From Pseudomonas sp. B21-015 (lineage in GTDB: Bacteria; Pseudomonadota; Gammaproteobacteria; Pseudomonadales; Pseudomonadaceae): a DNA stretch of 64,000 bases. The translations under genes were made by a program, and so were the position numbers. Below the pieces are notes generated by a model, which saw only the letters and a list, made by a program, of their open reading frames with translations, was not told where the DNA came from and did no database searches. Shown in pieces: positions 1 through 64,000 of this stretch (its first letter is position 1; the number at the start of each line of letters is the position of its first letter). The stretch is taken from positions 2,728,001-2,792,000 of the forward strand of contig NZ_CP087196.1 in NCBI RefSeq assembly GCF_024749285.1. The letters run 5' to 3'.

Positions 1-1
1 C

Positions 2-793
2 AACGTGTCCCATCAGGCCCAGACCCGGTTGTATTTCGACCTGATCCGCAACGGTGCCGAGCAAAATTTCCTGCGTCTGATGCCGGCCGACTCACGGGAC
101 GGCTACCTCGACGATTGGTATCAGAACGGCGGCAAGTTCAAGATGTGGCTGGATTATGAGTACATCGATAATGACAAACCAACGGCGCTGACGCTGGACG
201 AGGCGGACCCGAAACGCGACTTCGCCTTGCAGTTGCTGTCCCGTTACGGCGACCTCAACGCCAAACCCGACCCGATCAACCGCTGCGACGGCGCTTATTG
301 CTCGCGGCCGAACATCGATCTGGCGTTGCAGAACGCCGAACAGGCCCTGAGCCGCCTGACTTCGCGTCCGGCGGCGGGGCTGAAAGTCATCGATCAGTTG
401 CCGGAAGCCACGATGTTGCGCATCGAGACCCCAAGCGGCAAGCGCGAGGTCTACAGCCTGTTGCGCAACCGGGCCCACAGCAACGTGGCGTTCCTGCTTG
501 GTGAATCGCTGCGCTATCAGCCGGGGCTCGACACGTTGACCATTTATCCGGGTGTACTCAGCAGTTACCCGAACTTCATGTTCAACATCCCGGCGGGGCA
601 AGTGCCCGCGTTCGTCGATGCGATGGAAAACGCCAAGGACGCTGCCAGTTTCGAGAATATCGTCGAACGCTGGGGCATTCGCCGCAGCCATCCGCAGTTC
701 TGGCAGTATTTCCATGATCTGAGCCGCTACATCCACGACACTGAGCCAGTGGAAGAGGGTGTGCTGGACATGAACCGCTACGAGAATCTCTGA
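2..793 (+). CDS. cti: Fatty acid cis/trans isomerase, C-terminal part
   Basis: This is the 3' end of a gene that begins before the window; the reading frame is open back to base 2. The visible 263 residues resemble the C-terminal region of Cti, the periplasmic haem enzyme that turns cis-unsaturated membrane fatty acids into trans isomers under solvent or heat stress. Recognition rests on overall sequence (for example SHQAQTRLYFDLIRNGAEQ and FWQYFHDLSRYIHDTEP). The haem-binding CXXCH motif, which lies near the N-terminus in this family, would be upstream and cannot be checked. The gene ends 108 bases before nfuA and is probably transcribed separately from it. Confidence 0.8.
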   Translation, partial: NVSHQAQTRLYFDLIRNGAEQNFLRLMPADSRDGYLDDWYQNGGKFKMWLDYEYIDNDKPTALTLDEADPKRDFALQLLSRYGDLNAKPDPINRCDGAYCSRPNIDLALQNAEQALSRLTSRPAAGLKVIDQLPEATMLRIETPSGKREVYSLLRNRAHSNVAFLLGESLRYQPGLDTLTIYPGVLSSYPNFMFNIPAGQVPAFVDAMENAKDAASFENIVERWGIRRSHPQFWQYFHDLSRYIHDTEPVEEGVLDMNRYENL

Positions 794-844
794 AGTGCCT
801 GCTCCCACATTGGATCAGTTGTGCTTTCCCGACAAAAATACTAG

Positions 845-1486
<642 letters not shown>

Positions 1487-1502
1487 GGTGTTCGCTGCAA
1501 CA

Positions 1503-1535
1503 TAAAAAACGGTGCCCGTGAGCACCGTTTTTTTA
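1503..1535 (+). terminator. Rho-independent terminator of nfuA
   Basis: Stem AAAAACGGTGC / GCACCGTTTTT (1504-1514 with 1522-1532) with a 7-base loop, continuing into a T run. It lies 17 bases after the nfuA stop. Confidence 0.9.
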
Positions 1536-1550
1536 TGGATGATCGATAAC

Positions 1551-1697
1551 CTGTGGCGAGGGAGCTTGTCGGATCGCCGCACCGTCCCGCTCGACTGCGA
1601 AGCAGTCGCAATCCAGCCGATGCATTTTCCCGTGATGAATGCGTTGGCTGATTTTGGACCGCTGCGCGGTCCAACGGGAGCAAGCTCCCTCGCCACA
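1551..1697. repeat. REP-type palindromic repeat
   Basis: Inverted arms CTGTGGCGAGGGAGCTTG and CAAGCTCCCTCGCCACAAG enclose about 110 bases with internal hairpins (for example GACTGCGAAGCAGTC and GGACCGCTGCGCGGTCC). It sits between the convergent nfuA and cobM. The same arm family interrupts cobN at about 8115-8242. Confidence 0.8.
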
Positions 1698-1703
1698 AGT
1701 GCT

Positions 1704-2450
1704 TCAGGGCCTGTACAAATGCGCATGCCCCGCGCGATACAGCGACGACTCACTGAAGTGATCGCTGCCCAACACCCGACCCACCAGAATCAGCGCTGTT
1801 CGGCGAAATCCCTTGGCTTGAACCTTCTCGGCAATATCCTCAAGCGTCCCCACCACCCAATCCTGATCCGGCCAGGTCGCCCGGTGGATCACGGCGATCG
1901 GGCAATCAGCGCCGTAGTGTGGCAACAGTTCGGCAAGGATCTTCTCCAGATGATTGACCCCCAAGTGGATCGCCATGGTCGCCCCGTGCTGCGCCAGGCT
2001 ACCGAGTTCTTCACCGGCAGGCATCGCGGTCTTGTCGGCGTAGCGGGTCAGAATCACGCTCTGTGATACGTCCGGCAAGGTCAGTTCGGCGCCTAAAAGG
2101 GCCGCGCAAGCCGCGGTGGCGGTGACGCCGGGAATGATTTCGAAAGGGATGTCGAGTTCCCGCAGGTAGCGGATCTGCTCGCCAATCGCGCCGTACAGGC
2201 TCGGGTCGCCGGAATGCACCCGGGCCACGTCCTGGCCGTTGGCATGGGCGGTCTTGATCAGCTCGATGATCTGTTCCAGGTGCAATTCGGCGCTGTTGAC
2301 CACCTGTTCGGCCCGATGGCCCTCCAGCACGGCGGCGGGCACCAGGGAGCCTGCATAGATGATGACCGGGCAGCTACGAATCAGCCGCTGGCCTTTGACG
2401 GTGATCAGTTCCGGGTCGCCGGGGCCTGCGCCAATGAAGTAGACGGTCAT
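1704..2450 (-). CDS. cobM: Precorrin-4 C11-methyltransferase CobM
   Basis: A 248-residue SAM-dependent methyltransferase of the aerobic cobalamin pathway. It methylates C-11 of precorrin-4 to give precorrin-5. The N-terminal GAGPGDPELITVKG loop and the central VHSGDPSLYGAIGEQ segment are hallmarks of the tetrapyrrole methylase fold. The length is normal. It is the last gene of the minus-strand group cbtB-cbtA-cobE-cobM, 82 bases after cobE, and is probably under the same B12 riboswitch. A REP element lies just downstream. Confidence 0.93.
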   Translation of the reverse strand: MTVYFIGAGPGDPELITVKGQRLIRSCPVIIYAGSLVPAAVLEGHRAEQVVNSAELHLEQIIELIKTAHANGQDVARVHSGDPSLYGAIGEQIRYLRELDIPFEIIPGVTATAACAALLGAELTLPDVSQSVILTRYADKTAMPAGEELGSLAQHGATMAIHLGVNHLEKILAELLPHYGADCPIAVIHRATWPDQDWVVGTLEDIAEKVQAKGFRRTALILVGRVLGSDHFSESSLYRAGHAHLYRP

Positions 2451-2532
2451 CGTCGTTTCCTGTCAGAAAAAGGGCTTGGGCAGGCTTCAGATGAAGATTG
2501 CTCATGATCGAAGGCGGGGATTATCGGGGATT

Positions 2533-2946
2533 TTACGCGGCGCTGGCCAATGCCAGGGTGGCCTGGGCGTATTTTTGTCGTGGAATCAGTAACTTTGCAG
2601 GCGCCTGAGCCAATTGTTCGGCCAATGCCAGCGCGGCACTTTCCGCTACGCCGTAACAGCCGGTGCGTTCGAACGCGATGTCCGAGTGGTGGCTGAGTTG
2701 CGGTTCATAACCGGCCAATTGTTCGCTGCTGAAATACATCAACGGCAATGCCAGCTGTTCGGCCAGTGCGATCAGGCCAGGTTCTTCGCGCTTCAGGTCG
2801 ATGCTGGCCAGGGCCTTGATCTCACGGAGTTCGATTTGATGGGCCTGTAACGCCTGATCAAGCAGCGCCCGAAGCGTGCTGACGGGGCAGCCGCGCTGGC
2901 AGCCCAGGCCGACCACCAGGGTCGGCGCTGTGCTGACGTCAGTCAT
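2533..2946 (-). CDS. cobE: Cobalamin biosynthesis protein CobE
   Basis: A 137-residue protein matching CobE, the counterpart of the C-terminal domain of CbiG. It begins VVGLGCQRGCPVSTL, the conserved glycine/cysteine-rich loop of this family. CobE is needed in the aerobic corrin pathway, although its exact step is not settled. Its ATG overlaps the cbtA stop by 4 bases (ATGA), so the two are translationally coupled. cobM follows. Confidence 0.88.
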   Translation of the reverse strand: MTDVSTAPTLVVGLGCQRGCPVSTLRALLDQALQAHQIELREIKALASIDLKREEPGLIALAEQLALPLMYFSSEQLAGYEPQLSHHSDIAFERTGCYGVAESAALALAEQLAQAPAKLLIPRQKYAQATLALASAA

Positions 2947-3650
2947 GCGCGGTAAGGGCCATCGCTTTTACGGCGGAACAACCAGGCGCTGATCAGGCCC
3001 AGGGCCAGCCAGAACGCCACGTTGGTCAGCTGCGAAGCGATCTTGAATTGCGCTTCCAGGGCTTCCGGCGCCAGCATCGAATGGACTTCCGGTTGCGGCG
3101 CACCGATCACATGAGGCACGGCCAGAATCGCCACGCCGAGGACTTTCATCAACCAATGGCGGCTGAACACGATCAGCGCGATGCCGACCGCCGTGGACGC
3201 GGCAGTGCCGATCCACCAGATTTGCCGTTGCGCCAGATCCGCCGCGGCAGTGCCCGGCAGCTCAGGTGGCAGGCCGAGTGTTGGCGCCAGCACGAAGGTC
3301 GCGTAACCGGCCAGACCCCAGAGCAGGCCCTGAGAGGTCTTGGTTGGTGCGCGCAAGGTGTAGAGACCGGCGAGCATCAGGGCGAACCCGACTGCAACCA
3401 CCAGGTTACCGCCCGTCGTGGACAGCACGCGCTGCCAGCCGTCTTCAGGCTCCCAGGCTTCGGCATCGTGGGTGTGAGCGGCGACAGCACCGGCGGCGTG
3501 CTCGTGGACTTCAACAGCGGCCGGCTCGAATTTTTCGTAGGTCTCGGCCTGCAAAATCAGCGGTGCGACCCAGAAGCTTTGCAGCAGGGTCAATAGCAGG
3601 GCGGCCAGCAACCCGGTGAACCCTGCGGTTTGCGCAATACGCTTGATCAT
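2943..3650 (-). CDS. cbtA: Cobalt transporter subunit CbtA
   Basis: A 235-residue inner-membrane protein with about five or six hydrophobic segments, matching CbtA. CbtA and CbtB form a predicted cobalt importer controlled by B12. A histidine-containing periplasmic loop (EVHEHAAGAVAAHTHDAEAW, about residues 45-65) is a likely metal-capture site. The ATG at 3650 was chosen. A GTG seven codons upstream would overlap the end of cbtB. cobE overlaps the stop. Confidence 0.88.
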   Translation of the reverse strand: MIKRIAQTAGFTGLLAALLLTLLQSFWVAPLILQAETYEKFEPAAVEVHEHAAGAVAAHTHDAEAWEPEDGWQRVLSTTGGNLVVAVGFALMLAGLYTLRAPTKTSQGLLWGLAGYATFVLAPTLGLPPELPGTAAADLAQRQIWWIGTAASTAVGIALIVFSRHWLMKVLGVAILAVPHVIGAPQPEVHSMLAPEALEAQFKIASQLTNVAFWLALGLISAWLFRRKSDGPYRA

Positions 3651-3661
3651 CTCAGCAGGTC

Positions 3662-3853
3662 TCAATGGCACGGAAAGGCAGAGCTGTGACGGGTATCGTG
3701 CGCGGCGTTGTGCACCGCTTCGATGTGCGAGAAACCGGCGAAATACACAAGGCTAGCGCCAAGGATCGACGCACAAAAGGCGGCGGTCAGGCGTTGGCTC
3801 AGGGTTGTGGTGGTGCTTGCGGTTGTGTGGCCGGTGCTGCTGATGATCGACAT
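3662..3853 (-). CDS. cbtB: Cobalt transporter subunit CbtB
   Basis: A 63-residue protein with one membrane segment (about residues 22-42) and a histidine-rich tail (HIEAVHNAAHDTRHSSAFPCH) typical of CbtB, the small partner of CbtA. GAGGGAAG lies 8 bases before the ATG at 3853, which supports this start over a longer reading. It is the first gene of the minus-strand unit, about 135 bases downstream of a cobalamin riboswitch. Cobalt import is therefore expected to shut off when B12 is plentiful. Confidence 0.88.
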   Translation of the reverse strand: MSIISSTGHTTASTTTTLSQRLTAAFCASILGASLVYFAGFSHIEAVHNAAHDTRHSSAFPCH

Positions 3854-3987
3854 GGCGCTTCCCTCTGGTCTGTCAGCGGGTGAATAGAGCGCATGAAAAC
3901 CTCCGCACGCCGGGGGCACGCAGAGATTTCGAACAGCGCCCGCCCACCGCGGGTTTGTTATTCAGTGAACGTAAGAGTCACTTTATG

Positions 3988-4190
3988 TTGCGGGCCGGTC
4001 TCCGGGCTCGCGAGGGGCGCTGGCTTTCGCCTGAACCTGCAAGCATCACCTTCCCATGCCCTATGACAGGCACAGTGGATCTGACGCTTCACTCGCTTAC
4101 CGTTGCGGGGGCAGCACCGGACTGACATGGCTTTAGAGTAAAGCACATGATTCACCGGTTTCCCGTTTCACCCTGTGAAGGGCACCCGTA
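3988..4190 (-). promoter_or_regulatory. Cobalamin riboswitch for cbtB-cbtA-cobE-cobM
   Basis: Read on the minus strand, it has the conserved riboswitch blocks in order: GGGTGCCC, GGGAAACCGGTG, the core GCTGCCCCCGCAACGGTA, GGGAAGGTGATG, and the B12 box as GCCCGGAGACCGGC (4009-3994). It precedes cbtB by about 135 bases. In Gram-negative bacteria this element usually hides the ribosome-binding site when adenosylcobalamin binds. Confidence 0.92.
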
Positions 4191-4324
4191 ACAAGGTGTG
4201 TAGGAGAGCATGGGCGGGGGTTGGGCGTCAATTGGCAGGGGGCTTGCTCGCGAAGGCGTCATCACAGCCGGCACAGATCTCTGCGCGGACATTGACCCGC
4301 CCCCACACGATGCGTAGCCTTGCG

Positions 4325-4518
4325 CTTTCGAGGTTCTTCGGCGTCTGCCGAAGCTAAGAAGGGAACGCGGTCGATGCCGCGGCTGCCCCCGCAACTGTGA
4401 ACGGTTGTGTTTCTGCCAGGCCACTGCACGCACCTTCCACAGGGCGCGCGGGAAGGCGCAGGAATCGCCAGTCGAAAGACCGGCACACCGTCAGCCAGGA
4501 GACCTGCCTCGACACAGA
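4325..4518 (+). promoter_or_regulatory. Cobalamin riboswitch for cobW-cobN-chlID
   Basis: A plus-strand element with AAGGGAACGCGGT, the core GCTGCCCCCGCAACTGTGA, GGGAAGGCGCAGGAA and the B12 box GCCAGGAGACCTGCC (about 4503-4518). It lies about 110 bases before cobW. Together with the minus-strand element it forms a divergent pair only about 135 bases apart. Confidence 0.95.
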
Positions 4519-4627
4519 TTCTCACTTTCAACCGGGCGGGGTGATCCGGTGGCGAACTCTTCAGGCACGCGCCCCCGCGTTGCCGGTCGTCGTCCCGTAT
4601 GCCCGCCACCTTGCCAAAGGGCATCCG

Positions 4628-5689
4628 ATGAAAACACTGGCCAAACTCCCTGTCACCATCGTTACCGGCTTCCTCGGCTCGGGCAAAACCACCTTGCTGC
4701 GCCACATGCTCGACAACGCTCAGGGCCGCCGTATCGCGGTGATCGTCAACGAGTTCGGCGAGCTGGGCATCGACGGCGAAATCCTCAAACAATGCTCCAT
4801 CGGCTGCACCGAAGAAGAAGCCAGCGGCCGCGTCTATGAACTGGCCAACGGCTGCCTGTGCTGCACCGTTCAGGAAGAATTCTTCCCGGTGATGCGCGAA
4901 CTGGTCGCTCGTCGCGGCGACCTCGACCACATCCTGATCGAGACCTCCGGCCTGGCACTGCCAAAGCCTCTGGTTCAAGCCTTCCAGTGGCCGGAAATCC
5001 GCAGCGCTTGCACGGTTGACGCGGTGATCACCGTGGTCGACAGCCCGGCCGTCGCCGCTGGCACCTTCGCTGCATTCCCGGATCAAGTGGATGCCATGCG
5101 CAAACTCGACCCGAACCTGGACCACGAATCGCCGTTGCACGAGCTGTTCGCCGACCAACTGGCCAGCGCCGACCTGGTGATCCTCAACAAGGCCGACCTG
5201 ATCAGCCCTGAAGACCTGGCCCGCGTGCGCCTGGAAGTCGCCGAAGAGCTGCCGCCAGCGGTAAAAGTCATCGAAGCCAGCAGCGGTCGTCTGCCACTGG
5301 ACGTGCTGATCGGCCTCGGTGCCGGTTCCGAAGAGCACATCGACAGCCGCCACAGCCATCACGATCATCACCATGAAGGCGAAGACGATCACGACCATGA
5401 CGCGTTCGACTCCATCTCGATCGAGCTGCCACAAGCCGACGAAAGCTTGCTGATGGATGCGCTGACCCAACTGGTGGTCCAGCACGGCATCCTGCGGGTC
5501 AAAGGTTTCGCGGCGGTGCCGAACAAACCGATGCGCCTGCTGATTCAGGGCGTGGGCACGCGTTTCGACAAGCACTTCGATCGTCAGTGGGGCGCCGAGG
5601 AAGCGCGCGCGACCCGTCTGGTGTTGATCGGTCAGGCGCTGGATGCCGCTGCGCTCGAAGCGCAATTGCGCGCCGCGCTTAGCGTTTAA
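4628..5689 (+). CDS. cobW: Cobalamin biosynthesis GTPase CobW
   Basis: A 353-residue COG0523-family GTPase. It shows Walker [13 protein letters not shown] near residue 15, the family metal motif CLCC (NGCLCCTVQEEF), and NKAD for guanine recognition. A histidine- and acid-rich stretch (HSHHDHHHEGEDDHDHD, about residues 240-256) could bind metal. CobW is thought to supply cobalt to the CobN chelatase. The longer upstream frame runs through the riboswitch, so the ATG at 4628 is the start. cobN begins 3 bases after the stop. Confidence 0.95.
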   Translation: MKTLAKLPVTIVTGFLGSGKTTLLRHMLDNAQGRRIAVIVNEFGELGIDGEILKQCSIGCTEEEASGRVYELANGCLCCTVQEEFFPVMRELVARRGDLDHILIETSGLALPKPLVQAFQWPEIRSACTVDAVITVVDSPAVAAGTFAAFPDQVDAMRKLDPNLDHESPLHELFADQLASADLVILNKADLISPEDLARVRLEVAEELPPAVKVIEASSGRLPLDVLIGLGAGSEEHIDSRHSHHDHHHEGEDDHDHDAFDSISIELPQADESLLMDALTQLVVQHGILRVKGFAAVPNKPMRLLIQGVGTRFDKHFDRQWGAEEARATRLVLIGQALDAAALEAQLRAALSV

Positions 5690-5692
5690 CCC

Positions 5693-8600
5693 ATGCACCT
5701 GCTCAGGACCCAGCCCGGCGGCTTCGTGTCGGATGACAACATTGCCGACCTTGGACAAACTCCCGCCGAGCTGGTGATCCTGTGCAGCGGCGATTCCAGC
5801 CTGGCGTTGCTCGCCGAAGCGGCGCAGCAGTTGCCCGACGATTACCCGAGCCTGCGCCTGGCCAACCCGATGCAGGTGCAGAATCACGCTTCGGTCGATC
5901 TCTACGTCGATGAAGTGTTGCGTCACGCCAAGGTCATTCTGATTTCGCTGCACGGTGGCATCGCCTATTGGCGTTATGGCGTGGAGCGCTTGGTGGCGTT
6001 GTCCCAGCGCGGTGTGCAGCTGATTCTGGTGCCGGGGGACGATCGCCCGGACCCGGAACTCAGCGACCTGAGCACCGTGATCCCCGAAGACCGCGACCGG
6101 CTCTGGCAGTTTTTGCGCCAGGGCGGCATGAGCAATGCCCTGGATTTTTTCCGCTGTCTGGCCAATCGCTGGCTGGGTCGCGATTACGCCTGGGCCGAGC
6201 CACAAACCCTGCCGCGCACCGCGATCTACCACCGGCAAAAAAGCCCTGCTGAACTGAAGGATTGGCAAGCCGACTGGCAGGCTGATCAGCCGGTGGCGGC
6301 GGTGCTGTTCTACCGCTCGCACTTGCAGGCGGCGAATACCGGTTTCATCGATATTTTCTGCCAGCGTTTGCAGGCGGCGGGGTTGAACCCGTTGCCGATT
6401 GCGCTGGCCAGTTTGAAAGAACCCGGCTGCCTGACGGTGGTCGAGGACTGGCTGGATGAGGTCGAGGCGGGGGTGATTCTCAACACCACCGGTTTCGCCC
6501 AGTCCAGCCCTGAAGTGCCGCACTTGCGGCCGTTTCGCCGCAACATTCCGGTGATCCAGGCGATCTGCGCCCAGGACAACGAACCGGGTTGGCGCGCCAG
6601 CGAGCAGGGGCTCGGCCCCCGTGACCTGGCGATGCACATTGCGCTGCCGGAGCTGGACGGGCGGATCATCAGCCGGCCTATCAGTTTCAAGGACCTGGCT
6701 TGGCGCAGCGAGCGCAGTCAGTCGGATGTGGTCTGTTACCGGCCGCAACCCGAGCGCATGGATTTTGTCGCCGAACTGGCGCGGCGCTGGATCGATCTGG
6801 CGCGAGTGCCCAACGGCGAAAAACGCATCGCCCTGATCCTCGCCAATTACCCGACTCGTGATGGGCGTATCGGCAATGGTGTGGGGCTCGACACCCCGGC
6901 CGCCGCGCTGAATATCCTGCGTGCCCTGCACGCCGAAGGTTATCCGCTACCGGCCGAGTTACCGGACAGCGGCACCGCGCTGATCCAGCAATTGCTCGGT
7001 GGCGTCAGCAATGACCTGGACACTGTCGATCAACGTCCATGTCAGCAAAGCCTGGCGCTGGATGATTACTTTCTGATGTTCAACGCGCTGCCCGAAACCA
7101 ATCGTCAGGCCGTGCTGGAACGTTGGGGCTCGCCCGAAAGCGATCCGATGTTCCGTGGCGGGCGAATGATGATTGCCGGCCTGCGCTTCGGCCTGACCTT
7201 CGTCGGCATTCAACCGGCCCGGGGTTATCAGGTCGATCCAAGTGCCGTCTATCACGACCCGGACCTGGTGCCGCCCCACGGTTATCTTGCGTTCTACTTC
7301 TGGTTGCGCAACACCTACGGCGCCCACGGCGTGATCCATGTCGGCAAGCACGGCAACCTCGAATGGCTGCCGGGCAAGGGGGTCGGGTTGTCGGAAAACT
7401 GCTGGCCGGACGCATTGCTTGGGCCGCTGCCGAACATCTATCCGTTCATCGTCAACGACCCGGGCGAGGGCGCTCAGGCCAAACGGCGGACGCAGGCTGT
7501 GATCATCGATCACCTGATGCCGCCGCTGACCCGCGCCGAAACCTACGGCCCGTTGCGCAATCTCGAATTGCTGGCCGACGAATATTACGAAGCGCAATTG
7601 CTCGATCCGCGCCGCGCCCGGGAGTTGCAGCGCGACATTCTGCAACTGGTGCGCGACACGCACATCGACCGCGAACTGCAACTGGACGAGAAACTCGACA
7701 GCGATGCGGATGCGGCGATCTGGCTGCCGCGCCTGGACACGTACCTGTGTGATTTGAAGGAGTCGCAGATTCGCGATGGCCTGCATGTGTTTGGCGAATC
7801 GCCGACCGGGCGATTGCGCATTGATACCTTGGTGGCCTTGCTGCGTATTCCTCGCGGCGACGGCCGTGGGGCGCAATCGAGCTTGCTGCGGGCGCTGGCC
7901 AAGGCGTTTGCGCTAGGTTTCGATCCGCTGGACTGCGTTTTGGCCGAGCCCTGGAACGGTCCTCGACCGGACGCATTGCTGTCGATCAGTGATGAGCTGT
8001 GGCGTACGGCGGGGGATACCCGCGAACGTCTGGAGCTGTTCGCCGTGCAGTTGATCGAGCAGGCTTTAAATGCCGAGGTCGAACTACTGAACCCTCCTCA
8101 AGCCATGCCCGGACCTTGTGGGAACGAGCTTTTGTGGCGAGGGAGCTTGCTCCCGTTGGGTCGCGAAGCGGCCCCAAAAAATGGGACTGCTGCGCAGTCC
8201 AGCGGGAGCAAGCTCCCTCGCCACAGTGGCTCGCTCCCACAGGAGGATGGTTGGTCCGATGTGAGTGCGATCATCGACAGCTTGCGCGAGGTGGTTGCTC
8301 CACGCCTTGACGCCTGCGGCCCAGCCGAAATGCGCGGTTTGCTCGACGCCCTCAGCGGTCGATTCGTCCCGGCCGGGCCTAGCGGGGCGCCGAGTCGCGG
8401 ACGGCTGGACGTGTTGCCAACAGGGCGCAATTTCTATTCGGTGGACGTGCGCAACCTGCCGACCACTACCGCGTGGCGCATCGGCTTCCAATCCGCAAAC
8501 CTGATTCTTGAGCGACACTTGCAGGACCACGGCGACCACCTGCGTCAGCTCGGCCTGTCGGTCTGGGGTACCGCAACCATGCGTACCGGCGGCGACGACA

Positions 8601-9616
8601 TTGCCCAGGCCATGGCGCTGATGGGCGTGCGGCCAGTGTGGGCGACCGGTAGCCAGCGGGTCGACGATTTTGAAATATTGCCACTGAGCTTGCTCGACCG
8701 TCCGCGGGTGGACGTGACCTTGCGCGTCTCTGGATTCTTCCGGGATGCCTTTGCCAACTTGATCCGGCTGTTCGACGCCGCCGTGCAAGCGGTCGCCGCG
8801 CTGGATGAACCGGACGATCTCAACCCGTTGGCGGCCAAGGTGCGTGCCGAGCGTGAAGCACTGCTGGAGTCCGGTCTGGATGAGGAAGCGGCTCGGCGGC
8901 AGGCCGGCTGGCGCATCTTCGGGGCCAAACCGGGCGCTTACGGGGCGGGTGTGCAGGGCGCCATCGATGGCCGTCTGTGGCAAAGCCGTGAAGACCTGGC
9001 CGAGGTTTACCTGAACTGGGGCGGCTACGCTTACGGCGGTTCCGATGAAGGTACCGCCGCCCGCGAACAGTTCGCCCAGCGTCTGAGTCAGGTGCAGGCA
9101 GTGTTGCAGAATCAGGACAACCGCGAGCACGACTTGCTCGATTCCAACGATTATTACCAGTTCCAGGGTGGCATGCTGGCGGCCGTCGAAAGCCTCAGCG
9201 GTGCAGCGGCGGCCAGTTATCACGGCGACCACAGTCAGCCGGACTTGCCGAAGATTCGCACGTTGAAGGAAGAGCTGAACCGGGTGATCCGTTCCCGGGC
9301 GGCTAATCCGAAGTGGATCGACGGGGTCAAGCGTCATGGCTATAAAGGCGCGTTCGAACTGGCGGCGACGGTCGATAACCTGTTTGCGTTCGACGCCACC
9401 ACGCAGTTGATCGACGATCACCAGTATGCGTTGCTGGCGGATGCCTATTTGCTCGATCCGGCAACCCGGGACTTTGTTCGCGAACACAATCCCCATGCCC
9501 TGCGCGACATGACCGAGCGCATGCTCGAGGCGCAGCAGCGGGGAATGTGGAAAGAGCCGGGCGAATACCGCGAGGCGCTGGAGAATTTGTTGCTGGATAT
9601 AGAAGAAGACAGTTAG
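5693..9616 (+). CDS. cobN: Cobaltochelatase large subunit CobN (with in-frame REP insertion)
   Basis: A 1307-residue large subunit that inserts cobalt into hydrogenobyrinic acid a,c-diamide, using ATPase partner subunits. Conserved CobN blocks are clear (YGAHGVIHVGKHGNLEWLPG, WATGSQRVDDFEILPLSLLD, YAYGGSDEGTAARE). It is longer than I remember for Pseudomonas CobN (about 1250 residues). The extra length lies at residues about 807-850, which are encoded by a REP-type palindrome (8111-8242) lying in frame with no stop codon. Conserved sequence resumes at SDVSAIIDSLREVV. Whether the insert is tolerated or lowers activity cannot be seen. A repeat separates it from the downstream chelatase gene. 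Confidence 0.95.
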   Translation: MHLLRTQPGGFVSDDNIADLGQTPAELVILCSGDSSLALLAEAAQQLPDDYPSLRLANPMQVQNHASVDLYVDEVLRHAKVILISLHGGIAYWRYGVERLVALSQRGVQLILVPGDDRPDPELSDLSTVIPEDRDRLWQFLRQGGMSNALDFFRCLANRWLGRDYAWAEPQTLPRTAIYHRQKSPAELKDWQADWQADQPVAAVLFYRSHLQAANTGFIDIFCQRLQAAGLNPLPIALASLKEPGCLTVVEDWLDEVEAGVILNTTGFAQSSPEVPHLRPFRRNIPVIQAICAQDNEPGWRASEQGLGPRDLAMHIALPELDGRIISRPISFKDLAWRSERSQSDVVCYRPQPERMDFVAELARRWIDLARVPNGEKRIALILANYPTRDGRIGNGVGLDTPAAALNILRALHAEGYPLPAELPDSGTALIQQLLGGVSNDLDTVDQRPCQQSLALDDYFLMFNALPETNRQAVLERWGSPESDPMFRGGRMMIAGLRFGLTFVGIQPARGYQVDPSAVYHDPDLVPPHGYLAFYFWLRNTYGAHGVIHVGKHGNLEWLPGKGVGLSENCWPDALLGPLPNIYPFIVNDPGEGAQAKRRTQAVIIDHLMPPLTRAETYGPLRNLELLADEYYEAQLLDPRRARELQRDILQLVRDTHIDRELQLDEKLDSDADAAIWLPRLDTYLCDLKESQIRDGLHVFGESPTGRLRIDTLVALLRIPRGDGRGAQSSLLRALAKAFALGFDPLDCVLAEPWNGPRPDALLSISDELWRTAGDTRERLELFAVQLIEQALNAEVELLNPPQAMPGPCGNELLWRGSLLPLGREAAPKNGTAAQSSGSKLPRHSGSLPQEDGWSDVSAIIDSLREVVAPRLDACGPAEMRGLLDALSGRFVPAGPSGAPSRGRLDVLPTGRNFYSVDVRNLPTTTAWRIGFQSANLILERHLQDHGDHLRQLGLSVWGTATMRTGGDDIAQAMALMGVRPVWATGSQRVDDFEILPLSLLDRPRVDVTLRVSGFFRDAFANLIRLFDAAVQAVAALDEPDDLNPLAAKVRAEREALLESGLDEEAARRQAGWRIFGAKPGAYGAGVQGAIDGRLWQSREDLAEVYLNWGGYAYGGSDEGTAAREQFAQRLSQVQAVLQNQDNREHDLLDSNDYYQFQGGMLAAVESLSGAAAASYHGDHSQPDLPKIRTLKEELNRVIRSRAANPKWIDGVKRHGYKGAFELAATVDNLFAFDATTQLIDDHQYALLADAYLLDPATRDFVREHNPHALRDMTERMLEAQQRGMWKEPGEYREALENLLLDIEEDS
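8115..8242. repeat. REP-type repeat inside cobN
   Basis: Nested inverted repeats: outer arms TTGTGGGAACGAGCT / GGCTCGCTCCCACAG, inner arms GTGGCGAGGGAGCTTGCTCCC / GGGAGCAAGCTCCCTCGCCAC (about 8134-8154 and 8203-8223), and a central hairpin GGACTGCTGCGCAGTCC. This is the same family as the intergenic copy at 1551-1697, but it lies within coding sequence and preserves the cobN frame. Confidence 0.9.
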
Positions 9617-9619
9617 CGG

Positions 9620-9727
9620 GATCGTTCCCACGCTCTGCGTGGGAATGCCTCTACGGACGCTCCGCGTTCGGCTGTTGGGACGCAGAGCGTCCCGGGCTGC
9701 ATTCCCACGCAGAGCGTGGGAACGATC
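9620..9727. repeat. Long inverted repeat (GTTCCCACGC family)
   Basis: Almost perfectly symmetrical: GATCGTTCCCACGCTCTGCG at one end and its reverse complement at the other, with inner arms GGACGCTCCGCG / CGCAGAGCGTCC. A near-identical copy is at 27203-27306. It fills the gap between cobN and the chelatase ATPase gene. Confidence 0.88.
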
Positions 9728-9758
9728 ATCATCACCGACCATGACTGAGATTTTGAAC

Positions 9759-10766
9759 ATGACCGACACCCCCCATTTCCCGCTCTCCGCCGTGGTCGGC
9801 GCCGATGACTTGAAACTCGCGCTGTACCTGACCGCCATCGACCCGAAAATCGGTGGCGTGTTGATCGAGGGCCCGCGCGGCATGGCCAAATCCACCCTGG
9901 CCCGAGGCCTGGCGGACCTGTTGGCCAGCGGTCAATTCGTCACTTTGCCCCTGGGCGCCACCGAAGAACGGCTGGTGGGCACCCTCGACCTCGACGCGGC
10001 CCTGAGCGAAGGACGCGCACAGTTTTCCCCCGGCGTACTGGCCAAGGCCGACGGCGGAGTGTTGTATGTCGATGAAGTCAATCTGCTGCCCGATCACCTC
10101 GTGGACTTGCTGCTCGACGTGGCCGCCAGCGGCACCAACCTGATCGAGCGTGACGGGATTTCCCATCGGCATTCGGCGAAGTTTGTACTGATCGGCACCA
10201 TGAACCCGGAAGAGGGCGAACTGCGTCCGCAACTGCTCGACCGTTTTGGTCTGAATGTCGCCCTCAGCGGCCATACTGCACCCGCCGAGCGGGGCCAGAT
10301 CATCCGTCGTCGACTGGATTTCGACAGCGACCCGCAAGGGTTCTGCGCCGAATGGGAAAGCCAGCAACAGGCGCTGCGCGAGCGTTGCCGGAAGGCGCGT
10401 GCCGTACTGGCGAGCATTCCCCTCGACGATGCCGCGCTGGCGCAGATCACCGAGCGCTGCTTTGCTGCCGGCGTTGATGGTCTGCGGGCCGATCTGGTCT
10501 GGCTGCGTGCAGCTCGGGCTCATGCGGCATGGCGCGGCGCGAACGCCATCGGCGAAGAAGATATCGACGCGGTCGCCGAATTCGCCTTGCGCCATCGCCG
10601 TCGAGCGCATACGACCTCTGCGCCCCAACATTCCCAAGCGCCGCAGCAGACCTCTTCGCAAACCTTGAGCCCGAACGAAGGCCAGGGCCAGTGGGGTGAA
10701 ATGCCCGCCCAGGCGCTGCCGGTCGGCGCTCGACGTGACGTGCCGAGCTGGCCAAAAAAGCCCTAG
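9759..10766 (+). CDS. ChlI-like AAA+ ATPase, small chelatase subunit (zero-frame product)
   Basis: A 335-residue AAA+ ATPase of the magnesium/cobalt chelatase I type. It has Walker A GPRGMAKST (about residue 38), Walker B GGVLYVDEVNLLPDHL, and sensor segment GTMNPEEGELRPQLLDRFG. A proline/glutamine-rich linker (about residues 290-334) ends the protein. It should power cobalt insertion by CobN. The stop (TAG, 10764) comes one codon after the heptamer A AAA AAG and just before a hairpin, so this is probably the unshifted product of a longer chlD-type gene. An in-frame ATG at 9741 is an alternative start. Confidence 0.85.
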   Translation: MTDTPHFPLSAVVGADDLKLALYLTAIDPKIGGVLIEGPRGMAKSTLARGLADLLASGQFVTLPLGATEERLVGTLDLDAALSEGRAQFSPGVLAKADGGVLYVDEVNLLPDHLVDLLLDVAASGTNLIERDGISHRHSAKFVLIGTMNPEEGELRPQLLDRFGLNVALSGHTAPAERGQIIRRRLDFDSDPQGFCAEWESQQQALRERCRKARAVLASIPLDDAALAQITERCFAAGVDGLRADLVWLRAARAHAAWRGANAIGEEDIDAVAEFALRHRRRAHTTSAPQHSQAPQQTSSQTLSPNEGQGQWGEMPAQALPVGARRDVPSWPKKP

Positions 10767-11431
10767 GCATTCGCCCTCGATCGGACGCGGGGGCGAATGC
10801 CAGACCCCGCGCAGGACGGCTGGATCACGGTAAGCAGGGCAAGCGTCACGCGGCCCGTAGTGGGGCGATCAATTGGCCCGGCACCTTGCTCGATGGTCGA
10901 CCGCGTCAACGCGACGATGTGCTGTTTCACCTGCGTACTCGCTCCCCCCACGAACTGTGGCTGGTGATCGTCGATGCCTCGGCCTCGACCCGGCGTCATC
11001 AGGCGTTGAGCGATGCCAAGGGCCTGTTGGCGCAACTGTTCGACGACGCTTATCGACAGCGTGCGCGACTGGCTTTGCTGACCGCCAGCGGTCATGTGCC
11101 GAAGTGGCAGGTGCAAGGGTTGAAGGCCTCTGCGGGTTTACGCCACTGGCTCGAAGGGCTTGGGGCTGGCGGCGGTACGCCGATGCTGGCGGCACTGGGA
11201 GAAGCGGGGCACTGGTTGGCGGCACGGCAAAAGCGTTTCCCGGCAGAGCAGCAACGGCTGTTGCTGGTGACGGATGGGCGGCTGAAGGAGTGGTCGGCGT
11301 TACCGGCGCTGGATTGCCCGGGGTTGCTGATCGACATCGAGCGGGGGCCGATTCATCTTGGCCGGGCAAAGGTGTTGGCAGCGCAGCTGCAGGTTGATTA
11401 TCGACATATCGATGAGCTGATTTCAGGTTGA
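9759..11431 (+). CDS. ChlD-like chelatase subunit (ATPase plus VWA) made by -1 frameshift
   Basis: Joining the ATPase frame to the -1 frame at 10760 gives one protein of about 557 residues: AAA+ domain, Pro/Gln linker, then a von Willebrand A domain. The VWA part (open from 10739, stop 11431) has the MIDAS motif VDASAS and GGGTPM. It has no ATG or GTG start near its beginning: the first listed start is a TTG at 10886, inside conserved-looking sequence. Residues before it (RPRAGRLDHGKQGKRHAARSG) read as real coding. The layout matches ChlD medium subunits next to cobN that rely on programmed frameshifting. Separate translation from a rare start remains the alternative. Confidence 0.75.
10754..10801 (+). 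promoter_or_regulatory. Programmed -1 ribosomal frameshift signal
   Basis: The slippery heptamer A AAA AAG (10754-10760) is in the correct phase (CCA AAA AAG in the zero frame). After a 5-base spacer comes a perfect 11-bp stem, GGCATTCGCCC (10766-10776) with GGGCGAATGCC (10791-10801) and a 14-base loop. The zero-frame stop TAG (10764-10766) lies between slip site and stem. A -1 slip continues at GCC (10760) into the VWA frame. Confidence 0.85.
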
Positions 11432-11454
11432 GTTTTATGCTGACAGTGCAGGCC

Positions 11455-11533
11455 CCATCGCGAGCAGGCTCGCTCCCACATTTGATCTGCGGTGTTCACA
11501 AATCCCATGTGGGAGCGAGCCTGCTCGCGATGG
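11455..11533. repeat. REP pair
   Basis: CCATCGCGAGCAGGCTCGCTC and its reverse complement face each other across about 30 bases. It lies between the chelatase gene and the PLD-family gene. Confidence 0.85.
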
Positions 11534-11615
11534 CATCACTCGGGTATCGGATAATTACGGTGACCCCGCATCGCTGCCCTATGCTCTGTAAGCAAACCCA
11601 TCACAGGAGTGACCC

Positions 11616-13262
11616 ATGCGCGTACTAGCCCGCAATGATCAGGACGATTTCCGCGTCAAAGCCTATGCTGGCACCAACGGCGTGCTGTTGGCCATCGACC
11701 TGGCCGAACCCCGCCGTAAAGGTCTGCTGGGGTTCGCCATCGAAAAACAGCAAGGCAGCAAACCCTGGCTGTTTCTGTTCAACAGCCTGACCTTTCCCGG
11801 CAAGAACCATACGTTCCCCCAATTTCACGCCACCCCCAGCGATACCGCGCCGTTACAGAAATTTCGCTGGGCCGATTACGCGGTCAATCCGGGCGTGACG
11901 ATCCATTATCGGGTTCATCTGGCCTACGGCACCGCCGATGCGCCGCAGCTGGGTGAATTTCTCGAAGTGACGCTCACCACGGACAATGGTCTGCCCAACG
12001 ATCAGAGCGTGATTTTCAACCGGGCGGTGGCTGCCAGCCAGGCGTTCCAGCGCAAGTTCGCCGACCTCGATGCGCAGCTCAGCGCCAACAAGAAACTGCC
12101 CATCGAAGCCTGGCCCGACGCGCCGCGACAATGGCTGGAGAACGGCCTGCTCGCACGCTTGCTAGGGTTTATCGAACGGGCCGAGGATGGCCAGTGGGCG
12201 TTGGACATCGCGATTTATGAATACCAGTTGCAGGTGATCGTCGATGCAGTGAACGCCGCCTTCGAGCGCGGCGTAAAGGTGCGGGTCCTGTACCACGCCC
12301 AACCCGGCGAAGACACCACGGTGCTGAACGAAGCCAGCCTGGAAAAAATCCCGGCGGCGAACAAGCGGGGGCGGGTCACTCACAACATCTTTCACAACAA
12401 GTTCATCGTCCTGAGCCGGCTCGACGCAGCCGGGCAGCATCAGCCCGAATCGGTGCTGTGTGGCAGCACCAATTTCACCGCCAACGGCGTTTATCGTCAG
12501 GCTAACGTCGTGCATGTGCTGGACGACGCCCGGATCGGCGCCAGTTATCTGCAAACCTTCGAGCAGGTCTGGGCCACGCCGACAGACGTCGGCGCCACAC
12601 GGGACTGGCTCACGGAACGCAATCCGATGCAGCCGGACCAGCCGCTGTTCGCCGGCTTCTCCCCGCGCTCGGGCCAGGGCGATTTGCATGAGTTCGTCGA
12701 AATCATCAACGGCGCCAAAAAAGACCTGATGTTTGTCACCGCATTCACCCTGCCGGACGAAATACTCAACGCTTTGCTCGGCCAGCCCCACGACGATATC
12801 TTGCGTTACGGCCTGCAAAACAGGGTCAGCAGCATCACCGGTTTCCACGCCGACCGCACCGCCGAATTCGCCGCCACCGCGCTGCTCAACACCGGCCTGG
12901 AAGGCTGGCTCAAGGAAAACATGAAAGGCCAGAAGGGCAACCTGCTGGTGCACACCAAAGCCATCGTCGTCGACTTCACCAGCGACTCACCGACCATCAT
13001 CAGCGGCAGCCACAACCTCAGCACCGCGGCCAGCAACGGCAATGACGAGAACTACCTGATCATCCGTGGCAACACCGACCTGGCCGATCGTTACGGCCTG
13101 GAACTGCTGCGCTTCTACGAGCATTACCGGTTCCGCTACTTTGCAAAGAAACTGCAACTCAAGCAGGTCCGGCCGTTGGCTCCGGATGACAGCTGGACCG
13201 ATGACTACTACCAAGAGGGCGATCTGCGGATGTTGTCGCGGCTGCGTTTTTCCGGACGATAA
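11616..13262 (+). CDS. Phospholipase D-like protein
   Basis: A 548-residue protein with two PLD-type motifs. The first is FHNKFIVLSR with CGSTNFT (about residues 258-290). The second is VHTKAIVVDF with SGSHNLS (about residues 445-475), a full HXKXXXXD motif. The first lacks the usual aspartate, so the active site may be asymmetric. No signal peptide is visible, which suggests a cytoplasmic phosphodiesterase or nuclease-like enzyme; the substrate is unknown. About 170 N-terminal residues belong to no domain I recognise. AGGAG lies 6 bases before the ATG. It stands alone, flanked by REP elements. Confidence 0.75.
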   Translation: MRVLARNDQDDFRVKAYAGTNGVLLAIDLAEPRRKGLLGFAIEKQQGSKPWLFLFNSLTFPGKNHTFPQFHATPSDTAPLQKFRWADYAVNPGVTIHYRVHLAYGTADAPQLGEFLEVTLTTDNGLPNDQSVIFNRAVAASQAFQRKFADLDAQLSANKKLPIEAWPDAPRQWLENGLLARLLGFIERAEDGQWALDIAIYEYQLQVIVDAVNAAFERGVKVRVLYHAQPGEDTTVLNEASLEKIPAANKRGRVTHNIFHNKFIVLSRLDAAGQHQPESVLCGSTNFTANGVYRQANVVHVLDDARIGASYLQTFEQVWATPTDVGATRDWLTERNPMQPDQPLFAGFSPRSGQGDLHEFVEIINGAKKDLMFVTAFTLPDEILNALLGQPHDDILRYGLQNRVSSITGFHADRTAEFAATALLNTGLEGWLKENMKGQKGNLLVHTKAIVVDFTSDSPTIISGSHNLSTAASNGNDENYLIIRGNTDLADRYGLELLRFYEHYRFRYFAKKLQLKQVRPLAPDDSWTDDYYQEGDLRMLSRLRFSGR

Positions 13263-13288
13263 ACAGTCTGGCGGGCTAATGCGCAACC

Positions 13289-13320
13289 TGTGGGAGCGGG
13301 CTTGCTCGCGAAGGCGATCG
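13289..13320. repeat. Single REP unit
   Basis: CTGTGGGAGCGGGCTTGCTC followed by GCGAAGGCGATC. One arm only, between convergent genes. Confidence 0.7.
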
Positions 13321-13330
13321 CCCAGACGAC

Positions 13331-13780
13331 TCAAGCATTACTCATGAAACGTGCATTCAACAGCCCCTGTGCCCGAGGCGCGGTGCATAAAGTGCTGAAG
13401 GTTTTCTGCAGCCACGGCAAGTCATGACGGGGTTTGCGGGCAATCTGTTTGGGCCTGAGCTTGCCGATGTGCTTTTTGAAATCTTCTTCCAGGGTTTCTC
13501 GGGTTCCAATCCCCTTGAGCTTTTTCAGCAGTTTCCCTTCCTTGTAAAACAGCACAGTGGGTGTTCCAGTGACATCCGGATGCCGAGGGGACTCGCTCGT
13601 ACTCAGCATATAGATTTGCGCATGATCCCTATATTGCTCGGCGATCGTGCGGAAAACCGGCTCGGCCATTTCGCAGGCGTAACAGTTTTTATCGCCGAAA
13701 TACAGGATCACCGGGCGCCAGGTTTTGAGCACCTTGCGGTAGACCGGGGCCATGGTCGGGTGGGTGGTCATCGAACTCAT
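13331..13780 (-). CDS. Thioredoxin-like protein
   Basis: A 149-residue protein with a thioredoxin fold: a strand ending in VILYFGDKNCYACEMAEP carries the CXXC redox pair (CYAC, about residues 34-37), and a cis-proline loop appears as VTGTPTVLFYKEGK. It has no export signal, so it probably acts in the cytoplasm. The C-terminal 45 residues are basic and unlike classical thioredoxin. GGAG lies 6 bases before the ATG at 13780; the longer reading starts from a poorer site. Its partner is unknown. Confidence 0.75.
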   Translation of the reverse strand: MSSMTTHPTMAPVYRKVLKTWRPVILYFGDKNCYACEMAEPVFRTIAEQYRDHAQIYMLSTSESPRHPDVTGTPTVLFYKEGKLLKKLKGIGTRETLEEDFKKHIGKLRPKQIARKPRHDLPWLQKTFSTLCTAPRAQGLLNARFMSNA

Positions 13781-14130
13781 TGAAATCTCCTTTTCAAAGA
13801 CAATCGAAGGCCTGTTGACGTTAAAGGAGGCGAGCAAGTGGGTCTACTGGCAGAAAATACAGGTGGGTTCCGGTCTTCTTGCCTTATTTTGAATCGCTAC
13901 GCCTTCAACTGTGGTGCAAGTACCCGTACGTTGTAGCCAACGGTAGCGTTCATTCAGCTGTGCATTTCGTAACGCCTTTTTCGCGCTCATGCGCATCCAT
14001 TTGATTCAAAACACATTCCAATCCCCCCGGCATTCCGCCCACAACCTGTGGCACACTTTCTGCTGTCTATTCCGTTGTTACATACCTTGTTCCGGTATAG
14101 CGGAATAAACATGACCCTGGAGTGCTTGCC
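13781..14130 (+). promoter_or_regulatory. Intergenic region with possible sigma-54 promoter and operator
   Basis: A 350-base gap between divergent genes. It holds TGGCAC-ACTTT-CTGC (14049-14063), which fits the sigma-54 -24/-12 spacing with one mismatch in the -12 element. It also holds the palindrome TTCCG-GTATAG-CGGAA (14090-14105), a possible site for the IclR regulator encoded downstream. No gene is evident. Confidence 0.4.
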
Positions 14131-14979
14131 ATGCATCGCCGACCTTCCTTGTTCAAAGCGTGTGTTTTCTTTCTCGCGGCTTCGGCCGCTGCCGTGGGTG
14201 TCGCCCAAGCGGCAGACAGCAAGCTCGACAGCGTGCTGGCCCGTGGGAAGTTGATCGTGGGCACGGGCAGTACCAATGCGCCGTGGCACTTCCAGGGAGC
14301 GGATGGCAAGTTGCAGGGGTTTGATATTGATATCGCGCGGATGGTAGCCAAAGGGTTGTTCAACGACCCGAGCAAGGTCGAGTTCGTGGTGCAGTCGTCC
14401 GATGCGCGGATTCCGAATCTGCTGACCGACAAGGTCGACATGAGTTGCCAGTTCATCACTGTGACTGCCAGCCGCGCACAGCAAGTGGCGTTCACCCTGC
14501 CGTACTACCGCGAAGGCGTGGGTCTGCTGTTGCCGGCCAACAGCAAATACAAGGAAATCGACGACCTGAAAGCTGCCGGTGACGGTGTGATCGTGGCGGT
14601 GCTGCAGAACGTGTACGCCGAAGAACTGGTGCATCAGGCGCTGCCCAAGGCCAAGGTCGATCAATACGACAGCGTGGACTTGATGTACCAGGCGGTGAAC
14701 TCCGGCCGTGCCGACGCGGCGGCCACCGATCAGTCATCGGTGAAATACCTGATGGTGCAGAACCCTGGTCGCTATCGCAGCCCGGCCTATGCCTGGAGCC
14801 CACAAACCTATGCGTGCGCCGTCAAACGCGGCGATCAGGACTGGCTGAACTTCGTCAACACCGTCCTGCATGAAGGCATGACGGGCGTTGAGTTCCCGAC
14901 TTATGCGGCGTCGTTCAAGCAGTGGTTCGGTGTCGATTTGCCGACCCCAGCCATCGGTTTCCCCGTCGAATACAAATGA
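14131..14979 (+). CDS. ABC transporter periplasmic amino-acid-type binding protein
   Basis: A 282-residue family 3 solute-binding protein with a clear signal peptide (cleavage after AQA, about residue 25). The mature start is ADSKLDSVLARGKLIVGTG, typical of polar amino acid receptors. The ATG at 14131 has GGAG 8 bases upstream and is preferred to a GTG three codons earlier. It heads an operon with two permeases and an ATPase. The neighbouring deaminase and KDG-type kinase suggest that the ligand may be an amino-sugar acid rather than a common amino acid; this is inference. Confidence 0.85.
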   Translation: MHRRPSLFKACVFFLAASAAAVGVAQAADSKLDSVLARGKLIVGTGSTNAPWHFQGADGKLQGFDIDIARMVAKGLFNDPSKVEFVVQSSDARIPNLLTDKVDMSCQFITVTASRAQQVAFTLPYYREGVGLLLPANSKYKEIDDLKAAGDGVIVAVLQNVYAEELVHQALPKAKVDQYDSVDLMYQAVNSGRADAAATDQSSVKYLMVQNPGRYRSPAYAWSPQTYACAVKRGDQDWLNFVNTVLHEGMTGVEFPTYAASFKQWFGVDLPTPAIGFPVEYK

Positions 14980-14987
14980 TCCCGTGA

Positions 14988-15016
14988 GAGCGGGGCGCCG
15001 ATAACGCGCCCCGCTC
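14988..15016 (+). other. Intercistronic hairpin after binding-protein gene
   Basis: Perfect 11-bp stem GAGCGGGGCGC / GCGCCCCGCTC with a 7-base loop and no T run. Such hairpins after binding-protein genes commonly protect the upstream message and lower permease expression. Confidence 0.7.
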
Positions 15017-15031
15017 AAGGTACTGCTGACC

Positions 15032-15694
15032 ATGAACTATCAGTTGAATTTTGCCGCCGTCTGGCGCGATTTCGACACCTTGCTGGCGGGGCTCGGTCTG
15101 GGGCTTGAACTGGCGCTGGTGTCGATCGCCATCGGCTGCGTGATCGGCCTGCTGATGGCGTTTGCTTTGCTGTCGAAGCACCGCGCATTGCGGGTGCTGG
15201 CGTCGGTGTATGTGACGGTGATCCGTAATACGCCGATTCTGGTGTTGATCCTGTTGATCTACTTCGCGTTGCCGAGCCTGGGGATTCGTCTGGACAAGAT
15301 TCCGTCGTTCATCATCACCCTGTCGCTGTATGCCGGGGCGTACCTGACCGAAGTGTTTCGCGGTGGTCTGTTGAGCATTCCCAAGGGGCTACGTGAAGCC
15401 GGCCTGGCCATCGGGCTCGGTGAGTGGCAGGTCAAGGCGTACATCACCGTGCCGGTGATGCTGCGCAATGTGCTGCCGGCCCTGTCGAACAACTTCATTT
15501 CGCTGTTCAAGGACACCTCGCTGGCGGCGGCGATTGCCGTGCCGGAGCTGACCTATTACGCGCGCAAGATCAATGTCGAGAGCTACCGGGTGATTGAAAC
15601 CTGGCTGGTGACCACAGCGCTCTATGTTGCGGCCTGTTACCTCATTGCCATGATGCTGCGTTACCTCGAGCAGCGTCTGGCGATTCGCCGATAG
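15032..15694 (+). CDS. ABC transporter permease, amino acid type (first)
   Basis: A 220-residue HisM/HisQ-type inner-membrane permease with several membrane segments and the ATPase-contact EAA loop (GLREAGLAIGLGEWQVKAYI, about residues 110-130). It starts 52 bases after the binding protein gene, beyond a hairpin, and ends 9 bases before the second permease. The pair probably forms a heterodimeric channel. Confidence 0.9.
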   Translation: MNYQLNFAAVWRDFDTLLAGLGLGLELALVSIAIGCVIGLLMAFALLSKHRALRVLASVYVTVIRNTPILVLILLIYFALPSLGIRLDKIPSFIITLSLYAGAYLTEVFRGGLLSIPKGLREAGLAIGLGEWQVKAYITVPVMLRNVLPALSNNFISLFKDTSLAAAIAVPELTYYARKINVESYRVIETWLVTTALYVAACYLIAMMLRYLEQRLAIRR

Positions 15695-15703
15695 GAGGCC
15701 CCC

Positions 15704-16366
15704 ATGTACGAATCCCCCAGTTGGCTACATGAATTATGGGTGGCGCGGGAAGTCCTGTGGCAGGGCTTTCTGACCAGTGTGCAGTGCTCGGCGCTGGCGA
15801 TTTTGTTGGGCACGCTGGTCGGCATCGTTGCAGGTTTAGTGCTCACCTACGGCACGTTCTGGATGCGCGCGCCGTTCCGGTTTTACGTCGACATCATTCG
15901 CGGCACGCCAGTGTTTGTATTGGTGTTGGCCTGCTTCTACATGGCGCCGACATTGGGCTGGCAAATCAGCGCATTCGGGGCCGGCACCCTGGGGCTGACA
16001 CTGTTCTGCGGCTCCCACGTTGCGGAGATTGTGCGCGGCGCATTGCAGGCGCTGTCCAGAGGCCAGATGGAAGCGAGCAAGGCCATCGGCCTGACGTTTT
16101 ACCAGGCGCTGGGCTACGTGTTGTTGCCCCAGGCGCTGCGGCAGATTCTGCCGACCTGGGTCAACTCGTCCACCGAGATCGTCAAGGCGTCGACCTTGTT
16201 GTCGGTGATCGGCGTCGCCGAGCTGCTGCTCAGCACCCAGCAGATCATCGCCCGGACGTTCATGACCCTGGAGTTTTACCTGTTCGCCGGATTGCTGTTT
16301 TTCGTCATCAACTACGCCATCGAATTACTCGGCCGGCACATTGAAAAGCGGGTGGCCTTGCCATGA
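15704..16366 (+). CDS. ABC transporter permease, amino acid type (second)
   Basis: A 220-residue partner permease of the same family with EAA loop [25 protein letters not shown] precedes the ATG at 15704. Its stop overlaps the ATPase start by 4 bases (ATGA), which implies coupled translation and fixed stoichiometry. Confidence 0.9.
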
Positions 16367-17154
16367 CACAAGCTCAAGTTTCGACACAGGATCAAGCGCT
16401 GCTGGACATCCGCGGCCTGCACAAACAATACGGCCAGCTCGAAGTGCTCAAGGGCGTCGACCTGACCATGCAGCGCGGCAACGTGGTCACGCTGATCGGC
16501 TCCAGCGGCTCGGGCAAGACCACGCTGCTGCGTTGCGTGAACATGCTCGAAGAGTTCCAGGGCGGGCAGATTCTGCTCGACGGCGAATCCATCGGTTATC
16601 ACGAGGTCAACGGCAAGCGCGTGCGCCACCCGGAAAAAGTCATCGCCCGCCATCGGGCCATGACCGGCATGGCCTTCCAGCAATTCAATCTGTTCCCGCA
16701 CCTCACTGCGTTGCAGAACGTCACCCTCGGGTTGCTCAAGGTCAAAAAGCTGCACAAGGATGAGGCGGTGGCGCTGGCGGAAAAATGGCTGGAGCGGGTA
16801 GGGCTGCTGGAACGTCGCGATCATTACCCCGGTCAGTTGTCTGGTGGCCAGCAACAGCGCGTGGCGATTGCCCGGGCGATTGCGATGAACCCGAGCCTGA
16901 TGCTGTTCGATGAAGTCACCTCGGCCCTCGATCCGGAGCTGGTGGGCGAAGTGCTGAGCGTGATCAAGGGCCTGGCCGAAGACGGCATGACCATGCTGCT
17001 GGTGACCCACGAAATGCGCTTTGCCTTCGAGGTGTCGGACAAGATCGTGTTCATGAATCAGGGGCGGATCGAAGAGCAGGGGCCACCCAAGGCATTGTTC
17101 GAACGCCCGCAGTCGCCGCGACTGGCAGAATTTCTCAAGAGTACCCGCTTTTAA
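16363..17154 (+). CDS. ABC transporter ATP-binding protein, amino acid type
   Basis: A 263-residue ATPase with Walker [10 protein letters not shown] (about residues 46-54), Q-loop, signature LSGGQQQR, Walker [15 protein letters not shown] and switch histidine VTHEM. It belongs to the GlnQ/HisP family and drives the preceding permeases. RidA follows after 31 bases, probably in the same transcript. Confidence 0.93.
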
Positions 17155-17185
17155 GCATTCACTTTTTTAATCAGGAGAAACACTC

Positions 17186-17575
17186 ATGAGCATTACTCGT
17201 TACGGCACCGGTAGCACCGCCGGTGGCGGCCAGCCCCGTCCTTTCGCCCGTGCCGTCGAAGCTGATGGCTGGTTGCACGTGTCTGGCCAGGTGCCGGCGG
17301 TGGATGGCGAAATCATCGTGGGCGGGATTGTCGAGCAGACTCACCAGACCATGAAAAATCTGATTGCGATTCTGGAAGAGGCCGGATATGGGCTCGAAGA
17401 TGTGGTCCGTACCGGCGTGTGGCTGGAGGACCCGCGGGATTTCTGGAGTTTCAACAAGGTGTTCTCCGAGTACTTCAAAAGTGAACACGCCCCGGCCCGG
17501 GCCTGTGTACAGGCGAACATGATGGTCGATTGCAAGGTCGAGATTGATTGCATTGCCTACAAGAAGAAGGCCTGA
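17186..17575 (+). CDS. RidA/YjgF-family enamine/imine deaminase
   Basis: A 129-residue member of the RidA family, which hydrolyses reactive enamine/imine intermediates released by PLP dehydratases. Family features include ARAVEADGWLHVSGQVP near the start and the arginine-containing segment HAPARACVQ (about residue 100). AGGAG lies 8 bases before the ATG. Its position beside an amino acid deaminase/dehydratase gene fits a role in finishing or detoxifying that reaction. Confidence 0.85.
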   Translation: MSITRYGTGSTAGGGQPRPFARAVEADGWLHVSGQVPAVDGEIIVGGIVEQTHQTMKNLIAILEEAGYGLEDVVRTGVWLEDPRDFWSFNKVFSEYFKSEHAPARACVQANMMVDCKVEIDCIAYKKKA

Positions 17576-17587
17576 ACCGCGGCGCGC

Positions 17588-17686
17588 CCATCGCGGGCAA
17601 GCCACGCTCCCACAGGGATTGATGATGTGCCTGCAATCTGTGGCAGCACATAGAACCCTGTGGGAGCGGGCTTGCCCTCGAAGGCG
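17588..17686. repeat. REP pair
   Basis: Facing copies of CGGGCAAGCC(A)CGCTCCCACAGG and CTGTGGGAGCGGGCTTGCCC about 45 bases apart, between the ridA-like gene and the IclR gene. Confidence 0.8.
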
Positions 17687-17748
17687 GCCTAACGGTCGCC
17701 ACCGCACTCTGGGTAAACTCCCGGCACTTTGAATGGGAACCTGAAGAC

Positions 17749-18513
17749 ATGACCGAAGACACCATCAAGCGCCGGGCTCGCGGTCTGGATCGGGCGTTCG
17801 ACATCCTCGATTTCCTCAAGGAAATCGGCCAGCCCCTGCGCCCGAATGAGATCGCCAGCGGCATCGGCAGCCCGAAATCCACGGTCTATGAACTGGTCGC
17901 GTCCTTATTGGAGCGGCGCATCCTCGAGCCCGTGGGCAAGGACGGTCACGTTTACCTCGGTCGTCAGCTGTACTTCCTCGGGCAGGCGCACTTGCGTCAT
18001 TTCGACCTGGCCCGCGAGGCGGATCATGCCTTGCAGGAAATCGTCAGCCAGACCCGCGAAACCGCGCAGATGTGCCTGCTCAACGGGCGCAAATACACCG
18101 TGGCGTTGATGAAAGAGGGCGAGCGGCATTTCCGTATTTCCTCGGACATCGGCGAGAACGCGCCAATCCCCTGGACCGCGTCCGGGCGCCTGCTGCTGGC
18201 GCACCTGAGCGATCAGGAAATCGTCGATTTGATCGACCCCGACGACTTCATCCTGCCCGACGGCGAACGCCTGCCGCTGGAGCGGTTTCTCGAGGAAATC
18301 CGCCAGGCCGGTATCGATGGGTTCTTTTCCTTCGACAGCGTCGCCGACACCTTTACCCATTGCTTCGCCGCCCCGGTCAAAGACCCGAACGGCGTGGCCA
18401 TCGCGACCCTGTGCATCGTCGCCCCACGGGCCGATGCGAAGAACAATTACAACGACTATCGTCGGGTGTTGATCGACAGCGCCAACAGTCTCGCCCGGCG
18501 TATCAACGAATAA
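17749..18513 (+). CDS. IclR-family transcriptional regulator
   Basis: A 254-residue regulator with an N-terminal winged helix-turn-helix (RAFDILDFLKEIGQPLRPNE then SPKSTVYELVASL, about residues 18-60) and the C-terminal IclR effector domain ending near residue 250. It is the likely local controller of the transport and deaminase genes around it. Candidate operator: the palindrome at 14090-14105. Confidence 0.88.
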   Translation: MTEDTIKRRARGLDRAFDILDFLKEIGQPLRPNEIASGIGSPKSTVYELVASLLERRILEPVGKDGHVYLGRQLYFLGQAHLRHFDLAREADHALQEIVSQTRETAQMCLLNGRKYTVALMKEGERHFRISSDIGENAPIPWTASGRLLLAHLSDQEIVDLIDPDDFILPDGERLPLERFLEEIRQAGIDGFFSFDSVADTFTHCFAAPVKDPNGVAIATLCIVAPRADAKNNYNDYRRVLIDSANSLARRINE

Positions 18514-18552
18514 CGGCGGCTGCCTGCGGCCGCGTGTGTGAGGAGATCGACC

Positions 18553-19770
18553 ATGTCTACTGCCATCAATACCGCCGCCGTGGAGAAGGGCGACGCCCAA
18601 ACCGGCGCCAATCTGGTGCGGGACGTCAGCCTGCCGGCGCTGGTGCTGCACCGCGACGCGCTGGAACACAACATTCGCTGGATGCAGGACTTCGTCAGCA
18701 ACAGCGGCGCGGAACTGGCGCCCCACGGCAAAACCAGCATGACCCCGGCGCTGTTTCGTCGCCAACTGGACGCCGGTGCCTGGGGCATCACCCTGGCCAG
18801 TGCCACGCAAACCCGCGCGGCTTACGCCCATGGCGTGCGCCGGGTATTGATGGCAAACCAGTTGGTCGGCACGCCGAACATGGCGCTGATCGCCGATCTG
18901 CTGGCCGATCCGACCTTCGATTTCTACTGCATGGTCGATCACCCGGATAACGTCGCGGACCTCGGCGCGTATTTCGCTTCGCGCGGCGTGCGCCTGAACG
19001 TGATGATCGAGTATGGCGTAGTCGGCGGTCGTTGCGGTTGCCGCACCGAAGCCGAAGTGCTGGCGCTGGCCAAGGCTATCGTCGCTCAACCGGCATTGGC
19101 GCTGACCGGCATCGAGGGCTACGAAGGGGTGATTCATGGCGATCACGCGGTGAGCGGCATCCGCGAATTCGCCGCCTCCCTGGTGCGTCTGGCGGTGCAG
19201 TTGCAGGACAGCGGCGCGTTCGCCATTGCCAAGCCGATCATCACGGCGTCGGGTTCGGCCTGGTACGACCTGATCGCCGAGTCGTTCGAAGCGCAGAATG
19301 CCGGCGGGCGTTTTCTCAGCGTGTTGCGCCCCGGCAGTTACGTGGCCCACGACCATGGCATTTACAAAGAAGCGCAATGTTGTGTGCTCGACCGTCGTAG
19401 CGACCTGCACGAAGGTTTGCGCCCGGCGCTGGAAGTCTGGGCTCACGTGCAGTCGTTGCCGGAGCCGGGTTTTGCGGTGATCGCCCTGGGCAAACGCGAC
19501 GTCGCCTACGACGCCGGTTTGCCGGTGCCGTTGCTGCGTTACAAGGCTGGTGTGGTGCCGGCAACCGGCGATGATGTGAGTGCCTGCAAGGTGACGGCAG
19601 TGATGGACCAGCATGCGTTCATGACCGTGGCGCCGGGGATTGAGTTACGGGTGGGCGATATCATTTCGTTCGGTACTTCGCACCCGTGCCTGACGTTCGA
19701 CAAGTGGCGTATTGGGTGTCTGGTGGATGAGCAACTGAATGTCATCGAAACCATGGAAACCTGTTTTTAA
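18553..19770 (+). CDS. PLP-dependent D-amino acid deaminase/dehydratase (D-serine dehydratase-like)
   Basis: A 405-residue fold-III PLP enzyme of the alanine racemase N-terminal / D-serine dehydratase-like family. The PLP lysine is expected in LAPHGKTSMTP (about residue 59). The C-terminal domain carries a possible metal site DQHAFM and FGTSHPCLTFDKW (about residues 350-390), as in zinc- or manganese-dependent D-threonine aldolase and D-serine dehydratase. AGGAGATC precedes the ATG. The adjacent KDG-type kinase and RidA make D-glucosaminate dehydratase (giving 2-keto-3-deoxygluconate and ammonia) an attractive guess; D-serine or D-threonine are alternatives. Confidence 0.75.
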   Translation: MSTAINTAAVEKGDAQTGANLVRDVSLPALVLHRDALEHNIRWMQDFVSNSGAELAPHGKTSMTPALFRRQLDAGAWGITLASATQTRAAYAHGVRRVLMANQLVGTPNMALIADLLADPTFDFYCMVDHPDNVADLGAYFASRGVRLNVMIEYGVVGGRCGCRTEAEVLALAKAIVAQPALALTGIEGYEGVIHGDHAVSGIREFAASLVRLAVQLQDSGAFAIAKPIITASGSAWYDLIAESFEAQNAGGRFLSVLRPGSYVAHDHGIYKEAQCCVLDRRSDLHEGLRPALEVWAHVQSLPEPGFAVIALGKRDVAYDAGLPVPLLRYKAGVVPATGDDVSACKVTAVMDQHAFMTVAPGIELRVGDIISFGTSHPCLTFDKWRIGCLVDEQLNVIETMETCF

Positions 19771-19789
19771 GGTTCCGGACCGAGGTGCG

Positions 19790-19889
19790 GCCATCGCGGG
19801 CAAGCCCGCTCTCACAGGTTTTTTGGTGTGGTTGCAATTTGTGGCAATTCACAAATCCCTGTGGGAGCGGGCTTGCCCGCGATGACGGC
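19790..19889. repeat. REP pair
   Basis: CCATCGCGGGCAAGCCCGCTC and its reverse complement, about 55 bases apart, between the deaminase and kinase genes. Confidence 0.85.
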
Positions 19890-19927
19890 CTACCAAACAA
19901 CATCGCAATACCAGAGCCCCCACAACC

Positions 19928-20860
19928 ATGAACAATATCAGCCCCCTCGGCCCCAACTCCCCGCGCATCGCCCTGATTGGCGAGTGCATGATCGAATTGC
20001 AGCAGCGCGCCGATGGCACGCTGCAACAAAGCTTCGGCGGCGATACCCTGAACACCGCGGTCTATCTGGCCCGTGAGCTGGGCGATGGCGGCACGGTGGA
20101 TTACGTCACCGCCCTGGGCGATGACAGTTTCAGCGATGCGATGTGCCAGAGTTGGGCCAGCGAAAACATTGGCCTGGGCATGGTCCAGCGTTTGCCCGGT
20201 CGCTTGCCCGGCCTGTATTGCATCCAGACCGACGCGGCCGGCGAGCGGCGTTTTCTCTACTGGCGCAATGAAGCGGCAGTGCGCGATTGCTTCACCACCC
20301 CGGCGGCCGCGCCGATCCTGGCGGCGCTACCGGATTACGACGTGTTGTATTTCAGCGGCATCACCTTGGCGGTGCTCGGTGTGCAGGGGCGGGAAAAACT
20401 TCTGGAAACCCTGATCGAAGCCCGGCAGCGGGATGCGCGGATCGTGTTCGACAACAATTATCGACCACGCCTGTGGGCCTCGATCGAGGACGCGCGGGCG
20501 GCTTATCGCAGCGTTTTGCCCTATATCGATTTGGCGTTGCTGACGGTTGACGACGAGCAAGCGCTGTTCCACTTTTCCGATTGCGCGGCAGTGTTTGCCG
20601 CTTACGAACAGATGGGCACGCCCGAAGTGGTGCTCAAGCGCGGTGCCGAGGCGTGTCTGATTCGCTGTGACGGTGAGTCGTTCGAAGTGCCGGCGCAGGT
20701 GGTCGAACGGGTGGTGGACACCACGGCGGCGGGGGATTCGTTCAGCGCGGCGTATCTGGCGTGTCGGCTTGAGGGTGGAAGCCCGGTCGAGGCTGCCGAG
20801 GCCGGGCATCGGTTGGCGAGTCGGGTGATTCAAGTGCCGGGGGCGTTGATCCCGAGATAA
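19928..20860 (+). CDS. PfkB-family sugar kinase, 2-keto-3-deoxygluconate kinase-like
   Basis: A 310-residue ribokinase-family enzyme with the substrate-binding GGDTLNTAVYLAREL segment (about residues 37-52) and the catalytic signature DTTAAGDSFSAAYLA (about residue 265). It resembles KdgK, which phosphorylates 2-keto-3-deoxygluconate to KDPG for the Entner-Doudoroff aldolase. It follows the deaminase gene across a REP pair and probably belongs to the same pathway. Confidence 0.8.
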   Translation: MNNISPLGPNSPRIALIGECMIELQQRADGTLQQSFGGDTLNTAVYLARELGDGGTVDYVTALGDDSFSDAMCQSWASENIGLGMVQRLPGRLPGLYCIQTDAAGERRFLYWRNEAAVRDCFTTPAAAPILAALPDYDVLYFSGITLAVLGVQGREKLLETLIEARQRDARIVFDNNYRPRLWASIEDARAAYRSVLPYIDLALLTVDDEQALFHFSDCAAVFAAYEQMGTPEVVLKRGAEACLIRCDGESFEVPAQVVERVVDTTAAGDSFSAAYLACRLEGGSPVEAAEAGHRLASRVIQVPGALIPR

Positions 20861-20889
20861 GCGGTGGATGGCCGCTTGCTGCGCAACCG

Positions 20890-20985
20890 GATCGCGGGCA
20901 AGCCCGCTCCCACAGGGATTTGTGAGTTACCCACGATTGCAGTCACATCACCGCACCCTGTGGGAGCGGGCTTGCCCGCGATGAG
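20890..20985. repeat. REP pair
   Basis: ATCGCGGGCAAGCCCGCTCC facing GGAGCGGGCTTGCCCGCGAT across about 55 bases, between convergent genes. Confidence 0.85.
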
Positions 20986-21002
20986 GCCCTGAAGCCAACC
21001 CC

Positions 21003-21278
21003 TCAATCTCGGTAAAACACCTGCACCAGGTGATACCCGAACTTGCTCTTGATCGGCCCATGCACCACCCGCAGCGGTTTTTTGAAGATCACCGCATCGA
21101 TCGCCCCGACCATCTGCCCGGGCCGTACTTCGCCAAGATCCCCGCCGCGTTTGCCGGACGGGCACGTGGAGTATTTCTTGGCCAGCACATCGAAGGCTTC
21201 GCCCTTGGCGATGCGTTGTTTGAGCTGCTCGGCTTCTTCCGAGGTCTTCACCAGAATATGGCGGGCTTGGGCTTTCAT
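21003..21278 (-). CDS. PpiC-type peptidyl-prolyl isomerase (parvulin)
   Basis: A 91-residue single-domain parvulin without a signal peptide, so cytoplasmic. Motifs are ARHILVKTSEEA, FDVLAKKYSTCPSGKRGGDLG and SKFGYHLVQV. It speeds cis/trans prolyl isomerisation. A paralogue lies at 44133-44414. Confidence 0.9.
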   Translation of the reverse strand: MKAQARHILVKTSEEAEQLKQRIAKGEAFDVLAKKYSTCPSGKRGGDLGEVRPGQMVGAIDAVIFKKPLRVVHGPIKSKFGYHLVQVFYRD

Positions 21279-21343
21279 TGGCAGTACCTTGCAACGGTGG
21301 TGGCTATGTTGGTGCCAGCGTGGGCGCGCGATTATGCCTTAAC

Positions 21344-23887
21344 TCAGCTGGCTTGGCCGATCATCGTGCGAATCTTGTTGGCCAACAGGTCAATGGAAAA
21401 GGGTTTGGCCACCATGTCCATGCCTTCCTCCAGAAAACCCTGGCGTTCGGTGGCCTTCTCCGCATAAGCGGTCATGAACAGCACCTTGAGGTCCGGGCGG
21501 TGCTGACGAGCGATTTCCGCCAGTTGCCGACCGTTCATGCCCGGCAGCCCGACATCGGTCACCAGCAGATCGACCCGCAGGTCGGATTCCAGCAAGGGCA
21601 GGGCGCTCTTCGCGTCTTCGGCTTCATGGGCGTGATAACCCAGTTCATTGAGCAGGTCGAGCACCAGCATGCGCACCGCCGGATCGTCTTCCACCAACAC
21701 CACGGTTTCACCGGCAACCGCTGCCGGTGTTTCGCCGGTGACCGGCACCAACGTGGGTTCCGGCACCGCGACGTGCAACCGTGGCAAATACAGGCGAACG
21801 CAGGTGCCCTGGCCCGGCAGGCTGTGCAGGCTGACGTGCCCGCCCGACTGCTGGGCGAAACCATAGATCATCGACAGTCCAAGGCCGGTGCCCTGGCCGA
21901 TAGGTTTGGTGGTGAAGAACGGGTCGAAGGCCTTGGCCAATACCGACGGGGTCATGCCGGCGCCATTGTCGCTGACGGCAATCATCAGGTAATCCCCGGC
22001 CCTGACCGGTTCCAGGGGAGTGATGTCGCTGCCGTCGAGGTGAACGTTGGCGGTTTCGATCAACAACTCGCCGCCATCGGGCATCGCATCCCGGGCATTG
22101 ATGACGAGGTTGAGCAAGGCGTTTTCCAGTTGACTGACGTCAGTGCTGACCGGCCAGACCTCATCGGCCAGCTTCAGTCTGAGTTCGATGTGATCGCCCT
22201 TGGTCCGGCTGAGCAAGTCTTCCAGAGAATGCACCAGATGATTGGCATTCAGCGGCTTGCGATCCAGCGACTGACGCCGGGAGAACGCCAGCAGGCGATG
22301 GGTCAAGGCGGCGGCGCGGTGGGCCGAGGACACCGCGGCCTCGGTGAAGCGACCGACCTCGGCGGCACGCCCGTCGGCGATGTAGCGTTGCATCAAATCG
22401 AGACTGCCGATGATCCCGGTGAGCATGTTGTTGAAGTCATGGGCGATGCCGCCGGTGAGCTGTCCGACCGCTTCCATTTTCTGCGCATGCCGCAAGGCAT
22501 CTTCGGCACGCTCGCGCTCGAACATCTCGTTCTGCAGCCGCTGGTTGGCTTCGGCCAGTTGCCGGGTGCGGGCGCTCACACGTTCTTCAAGGGTTTCGTT
22601 GAGGTTGCGCAGGGCTTCTTCAGTCTGTTTGCGCTCGGTCTCGTCGATCACGAAGATGTAGAAACCATTCACCGCGCCGTCCGCGCCATGGCGTGGCAGG
22701 TAGTTCATCAAGGCCTGGCGGGTGCTGCCATCGCGGTGCGCGGCGCTGATGCTGAAACTGCAGGCCTTGCCTTTCAACGCCTCGGCAATGTATTCGGCGC
22801 GCAGGGCATAGGCTTCGTCGCCCAGCACTTCACGGACGGTGCGGCCGTAAAGCTCCTGGGGCGTCAGGCCGTACCATTCCAGGTAGGCGGCATTATTGAG
22901 GCGAAAGCGCTCCTCGCTGTCCACATAACTGATCAGGATCGGCATGGCGTTGATGATCAGTTGCAGCTCGGTCTGGCTCTGGCGCAAGGCCTGTTCGATG
23001 TGTTTGCGTTCGGTCAGGTCCAGCGCCGCGCCGAGGAAACGGATCGGCCGGCCATGGTGGTCCTTGTAGCAACGGCCTCGGGCAAACACCCAGCGCAACT
23101 GGCCGTCGGCTTGCAGCAAGCGATATTCCTCGGCGTATTCGCTGCCATGGGTGATGCAGTGCTTGATGCTGCGGGCAATCATCGCGCGGTCTTGCGGGTG
23201 TACGCCGTGGAGGTAATCGCTGATGGGCAACTGGCTGGCCAGGCCTGCGTCGATGCCATGCAATTGGGCGAAATGGGCGTCGGCGATGAAACGGTCTTCG
23301 CCGATGTCCCAGTCCCAAGTGCCGACGGCATCGGTGGCGGCCAGCGCCAGTTGTAGGCGCTGCTCGGTTTCCTGCTGGGCCTTGAGGCTGGCGGCGGAGC
23401 GTTGCTCAAGTTCCAGAGCGATGCGGCGGCGTTCGTTGGTTTCGATGGCCGTGACCAGAATCCCGGCGACCTCAGCGTTTTCATTGCGAATGGGACTGTA
23501 GGTCAAATCCAGCCAGAAGTCGGAATCTCGCCCGTCGCGCTGCAAGGTAAAGCGCTGTTCGCTGTAGGTTCGCACCTGGCCCTGTAGGACGGCGCTGTAA
23601 ATCGGGTCGGTAAAGTCTTTGAGTTCAGGCCAGATCAGGTGTGTCGGCTGTCCGAAAGCGTGAGGGTGTTTGCTGCCGGCGAGGAAGGCGAAGCCGTCGT
23701 TGTAGATCTGGGTGAGCTGCGGGCCCCACAGTAACAGCATCGGCATCGGTGAATGAATAACGATATCCACGGCGGTGCGCAGGCTCTGCGGCCAGTGATC
23801 GGCGGCGCCCAGCGGGTTGCTTGTCCAGTCCAGTCGGGCAATCAGGGCCTGGGCATCGCTGGCGGTTGGTGGTGCGTTCATCAACAT
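21344..23887 (-). CDS. PAS-domain hybrid sensor histidine kinase
   Basis: An 847-residue soluble-looking hybrid kinase with three PAS-type modules (about residues 20-170, 190-310 and 320-440), a coiled coil near 440-480, an H-box GGIAHDFNNML (His about 482), ATPase motifs DNGAGMT and GTGLGLSMIYG (about 640-690), and a C-terminal receiver domain with phospho-Asp in LLVTDVGLPGMNG (about 777). No membrane segment is evident. AGGAC precedes the ATG at 23887. A longer reading to 24076 would overlap the divergent pilU and is unlikely. The signal and the partner are unknown. Confidence 0.85.
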   Translation of the reverse strand: MLMNAPPTASDAQALIARLDWTSNPLGAADHWPQSLRTAVDIVIHSPMPMLLLWGPQLTQIYNDGFAFLAGSKHPHAFGQPTHLIWPELKDFTDPIYSAVLQGQVRTYSEQRFTLQRDGRDSDFWLDLTYSPIRNENAEVAGILVTAIETNERRRIALELEQRSAASLKAQQETEQRLQLALAATDAVGTWDWDIGEDRFIADAHFAQLHGIDAGLASQLPISDYLHGVHPQDRAMIARSIKHCITHGSEYAEEYRLLQADGQLRWVFARGRCYKDHHGRPIRFLGAALDLTERKHIEQALRQSQTELQLIINAMPILISYVDSEERFRLNNAAYLEWYGLTPQELYGRTVREVLGDEAYALRAEYIAEALKGKACSFSISAAHRDGSTRQALMNYLPRHGADGAVNGFYIFVIDETERKQTEEALRNLNETLEERVSARTRQLAEANQRLQNEMFERERAEDALRHAQKMEAVGQLTGGIAHDFNNMLTGIIGSLDLMQRYIADGRAAEVGRFTEAAVSSAHRAAALTHRLLAFSRRQSLDRKPLNANHLVHSLEDLLSRTKGDHIELRLKLADEVWPVSTDVSQLENALLNLVINARDAMPDGGELLIETANVHLDGSDITPLEPVRAGDYLMIAVSDNGAGMTPSVLAKAFDPFFTTKPIGQGTGLGLSMIYGFAQQSGGHVSLHSLPGQGTCVRLYLPRLHVAVPEPTLVPVTGETPAAVAGETVVLVEDDPAVRMLVLDLLNELGYHAHEAEDAKSALPLLESDLRVDLLVTDVGLPGMNGRQLAEIARQHRPDLKVLFMTAYAEKATERQGFLEEGMDMVAKPFSIDLLANKIRTMIGQAS

Positions 23888-24000
23888 GTCCTGCGCGTGA
23901 GTCAGTGTGGCGGCGTCTACTATCCTTGCAGGGCGGTAGACGCTGGATGACCCGTTTTGGGTCATTTTTTCAATTGAATGCTTCGCGGGTGTTTTTTGCC

Positions 24001-25110
24001 ATGGAAATCGATGCACTGTTGCAAATTCTGGCCAGCCGCAATGGCTCCGATCTTTACCTGTCCACGGGCGCGCCACCCAGCGCGAAATTTGACGGTGTGC
24101 TCAAACCCCTGGCCGAGCAACCGTTCAAGCCGGGAGAAGTGGCAGCCATCGCCGCGTCCATCATGGACGCCGAACAGCGCCTGGAGTTCGATCGGGACCT
24201 GGAAATGAACCTGGCGCTTTCCCTGCCCGGGGTCGGGCGTTTCCGGCTCAGTATCTTCAAGCAGCGCAATGATGTGTCGATTGTGGCGCGCAACATCAAA
24301 CTCGACATTCCACGTTTTGAAGACCTCAAGCTGCCGCCAGTGCTGCTCGAAACCGTGATGCTCAAACAGGGGCTGATACTGTTCGTCGGTTCGACCGGTT
24401 CGGGTAAGTCGACTTCGCTGGCGGCGCTGATCGATTACCGCAATCGCCACAGCAGCGGCCATATCATCACCATCGAAGACCCGGTCGAGTTCATCCATCG
24501 GCACAAGAAGTCTATCGTCAATCAGCGTGAGGTTGGCGTCGATACCCGCAGTTTTCATGCCGCGTTGAAAAATACCCTGCGCCAGGCACCGGACGTGGTG
24601 CTGATCGGCGAGATCCGAGACCGCGAAACCATGGAGCACGCGCTGGCGTTTGCCGATACCGGTCATCTGGTGATTTCCACCTTGCATGCGCATAACGCCA
24701 ATCAGGCGTTGGATCGGGTGATCAATTTCTTTCCCGAAGAGCGCCGTGGGCAGTTGCTCAACGACCTGGGTAACAACCTCAAGGCGTTTGTTTCCCAGCG
24801 TTTGGTGCGCACCCGCGATGGGCAACGCCGGGCAGCGGTGGAAGTGATGGTGGGCACGCCGACTATCGGCGACCTGATCCGGCGCAACGAGTTTGGCGAG
24901 CTCAAGGGGATCATGGAGAAGTCTTCGGAGGCGGGGATGCAGACGTTTGACGGGGCACTGTTCGCGCTGTTTGCCGAGGGCGCGATCGATGAGGCAGAGG
25001 CGCTGAAACATGCGGACTCGGTGAACAACTTGCGCCTGCGCCTGAAAATGCACGCCGAGGCCACGCCCGGGCCCCATACACCGCCGGGTGAATGGGGTTT
25101 GGTGGACTAA
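24001..25110 (+). CDS. pilU: Twitching motility ATPase PilU-like
   Basis: A 369-residue PilT/PilU retraction ATPase. It has Walker A GSTGSGKST (about residue 130), an Asp box around IEDPVEFIH, Walker B DVVLIGEIRDRETM (about 198) and a His box STLHAHNANQALDR. The C-terminus (MEKSSEAGMQTFDGALFALF) resembles PilU more than PilT. It acts at the cytoplasmic base of type IV pili. It is divergent from the histidine kinase with a 113-base gap, and no other pilus gene is nearby. Confidence 0.85.
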   Translation: MEIDALLQILASRNGSDLYLSTGAPPSAKFDGVLKPLAEQPFKPGEVAAIAASIMDAEQRLEFDRDLEMNLALSLPGVGRFRLSIFKQRNDVSIVARNIKLDIPRFEDLKLPPVLLETVMLKQGLILFVGSTGSGKSTSLAALIDYRNRHSSGHIITIEDPVEFIHRHKKSIVNQREVGVDTRSFHAALKNTLRQAPDVVLIGEIRDRETMEHALAFADTGHLVISTLHAHNANQALDRVINFFPEERRGQLLNDLGNNLKAFVSQRLVRTRDGQRRAAVEVMVGTPTIGDLIRRNEFGELKGIMEKSSEAGMQTFDGALFALFAEGAIDEAEALKHADSVNNLRLRLKMHAEATPGPHTPPGEWGLVD

Positions 25111-25130
25111 TGCCGGCAACGACGATCAAA

Positions 25131-25220
25131 TGTGGGAGCGGGCTTGCTCGCGAAAGCGGTCTATCAGCCAACATCAATGTTGAATGTGAAATCGTCTTCG
25201 CGAGCAAGCCCGCTCCCACA
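25131..25220. repeat. REP pair
   Basis: TGTGGGAGCGGGCTTGCTCG facing CGAGCAAGCCCGCTCCCACA across about 50 bases, between convergent pilU and the acetoacetyl-CoA synthetase gene. Confidence 0.88.
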
Positions 25221-25233
25221 GGGGGTCTACGTT

Positions 25234-27189
<1,956 letters not shown>

Positions 27190-27202
27190 GGCTTGGCCTC
27201 TC

Positions 27203-27306
27203 TCGTTCCCACGCTCTGCGTGGGAATGCCTCAATGGACGCTCCGCGTCCGCTTTGGGACGCGGAGCGTCCCGGGCTGCATTCCCACGCAGAGCGTGGGA
27301 ATGATC
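27203..27306. repeat. Long inverted repeat (GTTCCCACGC family)
   Basis: Second copy of the element at 9620-9727: arms TTCCCACGCTCTGCGTGGGAA and CATTCCCACGCAGAGCGTGG around GGACGCTCCGCGTCC / GGGACGCGGAGCGTCC. Confidence 0.88.
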
Positions 27307-27324
27307 ATGCAGGCTGGCGACTGG

Positions 27325-28098
27325 TTACTGCGCCAACCACCCACCATCAATATTCCACGCAGCGCCCCGCACTTGGCTACCGGCTTCGCTGCATAAAAAC
27401 AGCACCAACTCACCCAGCTGCGGCGGGGTCACGAACTCCAGCGACGGCTGCTTCTCGGCCAGCAAATCATGTTGCGCCTGCTGCGGCTCGATCCCGGTCG
27501 CGGCGCGATCATCGATCTGCTTCTGCACCAGCGGCGTCAGCACCCAACCCGGGCAGATGGCGTTGCAAGTGACGTTCGTCGTAGCGGTTTCCAGACCGAC
27601 CACCTTGGTCAGGCCGATCACACCATGCTTGGCCGCGACGTACGCCGCCTTACCCACCGAACCGACCTGGCCATGCACCGAAGCGATGTTGATGATCCGT
27701 CCCCAGCCCTTGGTGCGCATGCCCGGCAAGCTCAAACGGGTGCTGTGAAACACCGACGACAGGTTGATCGCAATGATCGAGTCCCAGCGCTCCACCGGAA
27801 AATCTTCCACCGACGCCACGTGCTGGATGCCCGCGTTGTTGACCAGGATATCCACGCCGCCGAACTCACGCTCGGCGTACTCGATCATGTCGGCGATCTG
27901 CGCCGCGTCGCTGACGTCGGCTGGATGATGGCCGACCTTGCCGCCGAATTGCTCCACTTCGGCAATCACCCTGGAGGCATCGCCGAAACCGTTGAGAATC
28001 AAGTTGGCGCCGGCCTTGGCCAGGCTCAGGGCGATCCCCAGGCCAATGCCGCTGGTGGAACCGGTGACCAGTGCGGTCTTGCCCGAAAGAGTCGTCAT
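27325..28098 (-). CDS. hbdH: 3-hydroxybutyrate dehydrogenase
   Basis: A 257-residue short-chain dehydrogenase that oxidises D-3-hydroxybutyrate to acetoacetate with NAD+. It has TGSTSGIGLGIA for the cofactor, NNAGIQHV (typical of HBDH), catalytic YVAAK, and CPGWVLTPLVQKQI in the substrate loop. GAGG precedes the ATG at 28098. It begins 7 bases after the permease stop, so it is co-transcribed. Confidence 0.92.
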   Translation of the reverse strand: MTTLSGKTALVTGSTSGIGLGIALSLAKAGANLILNGFGDASRVIAEVEQFGGKVGHHPADVSDAAQIADMIEYAEREFGGVDILVNNAGIQHVASVEDFPVERWDSIIAINLSSVFHSTRLSLPGMRTKGWGRIINIASVHGQVGSVGKAAYVAAKHGVIGLTKVVGLETATTNVTCNAICPGWVLTPLVQKQIDDRAATGIEPQQAQHDLLAEKQPSLEFVTPPQLGELVLFLCSEAGSQVRGAAWNIDGGWLAQ

Positions 28099-28105
28099 GA
28101 ATACC

Positions 28106-29497
28106 TCACACAATGCCAGTGGCGTAGAAAGTACCGATCACCACAAAAACAGCGAGTGTCTTGATCAGCGTAATACAGAAAATGTCTTTGTAGGCCTCGC
28201 GGTGGGTCAAGCCGGTGACGGCCAGCAAGGTAATCACCGCGCCGTTGTGCGGCAGGGTGTCCATGCCGCCACTGGCCATCGCGGCAACCCGGTGCAGCAC
28301 TTCCAGCGGAATATTGGCAGCGTGGGCGGCACTGATGAAGCTCTCGGACATCGCCGCCAGGGCGATGCTCATGCCGCCCGACGCCGAACCGGTGATACCG
28401 GCCAGCAGAGTCACGGTAATCGCTTCGTTGACCAGCGGGTTGGGAATGCTCTTGAGCCAGCCGGACAGCACCAGAAAGCCGGGCAACGAGGCGATCACCG
28501 CACCGAAACCGTATTCCGACGCGGTGTTCATCGCCGCCAGCAACGCGCCGCTGACCGCACTTTTACTGCCTTCGGCCAACTTGCCGCGAATCGCCTGAAA
28601 GCCGAACACCAGCACCATGATGATGCCCACCAGCAAGGCCGCCTGGACCGCCCAGATCGCCGTCAGCTTGGCGATATCGGTGGTCACGGGAGCGGCCATG
28701 CCCGGCAGTGAGAGGCTGTGAGTCTTGCCATACCACACTGGAATCCAGCGGGTGAACAGCAGGTTCATCAGGCCCACCATCAACAGTGGCGACAGCGCGA
28801 TCCACGGGTTGGGCAGTTGGATGTCCGGCGCGGTTTCCGGCTCGTTGCGCAGCTCTGAACCATAACCTTCACCGCTGTGCTGGGCCTTGTTGCGCTGGCG
28901 TTGAAGAAACAGCATGCCGGCGCAGAACACGAAAATCGTGCCGATCACCCCCAGCCACGGCGCCGCCCAGGCGGTGGTGTTGAAGAAGGTGCTGGGGATG
29001 ATGTTCTGGATCTGCGGCGTGCCGGGCAGGGCATCCATGGTGAACGAGAATGCGCCGAGGGCGATGGTCGCCGGGATCAGGCGCTTGGGGATATTGCTCT
29101 GACGGAACATCTCGGCGGCAAACGGGTAGACCGCAAACACCACCACAAACAGCGATACGCCGCCGTAAGTGAGCAGGGCACAGACCAATACGATCACCAG
29201 CATCGCCTGGCGAGTGCCGAGCAAGCGAATCGCCGCCGCGACGATGGAGCGGGAGAAACCCGACAGCTCGATCAGTTTGCCGAACACGGCACCGAGCAGG
29301 AATACCGGGAAATACAGTTTGACGAAGCCGACCATTTTTTCCATGAACACCCCGGTGAAGACAGGGGCAACGGCGGAAGGGTCGGTAAGCAGGACGGCGC
29401 CGAGGGCGGCGATCGGGGCAAAGAGGATAACGCTGTAGCCACGGTAAGCAGCCACCATCAGCAGCGTGAGGGCTGCCAAGGCAATGATCACACTCAT
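28106..29497 (-). CDS. GntP-family permease (probable 3-hydroxybutyrate transporter)
   Basis: A 463-residue transporter with about 12 membrane segments, of the GntP/gluconate:H+ symporter family. Its place directly before hbdH, as in the P. aeruginosa PA2003-PA2005 region, points to 3-hydroxybutyrate uptake. A sigma-54 promoter candidate lies about 60 bases upstream of the ATG. Confidence 0.85.
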   Translation of the reverse strand: MSVIIALAALTLLMVAAYRGYSVILFAPIAALGAVLLTDPSAVAPVFTGVFMEKMVGFVKLYFPVFLLGAVFGKLIELSGFSRSIVAAAIRLLGTRQAMLVIVLVCALLTYGGVSLFVVVFAVYPFAAEMFRQSNIPKRLIPATIALGAFSFTMDALPGTPQIQNIIPSTFFNTTAWAAPWLGVIGTIFVFCAGMLFLQRQRNKAQHSGEGYGSELRNEPETAPDIQLPNPWIALSPLLMVGLMNLLFTRWIPVWYGKTHSLSLPGMAAPVTTDIAKLTAIWAVQAALLVGIIMVLVFGFQAIRGKLAEGSKSAVSGALLAAMNTASEYGFGAVIASLPGFLVLSGWLKSIPNPLVNEAITVTLLAGITGSASGGMSIALAAMSESFISAAHAANIPLEVLHRVAAMASGGMDTLPHNGAVITLLAVTGLTHREAYKDIFCITLIKTLAVFVVIGTFYATGIV

Positions 29498-29555
29498 GGT
29501 GTGTCTCCTTCGATTGTTATTTTTGTAGGGTGAAGCTTTGTGGGAGAGGGCTTTA

Positions 29556-29570
29556 GCGAGTTTCGTGCCA
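29556..29570 (-). promoter_or_regulatory. Sigma-54 promoter candidate for permease-hbdH
   Basis: Read on the minus strand it is TGGCAC-GAAAC-TCGC: a perfect -24 element, correct 5-base spacing and one mismatch to TTGC at -12. The divergent-side neighbour encodes a sigma-54 activator. Confidence 0.7.
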
Positions 29571-29631
29571 GTCTGTTAACGCGTTGAAATATAAGGAGAT
29601 TATCTATTTTCAGGGTGGGATTTGAATTAAT

Positions 29632-29815
29632 TATCTCTATTTTGAGACTTCTATTGACTGGTCTGCCCCTTTCGCGAGCAAGCCCGCTCCTGCAGTTTGA
29701 CCGAGTCGCTCAATGGAATGCGGTCGAATGTGGGAGCGGGCTTGCTCGCGAAGAGCGCGCAGCGCTCACGAGGCTATGTCTAATAATTGAGATTAATGTC
29801 TCTTCATTGAGACTC
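29632..29815. promoter_or_regulatory. Possible enhancer sites for the sigma-54 activator
   Basis: Three similar imperfect palindromes: ATCTCTATTTTGAGACT (29633-29649), TTGAGATTAATGTCTC (29787-29802) and GTCTCTTCATTGAGAC (29799-29814). They lie about 70-250 bases upstream of the sigma-54 promoter, a usual enhancer distance. The last overlaps the 3' end of the activator gene. The rest of the 29498-29803 gap is a REP pair and nothing else recognisable. Confidence 0.4.
29670..29752. repeat. REP pair
   Basis: TTCGCGAGCAAGCCCGCTCC facing GGAGCGGGCTTGCTCGCGAA across about 43 bases. Confidence 0.85.
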
Positions 29816-31219
29816 GGCAATCCCCAACGCCACCATTTTCTTGTACAAGGTCGATCGCCCCAACCCCAACCGCGCCGCCGCTTCGATCACCTTCCCGCCG
29901 CATTGCACGAGGGTGGATTCAATCAACTGCCGATCAAACCGCTCGCGAGCCTCACTGAAGGTTTCATGGGCAATCGGCTCAAGGGGCAGAGGCGCTGCAC
30001 GCTCTACCGGCGTAAAGCTACCAATCGCCGCACGGATATCCGTCGCGTTCAGCATCAAATCATCACTGAGCAACGCCGCGCGTTCCAGCACGTTGCGCAG
30101 TTCCCGAATGTTCCCCGGCCAGGCGTGTTGCCCCAACAAATCCAGGGCTTCGCGGTTCAGTTCATGCTGACTGCGCAGTTCCTCGAGAATGGCTTCACTG
30201 AGGGCCGGCAGGTCGTCGAGGCGATCACGCAGGGGCGGGACCTGGATCGGCAGCACGTTGAGGCGGTAATACAAATCGGCGCGAAACTCGCCGCGTTTGA
30301 TCGCTGCTTCCAGATCGGTGGAGGTGGCTGCGATCACCCGTACATCGCTCTGAATCACTTCGTTGGAGCCCACCGGCTCGAACTCCTTTTCCTGCAGTAC
30401 ACGCAGCAGCTTGCTTTGCAGTGGCAGCGGCATGTCGCCGATTTCGTCGAGAAACAGTGTGCCACCCTGGGCGATTTGCAACTTGCCGGTGCGACCCTTG
30501 CGATCGGCCCCGGTGAACGCGCCGGGTGCTGTGCCGAAGAACTCGGCTTCCAGCAGCGATTCGGGAATCGCCGCGCTGTTGATGCTGACGAAGGCTTTGT
30601 GGGCTCGAGGCGATGCACCGTGGATCGCCTGGGCCAGCAGCTCCTTGCCGGTACCGGTTTCGCCGAGCAACAACACCGGTGACTCGGCACTGGCACTGCG
30701 CCGGGCGCGGCGTTTGACTTCCAGGCTGGCGGCACTGGTGCCAATGAAATGGGCGAAGTTGTACTTGGTTTGTCGTGCACGCAGCAACGAACGGGTCGAT
30801 GCCAGTTCTTCCTGCATGCTCAGGTAGCGCTTAAGCATTGGCGAAAGGCTGCGCAATTCGTCGAACAGGGCAAAACCGATGGCGCCGATCACCGCGCCTG
30901 CGTCGTCGTGAATCGGCAGGCGCATCACCACCAGCGGTTCCTTGGGGGTGTCCTGCATGTCCAGCAGGATCGGTCGTCCGGTGCGCACCACCTCACGCAA
31001 CAGGCTGCCGGGGATCACGCTTTCACAGGCCCTGCCGATGGCACCTGAGGCCGACTCCAGACCGAACCGCCGGGCATAACGCTCGTTCATCCAGACGATG
31101 TTCGCGTCACGGTCGACAATCACCGTGCCTTCGCTCGATTGCTCGATGATTTCGAACAGCGAACGGATCGCCAGGGTGCGAACGCGCTGGTAGTCCTTGA
31201 GGCTTTCGGTGGTGTTCAT
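29804..31219 (-). CDS. Sigma-54-dependent activator of hydroxybutyrate genes (HbcR-like)
   Basis: A 471-residue enhancer-binding protein: PAS-type sensor (about residues 15-130), AAA+ domain with Walker A GETGTGKE, the sigma-54 contact loop GAFTGA, Walker B GTLFLDEIGDMPL, and a C-terminal Fis-type helix-turn-helix (EAAARLGLGRSTLYKKM). The arrangement with permease, hbdH and acetoacetyl-CoA synthetase mirrors the hbcR locus of P. aeruginosa. ATG at 31219; upstream in-frame sequence is a REP repeat. Confidence 0.85.
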   Translation of the reverse strand: MNTTESLKDYQRVRTLAIRSLFEIIEQSSEGTVIVDRDANIVWMNERYARRFGLESASGAIGRACESVIPGSLLREVVRTGRPILLDMQDTPKEPLVVMRLPIHDDAGAVIGAIGFALFDELRSLSPMLKRYLSMQEELASTRSLLRARQTKYNFAHFIGTSAASLEVKRRARRSASAESPVLLLGETGTGKELLAQAIHGASPRAHKAFVSINSAAIPESLLEAEFFGTAPGAFTGADRKGRTGKLQIAQGGTLFLDEIGDMPLPLQSKLLRVLQEKEFEPVGSNEVIQSDVRVIAATSTDLEAAIKRGEFRADLYYRLNVLPIQVPPLRDRLDDLPALSEAILEELRSQHELNREALDLLGQHAWPGNIRELRNVLERAALLSDDLMLNATDIRAAIGSFTPVERAAPLPLEPIAHETFSEARERFDRQLIESTLVQCGGKVIEAAARLGLGRSTLYKKMVALGIAESQ

Positions 31220-31259
31220 GGGTGTCCTATCCAGAAAGTGTGGTGTCTGTGCGGGCCTC

Positions 31260-31335
31260 ATCGCGAGCAGGCTCGCTCCCACAAGGGATTTGTGAACGAC
31301 ATAGATCGACTGTGGGAGCGAGCCTGCTCGCGAAG
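31260..31335. repeat. REP pair
   Basis: ATCGCGAGCAGGCTCGCTCCC facing GGGAGCGAGCCTGCTCGCG across about 35 bases, between the activator gene and the accessory block. Confidence 0.85.
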
Positions 31336-31487
31336 GCCGCAATAGGGTGTGACCGTTCGTCGTAAGCAATCGCTGACCTGTTATTTCTGACAGTTGTGCC
31401 TGCACTGAACCAGGTGTCGAATGAGTTCATCCAACGGCGATGTTTGTTCCTCGCTTGTGCGCCTCATTTAAAGACAGGAGACTGCAG

Positions 31488-34400
31488 ATGACCACTGAAG
31501 AGTTGTTGCCGGAATTACTTTCAGAACAAAGCTCGGGAGTTCTGGCGCTGGCGCCGATTTACATTCCGGGCCAGATTCCGGAAATCCACGATGCCGACGG
31601 TACACCCAACCCAAACCGGTTTGGCGTCAACCGCAGCATGATCACCTCCAATGCCAATGGCTTGTTGGTGAACGTGGACCCTTACACCGATTCCAAACCG
31701 GGTGACAACATCCAGATATTCTCCAGCCTCGATCCAACGCCCTTGTTGTCGTTCTACCTGATGGCCGGTCAGGAAAATGAAATCTCCCACGTGTTCTTAC
31801 CAGGGCATTTGCTCGTAGCGGGTTTTCAGACCTTCTGGTACGTCATCACTCGCAATAGCCAAAACTACGGAACATCTCCACCGCTGGAGGTATTCATCAG
31901 AACGCTGCTACCCGGCGGTACGGATCCACAGCCGGATCGCCCCGGTCACTACCGGCTTCTGGCGCCTGTGTTACTCAATGTTCCGGCTGGCGGAGTGACC
32001 AAGGAACTGGCGGAGTCCGCAGAAGGGGTGAGGTTCGCTATTCGACCTTATCCGAACATGCGGCAATTCGACGTCATTACCTGCAGTTGGGGCGGGTACG
32101 AGTTTCACATCACGGTGGGGCTTGATCAGGTCGGTCAGGAAATCCAGGAAAAGGTACCGTTGGACGTCATTCAGAAGGCCGGCAACGGTGACCAGATTTT
32201 CATCTGGCGTCCGCTTGACGAGGTGCATAACCGTGCCAGCGACTGGTCGCTGCGCACTACCGTGTATGTCGAGGTGATTGGTGATCTATTGCGTCCGGTC
32301 ATCCTGGAAGCAGTGCAGGTCGACCCGGACACCGGTGAGTTGTTTTATGATCTTGCAGCGTTGGGTAACAAGGACATCCAGGTCGACGTTGTCACCCGGC
32401 CGGTGACCTTCGAACTGCAGGACACCGTCAAGCTGTCGGTCTCGCAGATCAAGGACGGCGTTGAGTCTGTGGTGTTCACCGAGACCAAAACCGTTACGCA
32501 AATTGATAGTACGGTGAGATTTTTCCTGCCCAGTGCCACGGTTCAGCAACTGGCTCGGGAACACATTTACTTTCGCTATGAACTGACCAAGAGAAGCAGC
32601 GGCAAGACTCGACGCTCCAGTCGAACCACTGTATGGATCAAAGGGACGGCAGTGAATCTGCCAGCGCCAAAGATCCTGCCGATCAATGGTGTCGTGGTGG
32701 ACCCCACTAAAGCGGCCACCGGGATTGTCTCCCCTCATGCGGCGATTGCACCTCAGGTCTGGTTGCACTTCTATGCCATTGGTACGGCCCCTGGCGGAGT
32801 TGTGCATCTGTATGACAGCGGGCGGCGCATCAGCAGTTCTCAGGCCACACGCGACATGACCTTTCCAATGCAGGCGAGTTTTATTGGCAAGATCGATGGC
32901 GGGCCGCTGGACGTGTATTACAAGGTGGGTTCCAGTCAGGACGATCCACTGGCCGTCGAATCATTGCGTCACAGCGTGCGGGTGGGCGAACCCAAGCCCG
33001 ATCTGGAGGCCGTTTTCGTGGTGGATGCTGTGGATGGGGTGCTGGATCCCGAACAGCTGCCTCCCTTCGCGGATGCTGAGGTTCAGGTCCTGCCGTTCAA
33101 GGATATGAAGGGCCATACCGTCTATCTGTGGTATCAGTCGGATAACCCGGTGGACTCGCAACGCTATGAAGACTCGGTTGATATCGACGACCGCGATATT
33201 GACATCCCGGTATCGTTTTACCTGGCTCAGGATTTCCTCAACGAACACAAAGGCTACAGGTTGGCGATTGGTTACTCGGCTGAACCCACAAACGGCTCGG
33301 GCACGGAACGTTTTGGTGCCACTACCACCGTGAGCATCGGCAACGCCGAGCTGCCGCTTCTACCCAAACCGAAGGTATTGGAGGCCGATGCGAACGGTGT
33401 GGTCAAACCGAGCGATACCATTGTCAATGGAGCCTCTATCCGGATCAATGATGCAGACTTGAAGTTTGGCGACTTTATAAAGCTTTGGTGGGATGGTGCT
33501 GCCGGCAACGATGCGAACACGGACTATTACTACGAACAGCCCATTTCATTCAATGATGACGGGAAACCTTTCGTGCATCAGGTGCCCTACAAGCATGTGC
33601 AGGCAAATCAAAATGTTGGTGTGCAGGTTTGGTATGAGGTCGAGCGCGAAGCAGGGGGCGTACAGGAATCAGAAGTGCTGCTCCTGAACATACAGGAGGC
33701 GGCTCTACCTCTGCCGGCAATCAGCGAGGCGAAAGGGCCCAATCAGGATCAGATCAATCCTGATGATGTTCTTGCTGATGGCGCAAGCGCGTTAATTGGC
33801 GTGACCGCACAGCTTAAAGAAGGGGATGTGGTCACGCTCATACCCAGTGGTGGTTCTCCGATTGTTTACACCGTACTCAAGAGTGACGAAGGTCAGGAAC
33901 TGACCCGAAAGATTTCCCGGACATTCATCGAGCAGAATAACGGCGGCAGTTTTACGTTGGGATACACCATCAAACGTAAAGTCGGCGGCCCCATTGAAGC
34001 ATCGGAGTTCAAAAACTTCGATGTACGTCGGGTGATCGGATCGGGAACTTTGAAAGTCATGGGAGCCCGCCATAACTCCAACACCTATCGATCTTCAAGT
34101 TTGCCTTGCCTGATGTGGGCGTTCAATGCACAGACGCTTCAGCCGATGTTGGCAGAGTGGCGCTATGTCGGCGATACCGCGTGGATAGCAGGCACTCGAT
34201 TCATCGATACGGACTCCGAACGGGCGTTGCAGGTGCGCTCTTCGACTGATCAGGTGACGCTCAATCCCGTCAACATCTGTGGCAATGGTGTGGACGCCAA
34301 CATCAGCGGCGCTGCAGCGGTCGCCGTGCTGCGCGATTCCCGGAGGTCGGGTAGTGGGGCCGTTGGTGGTCGTGATCTTGTCGGATTCGGTAACGCCTCA

Positions 34401-35483
34401 TATGGCGGCAACATTCCACCGGTGTATTTGATTCAGGAGAATCTGCGCGCAGTTTTTTGCTCCGGTGGTGCTTTCGTCGCATTGACCCGGGAAGGCGCCG
34501 CGTTGCCGTGGGGGGAAGCAGGCAGTGGCGGCAATATGGGTGCCATCAATCCTGACGGGTTCAAAACGATCGCCAGCAACAGTTACGCCTTTGCCGGGCT
34601 GACCACTACCGGTGACGTACGATGCTGGGGCAGAGCCGCAAACGGTGGGACGCTGCCAGCGGGGGGGCTGAGCAATATCAAGCGTATTTTCAATGGTGGC
34701 CTGGCGTTCGCGGCAGAACGGATGGACGGCAGTATCACTGCCTGGGGCGCTGCTGCTGCGGGCGGTGTGGCTAACCCGGTCCCTGGCATCAATAACGTGG
34801 AAAAGCTCATCTGTTCCTACCAGGCGTTTGCCGGCATTACCCAGACAAAGCGTCTGTTTGCCTTCGGTGGCGCAGCTTATGGCGGCAGTATTCCGGCGGC
34901 AATCGCCAATCGTACGGACATCCAGCGACTGTGCTGCGCTAACGCCCGTGCTTTTGTTGCGCTAACCAGCGGAAAAAATGTCGTCGCCTGGGGAGATAAC
35001 GCTTATGGCGGCAATCTCACCAGCTATCCGGGTATCGCAGCGTTGCGATTCGTGGATGTCGCTTCTACCTGGCAGGCATTTGCCGGTATCACAGAAAACA
35101 ATCGCGTCGCCGCGTGGGGAGCCGCCCCGGCCGGGGTTGTCCCCGCCCAAATTGCCAGCCTGACCAATGCGATTCAGGTTGTAGGGTCGGCCCATGCCTT
35201 TGCAGTGCTGTGTGCCGATGGTCGTGTCTTTGCGTGGGGCAACGCAACATTGGGCGGCAATACCGCACCGGTGGCCGCGCAATTGGTGAACGTTGTGGCC
35301 ATTTACACCAACTCGCACGGGTTCATTGCGCTGACTTCCGACAACCGTGTAGTCACCTGGGGACATGCAACGGCCATCGGGGGCGCCACCGGTCTCAATG
35401 GCTTTGTTTCCTACATCGACAGCACAGCCACGGGTATGGAAATGGCCAGTACCCAGGCCGATGGGATCACCGAGTCTCAATAG
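31488..35483 (+). CDS. Large protein of tandem beta-type domains with C-terminal RCC1-like repeats
   Basis: A 1331-residue protein I cannot name. Residues about 25-860 form roughly seven repeats of about 115 residues, starting near 25, 155, 267, 390, 504, 624 and 739. Each carries variants of a pattern like LPxxxxxDANGVVxPxD ... ADLKFGDFIKLWWDG, as in Ig-like sandwiches. Residues about 957-1310 hold about seven RCC1-like units (AFAGLTTTGDVRCWG, YGGNI). No signal peptide or membrane anchor is visible. AGGAG precedes the ATG at 31488. The same ~115-residue domain occurs in the products at 35562 and 45734. An adhesin or effector-like role is only a guess. Confidence 0.7.
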   Translation: MTTEELLPELLSEQSSGVLALAPIYIPGQIPEIHDADGTPNPNRFGVNRSMITSNANGLLVNVDPYTDSKPGDNIQIFSSLDPTPLLSFYLMAGQENEISHVFLPGHLLVAGFQTFWYVITRNSQNYGTSPPLEVFIRTLLPGGTDPQPDRPGHYRLLAPVLLNVPAGGVTKELAESAEGVRFAIRPYPNMRQFDVITCSWGGYEFHITVGLDQVGQEIQEKVPLDVIQKAGNGDQIFIWRPLDEVHNRASDWSLRTTVYVEVIGDLLRPVILEAVQVDPDTGELFYDLAALGNKDIQVDVVTRPVTFELQDTVKLSVSQIKDGVESVVFTETKTVTQIDSTVRFFLPSATVQQLAREHIYFRYELTKRSSGKTRRSSRTTVWIKGTAVNLPAPKILPINGVVVDPTKAATGIVSPHAAIAPQVWLHFYAIGTAPGGVVHLYDSGRRISSSQATRDMTFPMQASFIGKIDGGPLDVYYKVGSSQDDPLAVESLRHSVRVGEPKPDLEAVFVVDAVDGVLDPEQLPPFADAEVQVLPFKDMKGHTVYLWYQSDNPVDSQRYEDSVDIDDRDIDIPVSFYLAQDFLNEHKGYRLAIGYSAEPTNGSGTERFGATTTVSIGNAELPLLPKPKVLEADANGVVKPSDTIVNGASIRINDADLKFGDFIKLWWDGAAGNDANTDYYYEQPISFNDDGKPFVHQVPYKHVQANQNVGVQVWYEVEREAGGVQESEVLLLNIQEAALPLPAISEAKGPNQDQINPDDVLADGASALIGVTAQLKEGDVVTLIPSGGSPIVYTVLKSDEGQELTRKISRTFIEQNNGGSFTLGYTIKRKVGGPIEASEFKNFDVRRVIGSGTLKVMGARHNSNTYRSSSLPCLMWAFNAQTLQPMLAEWRYVGDTAWIAGTRFIDTDSERALQVRSSTDQVTLNPVNICGNGVDANISGAAAVAVLRDSRRSGSGAVGGRDLVGFGNASYGGNIPPVYLIQENLRAVFCSGGAFVALTREGAALPWGEAGSGGNMGAINPDGFKTIASNSYAFAGLTTTGDVRCWGRAANGGTLPAGGLSNIKRIFNGGLAFAAERMDGSITAWGAAAAGGVANPVPGINNVEKLICSYQAFAGITQTKRLFAFGGAAYGGSIPAAIANRTDIQRLCCANARAFVALTSGKNVVAWGDNAYGGNLTSYPGIAALRFVDVASTWQAFAGITENNRVAAWGAAPAGVVPAQIASLTNAIQVVGSAHAFAVLCADGRVFAWGNATLGGNTAPVAAQLVNVVAIYTNSHGFIALTSDNRVVTWGHATAIGGATGLNGFVSYIDSTATGMEMASTQADGITESQ

Positions 35484-35561
35484 AACCCCCCAATCAACTC
35501 CTTTGTCACTCGTCGCCTCGTGAGGGCGCCGGGTGCCTGACCGACTTTGAGGTATCCGAAA

Positions 35562-36503
35562 ATGCTTGAAGAAATCAATGGTGTCATGACAACCCTGATT
35601 GCCCCGACTGTTGACGGTTCCAGTCCCGAGGGAACGCTGGATCCGCAGTCGCTGCCAGAGAGAACGGCTGTCCGTCTGGCCTCGTACATCGGGATGAAAT
35701 TCAATGATGAGGTGCATCTTTACTTCACCCCGGACGGCGCCTCTAGGGTGCTGATCGACAAGATCAAAATCAGGGCGAACCAGGGTGAGACACCTCCGTG
35801 GTTCAGTGTTCTCTCTGATGAATTCGCCAAGCACTTGGGGAGCGTGATTGGGGTGAGTTATGAAGTCTGGTTTGGCAACCAGCGACTGCACACATCCCGG
35901 GAGTTGCAGCTTGAGATCAAGACCGGTTTCGAAGGTGAGCACACGCTGGATCTACAGACTTACAACTATGTGGTAGTGACCGGTAAACCGCCACTCACCT
36001 CGCCTGCGTTCTCCCGTTTCACCCGAGAGGCCACATGGGGTGTCGCACCATATGAATACACCAGCAGCGATACCACGGTTGCCAGCGTTGAACGACAAGG
36101 GGAGGTGACTGCCACGGGTAACGGCATCTGCACCCTCCGCGCGACCGATAGTGTCGGCCAAGCCAAGAGCTACAACCTGACTGTTACCGGAATAGGTCAA
36201 CTGCACTTCCTGACGGCTACCGCCAATTGGTCCGGCATGCGCAACGCCTGCACGGCAGCCGGGTTGGAACCGGCCACACTGGCCCAGCTGCGACAACTGA
36301 TGAGTATCTACAGTGCCAATGCAGGCTCGCTGACCGATTACTTCGAACTGTTGCCTTATCCGTTCTGGACCGGTGAACTCAACGGTGCCAACACCGCCTG
36401 GATCGTCGATCTGGATAAACGCGAAAACGATCCGCTGGATCCCCACTTCACCTCGGCCGACCTGAGTGAGTTGCATCAGGTATTGGGTATTTCCATTCGC
36501 TGA
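35562..36503 (+). CDS. Protein with shared beta-domain, Ig-like (BIG2) domain and C-terminal adhesion-like domain
   Basis: 313 residues. The N-terminal ~120 repeat the domain of the preceding protein (VDGSSPEGTLDPQSLPERT, then GMKFNDEVHLYFTPDG). Residues about 140-215 look like a bacterial Ig-like group 2 domain (VASVERQGEVTATGNGICTL). The C-terminal ~100 residues (LTATANWSGMRNACTAAGL ... FWTGELNGANTAWIVDL) resemble terminal domains of Ig-repeat adhesins. No export signal was seen. It lies 78 bases after the large gene and probably shares its transcript. Confidence 0.6.
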   Translation: MLEEINGVMTTLIAPTVDGSSPEGTLDPQSLPERTAVRLASYIGMKFNDEVHLYFTPDGASRVLIDKIKIRANQGETPPWFSVLSDEFAKHLGSVIGVSYEVWFGNQRLHTSRELQLEIKTGFEGEHTLDLQTYNYVVVTGKPPLTSPAFSRFTREATWGVAPYEYTSSDTTVASVERQGEVTATGNGICTLRATDSVGQAKSYNLTVTGIGQLHFLTATANWSGMRNACTAAGLEPATLAQLRQLMSIYSANAGSLTDYFELLPYPFWTGELNGANTAWIVDLDKRENDPLDPHFTSADLSELHQVLGISIR

Positions 36504-36538
36504 GAAAAGCTCATGGCGTAGCGCCAGGGGGAGATTAC

Positions 36539-37075
36539 ATGAACGTCTATCGTTTGCTGATTCACAGCACGCTATTGCTTTACCTGCAATTTGGTGGAAT
36601 TGCCCAGGCTGTCACTGGCCCGCAACATGATTACTTTCGGGCGACGGGGACGTGGCAGCCCGCTCTGCGTCTTGATCTGGGTGATACCGGGCAACGGATA
36701 TTTGGTTTCAATCAACAAGATCAGTTGTATTTCGGATACCAGGTGGCGTCCCGCCTCAATGCACGGTTTCGCGATACCGCCATCACCTGTCGCGACGGCA
36801 GTGCGGCCTTCCATTGCAACGGTGTATTGATACGTGGCACTGCCGCTTCGACCCAGTTTCATGCATGGAACCCCAGCCCCAACTCGGTGGGGCGTAATGG
36901 TGTTTCGTTCTCTTGGGCAAGAGCCACTGTGGGAATGCTACAGATCGCCGGCAACCAGGGGTTGATCTTCAAGGAATCGGCTGCCGCCACCCGGACGGTG
37001 CCGATCGTTCGGGTCGCGCTCAACTCACCCGGCGCGAATGTATTTTTCTACGAGCCATCGGACCAGAGCACGTAG
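36539..37075 (+). CDS. Short halovibrin-like secreted protein, internally deleted paralogue
   Basis: 178 residues with a signal peptide (cleavage near GIAQA, residue 23). It aligns with the next gene product in pieces. VTGP is followed at once by HDYFRATGTWQPALRL, then matching sequence through FHAWNPSPNSVGRNGVSFS, then a jump to PIVRVALNSPGANVFFYEP at the C-terminus. Relative to the neighbour, both the N-terminal module and about 150 residues before the end are missing. It may be a decayed duplicate or a specialised small form. The reading frame and the start are intact. Confidence 0.6.
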   Translation: MNVYRLLIHSTLLLYLQFGGIAQAVTGPQHDYFRATGTWQPALRLDLGDTGQRIFGFNQQDQLYFGYQVASRLNARFRDTAITCRDGSAAFHCNGVLIRGTAASTQFHAWNPSPNSVGRNGVSFSWARATVGMLQIAGNQGLIFKESAAATRTVPIVRVALNSPGANVFFYEPSDQST

Positions 37076-37122
37076 TGAGCAGCCGTCGCAATCGGAATGT
37101 ACTTTCAGGAGGAGGGTTCGTT

Positions 37123-38454
37123 ATGGAACGAGGGAAAGGATACATGAGGTGGTTTGTCGGGCTTTTTCTGAGTCTGTTCTTTACCCACGGTGTCTGGGCG
37201 GTCACAGGACCTGAAGTTGCGCAGTTGCTCAATGCCCGTTATCGGCTGTCCGTCAGTGAATGTGTCGGTGCCACTGCGATTCATTATTGCAGTGGCGTGT
37301 TGGCACGTCGCTCGCAGAATGCGCCGACAGTGGGATTCTGGAAACTCAGCGCGGAAGCGGTTTCCTCCGGCGTTGAACGGTTTGACTATTGGCGGGTTGA
37401 TCGTGCCCCGGTACTTGCAAATCGACCTAACGGTTTCGTGTTTACCGATGTGTTCACAGCGATCGGCCTGGGCAAGCAGCTTGATGTATTGCCGGCAGCG
37501 TCGAATTCCGAGGCCTCGGTCAAGAATTGGGATGATGGGGCCCCGGCCCGAGCTCCATTGCAGGCGCTGTTCTATGACTTGGGCACCGCAGGTGCGCTGC
37601 GTGGAGCACAGAGGGATCAACTGGCGTATTTTCGGGCAACCGGTGAGTGGCTGCCGATCCTGCGGATGCAGCGCGATGATGCACAACAGAGCCTCTTTGG
37701 TTTCAATCAGGCTGATCAATTGTATGTGGGTTATCAAGTAGCCGCCCGATTGAATGCACGGTATGCCGATACGTCACCGACCTGCCGGGATGGTCGGGCA
37801 GCGTTTTATTGCAATGGGGTACTGATCCGCACGACTGACCAATCGACGGCGTTTCATTCGTGGAATCCCAGTCCTGGATCGGTGCGCGGCAACGGTGCCT
37901 CTTTCAGTTATCTGCGAGCCGACGCCGGTGTCATCAGGCTTTACAAGGTCCAGGGATTCGTCATCCGTGAACAGGCTGCACCGGTAGGCAACCCCATGAG
38001 CTTGCGATGTGCTTATCCATTTGATGGCGGTACCAGTGGTTCAGCGGACGCTTGTAGAGTCCGCGGCGGAATGTGCGGTGAATTGGGGGTTACCAGTGTC
38101 CAGGCATGGACTGCGCGGTATGCTGCCCGTCCGAACTCCTCATGTGCATTCAACCTTGATCCACAGCAGTTCCAGCTCAGCATCGACGTGCGTTTGAATC
38201 GCAGTGATTATTACGGCTGGAACGAGTTTATGGTCGCTGCCTGGCCTCAGGACAATCCATCACAACTGCCCATCGAAGCGTTCATCTACACCACTCAAGC
38301 GCTTGGCGGTGGAAATGGATTGGCTGGCGCGCAATATGACCAAAAGGACTATTTTCAGGTGTCCGGACGATACATACCGATCATGCGAGTGACATTGAAC
38401 GCGGCACCCGGTCAGGTATTTGTTTTTGACCCTCAAGAGCAGGGCGTTCAGTAA
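37123..38454 (+). CDS. Halovibrin (HvnA)-like secreted protein
   Basis: 443 residues with a signal peptide ending near GVWA (residue 26). Two related modules follow, each with LNARY...C...CSGVL/CNGVL, a W-containing S-x-x-SV motif, and a segment GAQxDQ..YF..(T/S)GxxxPI near its end (TGEWLPILRM, SGRYIPIMRV). The second module includes FHSWNPSPGSVRGNGASFSY and LPIEAFIYTT. The pattern recalls the halovibrins, secreted NAD-glycohydrolases first found in Vibrio fischeri; I am moderately sure of this. GGAGGAGGG precedes the ATG at 37123. Its stop overlaps the yejF stop by 7 bases in convergent orientation. Confidence 0.6.
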   Translation: MERGKGYMRWFVGLFLSLFFTHGVWAVTGPEVAQLLNARYRLSVSECVGATAIHYCSGVLARRSQNAPTVGFWKLSAEAVSSGVERFDYWRVDRAPVLANRPNGFVFTDVFTAIGLGKQLDVLPAASNSEASVKNWDDGAPARAPLQALFYDLGTAGALRGAQRDQLAYFRATGEWLPILRMQRDDAQQSLFGFNQADQLYVGYQVAARLNARYADTSPTCRDGRAAFYCNGVLIRTTDQSTAFHSWNPSPGSVRGNGASFSYLRADAGVIRLYKVQGFVIREQAAPVGNPMSLRCAYPFDGGTSGSADACRVRGGMCGELGVTSVQAWTARYAARPNSSCAFNLDPQQFQLSIDVRLNRSDYYGWNEFMVAAWPQDNPSQLPIEAFIYTTQALGGGNGLAGAQYDQKDYFQVSGRYIPIMRVTLNAAPGQVFVFDPQEQGVQ

Positions 38455-40031
38455 GCCCACCCCGGATGCGCCGCCGCCAACAGTTCTTTGGTGTAGGGAT
38501 GCTGCGGCGAGTCGAACACGTCGTGGCTGGCGCCGCTTTCCACCACTTTGCCGTCCTTGATCACGATCATGTCGTGGGCCAGGGCGCGCACCACCGCCAG
38601 GTCGTGACTGATGAACAGGTAGGTCAGGCCATGTTTCTCCTGAAGCTGGCGGAGCAGGGCGACCACTTGTTTTTGCACCGTGCGGTCGAGGGCCGAGGTC
38701 GGTTCGTCGAGCAGGATCAGCGCCGGTTTCAGCACCAGCGCGCGGGCAATGGCGATGCGCTGGCGTTGGCCGCCGGAGAATTCGTGCGGGTAGCGATGAC
38801 GGCTTTGCGGGTCGAGGCCGACTTCTTCCAGCACCCGGATCACCTGGGCCTCGCATTCGTCAGGGGTGGACTGGCTGTGAACCTCAAGGCCTTCACTGAT
38901 GATCTGCGCCACGGACATCCGCGGGCTGAGGCTGCCGTAAGGGTCCTGGAACACCACCTGCATCTTCTTGCGCCATGGCCGAAGTTGCTTTTGCGTCAGG
39001 CCATCGAGGGCCTCACCCTGAAAGCGAATGCTGCCTTCCGAGTCGAGCAAGCGCAGGATCGCCTGACCGAGGGTGGATTTGCCCGAACCGGATTCACCGA
39101 CAATGCCCAGGGTCTTGCCGCGTTGAACGTTCAGGCTGATGCCGTCCACCGCGCGCAGGTAAGTTTTACGCTGAAACAGTCCGCCACCGATGGCGAACTG
39201 CACCTGTAGATTATCCACTTCCAGGACTTTTTCACGTTCGTCCCGTGGCAGGGCTTCACCTTCTGGCTCGGCATTCAACAGCACACAGCTGTAAGGATGT
39301 TTCGGCTCGGTGAACAGTGTCTCGCAGGGCGCCTGCTCGACGATTTCCCCGGCGCGCATCACGCACACCCGCTGGGCGATGCTGCGCACCAGATTGAGGT
39401 CGTGGCTGATCAGCAGCAGTGACATGCCGAGCCGCTGTTGCAGGGATTTGAGCAGCAGCAGGATCTTGCGCTGCACCGTCACATCCAGCGCGGTGGTCGG
39501 CTCGTCGGCGATCAGCAGCTCCGGCTCGCAGGCCAGGGCCATGGCGATCATTACCCGTTGCCGTTGGCCGCCGGACAGTTGATGGGGATAGGCCTTGAGC
39601 CGCTCTTCGGGCTTCTGGATGCCCACCAGTTGCAGTAACTCGAGAATCCGCGCTTGCGCCGCTTTGCCCCCCAGCCCTCTGTGCAACAGCAGGGTTTCGC
39701 CGATCTGCTTTTCGATACTGTGCAGCGGGTTGAGGGAGGTCATCGGCTCCTGGAAGATCATCGCGATCCGGTTGCCGCGCAGCTCGCGCAAGGCCTTGGT
39801 GTCGGCGCCAATCAATTCCTGGCCGCGATAGCAAATGCTGCCGGTGGTTTGCGTGCCATTTTCGGGCAGCAGTTGCAGGATCGAGTGGGCGGTCACTGAT
39901 TTACCGGAGCCCGACTCACCGACCAACGCCAGGCATTCGCCGGGGCGGATGTCCAGGCACAGGTTGCACACCACGGTCTGGCCACTGAAGGCTACGTTGA
40001 GGTCACGGATTTCGATCAGGTTGTCACTCAT
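38448..40031 (-). CDS. yejF: Peptide ABC importer, fused ATP-binding protein YejF
   Basis: A 527-residue ATPase with two complete nucleotide-binding domains, each with Walker A (GESGSGKS), signature ([16 protein letters not shown]) and Walker B ([23 protein letters not shown]). This is the YejF layout. It energises the YejB/YejE peptide channel. The ATG at 40031 is preferred; a TTG six codons upstream overlaps nothing but lacks better support. Confidence 0.9.
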
Positions 40032-40045
40032 ATCAACAGTCCGCT

Positions 40046-41068
40046 TCAAGAACGAGGGTCAAAGGCATCACGCAACGCCTCGCCAATGAACACCAATAAA
40101 GAAAGAATCAGCGCCAGGGTGAAAAACGCCGTCAGCCCCAGCCATGGTGCTTGCAGGTTCTGCTTGCCTTGACCGATCAATTCGCCCAGGGACGCGCTGC
40201 CGGCTGGCATGCCGAAGCCGAGGAAGTCCAATGCGGTGAGGGTGGAAATCGCCCCGGTCAGGATGAACGGCAGATAACTCAGGGTGGCGTTCATCGCATT
40301 GGGCAGAATGTGCCGCACGATCACCTTGCGGTCGGTCAGGCCCAGCGCGCGGGCGGCCTTGACGTATTCGAGGTTTCGCCCGCGCAGGAACTCGGCGCGC
40401 ACCACGTCCACCAGGGCCAGCCAGGAAAACAGCGCCATGATCCCCAGCAGCCACCAGAAATTCGGCTCGACGAAGCCCGACAGAATGATCAGCAGGTACA
40501 GCACCGGCAACCCGGACCAGACCTCCAGCAAGCGCTGACCGAGCAGGTCGACCCAGCCGCCGTAATAGCCTTGCAGGGCACCGGCGGCGATGCCGATCAA
40601 CGCGCTGATAAAGGTCAGTGCCAGCGCGAACAGGATCGACACCCGCGCCCCGAAAATCACCCGGGCCAGCACGTCCCGGGCCTGATCGTCGGTACCCAGC
40701 CAGTTGACCTTCGACGGCGGGCTCGGCGCCGGTTGATTGAGGTCGTAGTTGGGCGTGTCGTCGCTGAACGGGATCGGCGCAAACAGCATCCAGCCGCCAT
40801 CCTTGTGAATCAGCTTCTGCACGTAATCGCTGCGGTAGTCGGCCTGAAAGGGCAGTTGCCCGCCAAACTCCTGCTCGGTGTGGCGTTTGAGCGCCGGGAA
40901 GTACAACGAGCCCTGGTAGCTGACCATCAGCGGTTTGTCGTTGGCGATCAGCTCGCCGCCCAGGGTCAGCAGGAACAGGCCGACAAACAACCACAGCGAC
41001 CACCAGCCCCGGCGGTTTTTCTTGAAGCGTTCGAAGCGGCGACGGCCCAGTGGCGAGAGCTTGAACAT
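40046..41068 (-). CDS. yejE: Peptide ABC importer permease YejE
   Basis: A 340-residue inner-membrane permease of the DppC/OppC type with a long periplasmic loop after the first membrane helix, typical of YejE, and a GTDDQARDVLARVIFGARVS block. Its ATG shares a base with the yejB stop (TGATG), so the two are coupled. Confidence 0.9.
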   Translation of the reverse strand: MFKLSPLGRRRFERFKKNRRGWWSLWLFVGLFLLTLGGELIANDKPLMVSYQGSLYFPALKRHTEQEFGGQLPFQADYRSDYVQKLIHKDGGWMLFAPIPFSDDTPNYDLNQPAPSPPSKVNWLGTDDQARDVLARVIFGARVSILFALALTFISALIGIAAGALQGYYGGWVDLLGQRLLEVWSGLPVLYLLIILSGFVEPNFWWLLGIMALFSWLALVDVVRAEFLRGRNLEYVKAARALGLTDRKVIVRHILPNAMNATLSYLPFILTGAISTLTALDFLGFGMPAGSASLGELIGQGKQNLQAPWLGLTAFFTLALILSLLVFIGEALRDAFDPRS

Positions 41069-42129
41069 CAGGCATTCCTCGCGGCGAAGTCGATACGCGG
41101 ATCGACCAGGGTGTAGCAGAGGTCACCGATGATTTTTATCAGCAGGCCGAACAAGGTGAAGATGAACAGCGAGCCGAATACCACCGGATAGTCCCGTGAT
41201 ACAGCGGCTTCGTAACTCATGCGGCCCAGGCCATCGAGGGAAAAAATCACTTCGATCAGCAGCGACCCGGCGAAAAATACGCTGATGAAGGCCTGCGGAA
41301 TTCCCGACACCACCAGCAGCATCGCGTTGCGAAACACATGGCCGTAAAGCACTCGGCGTTCACTCAACCCCTTGGCGCGGGCAGTGACCACGTACTGGCA
41401 AGTGATTTCATTGAGGAAGGAGTTTTTGGTGAGGATGGTCAGGGTGGCGAAACCGCCGATCACCAGCGCCGTCACCGGCAACACCAGGTGCCAGAAGTAA
41501 TCGGCGATTTTGCCCACCGTCGACAGCGACTCGAAGTTGTCCGAGACCAGGCCGCGCACCGGGAACCAGTTCAATGAGGTGCCACCAGCGAAAACCACGA
41601 TCAGGAACATCGCGAACAGGAACGCCGGCATGGCGTAACCGATGATGATCGCGGTGCTGCTCCAGATGTCGAAATGACTGCCGTGGTGCACGGCCTTGCG
41701 GATGCCCAGCGGAATCGACACCAAATAAGTGATCAACGTCGCCCAGAGCCCGAGGGAAATGGTCACCGGCATTTTTTCCAGGATCAGGTCGGTGACCGTG
41801 GCGCCGCGGAAAAAGCTCTTGCCGAAATCGAGATGGGCGTAGCTCTTGAGCATCAGCCACAGGCGTTCCGGCGCCGGCTTGTCGAAGCCGTATTGCTTTT
41901 CGATCTCCTTGATCAGCTGCGGATCAAGCCCGCGGCTGGCCCGTGAGCTGCCGTGCATTGTCTCGCTGGAACCGCCGCCGACCCCCGCGCCGCCGATGCC
42001 TTGCAGCTTCGCGATAGCCTGTTCCACCGGGCCACCGGGCGCCGCCTGGACAATGACGAAATTGACCAGAAGAATGATCACCAGCGTCGGAATGATCAGC
42101 AGCAAACGCCGCAGTATGTAAGCCCACAT
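41068..42129 (-). CDS. yejB: Peptide ABC importer permease YejB
   Basis: A 353-residue DppB/OppB-type permease starting [19 protein letters not shown]. It carries the extended glycine-rich insert ([13 protein letters not shown], about residues 45-57) seen in YejB. ATG at 42129 overlaps the yejA stop. Confidence 0.9.
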
Positions 42130-43997
42130 CAGTGCGGCCCTCCGGGTTTGCCGCGCTTGATGAGTTCGGCGGTCATCTGTTCGTTGGTCAGGGGTGTGGA
42201 ACTGACTTCCCACCAACTCTCGATGGCTTCGTCATTGCTCGCTTGCACAGCGGGAATGCCGAAGCGGTTCCACCACAGGGTCGAACTGCCTGGCGGGTAA
42301 TAGTTGGGAATCCAATAGAAGTTCCATTGCAGAACACGGTCCAGGGCATGTGCGTAGCGCAGCATGTCGGCCTGGGTGTTGGCCCGAACCAGGCCGTTGA
42401 TCAACGTATCGACCGCCGGATTCTTCAGCGCCATGTAGTTGTTGGAACCCGGATCGTTGGCCGCCGCCGAGCCAAAGTAGTTGTACAGCTCGTTACCCGG
42501 CGAGTTGGTGACCGGGTAGCCGGTGACGATCATGTCGTAATCCCGGGACATCAGGCGGTTGACGTACTGGGAGGCGTCGATGTGGCGAATGTTCAGGTCG
42601 ATGCCGATTTGTTTCAGGGTGCGCTTATAAGGCAGCAGCAATCGGTCCATGCCGTTCTGGCTGATCAGGAAGGTGAAGCTCAGCGGTTGACCTTCGGCAT
42701 TGACCAGTTGATCGCCATCGGGTTTCCAGCCCGCCTGTTCGAGCAAGTCCAGGGCTTGCAACTGTTTGTCGCGAATCACGCCGCTACCGTCGGTTTTCGG
42801 TGCTTCGAAGACCTGGGTGAAGACTTCGTCGGGGATCTGCCCGCGCAGCGGTTCGAGAATCGCCCGTTCACCCGCGTCGGGCAGTTGTCGGGCGGCGAGG
42901 TCGGTGTTGGAAAAGAAGCTCTGCTGGCGGATGTACAGGTTGCGCATCATTTGCCGGTTGCTCCACTCGAAATCCCAGAGCATGGCCAGGGCCTGGCGCA
43001 CACGGCGGTCCTGAAACATCGGGTTTTGCAGGTTGAACACAAAGCCCTGAGACGATTGCGGTGCCTCTTTGGCCAGGTGGGCCTTTTGCAGGCGACCGTC
43101 GCTCAGGGCCGGGCTCTCGTAACCAATGGAGTAGGCGGTGGCGGAGAATTCGCGGTTGTAGTCATAGGCACCGCCACGCAGCACCTGACGGGCGACGTCG
43201 GTGTCGCCGAAGTACTCGATGCTGAAATGATCGAAGTTGTAGAGGCCACGGCTGACCGGTAAATCCCTGGCCCACCAGTCGGCGTTACGCTCGAAGGTGA
43301 TGCTGCGCCCGGAGTCGACCTTGCTCACCCTGTATGGCCCGCTGCCCAGTGGCGGTTCGTAACCGCCACCATTGGCGAAGTCGCGGGTCTTCCACCAGTG
43401 TTCGGGAAATACCGGCAAGGTGGCGATGTCGAGGGGCAGGGTGCGGTTTTCATTGCTTTTGAAGTCGAAGCGAATGGTTCGCGGCGACTCCACTTCGACG
43501 CCTTTGACGTCGGCGAATTGCGTGCGATAACGCAGGCTGCCCTGGGTCATCAGCAAGTTGAAGGTGTAGCGCACGTCTTCGGCCGTGATGGGCTTGCCGT
43601 CGGCGAAACGGGCGTTCGGGTTCAGGTAGAAACGCAGAGACAAACCGTCGTCGGAACGCTCCATCTGTTGCGCCACCAGGCCGTACACGGTGTAGGGTTC
43701 GTCCAGCGAACGCAGGGCCAGGGGCGAGTAGATCAAGCCGTCGATCTGCGTGACACCAATGCCTTTGTCGATGTACGGCAGGACATGGTCGAAATGACCG
43801 ATTTCCAGCGCTGAGCGACGCATCGTGCCACCCTTCGGCGCTTGCGGGTTGGTGTAGGCGAAATGACTGAAGCCGGCGGGATACTTCGCCGGTTCACCGT
43901 ATACGGTCAACGCCTGTTGCGGTGCAGCATTCACACCGGCGGCGCCCAACAACAGGGCCGCGGCAGTGAACAACCAAGTGGGGAAAGCCAGTCGCAT
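42129..43997 (-). CDS. yejA: Peptide ABC importer periplasmic binding protein YejA
   Basis: A 622-residue family 5 solute-binding protein with a signal peptide (cleavage after VNA, about residue 24). YejABEF takes up oligopeptides, including microcin C in E. coli; the related NppABCD system of P. aeruginosa imports peptidyl-nucleoside antibiotics. ATG at 43997; the longer frame adds sequence with no export function. First gene of the minus-strand operon. Confidence 0.88.
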
Positions 43998-44080
43998 TGT
44001 CAGCCTTATAGCCGGATGATCGATAAGCACAATTTGTACGCTAGCGGCGCGTCCCTCGCCAGCCGTATCACGTAACGAAA

Positions 44081-44114
44081 ACACAACGGCCCACCAAAAG
44101 GCGGGCCGTTGTGT
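44081..44114 (-). terminator. Terminator after ppiC
   Basis: Perfect 12-bp stem (44081-44092 with 44103-44114, GGGCCGTTGTGT arm) followed on the minus strand by TTTTCGTT. It separates the PpiC gene from yejA. Confidence 0.85.
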
Positions 44115-44132
44115 AGAAAACTCAAGGGTCGA

Positions 44133-44414
44133 TCAGTCCTGACGGCTGGTCACTTCCAGCAGGTGGTAACCGAACTGGGTCTTGACCGGGCCTTGCACCA
44201 CGTTGATCGGTGCGCTGAAGACCACGGTGTCGAATTCCTTGACCATCTGGCCTGGGCCGAACGAACCCAGGTCACCGCCCTGGCGGCTGGACGGGCAGGT
44301 GGAGTTGGCTTTGGCGATTTCGGCGAAATCGGCGCCGGCTTCGATCTGGGCCTTGAGTTCGTTGCACTTGGCTTCGGTGGCAACCAGGATGTGACGGGCA
44401 GTGGCTTTGGCCAT
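44133..44414 (-). CDS. ppiC: PpiC-type peptidyl-prolyl isomerase (parvulin)
   Basis: A 93-residue cytoplasmic parvulin starting MAKATARHILV, with NSTCPSSRQGGDLGSFGPGQ and TQFGYHLLEV. It is closer to E. coli PpiC than is the paralogue at 21003. Monocistronic, with its own terminator. Confidence 0.92.
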   Translation of the reverse strand: MAKATARHILVATEAKCNELKAQIEAGADFAEIAKANSTCPSSRQGGDLGSFGPGQMVKEFDTVVFSAPINVVQGPVKTQFGYHLLEVTSRQD

Positions 44415-44512
44415 GGGAAAATACTCCATTCAATGTTCAGTAAAGTGCGGAGCCTACCGGATTCAGTGGGCTATTTCTCTCTCAAAGTTTCGTCCGGCTT
44501 TTATGGCATGGC

Positions 44513-45394
44513 TTAAAGGCCGGCATTCCTCAAGCGTTCGGCATGCTGCACATACAGGGCGATCGGGTCGATACCCTTGCGCACCTGACCGGTTGTCTGG
44601 CAGAGGCTCTCCAGATGGTCGAGTGGATAGTCCGAACGGATCACTTTACCCAGATGGGAGCTGAACCGGCCGACCATGCCGTCATTCTGCTCGGCTTCGG
44701 TGGTGAAATAGTGGGAAAAGGCCCGGAGGAACCCGTGCAGCGGATGGAGTGCATTGAGCCCCTCGTCGAGGATGTTTCCCGGCAGGGTGCCGCTCCAGGA
44801 ATAGTAGCGCACGCCGTTAACCAGTTCGCGACCCTTGCCCCCCCAGGTTTTCGGCAACCCTTGAGGGTATTTGTCGTTGAATGCGCCGACGCCTTCGGTA
44901 GTCATTGTATTGAGCGCGGCGATGGCGTTCTGCGGCAGGTGCCGGTTGCCACTGAGCAACGACAGGAAGTCGGCGAACAAAGTAGCCACCGCTCCGGCGA
45001 CATGTTCTGGCAGGCGTCCGGGGGTCAGTGCCTTGCGCAGGAAGTCGGCCAGTTCCGAGCCATGATTCGGCCCGCTGACCGATGTCACTGAAGCGACCGC
45101 CTCTGGCGCCAGCGCCCCCGCATAACGTGCAGCCAGTGCGCCCTGGCTGTGACCGATCAGGTTGACTTTTTCTGCACCGGTTCCTTGCAGTACCCGCTCG
45201 ATCTGCGCCAACAGTTGTTCGCCGCGGGTTTCATTGCTGTGGGTAGCCGACAGGTGCGGGATGAAAACCCTTGCACCAGCGTTTCTCAGGGCCAGTTTGA
45301 CGTCATGGAACAGTTCCAGATTACCAATGCGATCGAAGCCGAAGAGCCCGTGGACCAGCAGGATCGGATAGTGAGTGTTTGCATTCCGTAGCAT
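44513..45394 (-). CDS. Triacylglycerol lipase, family I-like
   Basis: A 293-residue alpha/beta hydrolase close to Pseudomonas family I lipases: oxyanion loop YPILLVHGLFGFD, nucleophile elbow GHSQG (Ser about 82), and likely Asp/His partners in NDGMVGRFSSHLG and LDHLE. Unlike LipA of P. aeruginosa it lacks a signal peptide, and no lipase foldase gene is adjacent. The second ATG (45394) has better ribosome-site spacing than the one at 45400. Confidence 0.8.
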   Translation of the reverse strand: MLRNANTHYPILLVHGLFGFDRIGNLELFHDVKLALRNAGARVFIPHLSATHSNETRGEQLLAQIERVLQGTGAEKVNLIGHSQGALAARYAGALAPEAVASVTSVSGPNHGSELADFLRKALTPGRLPEHVAGAVATLFADFLSLLSGNRHLPQNAIAALNTMTTEGVGAFNDKYPQGLPKTWGGKGRELVNGVRYYSWSGTLPGNILDEGLNALHPLHGFLRAFSHYFTTEAEQNDGMVGRFSSHLGKVIRSDYPLDHLESLCQTTGQVRKGIDPIALYVQHAERLRNAGL

Positions 45395-45733
45395 GTGCAT
45401 TCCTTTTTCGCAGTAGGTCAGGTGTGTGCTTAAGGGCGCACTCTAAAGCACACCAGCCGCCCGGTGATGTATGAAAAAGCCGCTGTAACCTGATGAAAAC
45501 GGAATAGAAATGGTGCGAAAGTTCGGATGAACATGAGGTCTTGGTCGGAATATCTGGACATCTTTTTAGCGATGACTGGACGCTTCTTCGTAATGACCTA
45601 CTTATGAAACGTCTTTTTTCCGTACAAACCGACGCGATTGTCCGGCATCGCGGATTAACGCCGTGGGTTTCAATGGGCTTTGTTCGATGCCGACCTTCAA
45701 GGCGGCATTTATTCCAGGGACTGGAGCGTGTGA
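45395..45733. other. Intergenic region, nothing recognisable
   Basis: A 339-base gap between divergent genes, with somewhat lower GC than its surroundings. It should hold two promoters, but no convincing operator, RNA or short gene was seen. Confidence 0.5.
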
Positions 45734-46786
45734 ATGACTTTTTATGAAGCGGATAGCCTCAATGTTGTAGAGCAATGCATGGCGGCACCACAGCTGGAGC
45801 AGGCGGATAACTCGGTGCTCGATCCGTCGGAAAGTAAAGCCATCGTCACCGTTGCGCCTTACCCGTATATGGCCTGCGGAGACAAACTGGAAATGTTCTG
45901 GTCAGGTATTGATGCAGAGGGGGTTGCGTATTGGCACGACGTGTCGCGTTTCGTCAGCGAAACTCAGGTGGGCAGGGCGGTGGTCTTTCGCGTATCGGGT
46001 GAACACATTGCCGCACTGGATGGAGGATCGCTCGAGGTTTACTACAGGCTCTACAGTGCGCTCCTTTGTGAGCCAGTGGAGTCCGAGCGTTTACACCTGT
46101 ATGTCGGTGATGCACGGCCAGATTTGCTGCCTGCGATTGTGGACGATGCAGTGGGCGGCACGCTCGACCCGGGCAGGGTCGCCGAGGGCGCGAGCATAAC
46201 GATCAGACGGTATGCCCGGATGGCGGCTGGAGATCGGGTCTTGCTGTCTTGGGCAGGGGGTACGCCACAAGCGAGCTTCAATGACGCATTGACAGTCGAA
46301 TCCTTTGCAATAGAAGGCGAACTGTCGTTCTGGATACCTCCCGACTGTATTGCACCCAATCTCGGGGCAGTTGTTACGGTCAGCTATTGCGTCGAGCAGA
46401 AGGGGCAAACATCACGTTTCTCTGAACCTGCGAAGCTGTTGATCGGCCCTCTGGAACGAGGACCGCTTTTGCCACCCTCCGTGCTGGAAGCCGATGAGGG
46501 TTGGCTGGAGCTGCAAGATGCGATCGATGGTGTCCCCGTCGTGATCGACAATGTCCAGGCCGAAGAGGGCGAACTGGTCTACCTGAAGTGTGACGGCGAG
46601 CATTTCAGTCACCGCGATGAACGTGAGGTTTTCAGGGAAATGGCCGGCCAACCGTTGGTGTTTGTCGTTCCCTACAGGTTCTGGCGCGAGCATCGGGACT
46701 TGACGGTCCGAATAGCCTATTCAGTCGAACGTCTCGACGATGTGAGCCAGCAGTCCGAAGTCACGTTAGTGCGAGTGCAGTCGTAA
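45734..46786 (+). CDS. Three-repeat beta-domain protein related to the 31488 product
   Basis: 350 residues, unrecognised as a named family. About three copies of the ~115-residue domain found in the 1331-residue protein: starts near residues 18 (APQLEQADNSVLDP), 128 (LPAIVDDAVGGTLDPGRVAE) and 247 (LPPSVLEADEGWLEL). Each is followed by a motif like MAAGDRVLLSWAGG. No signal peptide and no RCC1 repeats. GGAG lies 7 bases before the ATG. It stands alone, 7 kb from its relatives. Confidence 0.65.
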   Translation: MTFYEADSLNVVEQCMAAPQLEQADNSVLDPSESKAIVTVAPYPYMACGDKLEMFWSGIDAEGVAYWHDVSRFVSETQVGRAVVFRVSGEHIAALDGGSLEVYYRLYSALLCEPVESERLHLYVGDARPDLLPAIVDDAVGGTLDPGRVAEGASITIRRYARMAAGDRVLLSWAGGTPQASFNDALTVESFAIEGELSFWIPPDCIAPNLGAVVTVSYCVEQKGQTSRFSEPAKLLIGPLERGPLLPPSVLEADEGWLELQDAIDGVPVVIDNVQAEEGELVYLKCDGEHFSHRDEREVFREMAGQPLVFVVPYRFWREHRDLTVRIAYSVERLDDVSQQSEVTLVRVQS

Positions 46787-46801
46787 ACTGATTTAACGTC
46801 A

Positions 46802-46840
46802 ACAGCCTTCCAGTTTTCTATTGAGAACTGGAAGGCTGTC
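46802..46840. terminator. Bidirectional terminator-like hairpin
   Basis: Stem ACAGCCTTCCAGTT / AACTGGAAGGCTGT around a short loop, between convergent genes. There is no long T run on either side, so efficiency is uncertain. Confidence 0.65.
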
Positions 46841-46845
46841 ATTGG

Positions 46846-47934
46846 TCATTTCGGCTGTTGAGTGCGGCGCTGCACACGGAGTTGTTCGGCGGCCTGCAGC
46901 AACAACTGTTCCGTCCCGCTCCAGCCAAGGCAGCCGTCCGTTACCGACACCCCGTAACGCAACGACGGGTTCAACGGCTGGCAGCCTTCGAACAGATGGC
47001 TCTCAATCATCATGCCAACCAGCGAGCGATCGCCTTGCAGGCGTTGTTCGAGTACGTCGTTGAACACGGCTGGCTGACGCAGCGGATCTTTACCGCTGTT
47101 GGCGTGGCTGCAGTCGACCATGATCCGCGCCGGGATCTTGAGTCTGGTCAAATCGCTTTGCACCTTGGCGACGCTGTCGCGGTCGTAGTTCGGGCCGTGA
47201 TGGCCGCCACGCAATACCAGGTGGGTGTCGGGGTTGCCCGGCGTCTGAATAATTGCAGGATGCCCCTGGCTATCGACACCGAAATGGCGATGCGGATGGG
47301 CGGCCGAGCGCATGGCATCGCTGGCGATAGCCACACCGCCATCGGTGCCGTTCTTGAACCCTACCGGCATGCACAGGCCGCTGGCCATTTCCCGGTGGAT
47401 TTGTGATTCGGTGGTACGGGCGCCAATCGCGACCCAGCTCAGCAGATCGTCAAAGTAGCCGGCGGCCATCGGTTGCAGCAGCTCGGTGGCAACGGGTAAA
47501 CCCAATTGGAGCATTTCGCGCATCAATTCGCGGGACAGCGTCAAACCGCCCGCCATGTCATCGCTGCCATCCAGATGCGGGTCGTAGGCCAGGCCTTTCC
47601 AGCCGACCGTGGTGCGGGGTTTTTCGACGTAGGCGCGCATCACCAGCAGCATCTCATCGCTGACTTGTGCAGACAGGTGGGCCAGGTTAGCGGCGTATTC
47701 GAGGGCTGAGCGGGGATCGTGAATCGAGCAGGGACCAACGATCACCAGCAGACGGGAATCCTCACCGTTGAGGATCGCGCGGACTGCCTGACGGTGGGCG
47801 GCGACTTGTTGGGTCAGGGCGTTGCTGAGTGGCAGTTGCTGTTTGAGTTGCAATGAGCTGGGCAGACGCAAGGTCAGCGCTTCATTGGCAGGGCTCAAGG
47901 TGGACAGCGGCAGAGCAGAGACGGACGAGTTCAT
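46846..47934 (-). CDS. 3-deoxy-7-phosphoheptulonate (DAHP) synthase, class I
   Basis: A 362-residue enzyme joining phosphoenolpyruvate and erythrose 4-phosphate, the first step of the shikimate pathway. Motifs include VIVGPCSIHDPRSALEYA, AYVEKPRTTVGWKGL and DCSHANSGKDP. The length fits the AroF/AroG/AroH class, but I cannot tell which aromatic amino acid inhibits it. ATG at 47934 chosen by family alignment. Upstream lie a 50-codon ORF, a strong terminator and an aromatic leader peptide, which suggests attenuation. Confidence 0.9.
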   Translation of the reverse strand: MNSSVSALPLSTLSPANEALTLRLPSSLQLKQQLPLSNALTQQVAAHRQAVRAILNGEDSRLLVIVGPCSIHDPRSALEYAANLAHLSAQVSDEMLLVMRAYVEKPRTTVGWKGLAYDPHLDGSDDMAGGLTLSRELMREMLQLGLPVATELLQPMAAGYFDDLLSWVAIGARTTESQIHREMASGLCMPVGFKNGTDGGVAIASDAMRSAAHPHRHFGVDSQGHPAIIQTPGNPDTHLVLRGGHHGPNYDRDSVAKVQSDLTRLKIPARIMVDCSHANSGKDPLRQPAVFNDVLEQRLQGDRSLVGMMIESHLFEGCQPLNPSLRYGVSVTDGCLGWSGTEQLLLQAAEQLRVQRRTQQPK

Positions 47935-47981
47935 ATTCGGGCTTCCTGGGCTGGCGGCGGGTTCGTCCCGCACGCTCGGCC

Positions 47982-48134
47982 CTACTGGGGTGTTCGACAA
48001 TTGGCCGGATTGGCTGCGTGTGTGTGCTTGCCACCTGTGGGTGACCGATCGGAGGCGGCAGGCTGTCCCGAGCGGAGGCTGGTAAATCGCCAGGCGGTAA
48101 AACTGTCGTAACGGTAATAAGTGGCGTAATTCAT
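47982..48134 (-). CDS. Small ORF (50 codons) between leader terminator and DAHP synthase
   Basis: Begins MNYATYYRYDSFTAWRFTSL, with eight aromatic residues in the first 17 (four are Tyr in the first nine). CCAGGAG lies 8 bases before the ATG. It ends 47 bases before the DAHP synthase start. It could be a second regulatory leader whose translation is sensitive to tyrosyl-tRNA, or merely a short translated spacer. No function is known to me. Confidence 0.5.
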   Translation of the reverse strand: MNYATYYRYDSFTAWRFTSLRSGQPAASDRSPTGGKHTHAANPANCRTPQ

Positions 48135-48183
48135 GTTCAAAACTCCTGGATGTCTGGTGTGACGCTAAAAATGTTCAGGGCTG

Positions 48184-48222
48184 AAAAAACAAAACCCCCG
48201 GTCGGGAGGCCGACCGGGGGTT
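48184..48222 (-). terminator. Attenuator-like terminator upstream of DAHP synthase
   Basis: Stem CCCCCGGTCGG / CCGACCGGGGG with a 4-base loop, followed on the minus strand by TTTTGTTTTTT. It lies between the leader peptide stop (48270) and the downstream ORFs, where an attenuator would be. Confidence 0.9.
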
Positions 48223-48269
48223 GAGAATTCTCTGGTGGCGACCCGTTTAAAGTGGGCGCCGTGTGGGTA

Positions 48270-48398
48270 TCAGGCGCGCCAGTGGCTAAACCAATACCCA
48301 AAATAAGAGCTGACCGAAGCACAAACGTCATTCGCCCGGGCAGCCGCAACCGAGCGCGGGGCGCTGGCGGTACGAAGCTGTGAGAGGGCGTTGAACAT
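48270..48398 (-). CDS. Aromatic-rich leader peptide of DAHP synthase
   Basis: A 42-residue ORF ending SYFGYWFSHWRA: six aromatic residues among eight (Y, F, Y, W, F, W), just before the stop and about 47 bases before the terminator stem. GGAG lies 8 bases before the ATG. GGGTAT within the aromatic codons can pair with ATACCC just past the stop, a likely pause hairpin. This is the classical design of transcription attenuation by charged aromatic tRNAs. Confidence 0.75.
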   Translation of the reverse strand: MFNALSQLRTASAPRSVAAARANDVCASVSSYFGYWFSHWRA

Positions 48399-48561
48399 GG
48401 TCTGTCTCCGATGAGTGAACCGAGCTTACTAGAGGCCGGTACGCGGATTCAATCAGAAAATGCTATCGATGATCATGGGCTTTTCTATCGCTTGAGTGCG
48501 TCGGGCGTTGTGACACACTTTGCGCTGCGCCCAACCACAACAACGTCACAAGGACGAAACC

Positions 48562-49320
48562 ATGACGACACTGACCATTGCCGCCGCTCAGTCGATCTCC
48601 ATCGCCGGTGATCTTGCCGCCAATATGGTCTGGCATCAGCGCTTCATGCAGGTTGCCGCGGAGCAGGGCGTGCAATTGCTGGTGTTTCCGGAACTGTCGC
48701 TGACCGGCTATGAGCGTGGTTTGGCGCAGGAGCTTGCCATCGCGCCAGACGCCAGGGTGCTGCAACCGCTGCGCGATTTCGCACGGGAAGTCGGTGTGAC
48801 CAGTGTCGTCGGAATGCCGATTCGTCTGTCGGAAGATTCGCCGGTATTGATCGGTGCTCTGGTATTGGGTGCCGATGGTTCGCTCGGAATTTACAGCAAG
48901 CAGCATTTGCACCCGGGCGAGGAGGCGGCGTTTGCCCCGGGAACGGGCGGTTCGACATTGACGATCGGCACCGATACCGTCGCGCTGGCGGTATGCGCCG
49001 ACTTTTCTCACGCCAGTCATGCGGCAGCAGCGGCACGGCAGGGCGCTGATCTTTATGCCGCGGGCGTGTTGATCACAGAAAACGGCTACGCTCCTGATAC
49101 CGCACTATTGCAAGGCTATGCCCGCACCCACTCGATGATGGTACTGATGGCCAACCATGGCGGCGCAACGGGTGGCTGGGAGTCGGCAAGGCGCAGTGCA
49201 ATCTGGGCTGCGGACGGGGCGCTGATTGCGGCAGCGCCGGGTACGGGGAACCTGATGGTCGTTGCTCGCCGCAATGTTGATGGCTGGAAGGGGCAAGTCG
49301 TGGCTGTCGCGGAGGCTTGA
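48562..49320 (+). CDS. Carbon-nitrogen hydrolase (nitrilase superfamily)
   Basis: A 252-residue amidase-type hydrolase with the Glu-Lys-Cys triad visible: FPELSLTGYE (Glu about 44), YSKQHLHPGE (Lys about 113) and VCADFSH (Cys about 144). Substrate unknown. The ATG at 48562 follows AGGACGAAACC. The next gene starts at the very next base after its stop, so the two are co-transcribed. Confidence 0.85.
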   Translation: MTTLTIAAAQSISIAGDLAANMVWHQRFMQVAAEQGVQLLVFPELSLTGYERGLAQELAIAPDARVLQPLRDFAREVGVTSVVGMPIRLSEDSPVLIGALVLGADGSLGIYSKQHLHPGEEAAFAPGTGGSTLTIGTDTVALAVCADFSHASHAAAAARQGADLYAAGVLITENGYAPDTALLQGYARTHSMMVLMANHGGATGGWESARRSAIWAADGALIAAAPGTGNLMVVARRNVDGWKGQVVAVAEA

Positions 49321-49764
49321 ATGGAGTTCGAATTGCGTCCGGCAACGTCTCGGGACCTGGACTTCGCTCGTAACCTGACTTGTCGAAATATGCTTCGCTA
49401 CTACATTCAACATGAACTGTTGTGGCTGGACGAAGCTTTCGATGTTGCCTGGGAGGGACGCGAAAACTGGCTGATTGTGCGTGATGACACGCTGATCGGT
49501 TATGTCAGCCTGAGTCGTGACGCCAGAGCCTTGTACATCCGCGAATTGCATTTACTTGAAGCGTACCAGGGGCAGGGCGCCGGTTCCTGGGTGATCGATC
49601 ATGTATTCGTCATGGCATGCAAGGAACGACGCCCGGCATTGCGTCTGACCGTCTTTGAAAATAATCCGGCAAAAATGCTTTACGAGAGAAAAGGCCTGAA
49701 GGTGGTCGGCAAAGACGAGTGTTTCCTGAGAATGCAGCGTGATATCAATGAACTGCATCGCTGA
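49321..49764 (+). CDS. GNAT-family acetyltransferase
   Basis: A 147-residue GCN5-related N-acetyltransferase with acetyl-CoA-binding loop YQGQGAGSWVIDHV (about residues 80-95) and C-terminal LTVFENNPAKMLYERKGL, as in RimI/YjaB-type enzymes. Its substrate is unknown. Immediately downstream of the nitrilase-family gene. Confidence 0.85.
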   Translation: MEFELRPATSRDLDFARNLTCRNMLRYYIQHELLWLDEAFDVAWEGRENWLIVRDDTLIGYVSLSRDARALYIRELHLLEAYQGQGAGSWVIDHVFVMACKERRPALRLTVFENNPAKMLYERKGLKVVGKDECFLRMQRDINELHR

Positions 49765-49891
49765 AACACATAGGTGGCAAGCCTCGCAAGAAGAATTGAC
49801 ACTTTTTATATGCTGCTTTCCGCTAGGTCTGCCAGTCGCTTTTTGCTAAGGTGTCCGGCAACCCAATAAGACCAAATCGCGAGGTGTCTGC

Positions 49892-50533
49892 TTGATTAGG
49901 GTGCTAGTAGTCGATGACCATGATCTCGTTCGTACAGGCATTACACGAATGCTGGCTGACATCGATGGCCTGCAAGTAGTCGGCCAGGCTGAGTCAGGGG
50001 AGGAATCCCTGCTAAAAGCGCGTGAGTTGAAACCCGATGTGGTGCTGATGGACGTCAAGATGCCCGGGATCGGCGGTCTTGAAGCCACGCGCAAATTATT
50101 GCGCAGTCATCCGGACATCAAAGTCGTCGCGGTCACCGTGTGCGAAGAAGATCCGTTTCCTACCCGGCTGCTCCAGGCAGGTGCCGCGGGTTATCTGACC
50201 AAGGGCGCCGGATTGCCGGAAATGGTCCAGGCCATTCGCCTGGTGTTTGCCGGGCAACGCTACATCAGCCCGCAGATTGCCCAGCAACTGGCGATCAAGT
50301 CGTTCCAGCCAACCAACGATTCGCCTTTCGACGCCTTGTCGGAGCGGGAAATCCAGATTGCGTTGATGATTGTCGGCTGTCAGAAGGTGCAGATCATCTC
50401 CGACAAGTTGTGTCTGTCGCCAAAAACAGTGAATACCTACCGTTACCGTATTTTCGAAAAGCTTTCGATCAGCAGCGATGTCGAGTTGACGCTGCTGGCG
50501 GTTCGTCACGGCATGGTTGATGCCAGCCTCTGA
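49892..50533 (+). CDS. gacA: Response regulator GacA
   Basis: A 213-residue NarL/FixJ-type regulator: receiver domain with DDHD, phospho-Asp in [13 protein letters not shown] (about residue 54), and a LuxR-type helix-turn-helix ([17 protein letters not shown] ... [12 protein letters not shown]). With GacS it activates small RNAs that relieve RsmA repression of secondary metabolism. It starts with TTG (49892), as known for Pseudomonas gacA. The uvrC start lies 2 bases after the stop. Confidence 0.95.
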
Positions 50534-50535
50534 AA

Positions 50536-52359
50536 ATGACTGAAACCTTCGATCCAAGCGCTTTTCTGTCGACGGTCAGTGGACGGCCGGGTGTCTATCG
50601 CATGTTCGACAGCGATGCCCGCCTGCTTTATGTCGGCAAAGCCAAAAATCTCAAGAAGCGTTTGGCGAGCTACTTCCGCAAAACCGGTCTTGCCCCCAAG
50701 ACCGCTGCGCTGGTAGGCCGTATCGCCCAGGTCGAAACCACCATCACGGCCAACGAAACCGAAGCCTTGTTGCTCGAGCAGACGCTGATCAAGGAGTGGC
50801 GCCCGCCGTACAACATCCTGCTGCGTGACGACAAATCCTACCCTTATGTCTTTCTCTCGGATGGCCAGTTCCCACGCTTGAGCATCCATCGGGGGGCTAA
50901 AAAGGCCAAGGGCAAGTATTTCGGTCCTTACCCCAGCGCAGGTGCGATCCGCGAAAGTCTGAGCCTGCTGCAGAAGGCTTTTTTTGTTCGGCAGTGTGAA
51001 GACAGCTATTACAAGAACCGCACGCGGCCTTGCCTGCAATACCAGATCAAACGCTGCAAGGCGCCATGTGTCGGCCTGGTGGAGCCTGAGGTGTACGCCG
51101 AAGATGTACGCCACTCGGTGATGTTTCTTGAAGGTCGCAGCAATGCACTGGCGGACGAGTTGTCCGCAGCCATGGAGGAGGCGGCGGTCAACCTCGAGTT
51201 CGAGCGCGCCGCCGAGTTGCGTGACCAGATCTCGTTGCTGCGCCGGGTCCAGGACCAGCAGAGCATGGAAGGCGGGACGGGCGATGTCGATGTGATCGCG
51301 GCATTCGTCAACCCGGGTGGCGCCTGCGTGCACTTGATCAGCGTGCGCGGCGGCCGGGTGTTGGGGAGCAAGAACTTCTTCCCGCAGGTGGGTATTGAAG
51401 AAGACGTTTCCGAAGTCATGGCAGCGTTTCTTGGCCAGTACTTCATCAGCAGTCCCGAACGCGACTTGCCGAGCGAACTGATCGTCAACGTGGTTCACGA
51501 AGACTTTCCGACGCTGATCGCAGCCATTGAAGAGCTGCGCGGTCGCGAACTGACCATCAGCCATCGCGTACGTGGCACGCGAGCGCGATGGCAGCAATTG
51601 GCGGTCACCAATGCCGAGCAAGCGCTGGGCGCACGTCTGGCTAACCGGCAACACGTCGCGGCACGTTTCGATGCCCTGGCCGAAGTGCTGAGCCTGGACG
51701 AGCCGCCGCAACGTCTGGAGTGCTACGACATCAGTCATTCCAGTGGCGAAGCCACGGTCGCATCCTGCGTGGTGTTCGGTCCGGAAGGCCCGATCAAGTC
51801 CGACTACCGCCGCTACAACATCGAGGGCGTTACGCCGGGCGACGACTATGCGGCGATGCACCAGGCCCTGACCCGACGCTTCAGCAAATTGAAGGACGGC
51901 GAGGGCAAGTTGCCGGATATCCTGCTGGTCGACGGTGGTAAAGGTCAGCTGTCCATGGCCCGTGACGTGCTCAACGAGTTGGCCGTGCCCGACCTGATTC
52001 TGCTCGGCGTTGCCAAAGGCGCTACGCGCAAGGCCGGTTTCGAAACCTTGTACCTCAACGACGCTGCCCACGAATTCACCTTGCGCGGTGATTCCCCCGC
52101 GCTGCATTTGATTCAGCAGATTCGCGACGAAGCTCACCGTTTTGCCATCACCGGGCACCGTGCACGGCGCGGGAAAACCCGCCGCACCTCGACGCTTGAG
52201 GGCGTTGCCGGCGTCGGGCCGACACGTCGACGCGATTTGTTGAAACATTTTGGTGGATTGCAGGAGCTGTCTCGTGCCAGCATCGAAGAGATCGCCAAAG
52301 CACCCGGGATCAGTAAAAAGCTCGCAGAGTTGATTTATGCAAATCTGCACAGCGAGTAG
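50536..52359 (+). CDS. uvrC: Excinuclease ABC subunit C
   Basis: A 607-residue nucleotide-excision repair endonuclease. GIY-YIG domain at the start ([24 protein letters not shown]), UvrB-interacting UVR region (about residues 200-235), RNase H-like 5' nuclease ([20 protein letters not shown]) and C-terminal helix-hairpin-helix. It forms the conserved gacA-uvrC-pgsA operon. Confidence 0.97.
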
Positions 52360-52392
52360 AATGCCCAACTCACCTCGTAGCCAGTTGTGCCG

Positions 52393-52953
52393 ATGAATAT
52401 CCCTAATCTGATTACCGTTCTACGCGTCCTGCTCATTCCGATCTTCATTTTGCTGTTTTACTTGCCTTACCACTGGAGCTATCTGGCGTCGGCTTCGGTC
52501 TTTGCCTTTGCCGCCGCGACCGACTGGCTGGATGGGTATCTGGCCCGACGTCTGGAACAAAGCACACCGTTCGGGGCCTTCCTCGACCCTGTTGCGGACA
52601 AGCTGATGGTCGCCGTTGCACTGGTTCTGCTGGTGCAAGAGCATGGCAACCTGTGGCTCACGCTGCCGGCCGCCGTCATCATCGGTCGCGAAATTGTCGT
52701 CTCGGCACTGCGCGAGTGGATGGCCGAACTCGGCGCCCGCGCCCATGTAGCGGTATCGAACCTGGGCAAATGGAAAACCGCCGCGCAAATGCTGGCGCTG
52801 GTTATCCTGTTGGCTAATCCGTCGGACTTCAGCTTCTGGGTCCTGATGGGGTACGCCTTGCTGATGGTGTCTGCTGGCCTGACGTTGTGGTCCATGGTCC
52901 AATACTTGCGGGCTGCCTGGCCACATCTGAAGACGGATGTGGAAAAGAAATAA
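52393..52953 (+). CDS. pgsA: CDP-diacylglycerol-glycerol-3-phosphate 3-phosphatidyltransferase
   Basis: A 186-residue membrane enzyme making phosphatidylglycerophosphate. The CDP-alcohol phosphotransferase signature is read as [20 protein letters not shown] ending in AFLDPVADK. Several membrane helices follow. ATG at 52393; a GTG two codons earlier is possible. It ends the gacA-uvrC operon. Confidence 0.95.
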
Positions 52954-52973
52954 AACTTTTTTGAATCAAGGGG

Positions 52974-53001
52974 TTGACGGGGGATGTGGATTCTATAGAA
53001 T
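52974..53001 (+). promoter_or_regulatory. Sigma-70 promoter of tRNA-Gly
   Basis: TTGACG (52974-52979), 16 bases, TAGAAT (52996-53001), then 15 bases to the tRNA. Confidence 0.7.
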
Positions 53002-53016
53002 GCGCCTCACCAAGAC

Positions 53017-53092
<76 letters not shown>

Positions 53093-53323
53093 AATATTGA
53101 TCTACAGATGTCTACTGAAATCTGTAAGTCATTGAAAATAGAGGCTTCGGCCTCTTTTTTCGTTCCAGTGATTTCTACTGAAAACCACCCCCAGCCACGC
53201 TTTTTTTGTACATCAAAACGTACATCGAAATCCGGGCTCAGGATGTGCCAGTTTTCAGATAGATGATGCATTGCTGGAACCCGTACATCTCTCCTCAATC
53301 GATCGAGACGAGGAGATGTACAT

Positions 53324-53969
53324 ATGCCTTTGACTGATACGGCTGTTCGCCACGCAAAAAACCTCGGAAGAAATTACAGCCTCAAGGATATGGACGGCTT
53401 GCACCTATTCGTCAGTTCGACGGGTGCCAAGAGCTGGCATTTTCGTTTCACCTGGTTAGGCAAGCCGGCTCGCATCTCCTTGGGAATGTATCCGGAGTTG
53501 AGCCTTAAAGACGCTCGTTTTGCTCGCGACAATGCGCGTACCCAAGTCGCGAAGGGGATCGATCCTCGAGCCGCTCGAAGAGAGGATCGCTGCCTTGGCT
53601 GCTGATGAGAATTCTTTTGCTGCAGTCTTTCTTGCCTGGCGAACCTTCAAGGCGGTTACATTGAAGCTCGGACGCCAAACCTCGCTTTCTCAGATTGATC
53701 GTATTTTTGCCAAAGACGTTTTGCCTTTGCTTGGGCCTCTACCTATTGCCGAGATTTCTCGTCAGCACTTGATCGAATTGCTGCGCAGAATTGAGAGTCG
53801 TCAGGCGTTCACTACCGCGGAAAAATGCCGGACCTGGTTCAACCAATTGTTCCGCTATGCCATGGTTGAAAAGGGACTGATGACCAATCCCTCAGCAGAT
53901 CTCGATATTGTCGCCATTCCCAAGCCGCCAGTGACAAACAACCCTGGGAGGTATTGCGAACGGAGATAG
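53324..53969 (+). pseudogene. Tyrosine integrase remnant (frameshifted, truncated)
   Basis: The first part (MPLTDTAVRHAKNLGRNYSL ... KGIDPRAARRE) is the N-terminal DUF4102 domain of P4-type integrases. The reading frame shifts by one base near 53580; the continuation (IAALAADENSFAAVFLAW ... RYAMVEKGLMTNPSADL) is the core-binding domain. Similarity stops near 53945, before the catalytic R-H-R-Y domain. Dead remnant of an element inserted at tRNA-Gly. Confidence 0.85.
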
Positions 53970-54252
53970 AGCCATGTGCACCGTTGGTCTAAGGGGTTTC
54001 CACTCACCGTTCAAGCAGCAAATCCGGATACCTACCATCGTACTTTGCGATGGCTCATAACGCAGGATGCGATTGGTGTCGTTGAGGTCCGACTCACTAG
54101 AGTTGGCGCTGCACCGCGCCGTTGGTTGGCGTTTGGGGCGCCACAACAACAAGAACAAGGTATCGGCAGATGAGTGAGTCCAGATCCGGCACAGCGATCA
54201 TCCCGTGCGCCAAGGGCAGGCTGTTTCTCCATGACCGTGCGAGGAGTTGGAC

Positions 54253-55387
54253 ATGCTCGTATTGAATCGCGTGCTCGGAAATCTGTCGGTTGGGGGTAAG
54301 CTATTGTTGGGTTTTGGCCTGGTGCTGCTGGTGACCCTGGGGGGGCGCGCTCACGGCGTTTCGTTCCCTGGGTGTGCTGCAGCAGCGCGGTGAGCAATCG
54401 CGTCAGGAATCATCGATCCAGGCCCTGATCCTGCGTGCGCGTATCGACGAGAAAGCATTCGCCCTGGATCTCGCCCCGCAGCGCCTGGAGCAAGTCCGCG
54501 AGACGATCGGAAAACTGAATCAGCAACTCGATGATCACCCGACCAACAGCGCAACGCACGCCACCGTTCGCACGGCCGTCAGCGTTTACCTGGAGCAGTT
54601 CCTCGGCTATGCCGATTCGTTGCGTCGGGCTCGCGAAGCGCGACTGCGCATGCAGGCACTGGCGCAGACGGCTGGCGACAGTTTTACCCTGCTGTTTCTC
54701 GACCAACTGGATGCGCTTAACGCTCGGTTAGGGCAGGGGACGCCGCCGAGCAGCGATCAGATGGTGTTGCTTGAGCAGACGGCCGCGTTGCGGGATAAGC
54801 TCGCCAAGCTGCGCGACAGTGAGCTGGTGGCCGAAGTGGCCACGGCCTGGCTGACCCTGGCGCCTGACAACGAGCGCCTGCACCTGGCCCAGGAGACCTT
54901 GCGCAGCCAGCAGGCGACCTACGAATTGACCCAACGCAGCCACGCCTTGGGCGGCTCCTCCGGTCTTTCCGTGGCCCAGGCGCAAACCACCGTGGAGTCG
55001 GCGCGGGTCGACGCGGCGGCGTATGAAAGCCAGATCCTGCAGGATCGCAACGCATTGCGCCTGCTGGTGGGCAGCGACATTCCCGAAGAGTTGTTACCGG
55101 GCGCGTACCTGGAATCGGCCGCGGCGCTGGTGCAGGTGCCGGCAGAGCTGCCTTCCAGTCTGTTGCAACGACGCCCCGATGTGCTGGCCGCCGAGCACAC
55201 GCTCAAGTCGGCCAATATCGACATCGGCGCCGCCCGTGCGGCGTTCTTTCCCAGCATCAGCCTGACGGCCAATGCCGGTTCCTCAAGTTCGGCCTTGTCC
55301 GGTCTCTTCAAGTCCGGCAGTGGTGCCTGGACGTTTGCCCCGAGCATCAGCCTGCCGATCTTCGATGCCGGCAGTATGTGGCAGTGA
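54253..55387 (+). pseudogene. Chimeric pseudogene: chemoreceptor N-terminus fused to efflux outer-membrane protein C-terminus
   Basis: From the ATG at 54253 (GAGGAG upstream) the frame encodes a chemoreceptor start (first membrane helix [14 protein letters not shown]). One extra G in a seven-G run (54339-54345) shifts the frame. The rest reads as a helical chemoreceptor sensor domain up to about 54830 ([11 protein letters not shown]). There it joins [19 protein letters not shown], the C-terminal half of an OprM/TtgC-type efflux channel. The protein ends early at [14 protein letters not shown] deletion fusing two genes explains it. From 54374 on, 337 codons remain open. Confidence 0.8.
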
Positions 55388-55449
55388 GTAAGCTCAGTTC
55401 CCACAGAGGATTTGTGGTGAACACTGAATCCATGAACCCCTGAGCCACC

Positions 55450-55545
55450 CTTGTGGGAGCGAGCTTGCTCGCGATAGCGTCAGCACATTCAACATCCCTG
55501 CCAGTTGATCCACCGCCATCGCGAGCAAGCTCAGCTCCCACAGGG
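55450..55545. repeat. REP pair
   Basis: CTTGTGGGAGCGAGCTTGCTC facing ATCGCGAGCAAGCTCAGCTCC across about 50 bases, between the chimeric pseudogene and the AraC gene. Confidence 0.85.
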
Positions 55546-55576
55546 GAATGGTGAACCATAGGAATTGGAAACTGGC

Positions 55577-56575
55577 TCAAGCCGCCGTCGATTTTTCCCG
55601 ACAGTCACTCGCGGTGTCGCGGAATAGCCGAGGTGACATGCCGAACGTCGATTTGAAATGCCGGCTGAAGTGGGAGCTGCTGCCATAGCCCCAGGCGTAG
55701 GCGATCTCGGTGAGCGAGCGGTGGGCATGTTCCCGGTTGCGCAGGTCTTCGGCACAACGTGACAGGCGCCGCTGCCAGATGTATTCGCTGACACTGCACC
55801 CCAGTTCATCCTGGAAGGCGCGGTGCAGGCTGCGCACCGAGCACTGTTCGGCGTTGGCGATGCGTTCGATGGTCAGGTCGCGGTCGGCCAGGTGGCGCTC
55901 GATGTACGCCTTGAGGCGGTTTTGCTTGAAGAAGCGGAAGTCGTGTTCGAGTTGCTTTTCTTCCTGTTTGTTCTTCAGCGCGTTATCCAGCAGCCCGGTG
56001 ATGCTGTCACCGATCAGCCCGGCCGAATGGTTGTTCAGCAAGGGGTATTGGTTGTAGGCATCGCTGATCAGGTGCATGAGCATCCGCCCCAGTCCATTGC
56101 GACCGTTAAGGTGCATGTCGGCGGTTTGCGCGAGCTGCCCGGATGCCCCCTGGAATAGCAGGATGAAGTGTTCGCAACCTTGCGTGCTGGTCACGTTGAA
56201 AGGTTTGCCGCAGTCCACCAGGAGCATTTCGTCAGGGGCCAGCACGCTGCTTTGCTGGCCCTGCTCGAAATGACTGACGCCAGCTACCTGCATGATCAAC
56301 ATGCGCGGCGTGTCGAGGGCGTCGATCGCTTTGCTCAGGTGGCGCGAATATCGATGGGCGCTGGCGGTCATTCGACAGAAACGCAACTGGCCCAGGTCCC
56401 CGTACTCCAGCCGACCCTGGAAGTTGCTGTCATGCAACGGGTCGATGAACGTCGATTCCAGCCGTTTTATATAGTCCGGCGTACGCCCCAGGTGATCGCT
56501 CATGAACTCTTTCCATTTCATCAGGCGGTCGGAGCGAACAACCTGATCGGTGGACACGCAGGCTAAATGGTTCAT
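55577..56575 (-). CDS. AraC-family transcriptional regulator
   Basis: 332 residues: an N-terminal effector domain (about 1-215, AraC_binding_2-like, as in FeaR) and a C-terminal double helix-turn-helix (IERIANAEQCSVRSLHRAF and LTEIAYAWGYGSSSHFSRHF). It lies 88 bases downstream of the aldehyde dehydrogenase gene on the same strand. It is the likely second regulator of the aromatic cluster, alongside an IclR protein. Confidence 0.85.
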   Translation of the reverse strand: MNHLACVSTDQVVRSDRLMKWKEFMSDHLGRTPDYIKRLESTFIDPLHDSNFQGRLEYGDLGQLRFCRMTASAHRYSRHLSKAIDALDTPRMLIMQVAGVSHFEQGQQSSVLAPDEMLLVDCGKPFNVTSTQGCEHFILLFQGASGQLAQTADMHLNGRNGLGRMLMHLISDAYNQYPLLNNHSAGLIGDSITGLLDNALKNKQEEKQLEHDFRFFKQNRLKAYIERHLADRDLTIERIANAEQCSVRSLHRAFQDELGCSVSEYIWQRRLSRCAEDLRNREHAHRSLTEIAYAWGYGSSSHFSRHFKSTFGMSPRLFRDTASDCREKSTAA

Positions 56576-56663
56576 TTTTCGCCTCTATTTATTATTGTTT
56601 TCTGACGGATCGGGCAAAGGGGTCGATTTGCCCGATCCGGGTCTGATCAAGGGTGCCAAAGAC

Positions 56664-58142
56664 TCAGAACGGGTAGTGATGGCCTCCGGGCTGCCAGGTC
56701 ACCCAATGGGCACGGGTAAACTCATCCAGGGCATAGTGACCGTTGAAGCGACCGAGGCCGGAATTCTTTTCACCACCGAACGGGGCATTGGGTTGGTCAT
56801 CGACGGTGATGTCGTTGATATGGGTCATGCCCGCCACAATGCCACGGGCGAAATTCAAGCCACGGGCCATGTCCCGAGTGAACACGGCGCTGGACAGGCC
56901 ATACTCGCTGGCGTTCGCCAACGCCAATGCATGGGTTTCGTTTTCTGCGACCAGCAGCGGCAGCAGAGGGCCGAACGTTTCATCGCGGGCCAGTTCCTGA
57001 TCGGCTGCTACTTCGCCGAACACGTGGGCCGGTAGTACCAGCCCGGATGCCGGACCGCCGCAAAGCGGCTTGAGGCCGGCACGCTGGGCACCATCGATTT
57101 TGCGCAGCAGGCCATCGAGCTGGCTCTGATTGACCACTGGCCCGATCACCGTATCCGCCAGGGCAGGGTCACCGGTCTTGAGGTTGCGCACGCGCTCTAC
57201 TACCAGCGCCGCGAAATCGGCATACAGCGAGCGGTCGACGATCACCCGGTTGACGCTCATGCAGATTTGGCCCTGGTGCAGGAAACGCCCGACCACCGCA
57301 GCGTGCGCCGCAACTTCAATGTCGGCGTCATCCAGCACCACCAGCGGCGCGTTGCCGCCCAGTTCCAGGGCCACGCGCTTGATGTGTTTGCCTCCGGTGG
57401 CAATACGGCCGACATTGCGTCCCACATCCGTCGAACCGGTGAAGGAAATCAGGCTCGGCACCGGGTGCTCGACGAAGGCATCGCCGATTTCCGAGCCTGC
57501 GCCGACCACGACGTTGAGCGAACCCTCGGGGAAGCCGGCTTCTTCGAACAGGTGGGCAATCAGCAGGCCGCCGGTCACCGCTGTGTCGCTGGCGGGCTTG
57601 AGCACGATCGTGTTGCCCAGGGCGAGTGCCGGCACCACCGAGCGCATGCTCAGGTACAGCGGGAAATTCCATGGGCTGATCACGCCCACCACACCCAAGG
57701 GCTCACGGAAGACAAAACTCTGTTCGCCGGGCTTGTAGCTGGTCAGGATCCGACCTTCAACCTGCATCGGCATCGTCGTGCATTCGCGCACCAGGTTCAG
57801 CGTGAATTGCCATTCCATGCTCGCCTTGATCCGGGTGCTGCCGGACTCGTGGATCAGCCAGTCGATGATCTCTTCACGGCGGTTCTGGATGACTTGGGCG
57901 AGCTTTTCAAGTTGTGCGCCGCGCTGGGTGGGGTGCAGCTGTGCCCACGCTGCCTGCGCCTGGTGCGCGGCCTGATAGGCGTCGTCGAGATCGGCAATCG
58001 AGGCCAGGGGCATCTCCAGCAATTGTTCGCCATTGAAGGGATTGCGGTCGTCCAGGCGGCGTGCGGAGCGCCCTGCACGCCAGGTGCCGTTGATGTATTG
58101 GTCGCCGTTGATGACGTAGGGCGCGAGCGGTTGAGTCGTCAT
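56664..58142 (-). CDS. Aromatic aldehyde dehydrogenase (ALDH superfamily)
   Basis: A 492-residue NAD(P)-dependent aldehyde dehydrogenase. [19 protein letters not shown] and [10 protein letters not shown] form the cofactor site; catalytic Glu in LELGGNAP (about 260) and Cys in [11 protein letters not shown] (about 293). It resembles benzaldehyde/vanillin dehydrogenases. In this cluster it may oxidise the aldehyde released by the carotenoid-oxygenase-family enzyme. Confidence 0.85.
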
Positions 58143-58215
58143 GGTCTTTTACCTTTGGAGGCAGGTGGTCGCCTCGTTTAGAAATTAAGGTGCAAACGCC
58201 GATGGGGAAAACTGC

Positions 58216-59064
58216 TCAGCTCCTGATCCAGGCGCGGCCCCAGGAATTGAGTGTGTATTCCTCCTGTGCCCAGACACCGGGCTGGCGGGAGGCATCGGTG
58301 ACTTCGAGCTCGGCCGAGAACTCCAGGCGGTTGCGATCGGCATCGACCACCATGAAGAACAGATTGTTGCCCGGCCCATGTCGGCCGGGGCCGAAGAAAA
58401 TGGTGATGCGCTCCTTGGCGAAGCGATCACCCCAGTCGCGGATGTCATTCCATTCGTTGGTTTCGTAACAGTGGTGGTCCCACTCGTTTTTCGAACCGCG
58501 GAAAAACGCCAAGGTGTGGTGTTCGTCGTCCGAGCGCAGGAAGCACGTCGTGAGTTGGCCGGTCTGCTCGTCCACGACATTGTCCGAAACGGTAAAGCCC
58601 ACCGTGTTGACGTAGAAATCAATCATGGCTTCCAGCTCCGTGGTCTGGAACACCACGTGTTGCAAGCGGCCGGGCATGCCTTGGCCTGAGGCCTGGAGAG
58701 CAGGGTGAGCGACGCCAAATATCGTTTGCCGGCCCTGGGGATCACGGATCAGGAAAGCCCCCGTTTCGAGCAGCGGCGAGTCGACCTCTTCGATGACGCA
58801 GCCGTTGCCGAGCAGGCGAACCCGCAGTGCTTGCAGTCGAGGCTGACTGCCCAGGTCGAACGCCGCCGCGAGCAGGCCGCTGTGGTCGGCGGGAGACACG
58901 AGCATGGCGCGTTGCGGGCCGCTGAGCATCCAGCTGCCATCGGCTTGCGCCTGGCTGTCCATGTCCAGCATCCGTCGATAGAAATCGATTTGCCGTTGCG
59001 CGTCCTTGCTCGCCAGGTGCAAGTAGCACAGGCGTGCAGGTGTGGAAGTCTGGAGTGTTTGCAT
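58216..59064 (-). CDS. VOC-family extradiol-type ring-cleavage dioxygenase
   Basis: 282 residues in two glyoxalase/VOC modules. The type I extradiol metal triad appears intact in the C-terminal half: His in GRLQHVVFQT, His in DDEHHTLAFF, Glu in DRNRLEFSAE, with the FFGPGRHGPGNNLFF block between. It should open a catechol-type ring using Fe(II) and O2. GAGG precedes the ATG at 59064. It lies 22 bases after the flavin hydroxylase gene, in the same operon. Confidence 0.82.
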   Translation of the reverse strand: MQTLQTSTPARLCYLHLASKDAQRQIDFYRRMLDMDSQAQADGSWMLSGPQRAMLVSPADHSGLLAAAFDLGSQPRLQALRVRLLGNGCVIEEVDSPLLETGAFLIRDPQGRQTIFGVAHPALQASGQGMPGRLQHVVFQTTELEAMIDFYVNTVGFTVSDNVVDEQTGQLTTCFLRSDDEHHTLAFFRGSKNEWDHHCYETNEWNDIRDWGDRFAKERITIFFGPGRHGPGNNLFFMVVDADRNRLEFSAELEVTDASRQPGVWAQEEYTLNSWGRAWIRS

Positions 59065-59086
59065 AACCACCTCTGTGCTTGAAGGT

Positions 59087-60733
59087 TTAATGAAAGACGG
59101 GCGCGATGCTCGGCTCGATTGCGCTGCTGTGGGCCACGCTGATGCCGAACAGCGACTGCAACGATTCGGCGGCCCGGGTTTCGGTAGCCTTGTCGAAAAT
59201 CGCGGCGATATAGCGATCCGGGCGCAGCAGCAGGAACGGGTGCGAATCGCCCAGCAGGGTTTTGAGCTGGCCTTCACGGTCCTGGAGCACCGTGCAGCCC
59301 GGGATCGATGGCATGGCCTGGACAGACGCGGGCAGGATCAGGATGCGTCTGGCTTCAAGGTGGCTCCAGAGGCCATGCTTGAGTTCATCGATACGCTGGC
59401 GGGTCGGGTCGCCGTATTGAATCAAGGCGAAGCCGGCGCCGATGGCGTCATCGAGCAGGCGTTCCTGGCCGTGGGCGTCGGTGAGCATCGGTTGCGGGAA
59501 CATCTGTCCGCAGGACAATGTGCCTGCTTGCCCCTCGGTCAGCACCAGGCCCCGGGTGAAGCGGGGTTTGGGCTTGAAGCGCATTTGCAGGAAATAATCG
59601 CGCAACGGCGGCAACAGGCCGATCAAGGCGAATGCCCCACTGATCAGGCGAGCGCGCAGGACGGTGGCAGGTGCCATGACCACGCCGAGGTTCAAGGCCA
59701 ACTTGATCAAGGCCCACGCATGATCACGACGCTCGCTTTCGTAGGACAGCAGTGCGCTTTCCGCCATTTTTCCCTTCAGCACGCCGACCAGCTTCCAGCC
59801 CAGGTTGTGGGCATCGCGAACGCCGCTGTTCATGCCTTGCCCGGCATAGGGCGGGGTCAGGTGCGCGGCGTCGCCGGCGAGAAACACCCGCTGCACCTGC
59901 CACTGCTCGGCGACCCGGGCGTGGAAGGTGTAGACCGTCTTGCGCACGATGGAAACCGGCGTGTCTCCCTTGAACGGGCGTAGCAATGCTTGCAGGCAGG
60001 TTTCGTCGAGCACCTGTTCGTCCGTTTCATCGGGCTTGAGCAGGAACTCGAATCGGCGCGTACGGTGAGGGCCGGGCACTTCCACCACCGGGCGCCTGGC
60101 GTCGCAATACACGCGGGTCTGCCAGAAGGGGTCGTCGTCCTGGTCGGTATCGACCACCAGCCAGCGCGAGGAGAAGCTCGAGCCGACCATCTCGATCCCG
60201 AGTTGCTTGCGCACCGGGCTACGGCCGCCGTCGCAGGCCACCAGGTAAGCCGCGTGGACTTCCATCAGTTGTCCTTCGGCGTCACGCACCAGTGCGCACA
60301 CGCCGTGTTGGTCCTGGGTGAATTCCACCAAGTCGTGGCTGAACCGAGCCGTCAGGCTGGCAAAACGTTCGAGACCTGTCCTGAGGGTGTTTTCAAACAG
60401 CGGTTGGCGAAAGGCGTTGCGCTTGGGGAACCCATACAGCTTGCCGGTCGGCTCGACCTTGCCGAAGCAGCGACCGCCGGGCCGGGTGAAGTAATGCACG
60501 CCGTAGCCGGGCACGACATCACGCAGCACGGCGGCATCGAGCCCGATGGCCTGCATGGTGCGCAAGGATTCGTCATCGATTGAAACCGCCCGTGGCTCGG
60601 TCACGGTGCCCGGCTTGCGATCGATGATCAGGGTGTCCACATCGGCTTGGCCGAGCAGGTTGGCCAGGGTCAGCCCGGTAGGGCCGGCGCCGATGATCAG
60701 GACCTGGGTGTTGATGCGTTTGAGGGTTGTCAT
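59087..60733 (-). CDS. FAD-dependent aromatic hydroxylase (MhpA-like)
   Basis: A 548-residue class A flavin monooxygenase: GAGPTGLTLANLL for FAD (about residue 15), DGGRSPVRKQLGIE (the DG motif) and RVFLAGDAAHLTPPYAGQGM. It resembles 3-(3-hydroxyphenyl)propionate hydroxylase. It would add a hydroxyl group ortho to a phenol, making the substrate for the adjacent dioxygenase. Confidence 0.87.
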   Translation of the reverse strand: MTTLKRINTQVLIIGAGPTGLTLANLLGQADVDTLIIDRKPGTVTEPRAVSIDDESLRTMQAIGLDAAVLRDVVPGYGVHYFTRPGGRCFGKVEPTGKLYGFPKRNAFRQPLFENTLRTGLERFASLTARFSHDLVEFTQDQHGVCALVRDAEGQLMEVHAAYLVACDGGRSPVRKQLGIEMVGSSFSSRWLVVDTDQDDDPFWQTRVYCDARRPVVEVPGPHRTRRFEFLLKPDETDEQVLDETCLQALLRPFKGDTPVSIVRKTVYTFHARVAEQWQVQRVFLAGDAAHLTPPYAGQGMNSGVRDAHNLGWKLVGVLKGKMAESALLSYESERRDHAWALIKLALNLGVVMAPATVLRARLISGAFALIGLLPPLRDYFLQMRFKPKPRFTRGLVLTEGQAGTLSCGQMFPQPMLTDAHGQERLLDDAIGAGFALIQYGDPTRQRIDELKHGLWSHLEARRILILPASVQAMPSIPGCTVLQDREGQLKTLLGDSHPFLLLRPDRYIAAIFDKATETRAAESLQSLFGISVAHSSAIEPSIAPVFH

Positions 60734-60754
60734 TGTTATTCCCTTCCGGATGGC

Positions 60755-61576
60755 TCAGTCCAATGGCTTGGCGCGGTTGGCGAGCGCAGCCATGCGTTGC
60801 GACAGATCCTGCGCCAGGGCAAGGATCTGCTGCCCTTGTGTCTCTTCCTGGGCACTGTCGCGTTCTCGCACCGGGCGCACGCAACTGATGCTGCCGACGA
60901 CCTTGCCATCGCCGTCGAAAATCGGCGCGGCCAGACCATAGACGCCCGCGTCGACTTCACCTGCGCTGGCCACATAGCCTTGGCGACGCAGTTGCTGCAG
61001 CGAGCGACGAAACGCCTCCCAGGTCTGGCCAAGTTGACTGGCGCGCACTTCATCGGGGTGGTCGAGAAACAGTTGGCTGTGTTGGCGCGAGGTCATGTTG
61101 GCGAGGATCGCCTTGGACGTGGCCCCCAGGAACAAGGGCCTGGGCGAGCCACGGGAGTAGCTGACCTCACTGAACAGGTCTCCGTGCTGGTGAATGCACA
61201 CGACCTGGTCCTTGAACAGCCGGCAGATCAGCCACACCTGATGTTCGCTCCACTGCGGGAAGTTGGGCTCAAGCGATTGTGCGGCGCGTACGAGGGGGTC
61301 GCTCAGGCGCAGCTGGCGGTCCCAGGTAATGATCCGCGCGCCGAGGGCATAACGCCCGGCTTCGACCTGGAACAACAGGTTGGCCTCGGCCAATTCGCGC
61401 ACATAGCGGTAGATCGTCGAACGGGTAAAGCCCAAGGCGCCGCCCATGTCGTCCACCGCCCAGATCGGGCTCTGTTCGGTGAACAGGTCGAGTACCCGCA
61501 GCATGCGCTCCAGGCTCGAGCCTTTGCTGTCGCCATCCTGCTCGGGCAGGGCGTCAGGGGTGTGTAGGTTTTCCAT
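60755..61576 (-). CDS. IclR-family transcriptional regulator
   Basis: 273 residues with an N-terminal winged helix (MLRVLDLFTEQSPIWAVDDM, FTRSTIYRYVREL) and a C-terminal IclR effector domain (DAGVYGLAAPIFDGDGKVVG). It starts 2 bases after the FAH-family gene stop and lies inside the catabolic operon, so it probably controls it. The palindrome at 62485 is a candidate site. Confidence 0.87.
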   Translation of the reverse strand: MENLHTPDALPEQDGDSKGSSLERMLRVLDLFTEQSPIWAVDDMGGALGFTRSTIYRYVRELAEANLLFQVEAGRYALGARIITWDRQLRLSDPLVRAAQSLEPNFPQWSEHQVWLICRLFKDQVVCIHQHGDLFSEVSYSRGSPRPLFLGATSKAILANMTSRQHSQLFLDHPDEVRASQLGQTWEAFRRSLQQLRRQGYVASAGEVDAGVYGLAAPIFDGDGKVVGSISCVRPVRERDSAQEETQGQQILALAQDLSQRMAALANRAKPLD

Positions 61577-61578
61577 GC

Positions 61579-62430
61579 TTATTGCTCGTCCACGATGCTG
61601 TTGCGCAGGGTGCCGATTCGAGCGATTTCGACCTCGACCTGATCGCCCGGTTTCATCCACACCGGCGGCTCGCGGAACGCACCGACGCCGCCGGTGGTGC
61701 CGGTGACAATCACGTCACCGGGAGCCAGTTCGGTGAAGGTGGAGCAGTATTCGATCAATTGGCGCACATCGAAAATCATGTCGCTGGTGCGGGTGTGCTG
61801 CATCACTTCGCCATTGAGGCGGGTGGTCAATTCCAGGTCCTGTGGATCGCCGATCTCGTCGCCGGTCACCAACCAGGGGCCGAAACCGCCGGTGTTCGGG
61901 AAGTTCTTGCCGGGGACGAACTGAATGGTGTGCTTCTGCCAGTCGCGGACACTGCCGTCGTTGTAGCAGGCGTAACCGGCGACGTAGTCCAGTGCGTCGG
62001 CATGTTTGACATGGCGGGCCGCTTTACCGATCACCACCGCCAGCTCGCCCTCGAAATCAAGCTTGTGGGACGCCGTTGGGCGAACGATGGGTTGCAGGTG
62101 GGCGGTCTGACTGTCAGCGAAGCGAGTAAAGATCATGGGGTAGGTCGGCATCTCACGACCGGTTTCGCGCACGTGGGTGGCGTAGTTGATGCCGATGCAC
62201 AGCACTTTGCCCGGGTTCGGGATCACCGGCAGGAACGTCACGTCAGCCAAGGGAATACGCGGCAGGCTTACCAGGCGCGCAGCGGTCAGCTCGTTCAGGC
62301 GGTTGTGGCCGATGGCCTGTTTGAGATCGCTGCCAAGGGTTGGCTTGAGCGATTCCAGGTCGATGATTTGATCACCTTCGACCACACCGTAGCTGCTACG
62401 GCCTTGGACAATAAAGCTTGCGAGTTTCAT
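61579..62430 (-). CDS. Fumarylacetoacetate hydrolase (FAH) family protein
   Basis: A 283-residue FAH-fold enzyme with the metal-binding block KLDFEGELAVVIGKAARH (acidic residues) and VTGTTGGVGAFREPP. In ring-cleavage pathways these act as hydrolases, decarboxylases or isomerases on the opened product. ATG at 62430 with GGAGG nearby; upstream in-frame sequence is promoter DNA and a repeat. First gene of the minus-strand operon. Confidence 0.87.
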   Translation of the reverse strand: MKLASFIVQGRSSYGVVEGDQIIDLESLKPTLGSDLKQAIGHNRLNELTAARLVSLPRIPLADVTFLPVIPNPGKVLCIGINYATHVRETGREMPTYPMIFTRFADSQTAHLQPIVRPTASHKLDFEGELAVVIGKAARHVKHADALDYVAGYACYNDGSVRDWQKHTIQFVPGKNFPNTGGFGPWLVTGDEIGDPQDLELTTRLNGEVMQHTRTSDMIFDVRQLIEYCSTFTELAPGDVIVTGTTGGVGAFREPPVWMKPGDQVEVEIARIGTLRNSIVDEQ

Positions 62431-62776
62431 GGAGGCTCCTGGAGAGAGGGAGGGTGCAATGAGGGTTAATCTAGTCTTGCTATAAAATCCTGTAAAGCAG
62501 GATTTATACAAAAATCCTAAAATATGGAATTTATGTACTTTTTGGCGAGGCTGTCCCTTTGGCGGACTTGGGGAGCAAAGGGAGGGGAGGCAGGCAGCCA
62601 CCGCAGATGGCAGGGGCCGCGAGAGGTGCGCAAAAGGCTCTAAACCTGTGGGAGCGAGCTTGCTCGCGATGAGGTCTGCCAGTTCAATACTCATGTAACT
62701 GAACCGCCGCCATCGCGAGCAAGCTCGCTCCCACAGGGATTGTGCTTAATTGACGGGCATCAGGGCCCGATGCCAA
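62431..62776 (-). promoter_or_regulatory. Operon control region with palindromes
   Basis: AAATCCTG-TAAAG-CAGGATTT (62485-62505) is a perfect 8-bp-arm palindrome about 55 bases upstream of the FAH-family start. A weaker version, AAATCC-TAAAATAT-GGAATTT, follows at about 62512-62532. The stretch is AT-rich compared with its surroundings and probably holds the promoter and operators. A REP pair fills 62645-62738. Confidence 0.55.
62645..62738. repeat. REP pair
   Basis: CTGTGGGAGCGAGCTTGCTCG facing CGAGCAAGCTCGCTCCCACAG across about 50 bases. Confidence 0.88.
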
Positions 62777-64000
62777 TCAATTGCTTGGTGCCCAGCAGCC
62801 ATGCAGCGACATGCGCATCCGGAAGGGAATCCTGATCCGGGCAATGGGACCGCTGGCCATGTCACGGGTGTCCAGCACGACCAGTTCACTGCGCCCTTCG
62901 GCAATGAGGTTGAGCAGGGCAACCACGTAGCCATCGGCTTCCTCTGCATCCGCCGAGCGCGGTATGAAGATGGGCTCCTGGAAGCATCCGCTGTCGCCGG
63001 GAAACCAGGCGTCGGTGCGGCCTGTCTGCAGGTCCAGGTGCGTCAGCAGGTTGAAAAACTGGAAGGGTATCGGCCCATTCGCCGGGTTGTAAGGACGCTC
63101 AGGATCAAAGGCGAGCAGGAAACCATGCTGGTACTTTCGACCGATGTAGCGATCATCACACCGTGGAAACTCGCAGGGATATTCCGTCAGAGGCTGCGGT
63201 TGAACGTCCTCCTGCGCGCCATTCAGGTCGAAGGTCCAGCGCATCAGGCTGGCGGCCAGGGTTTCAGGCGGTGGTACGTAGCCGTCGGCCTGGGGGAAGA
63301 AGTAGAAGATATTCCCTCCGGTGACCGGCATGTCCACATACACCTTGCCGTCCTCATCGAACGCATTGAGCGTATGCCCCTGGAAACCGTCCTTGGGCCC
63401 CTTGAACCAACGCACATCTTCCCCACGCCCGTTGCGCGGCACGATGGCGAACAGCTGGGGCAGGTCGGGTTGCCACTGGAAATGTGGCCCGCCGTTTTTC
63501 ATGCGCTCGACGTCCACCGTCAACGGAATCAACGGGAACACCACGTACCGTTCGGTCACCGCGAAATCATGCACCATCGCCGCATAAGGCGCCTGGAACC
63601 AGATCTCGTTCAGCAGCTTTCCGTCCGGCGAGATTTCGAAATAGGCCAGGTCGGGCGTGCCGTCGCCTTTGGCCTCATAACTGCAGGCCAGCAGGTTGCC
63701 TGTCACCGGATCGAGCTTGGGGTGGGCGGTGAACGTCGCAGCTTTGATCTGCCCATCAAAGCTCCATTCGCCGAGGGTTTCCAGGGTTTCGAGATCCATC
63801 GCCCAAGGCAGGGCATCTTCCTTGAGCGCCAACAGGACGCCGTTGTGAGGGATAACGGTGGTGTTGGCGGTGGTGTTGTTTTTCGCCGCGAGGGGGTCAT
63901 TGGTGTAGACGTTTCGATAGACGCCGTTGAGCGAACGCCCTTCACGGCGCTGGGCCAGCAGGCGATCGGTCTTCACGTAGCGGCGTCGCATCGAGACCTT
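62777..64000 (-). CDS. Carotenoid oxygenase family protein (lignostilbene dioxygenase-like), C-terminal part
   Basis: 408 residues are visible; the 5' end lies beyond the window. The RPE65/lignostilbene dioxygenase family uses four histidines to bind iron. Candidates here are His in FTAHPKLDP, MVHDFAVTERY, GFQGHTLNAFDEDG and, near the C-terminus, SLHGCW. Members cleave a C=C bond in stilbenes, isoeugenol or carotenoids, releasing aldehydes. Its place beside an aromatic aldehyde dehydrogenase and ring-cleavage genes favours a phenylpropanoid or stilbenoid substrate. Confidence 0.85.
   Translation of the reverse strand, partial: KVSMRRRYVKTDRLLAQRREGRSLNGVYRNVYTNDPLAAKNNTTANTTVIPHNGVLLALKEDALPWAMDLETLETLGEWSFDGQIKAATFTAHPKLDPVTGNLLACSYEAKGDGTPDLAYFEISPDGKLLNEIWFQAPYAAMVHDFAVTERYVVFPLIPLTVDVERMKNGGPHFQWQPDLPQLFAIVPRNGRGEDVRWFKGPKDGFQGHTLNAFDEDGKVYVDMPVTGGNIFYFFPQADGYVPPPETLAASLMRWTFDLNGAQEDVQPQPLTEYPCEFPRCDDRYIGRKYQHGFLLAFDPERPYNPANGPIPFQFFNLLTHLDLQTGRTDAWFPGDSGCFQEPIFIPRSADAEEADGYVVALLNLIAEGRSELVVLDTRDMASGPIARIRIPFRMRMSLHGCWAPSN

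Follow-up and report, generated by a model that had tools for sequence, protein, structure and literature searches.

A conserved −1 frameshift signal in Pseudomonas chlD points to two cobaltochelatase subunits from one gene, with a possible mirror-image form in relatives

The window, as we call the whole 64,000-nucleotide stretch of Pseudomonas sp. B21-015 DNA analysed here, comes from a genome that is a single contig of 6.59 Mb. It carries a cobW-cobN-chlD operon, whose parts are given below by window position.

4314–4525, + strand: cobalamin riboswitch, 5′ of cobW-cobN-chlD (Rfam RF00174, 104.5 bits)
4622–5689, + strand: cobW (TIGR02475, 533.6 bits against a cut-off of 332)
5693–9616, + strand: cobN, large cobaltochelatase subunit (TIGR02257, 1723 bits against a cut-off of 822)
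9759–10766, + strand: frame-0 open reading frame of chlD, a 335-aa AAA+ ATPase and the proposed small subunit (AAA_5, AAA_lid_2)
10754–10760, + strand: slippery heptamer A_AAA_AAG, in frame, invariant in 49 distinct aligned windows
10760–11431, + strand: −1-frame continuation of chlD with a VWA domain, 223 aa (VWA_2, residues 68–173; TIGR02442 positions 458–637)
10764–10766, + strand: frame-0 stop TAG, one codon past the heptamer
10766–10801, + strand: hairpin of 14 pairs with an 8-nt loop, starting 5 nt past the heptamer

The gene directly before chlD is cobN, and chlD starts 142 bases 3′ of it; in the fetched flanks, cobN was present at 65 of 66 loci (L037–L102). Frame 0 of chlD runs from ATG 9759 to TAG 10764–10766 and encodes 335 aa, with ATG 9741 as a second possible start. 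Its product matches positions 88–338 of TIGR02442 and also BchI-ChlI, each below the whole-protein cut-off. The −1 frame is open from 10760 to TGA 11429–11431 and leads straight into the VWA_2 match, as an earlier note made from the letters of this DNA had described. The two frames divide the ‘putative cobaltochelatase’ model TIGR02442 between them, the first half being matched by frame 0 and the second by the −1 frame. Fused, they amount to 557 aa (334 residues from frame 0 and 223 aa from the −1 frame), the proposed medium subunit.

Several other elements surround these genes. Cobalamin riboswitches in a back-to-back arrangement occupy 3976–4204 (− strand) and 4314–4525 (+ strand), the first facing the cobalt-transport gene cbtA and the second cobW-cobN-chlD. 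Large palindromes are located at 9620–9727, in the gap between cobN and chlD, and at 11455–11533, just past chlD. Another, with 60-nt arms that are 82% complementary, lies at 8117–8241 inside the cobN frame, which stays open; CobN thus bears a stretch of repeat-encoded residues. Presumably this palindrome is REPIN-like, in the REP naming.

At the junction of the two chlD frames, the heptamer, the TAG one codon later and the 5-base spacer (CCCTA, 10761–10765) lie exactly where the earlier note had put them. The ‘perfect 11-bp stem’ of that note is also present 5 nt past the heptamer; its size has to be revised, since positions 10766–10779 pair with 10788–10801 to give 14 pairs, one of them G-U. 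The hairpin folds at −27.4 kcal/mol, compared with −12.2 (sd 2.7) for shuffled sequences (z −5.7), and its pattern, with up to three mismatches allowed, occurs once in the window and in none of 100 shuffles. The bare string AAAAAAG is not rare, with nine occurrences in the window against 5.3 expected; the evidence is therefore carried by frame, stop, stem and conservation. No Shine-Dalgarno-like element was seen just upstream of the heptamer in the window sequence.

Conservation was assessed on 110 loci, namely the window copy, 29 loci from the genus and the best 80 named loci, of which 64 are Pseudomonas, including all of the first 43. The VWA part lies in the −1 frame in 98 of these; the other 12 are seven in-frame genes and five loci where the VWA part was not matched, some of which reach a contig end or include a masked stretch. 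Every one of the 98 split loci carries the in-frame heptamer, as A_AAA_AAG in 93 and as A_AAA_AAA in five, all Burkholderiales. The stop stands one codon past the heptamer in 97 and directly after it in the remaining one. When the VWA query was taken from a distant species, 30 further genus loci were retrieved, and all of them show the split layout and the heptamer. In the split chlD of four other loci, L203, L249 and L250 (family f2) and L251 (family f18), runs of A9, A10, A10 and A9, respectively, take the place of A6G.

Genus-wide, the AAA part was detected in 374 of 398 genomes and the VWA part in 373. The exact 20-base motif TGGNCAAAAAAGNNNTRRGC around the heptamer has a match in 344 of the 398, against four for the reversed motif, where 344 counts genomes with a match, four of them matching twice, whose place in chlD was not confirmed singly. 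All 30 genomes with the AAA part but without the motif were inspected. Twenty-four keep heptamer, frame and VWA part and differ in the flanking bases alone, two (G076, G283) are at a contig edge, and four (G034, G052, G080, G215) are altered. The heptamer is thus altered in 4 of the 374 genomes, which may reflect assembly error or decay; G034 and G080 have a broken AAA part as well. Another genome, G162, carries the motif but has a break elsewhere in its AAA part. Two of the 24, G070 and G006 (L168 and L169), are a natural test of the stop position: the TAG is now a sense codon, and frame 0 ends in the hairpin loop, at 341 aa.

The pairing of the stem was examined in an alignment of 49 gapless windows from a set of 71, all distinct; the 22 left out differ in loop length or belong to other genera. 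Of the 686 stem cells, 98.5% are paired, as opposed to 34–53% when the strands are slid by one to three columns. Cells changed on both sides number 14, compared with 5.9 (sd 2.2) in shuffles, and 12 of the 14 represent a U-A to C-G exchange at one pair. Three pairs show a change on both sides (1.6 in shuffles; 57 of 500 as high), further pair types number nine (7.7; 64 of 500 as high), and six of the 14 pairs are invariant; two of five stem measures do not clearly exceed the shuffles. These counts mean that the stem is clearly kept and that covariation is found mainly at one pair. Among the windows left out, most of the Pseudomonas type fold into a stem here, L095 and L099 with unrelated stem sequence, and several Burkholderiales windows fold less clearly. 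The earlier note had proposed an alignment across Pseudomonas to see whether heptamer and stem are conserved, and both are kept genus-wide.

The frame under selection switches at the heptamer. In 45 gapless rows, which are the nearer relatives among 138 distinct rows, variability upstream peaks at the third positions of frame 0 (0.34 vs 0.18 and 0.14); past the stem, the peak is at the third positions of the −1 frame (0.28 vs 0.07 and 0.03). This pattern bears on the first alternative to frameshifting, that the VWA part is a separate protein made by coupled internal initiation. The earlier note had stated that this part lacks an ATG or GTG start of its own near its beginning. In fact TTG 10886 and GTG 10919 do precede the VWA match at 10961 and could serve as starts; neither position is kept among relatives, however. 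At the offset where start codons are most frequent (+126), 67 of the 138 distinct rows have one, and in 25 of the 98 split loci the −1 frame reaches the VWA part without any ATG or GTG. Internal initiation would also give no reason for the kept heptamer and stem, and it sits poorly with the −1-frame periodicity downstream of the stem. With no conserved separate start among relatives, we consider it very improbable.

The second alternative places the slip in transcription, with RNA polymerase changing frame on the A run. Transcriptional slippage is plausible on runs of A7 to A10, and relatives do have such runs. In 93 of the 98 split loci, however, the run is exactly A6 and frame-locked as X_XXY_YYZ, and a hairpin 5 nt downstream is the geometry of ribosomal −1 sites, so that polymerase slippage is left with only a few chances in a hundred. 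A sequencing error or pseudogene, to which the extra indels in chlD of a few genus genomes might point, is refuted by conservation and has a negligible chance, hundreds of genomes sharing the layout with coding periodicity in both frames.

The gene complement of the host genome was also considered. No separate ChlI small-subunit gene was found there, and models for CobS and CobT gave no match, which sets it apart from the CobST-type chelatases. The next-best match to the AAA part of chlD in the same genome has 30% identity and is read as a MoxR-type protein. The locus, by comparison, shows the properties of the frameshifted chlD (fs-chlD) family: overlapping frames with the second in −1, an ATPase followed by a VWA part, a conserved in-frame A_AAA_AAR in the overlap, a downstream structure with pairing across species and a putative stimulatory role, and cobN in the genome with no separate chlI or cobS found. 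We see no essential difference between the window gene and this family.

Taken together, we put the probability that the window gene is a programmed −1 frameshifted chlD of an aerobic cobaltochelatase at about 93%, judging from the sequence comparisons. According to this proposal, the 14-pair hairpin would hold up a fraction of the ribosomes at A_AAA_AAG; those held would slip back by one base, the two Lys tRNAs re-pairing from AAA-AAG to AAA-AAA. Those staying in frame 0 would stop one codon on and release the 335-aa AAA+ small subunit, while those that slip would produce the 557-aa AAA+/VWA medium subunit, and both products would work with CobN in cobalt insertion. The two-product reading of the earlier note, a 335-residue ATPase and an ATPase-VWA protein of about 557 residues from one gene, is thus supported by the kept signal and the switch of the selected frame. 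The ribosome as the slipping agent, the ratio of the products and their respective roles are what we infer from these data.

The fs-chlD family was reportedly described by Antonov in 2020, a lead that the earlier note had given and that is right in substance. The phenomenon, Pseudomonas included, was in print earlier, between 2013 and 2016. Antonov 2013 (PMC3711429), in the text available, lists a ‘magnesium chelatase’ family of 23 genes with −1 frameshifts in six genera including Pseudomonas, and gives E. coli assays of cassettes from three relatives with 63, 40 and 10% frameshifting on 11, 9 and 7 As. The portions at hand of Atkins 2016 (PMC5009743) name Pseudomonas, a conserved A_AAA_AAR and a chlD stem whose sequence is not strongly conserved, and print a P. 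protegens stem closely similar to that of the window. In Kuznetsov 2022 (PMC9227772), to judge from its accessible parts, P. aeruginosa is tabulated as stage 8, a class in which fs-chlD makes both cobaltochelatase subunits. In view of the 2013, 2016 and 2022 papers, the window is a clear case of a published phenomenon; frameshifted chlD in Pseudomonas was already known, and the present work adds genus-wide counts and base-pair counts. In the accessible text of this literature, whose cassettes carry at least 7 As, no measured frameshifting was found for the Pseudomonas A6G site or the window gene.

Two comparison systems are informative. First, the CobNST and ChlIDH chelatases, as far as the sources consulted describe them, consist of the same trio of a small AAA+, a medium AAA+/VWA and a large subunit; unlike in the window, their small and medium subunits come from separate genes. 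Second, E. coli dnaX (tau/gamma), in the parts of PMC5009743 that treat it, likewise uses A_AAA_AAG and a stem-loop to make a long and a short ATPase product. In dnaX, however, frame 0 gives the long form and the shift the short one, whereas frame 0 of the window chlD gives the short product.

The polarity of E. coli dnaX is the one that we propose for some relatives in which chlD is a single open frame. Seven such in-frame genes were among the named loci (two Motiliproteus, two Neptuniibacter, Marinomonas MED121, a Psychromonas and a Granulosicoccus bin). At E 1e-25 each of the seven genomes, for which completeness is not given, has a single match, and hence no second ChlI-like gene. No signal of the A_AAA_AAG type was found in the first in-frame relatives inspected, and the G_GGA_AAG type emerged only from a wider sample of the order. 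There, chlD was found in 65 of 293 genomes, none of which gave more than one match at E 1e-40. Fifteen of the 65 (nine of the Pseudomonas family and six weak, distant matches) were outside the analysis. The 50 analysed comprise 38 in-frame genes, 11 split genes and one (L266) that was unassigned there; this gene was also retrieved as L277, where its layout is read as split.

With the heptamer set and the 7-codon stop limit picked after seeing the data, so that the order counts are partly post hoc, 19 of the 38 in-frame genes have, in the linker joining the AAA and VWA parts, an in-frame A_AAA_AA[AG] or G_GGA_AA[AG] and a −1 stop within 7 codons, against 2.2 in synonymous-codon shuffles (sd 1.35, maximum 6 in 300). 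Leaving out the genus Marinomonas, the figure is 8 of 27 vs 1.6 (maximum 5), and counting a single gene from each genus gives 8 of 19 vs 1.4 (maximum 5). Outside the linker such sites number 3 vs 1.7 (sd 1.1) in shuffles, and bare motifs within linkers fall 22 times in the functional phase vs 8 and 6 in the other two. The remaining 19 in-frame genes lack the tested signal, including all six of family f36 (L252–L255, L258, L259), where chlD is unbroken, each genome has one ChlI/ChlD-like match and the linker has no tested heptamer.

The signal is clearest in Marinomonas. An in-frame G_GGA_AAG lies in the AAA/VWA linker of 38 of 45 loci (L179, L183, L189, L207–L248), at three different places according to clade; it is absent from the other seven, one of them truncated and MED121 among them. 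These 38 loci have a dnaX-like layout, with a continuous frame 0, a slippery heptamer and a −1 stop between the domains. A codon scan of the whole gene, in two clades grouped by heptamer position, found the top excess of synonymous conservation at the heptamer site in both: in clade A (31 rows) it ranked first of 470 windows, with a same-codon share of 0.90 vs 0.51 expected (z 5.3), and in clade B (7 rows) first of 512, with 1.00 vs 0.50 (z 4.6). GGA makes up 8% of the glycine codons in clade A, yet is kept at the site in 30 of 31 rows, and among 35 glycine-conserved columns the site alone has GGA in at least 90%. According to the accessible part of PMC5009743, G_GGA_AAG is highly shift-prone in E. 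coli.

The surroundings of the Marinomonas heptamer were analysed as well. GAGG, AGGA or GGAG occurs within 18 bases upstream in 36 of the 38 genes, compared with 7.5% at random positions, and this Shine-Dalgarno-like element most often (26) ends 7 bases 5′ of the heptamer. A −1 stop is reached within 3 codons by 25 of the 38, vs 32% of random linker positions, and only after 11 codons by four. A possible downstream hairpin has 85.7% of 196 cells paired vs 26–53% with slid strands; two of its pairs are changed on both sides, a number reached by 152 of 500 shuffles, and it is weaker than the Pseudomonas stem. CobS scored above the cut-off in none of 48 Marinomonas genomes, the weak matches in 11 of them being taken as MoxR-like.

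As for gene neighbourhood, chlD lies beside cobalamin genes in MED121 (L108; among them cobB, cbiD and a cobH-like gene) and in Neptuniibacter (L104; among them an adenosyltransferase gene, cbiM and cbiQ). Within 20 kb of the in-frame chlD, cobN was found in four of six genomes examined. The 1.5-kb flanks of 30 order loci (L177–L206) and 30 Marinomonas loci showed no cobN, and in both Marinomonas genomes examined the 20-kb surroundings showed none either. Because cobN was not found near chlD there, despite the cobalamin neighbours, a cobalt-insertion role of Marinomonas chlD is rated as likely only.

Both layouts occur within one genus, g92: three genomes (G681, G736, G737) have an in-frame chlD in which an A9 run is directly followed by a −1 stop, and two others (G562 and G735, the latter an incomplete assembly with a second chlD fragment) have a split chlD with its A9 run in the corresponding position. 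Beyond Marinomonas, candidate mirror-image sites in an unbroken chlD were seen in L263 and L269–L271 (genus g92) and in L267. On a tree of 88 AAA parts, built by a quick method and with several long branches, the split and in-frame states require at least five changes, or at least two when well-supported branches are counted.

From these sequence comparisons we suggest, at somewhat better than even odds, that recoding of chlD comes in two modes, each the mirror image of the other, and that the gene has changed from one to the other on more than one occasion. In Pseudomonas, Burkholderiales and others, assigned here to the split mode, the small subunit would be the frame-0 product and the medium one would need a −1 shift. 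In Marinomonas and several genera of the order, assigned to the mirror mode, the medium subunit would be the frame-0 product; the small one would result from a −1 shift at G_GGA_AAG or at a run of As, with a −1 stop close by and, in the case of Marinomonas, a Shine-Dalgarno-like element. The simplest account may be that selection keeps an AAA protein alone together with an AAA-VWA protein, while which of the two needs the shift is free to change. A like interchange was noted for dnaX by Atkins et al., the relevant part of whose review (PMC5009743) reports reverse polarity in some dnaX genes.

The mirror mode is possibly the new part of this work. With Antonov 2020 outside the comparison, our literature search found no paper joining chlD, dnaX and frameshift, or Marinomonas and chlD. 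Nor, with the same paper outside it, did it find one on cobalt chelatase, programmed frameshifting and small subunit.

For the window itself, a plain reading of open reading frames splits chlD and leaves the VWA half seemingly startless; the annotation should show a single recoded gene. If the mirror mode is real, it would show how, in the genomes concerned, a small subunit can come from an unbroken chlD with no chlI present, and would explain some of the in-frame chlD genomes in which no chlI was found. It would also mean that the pair of products, and not the polarity, is what selection keeps, and chlD would become a second natural system, beside dnaX, for the evolution of frameshift sites between polarities.
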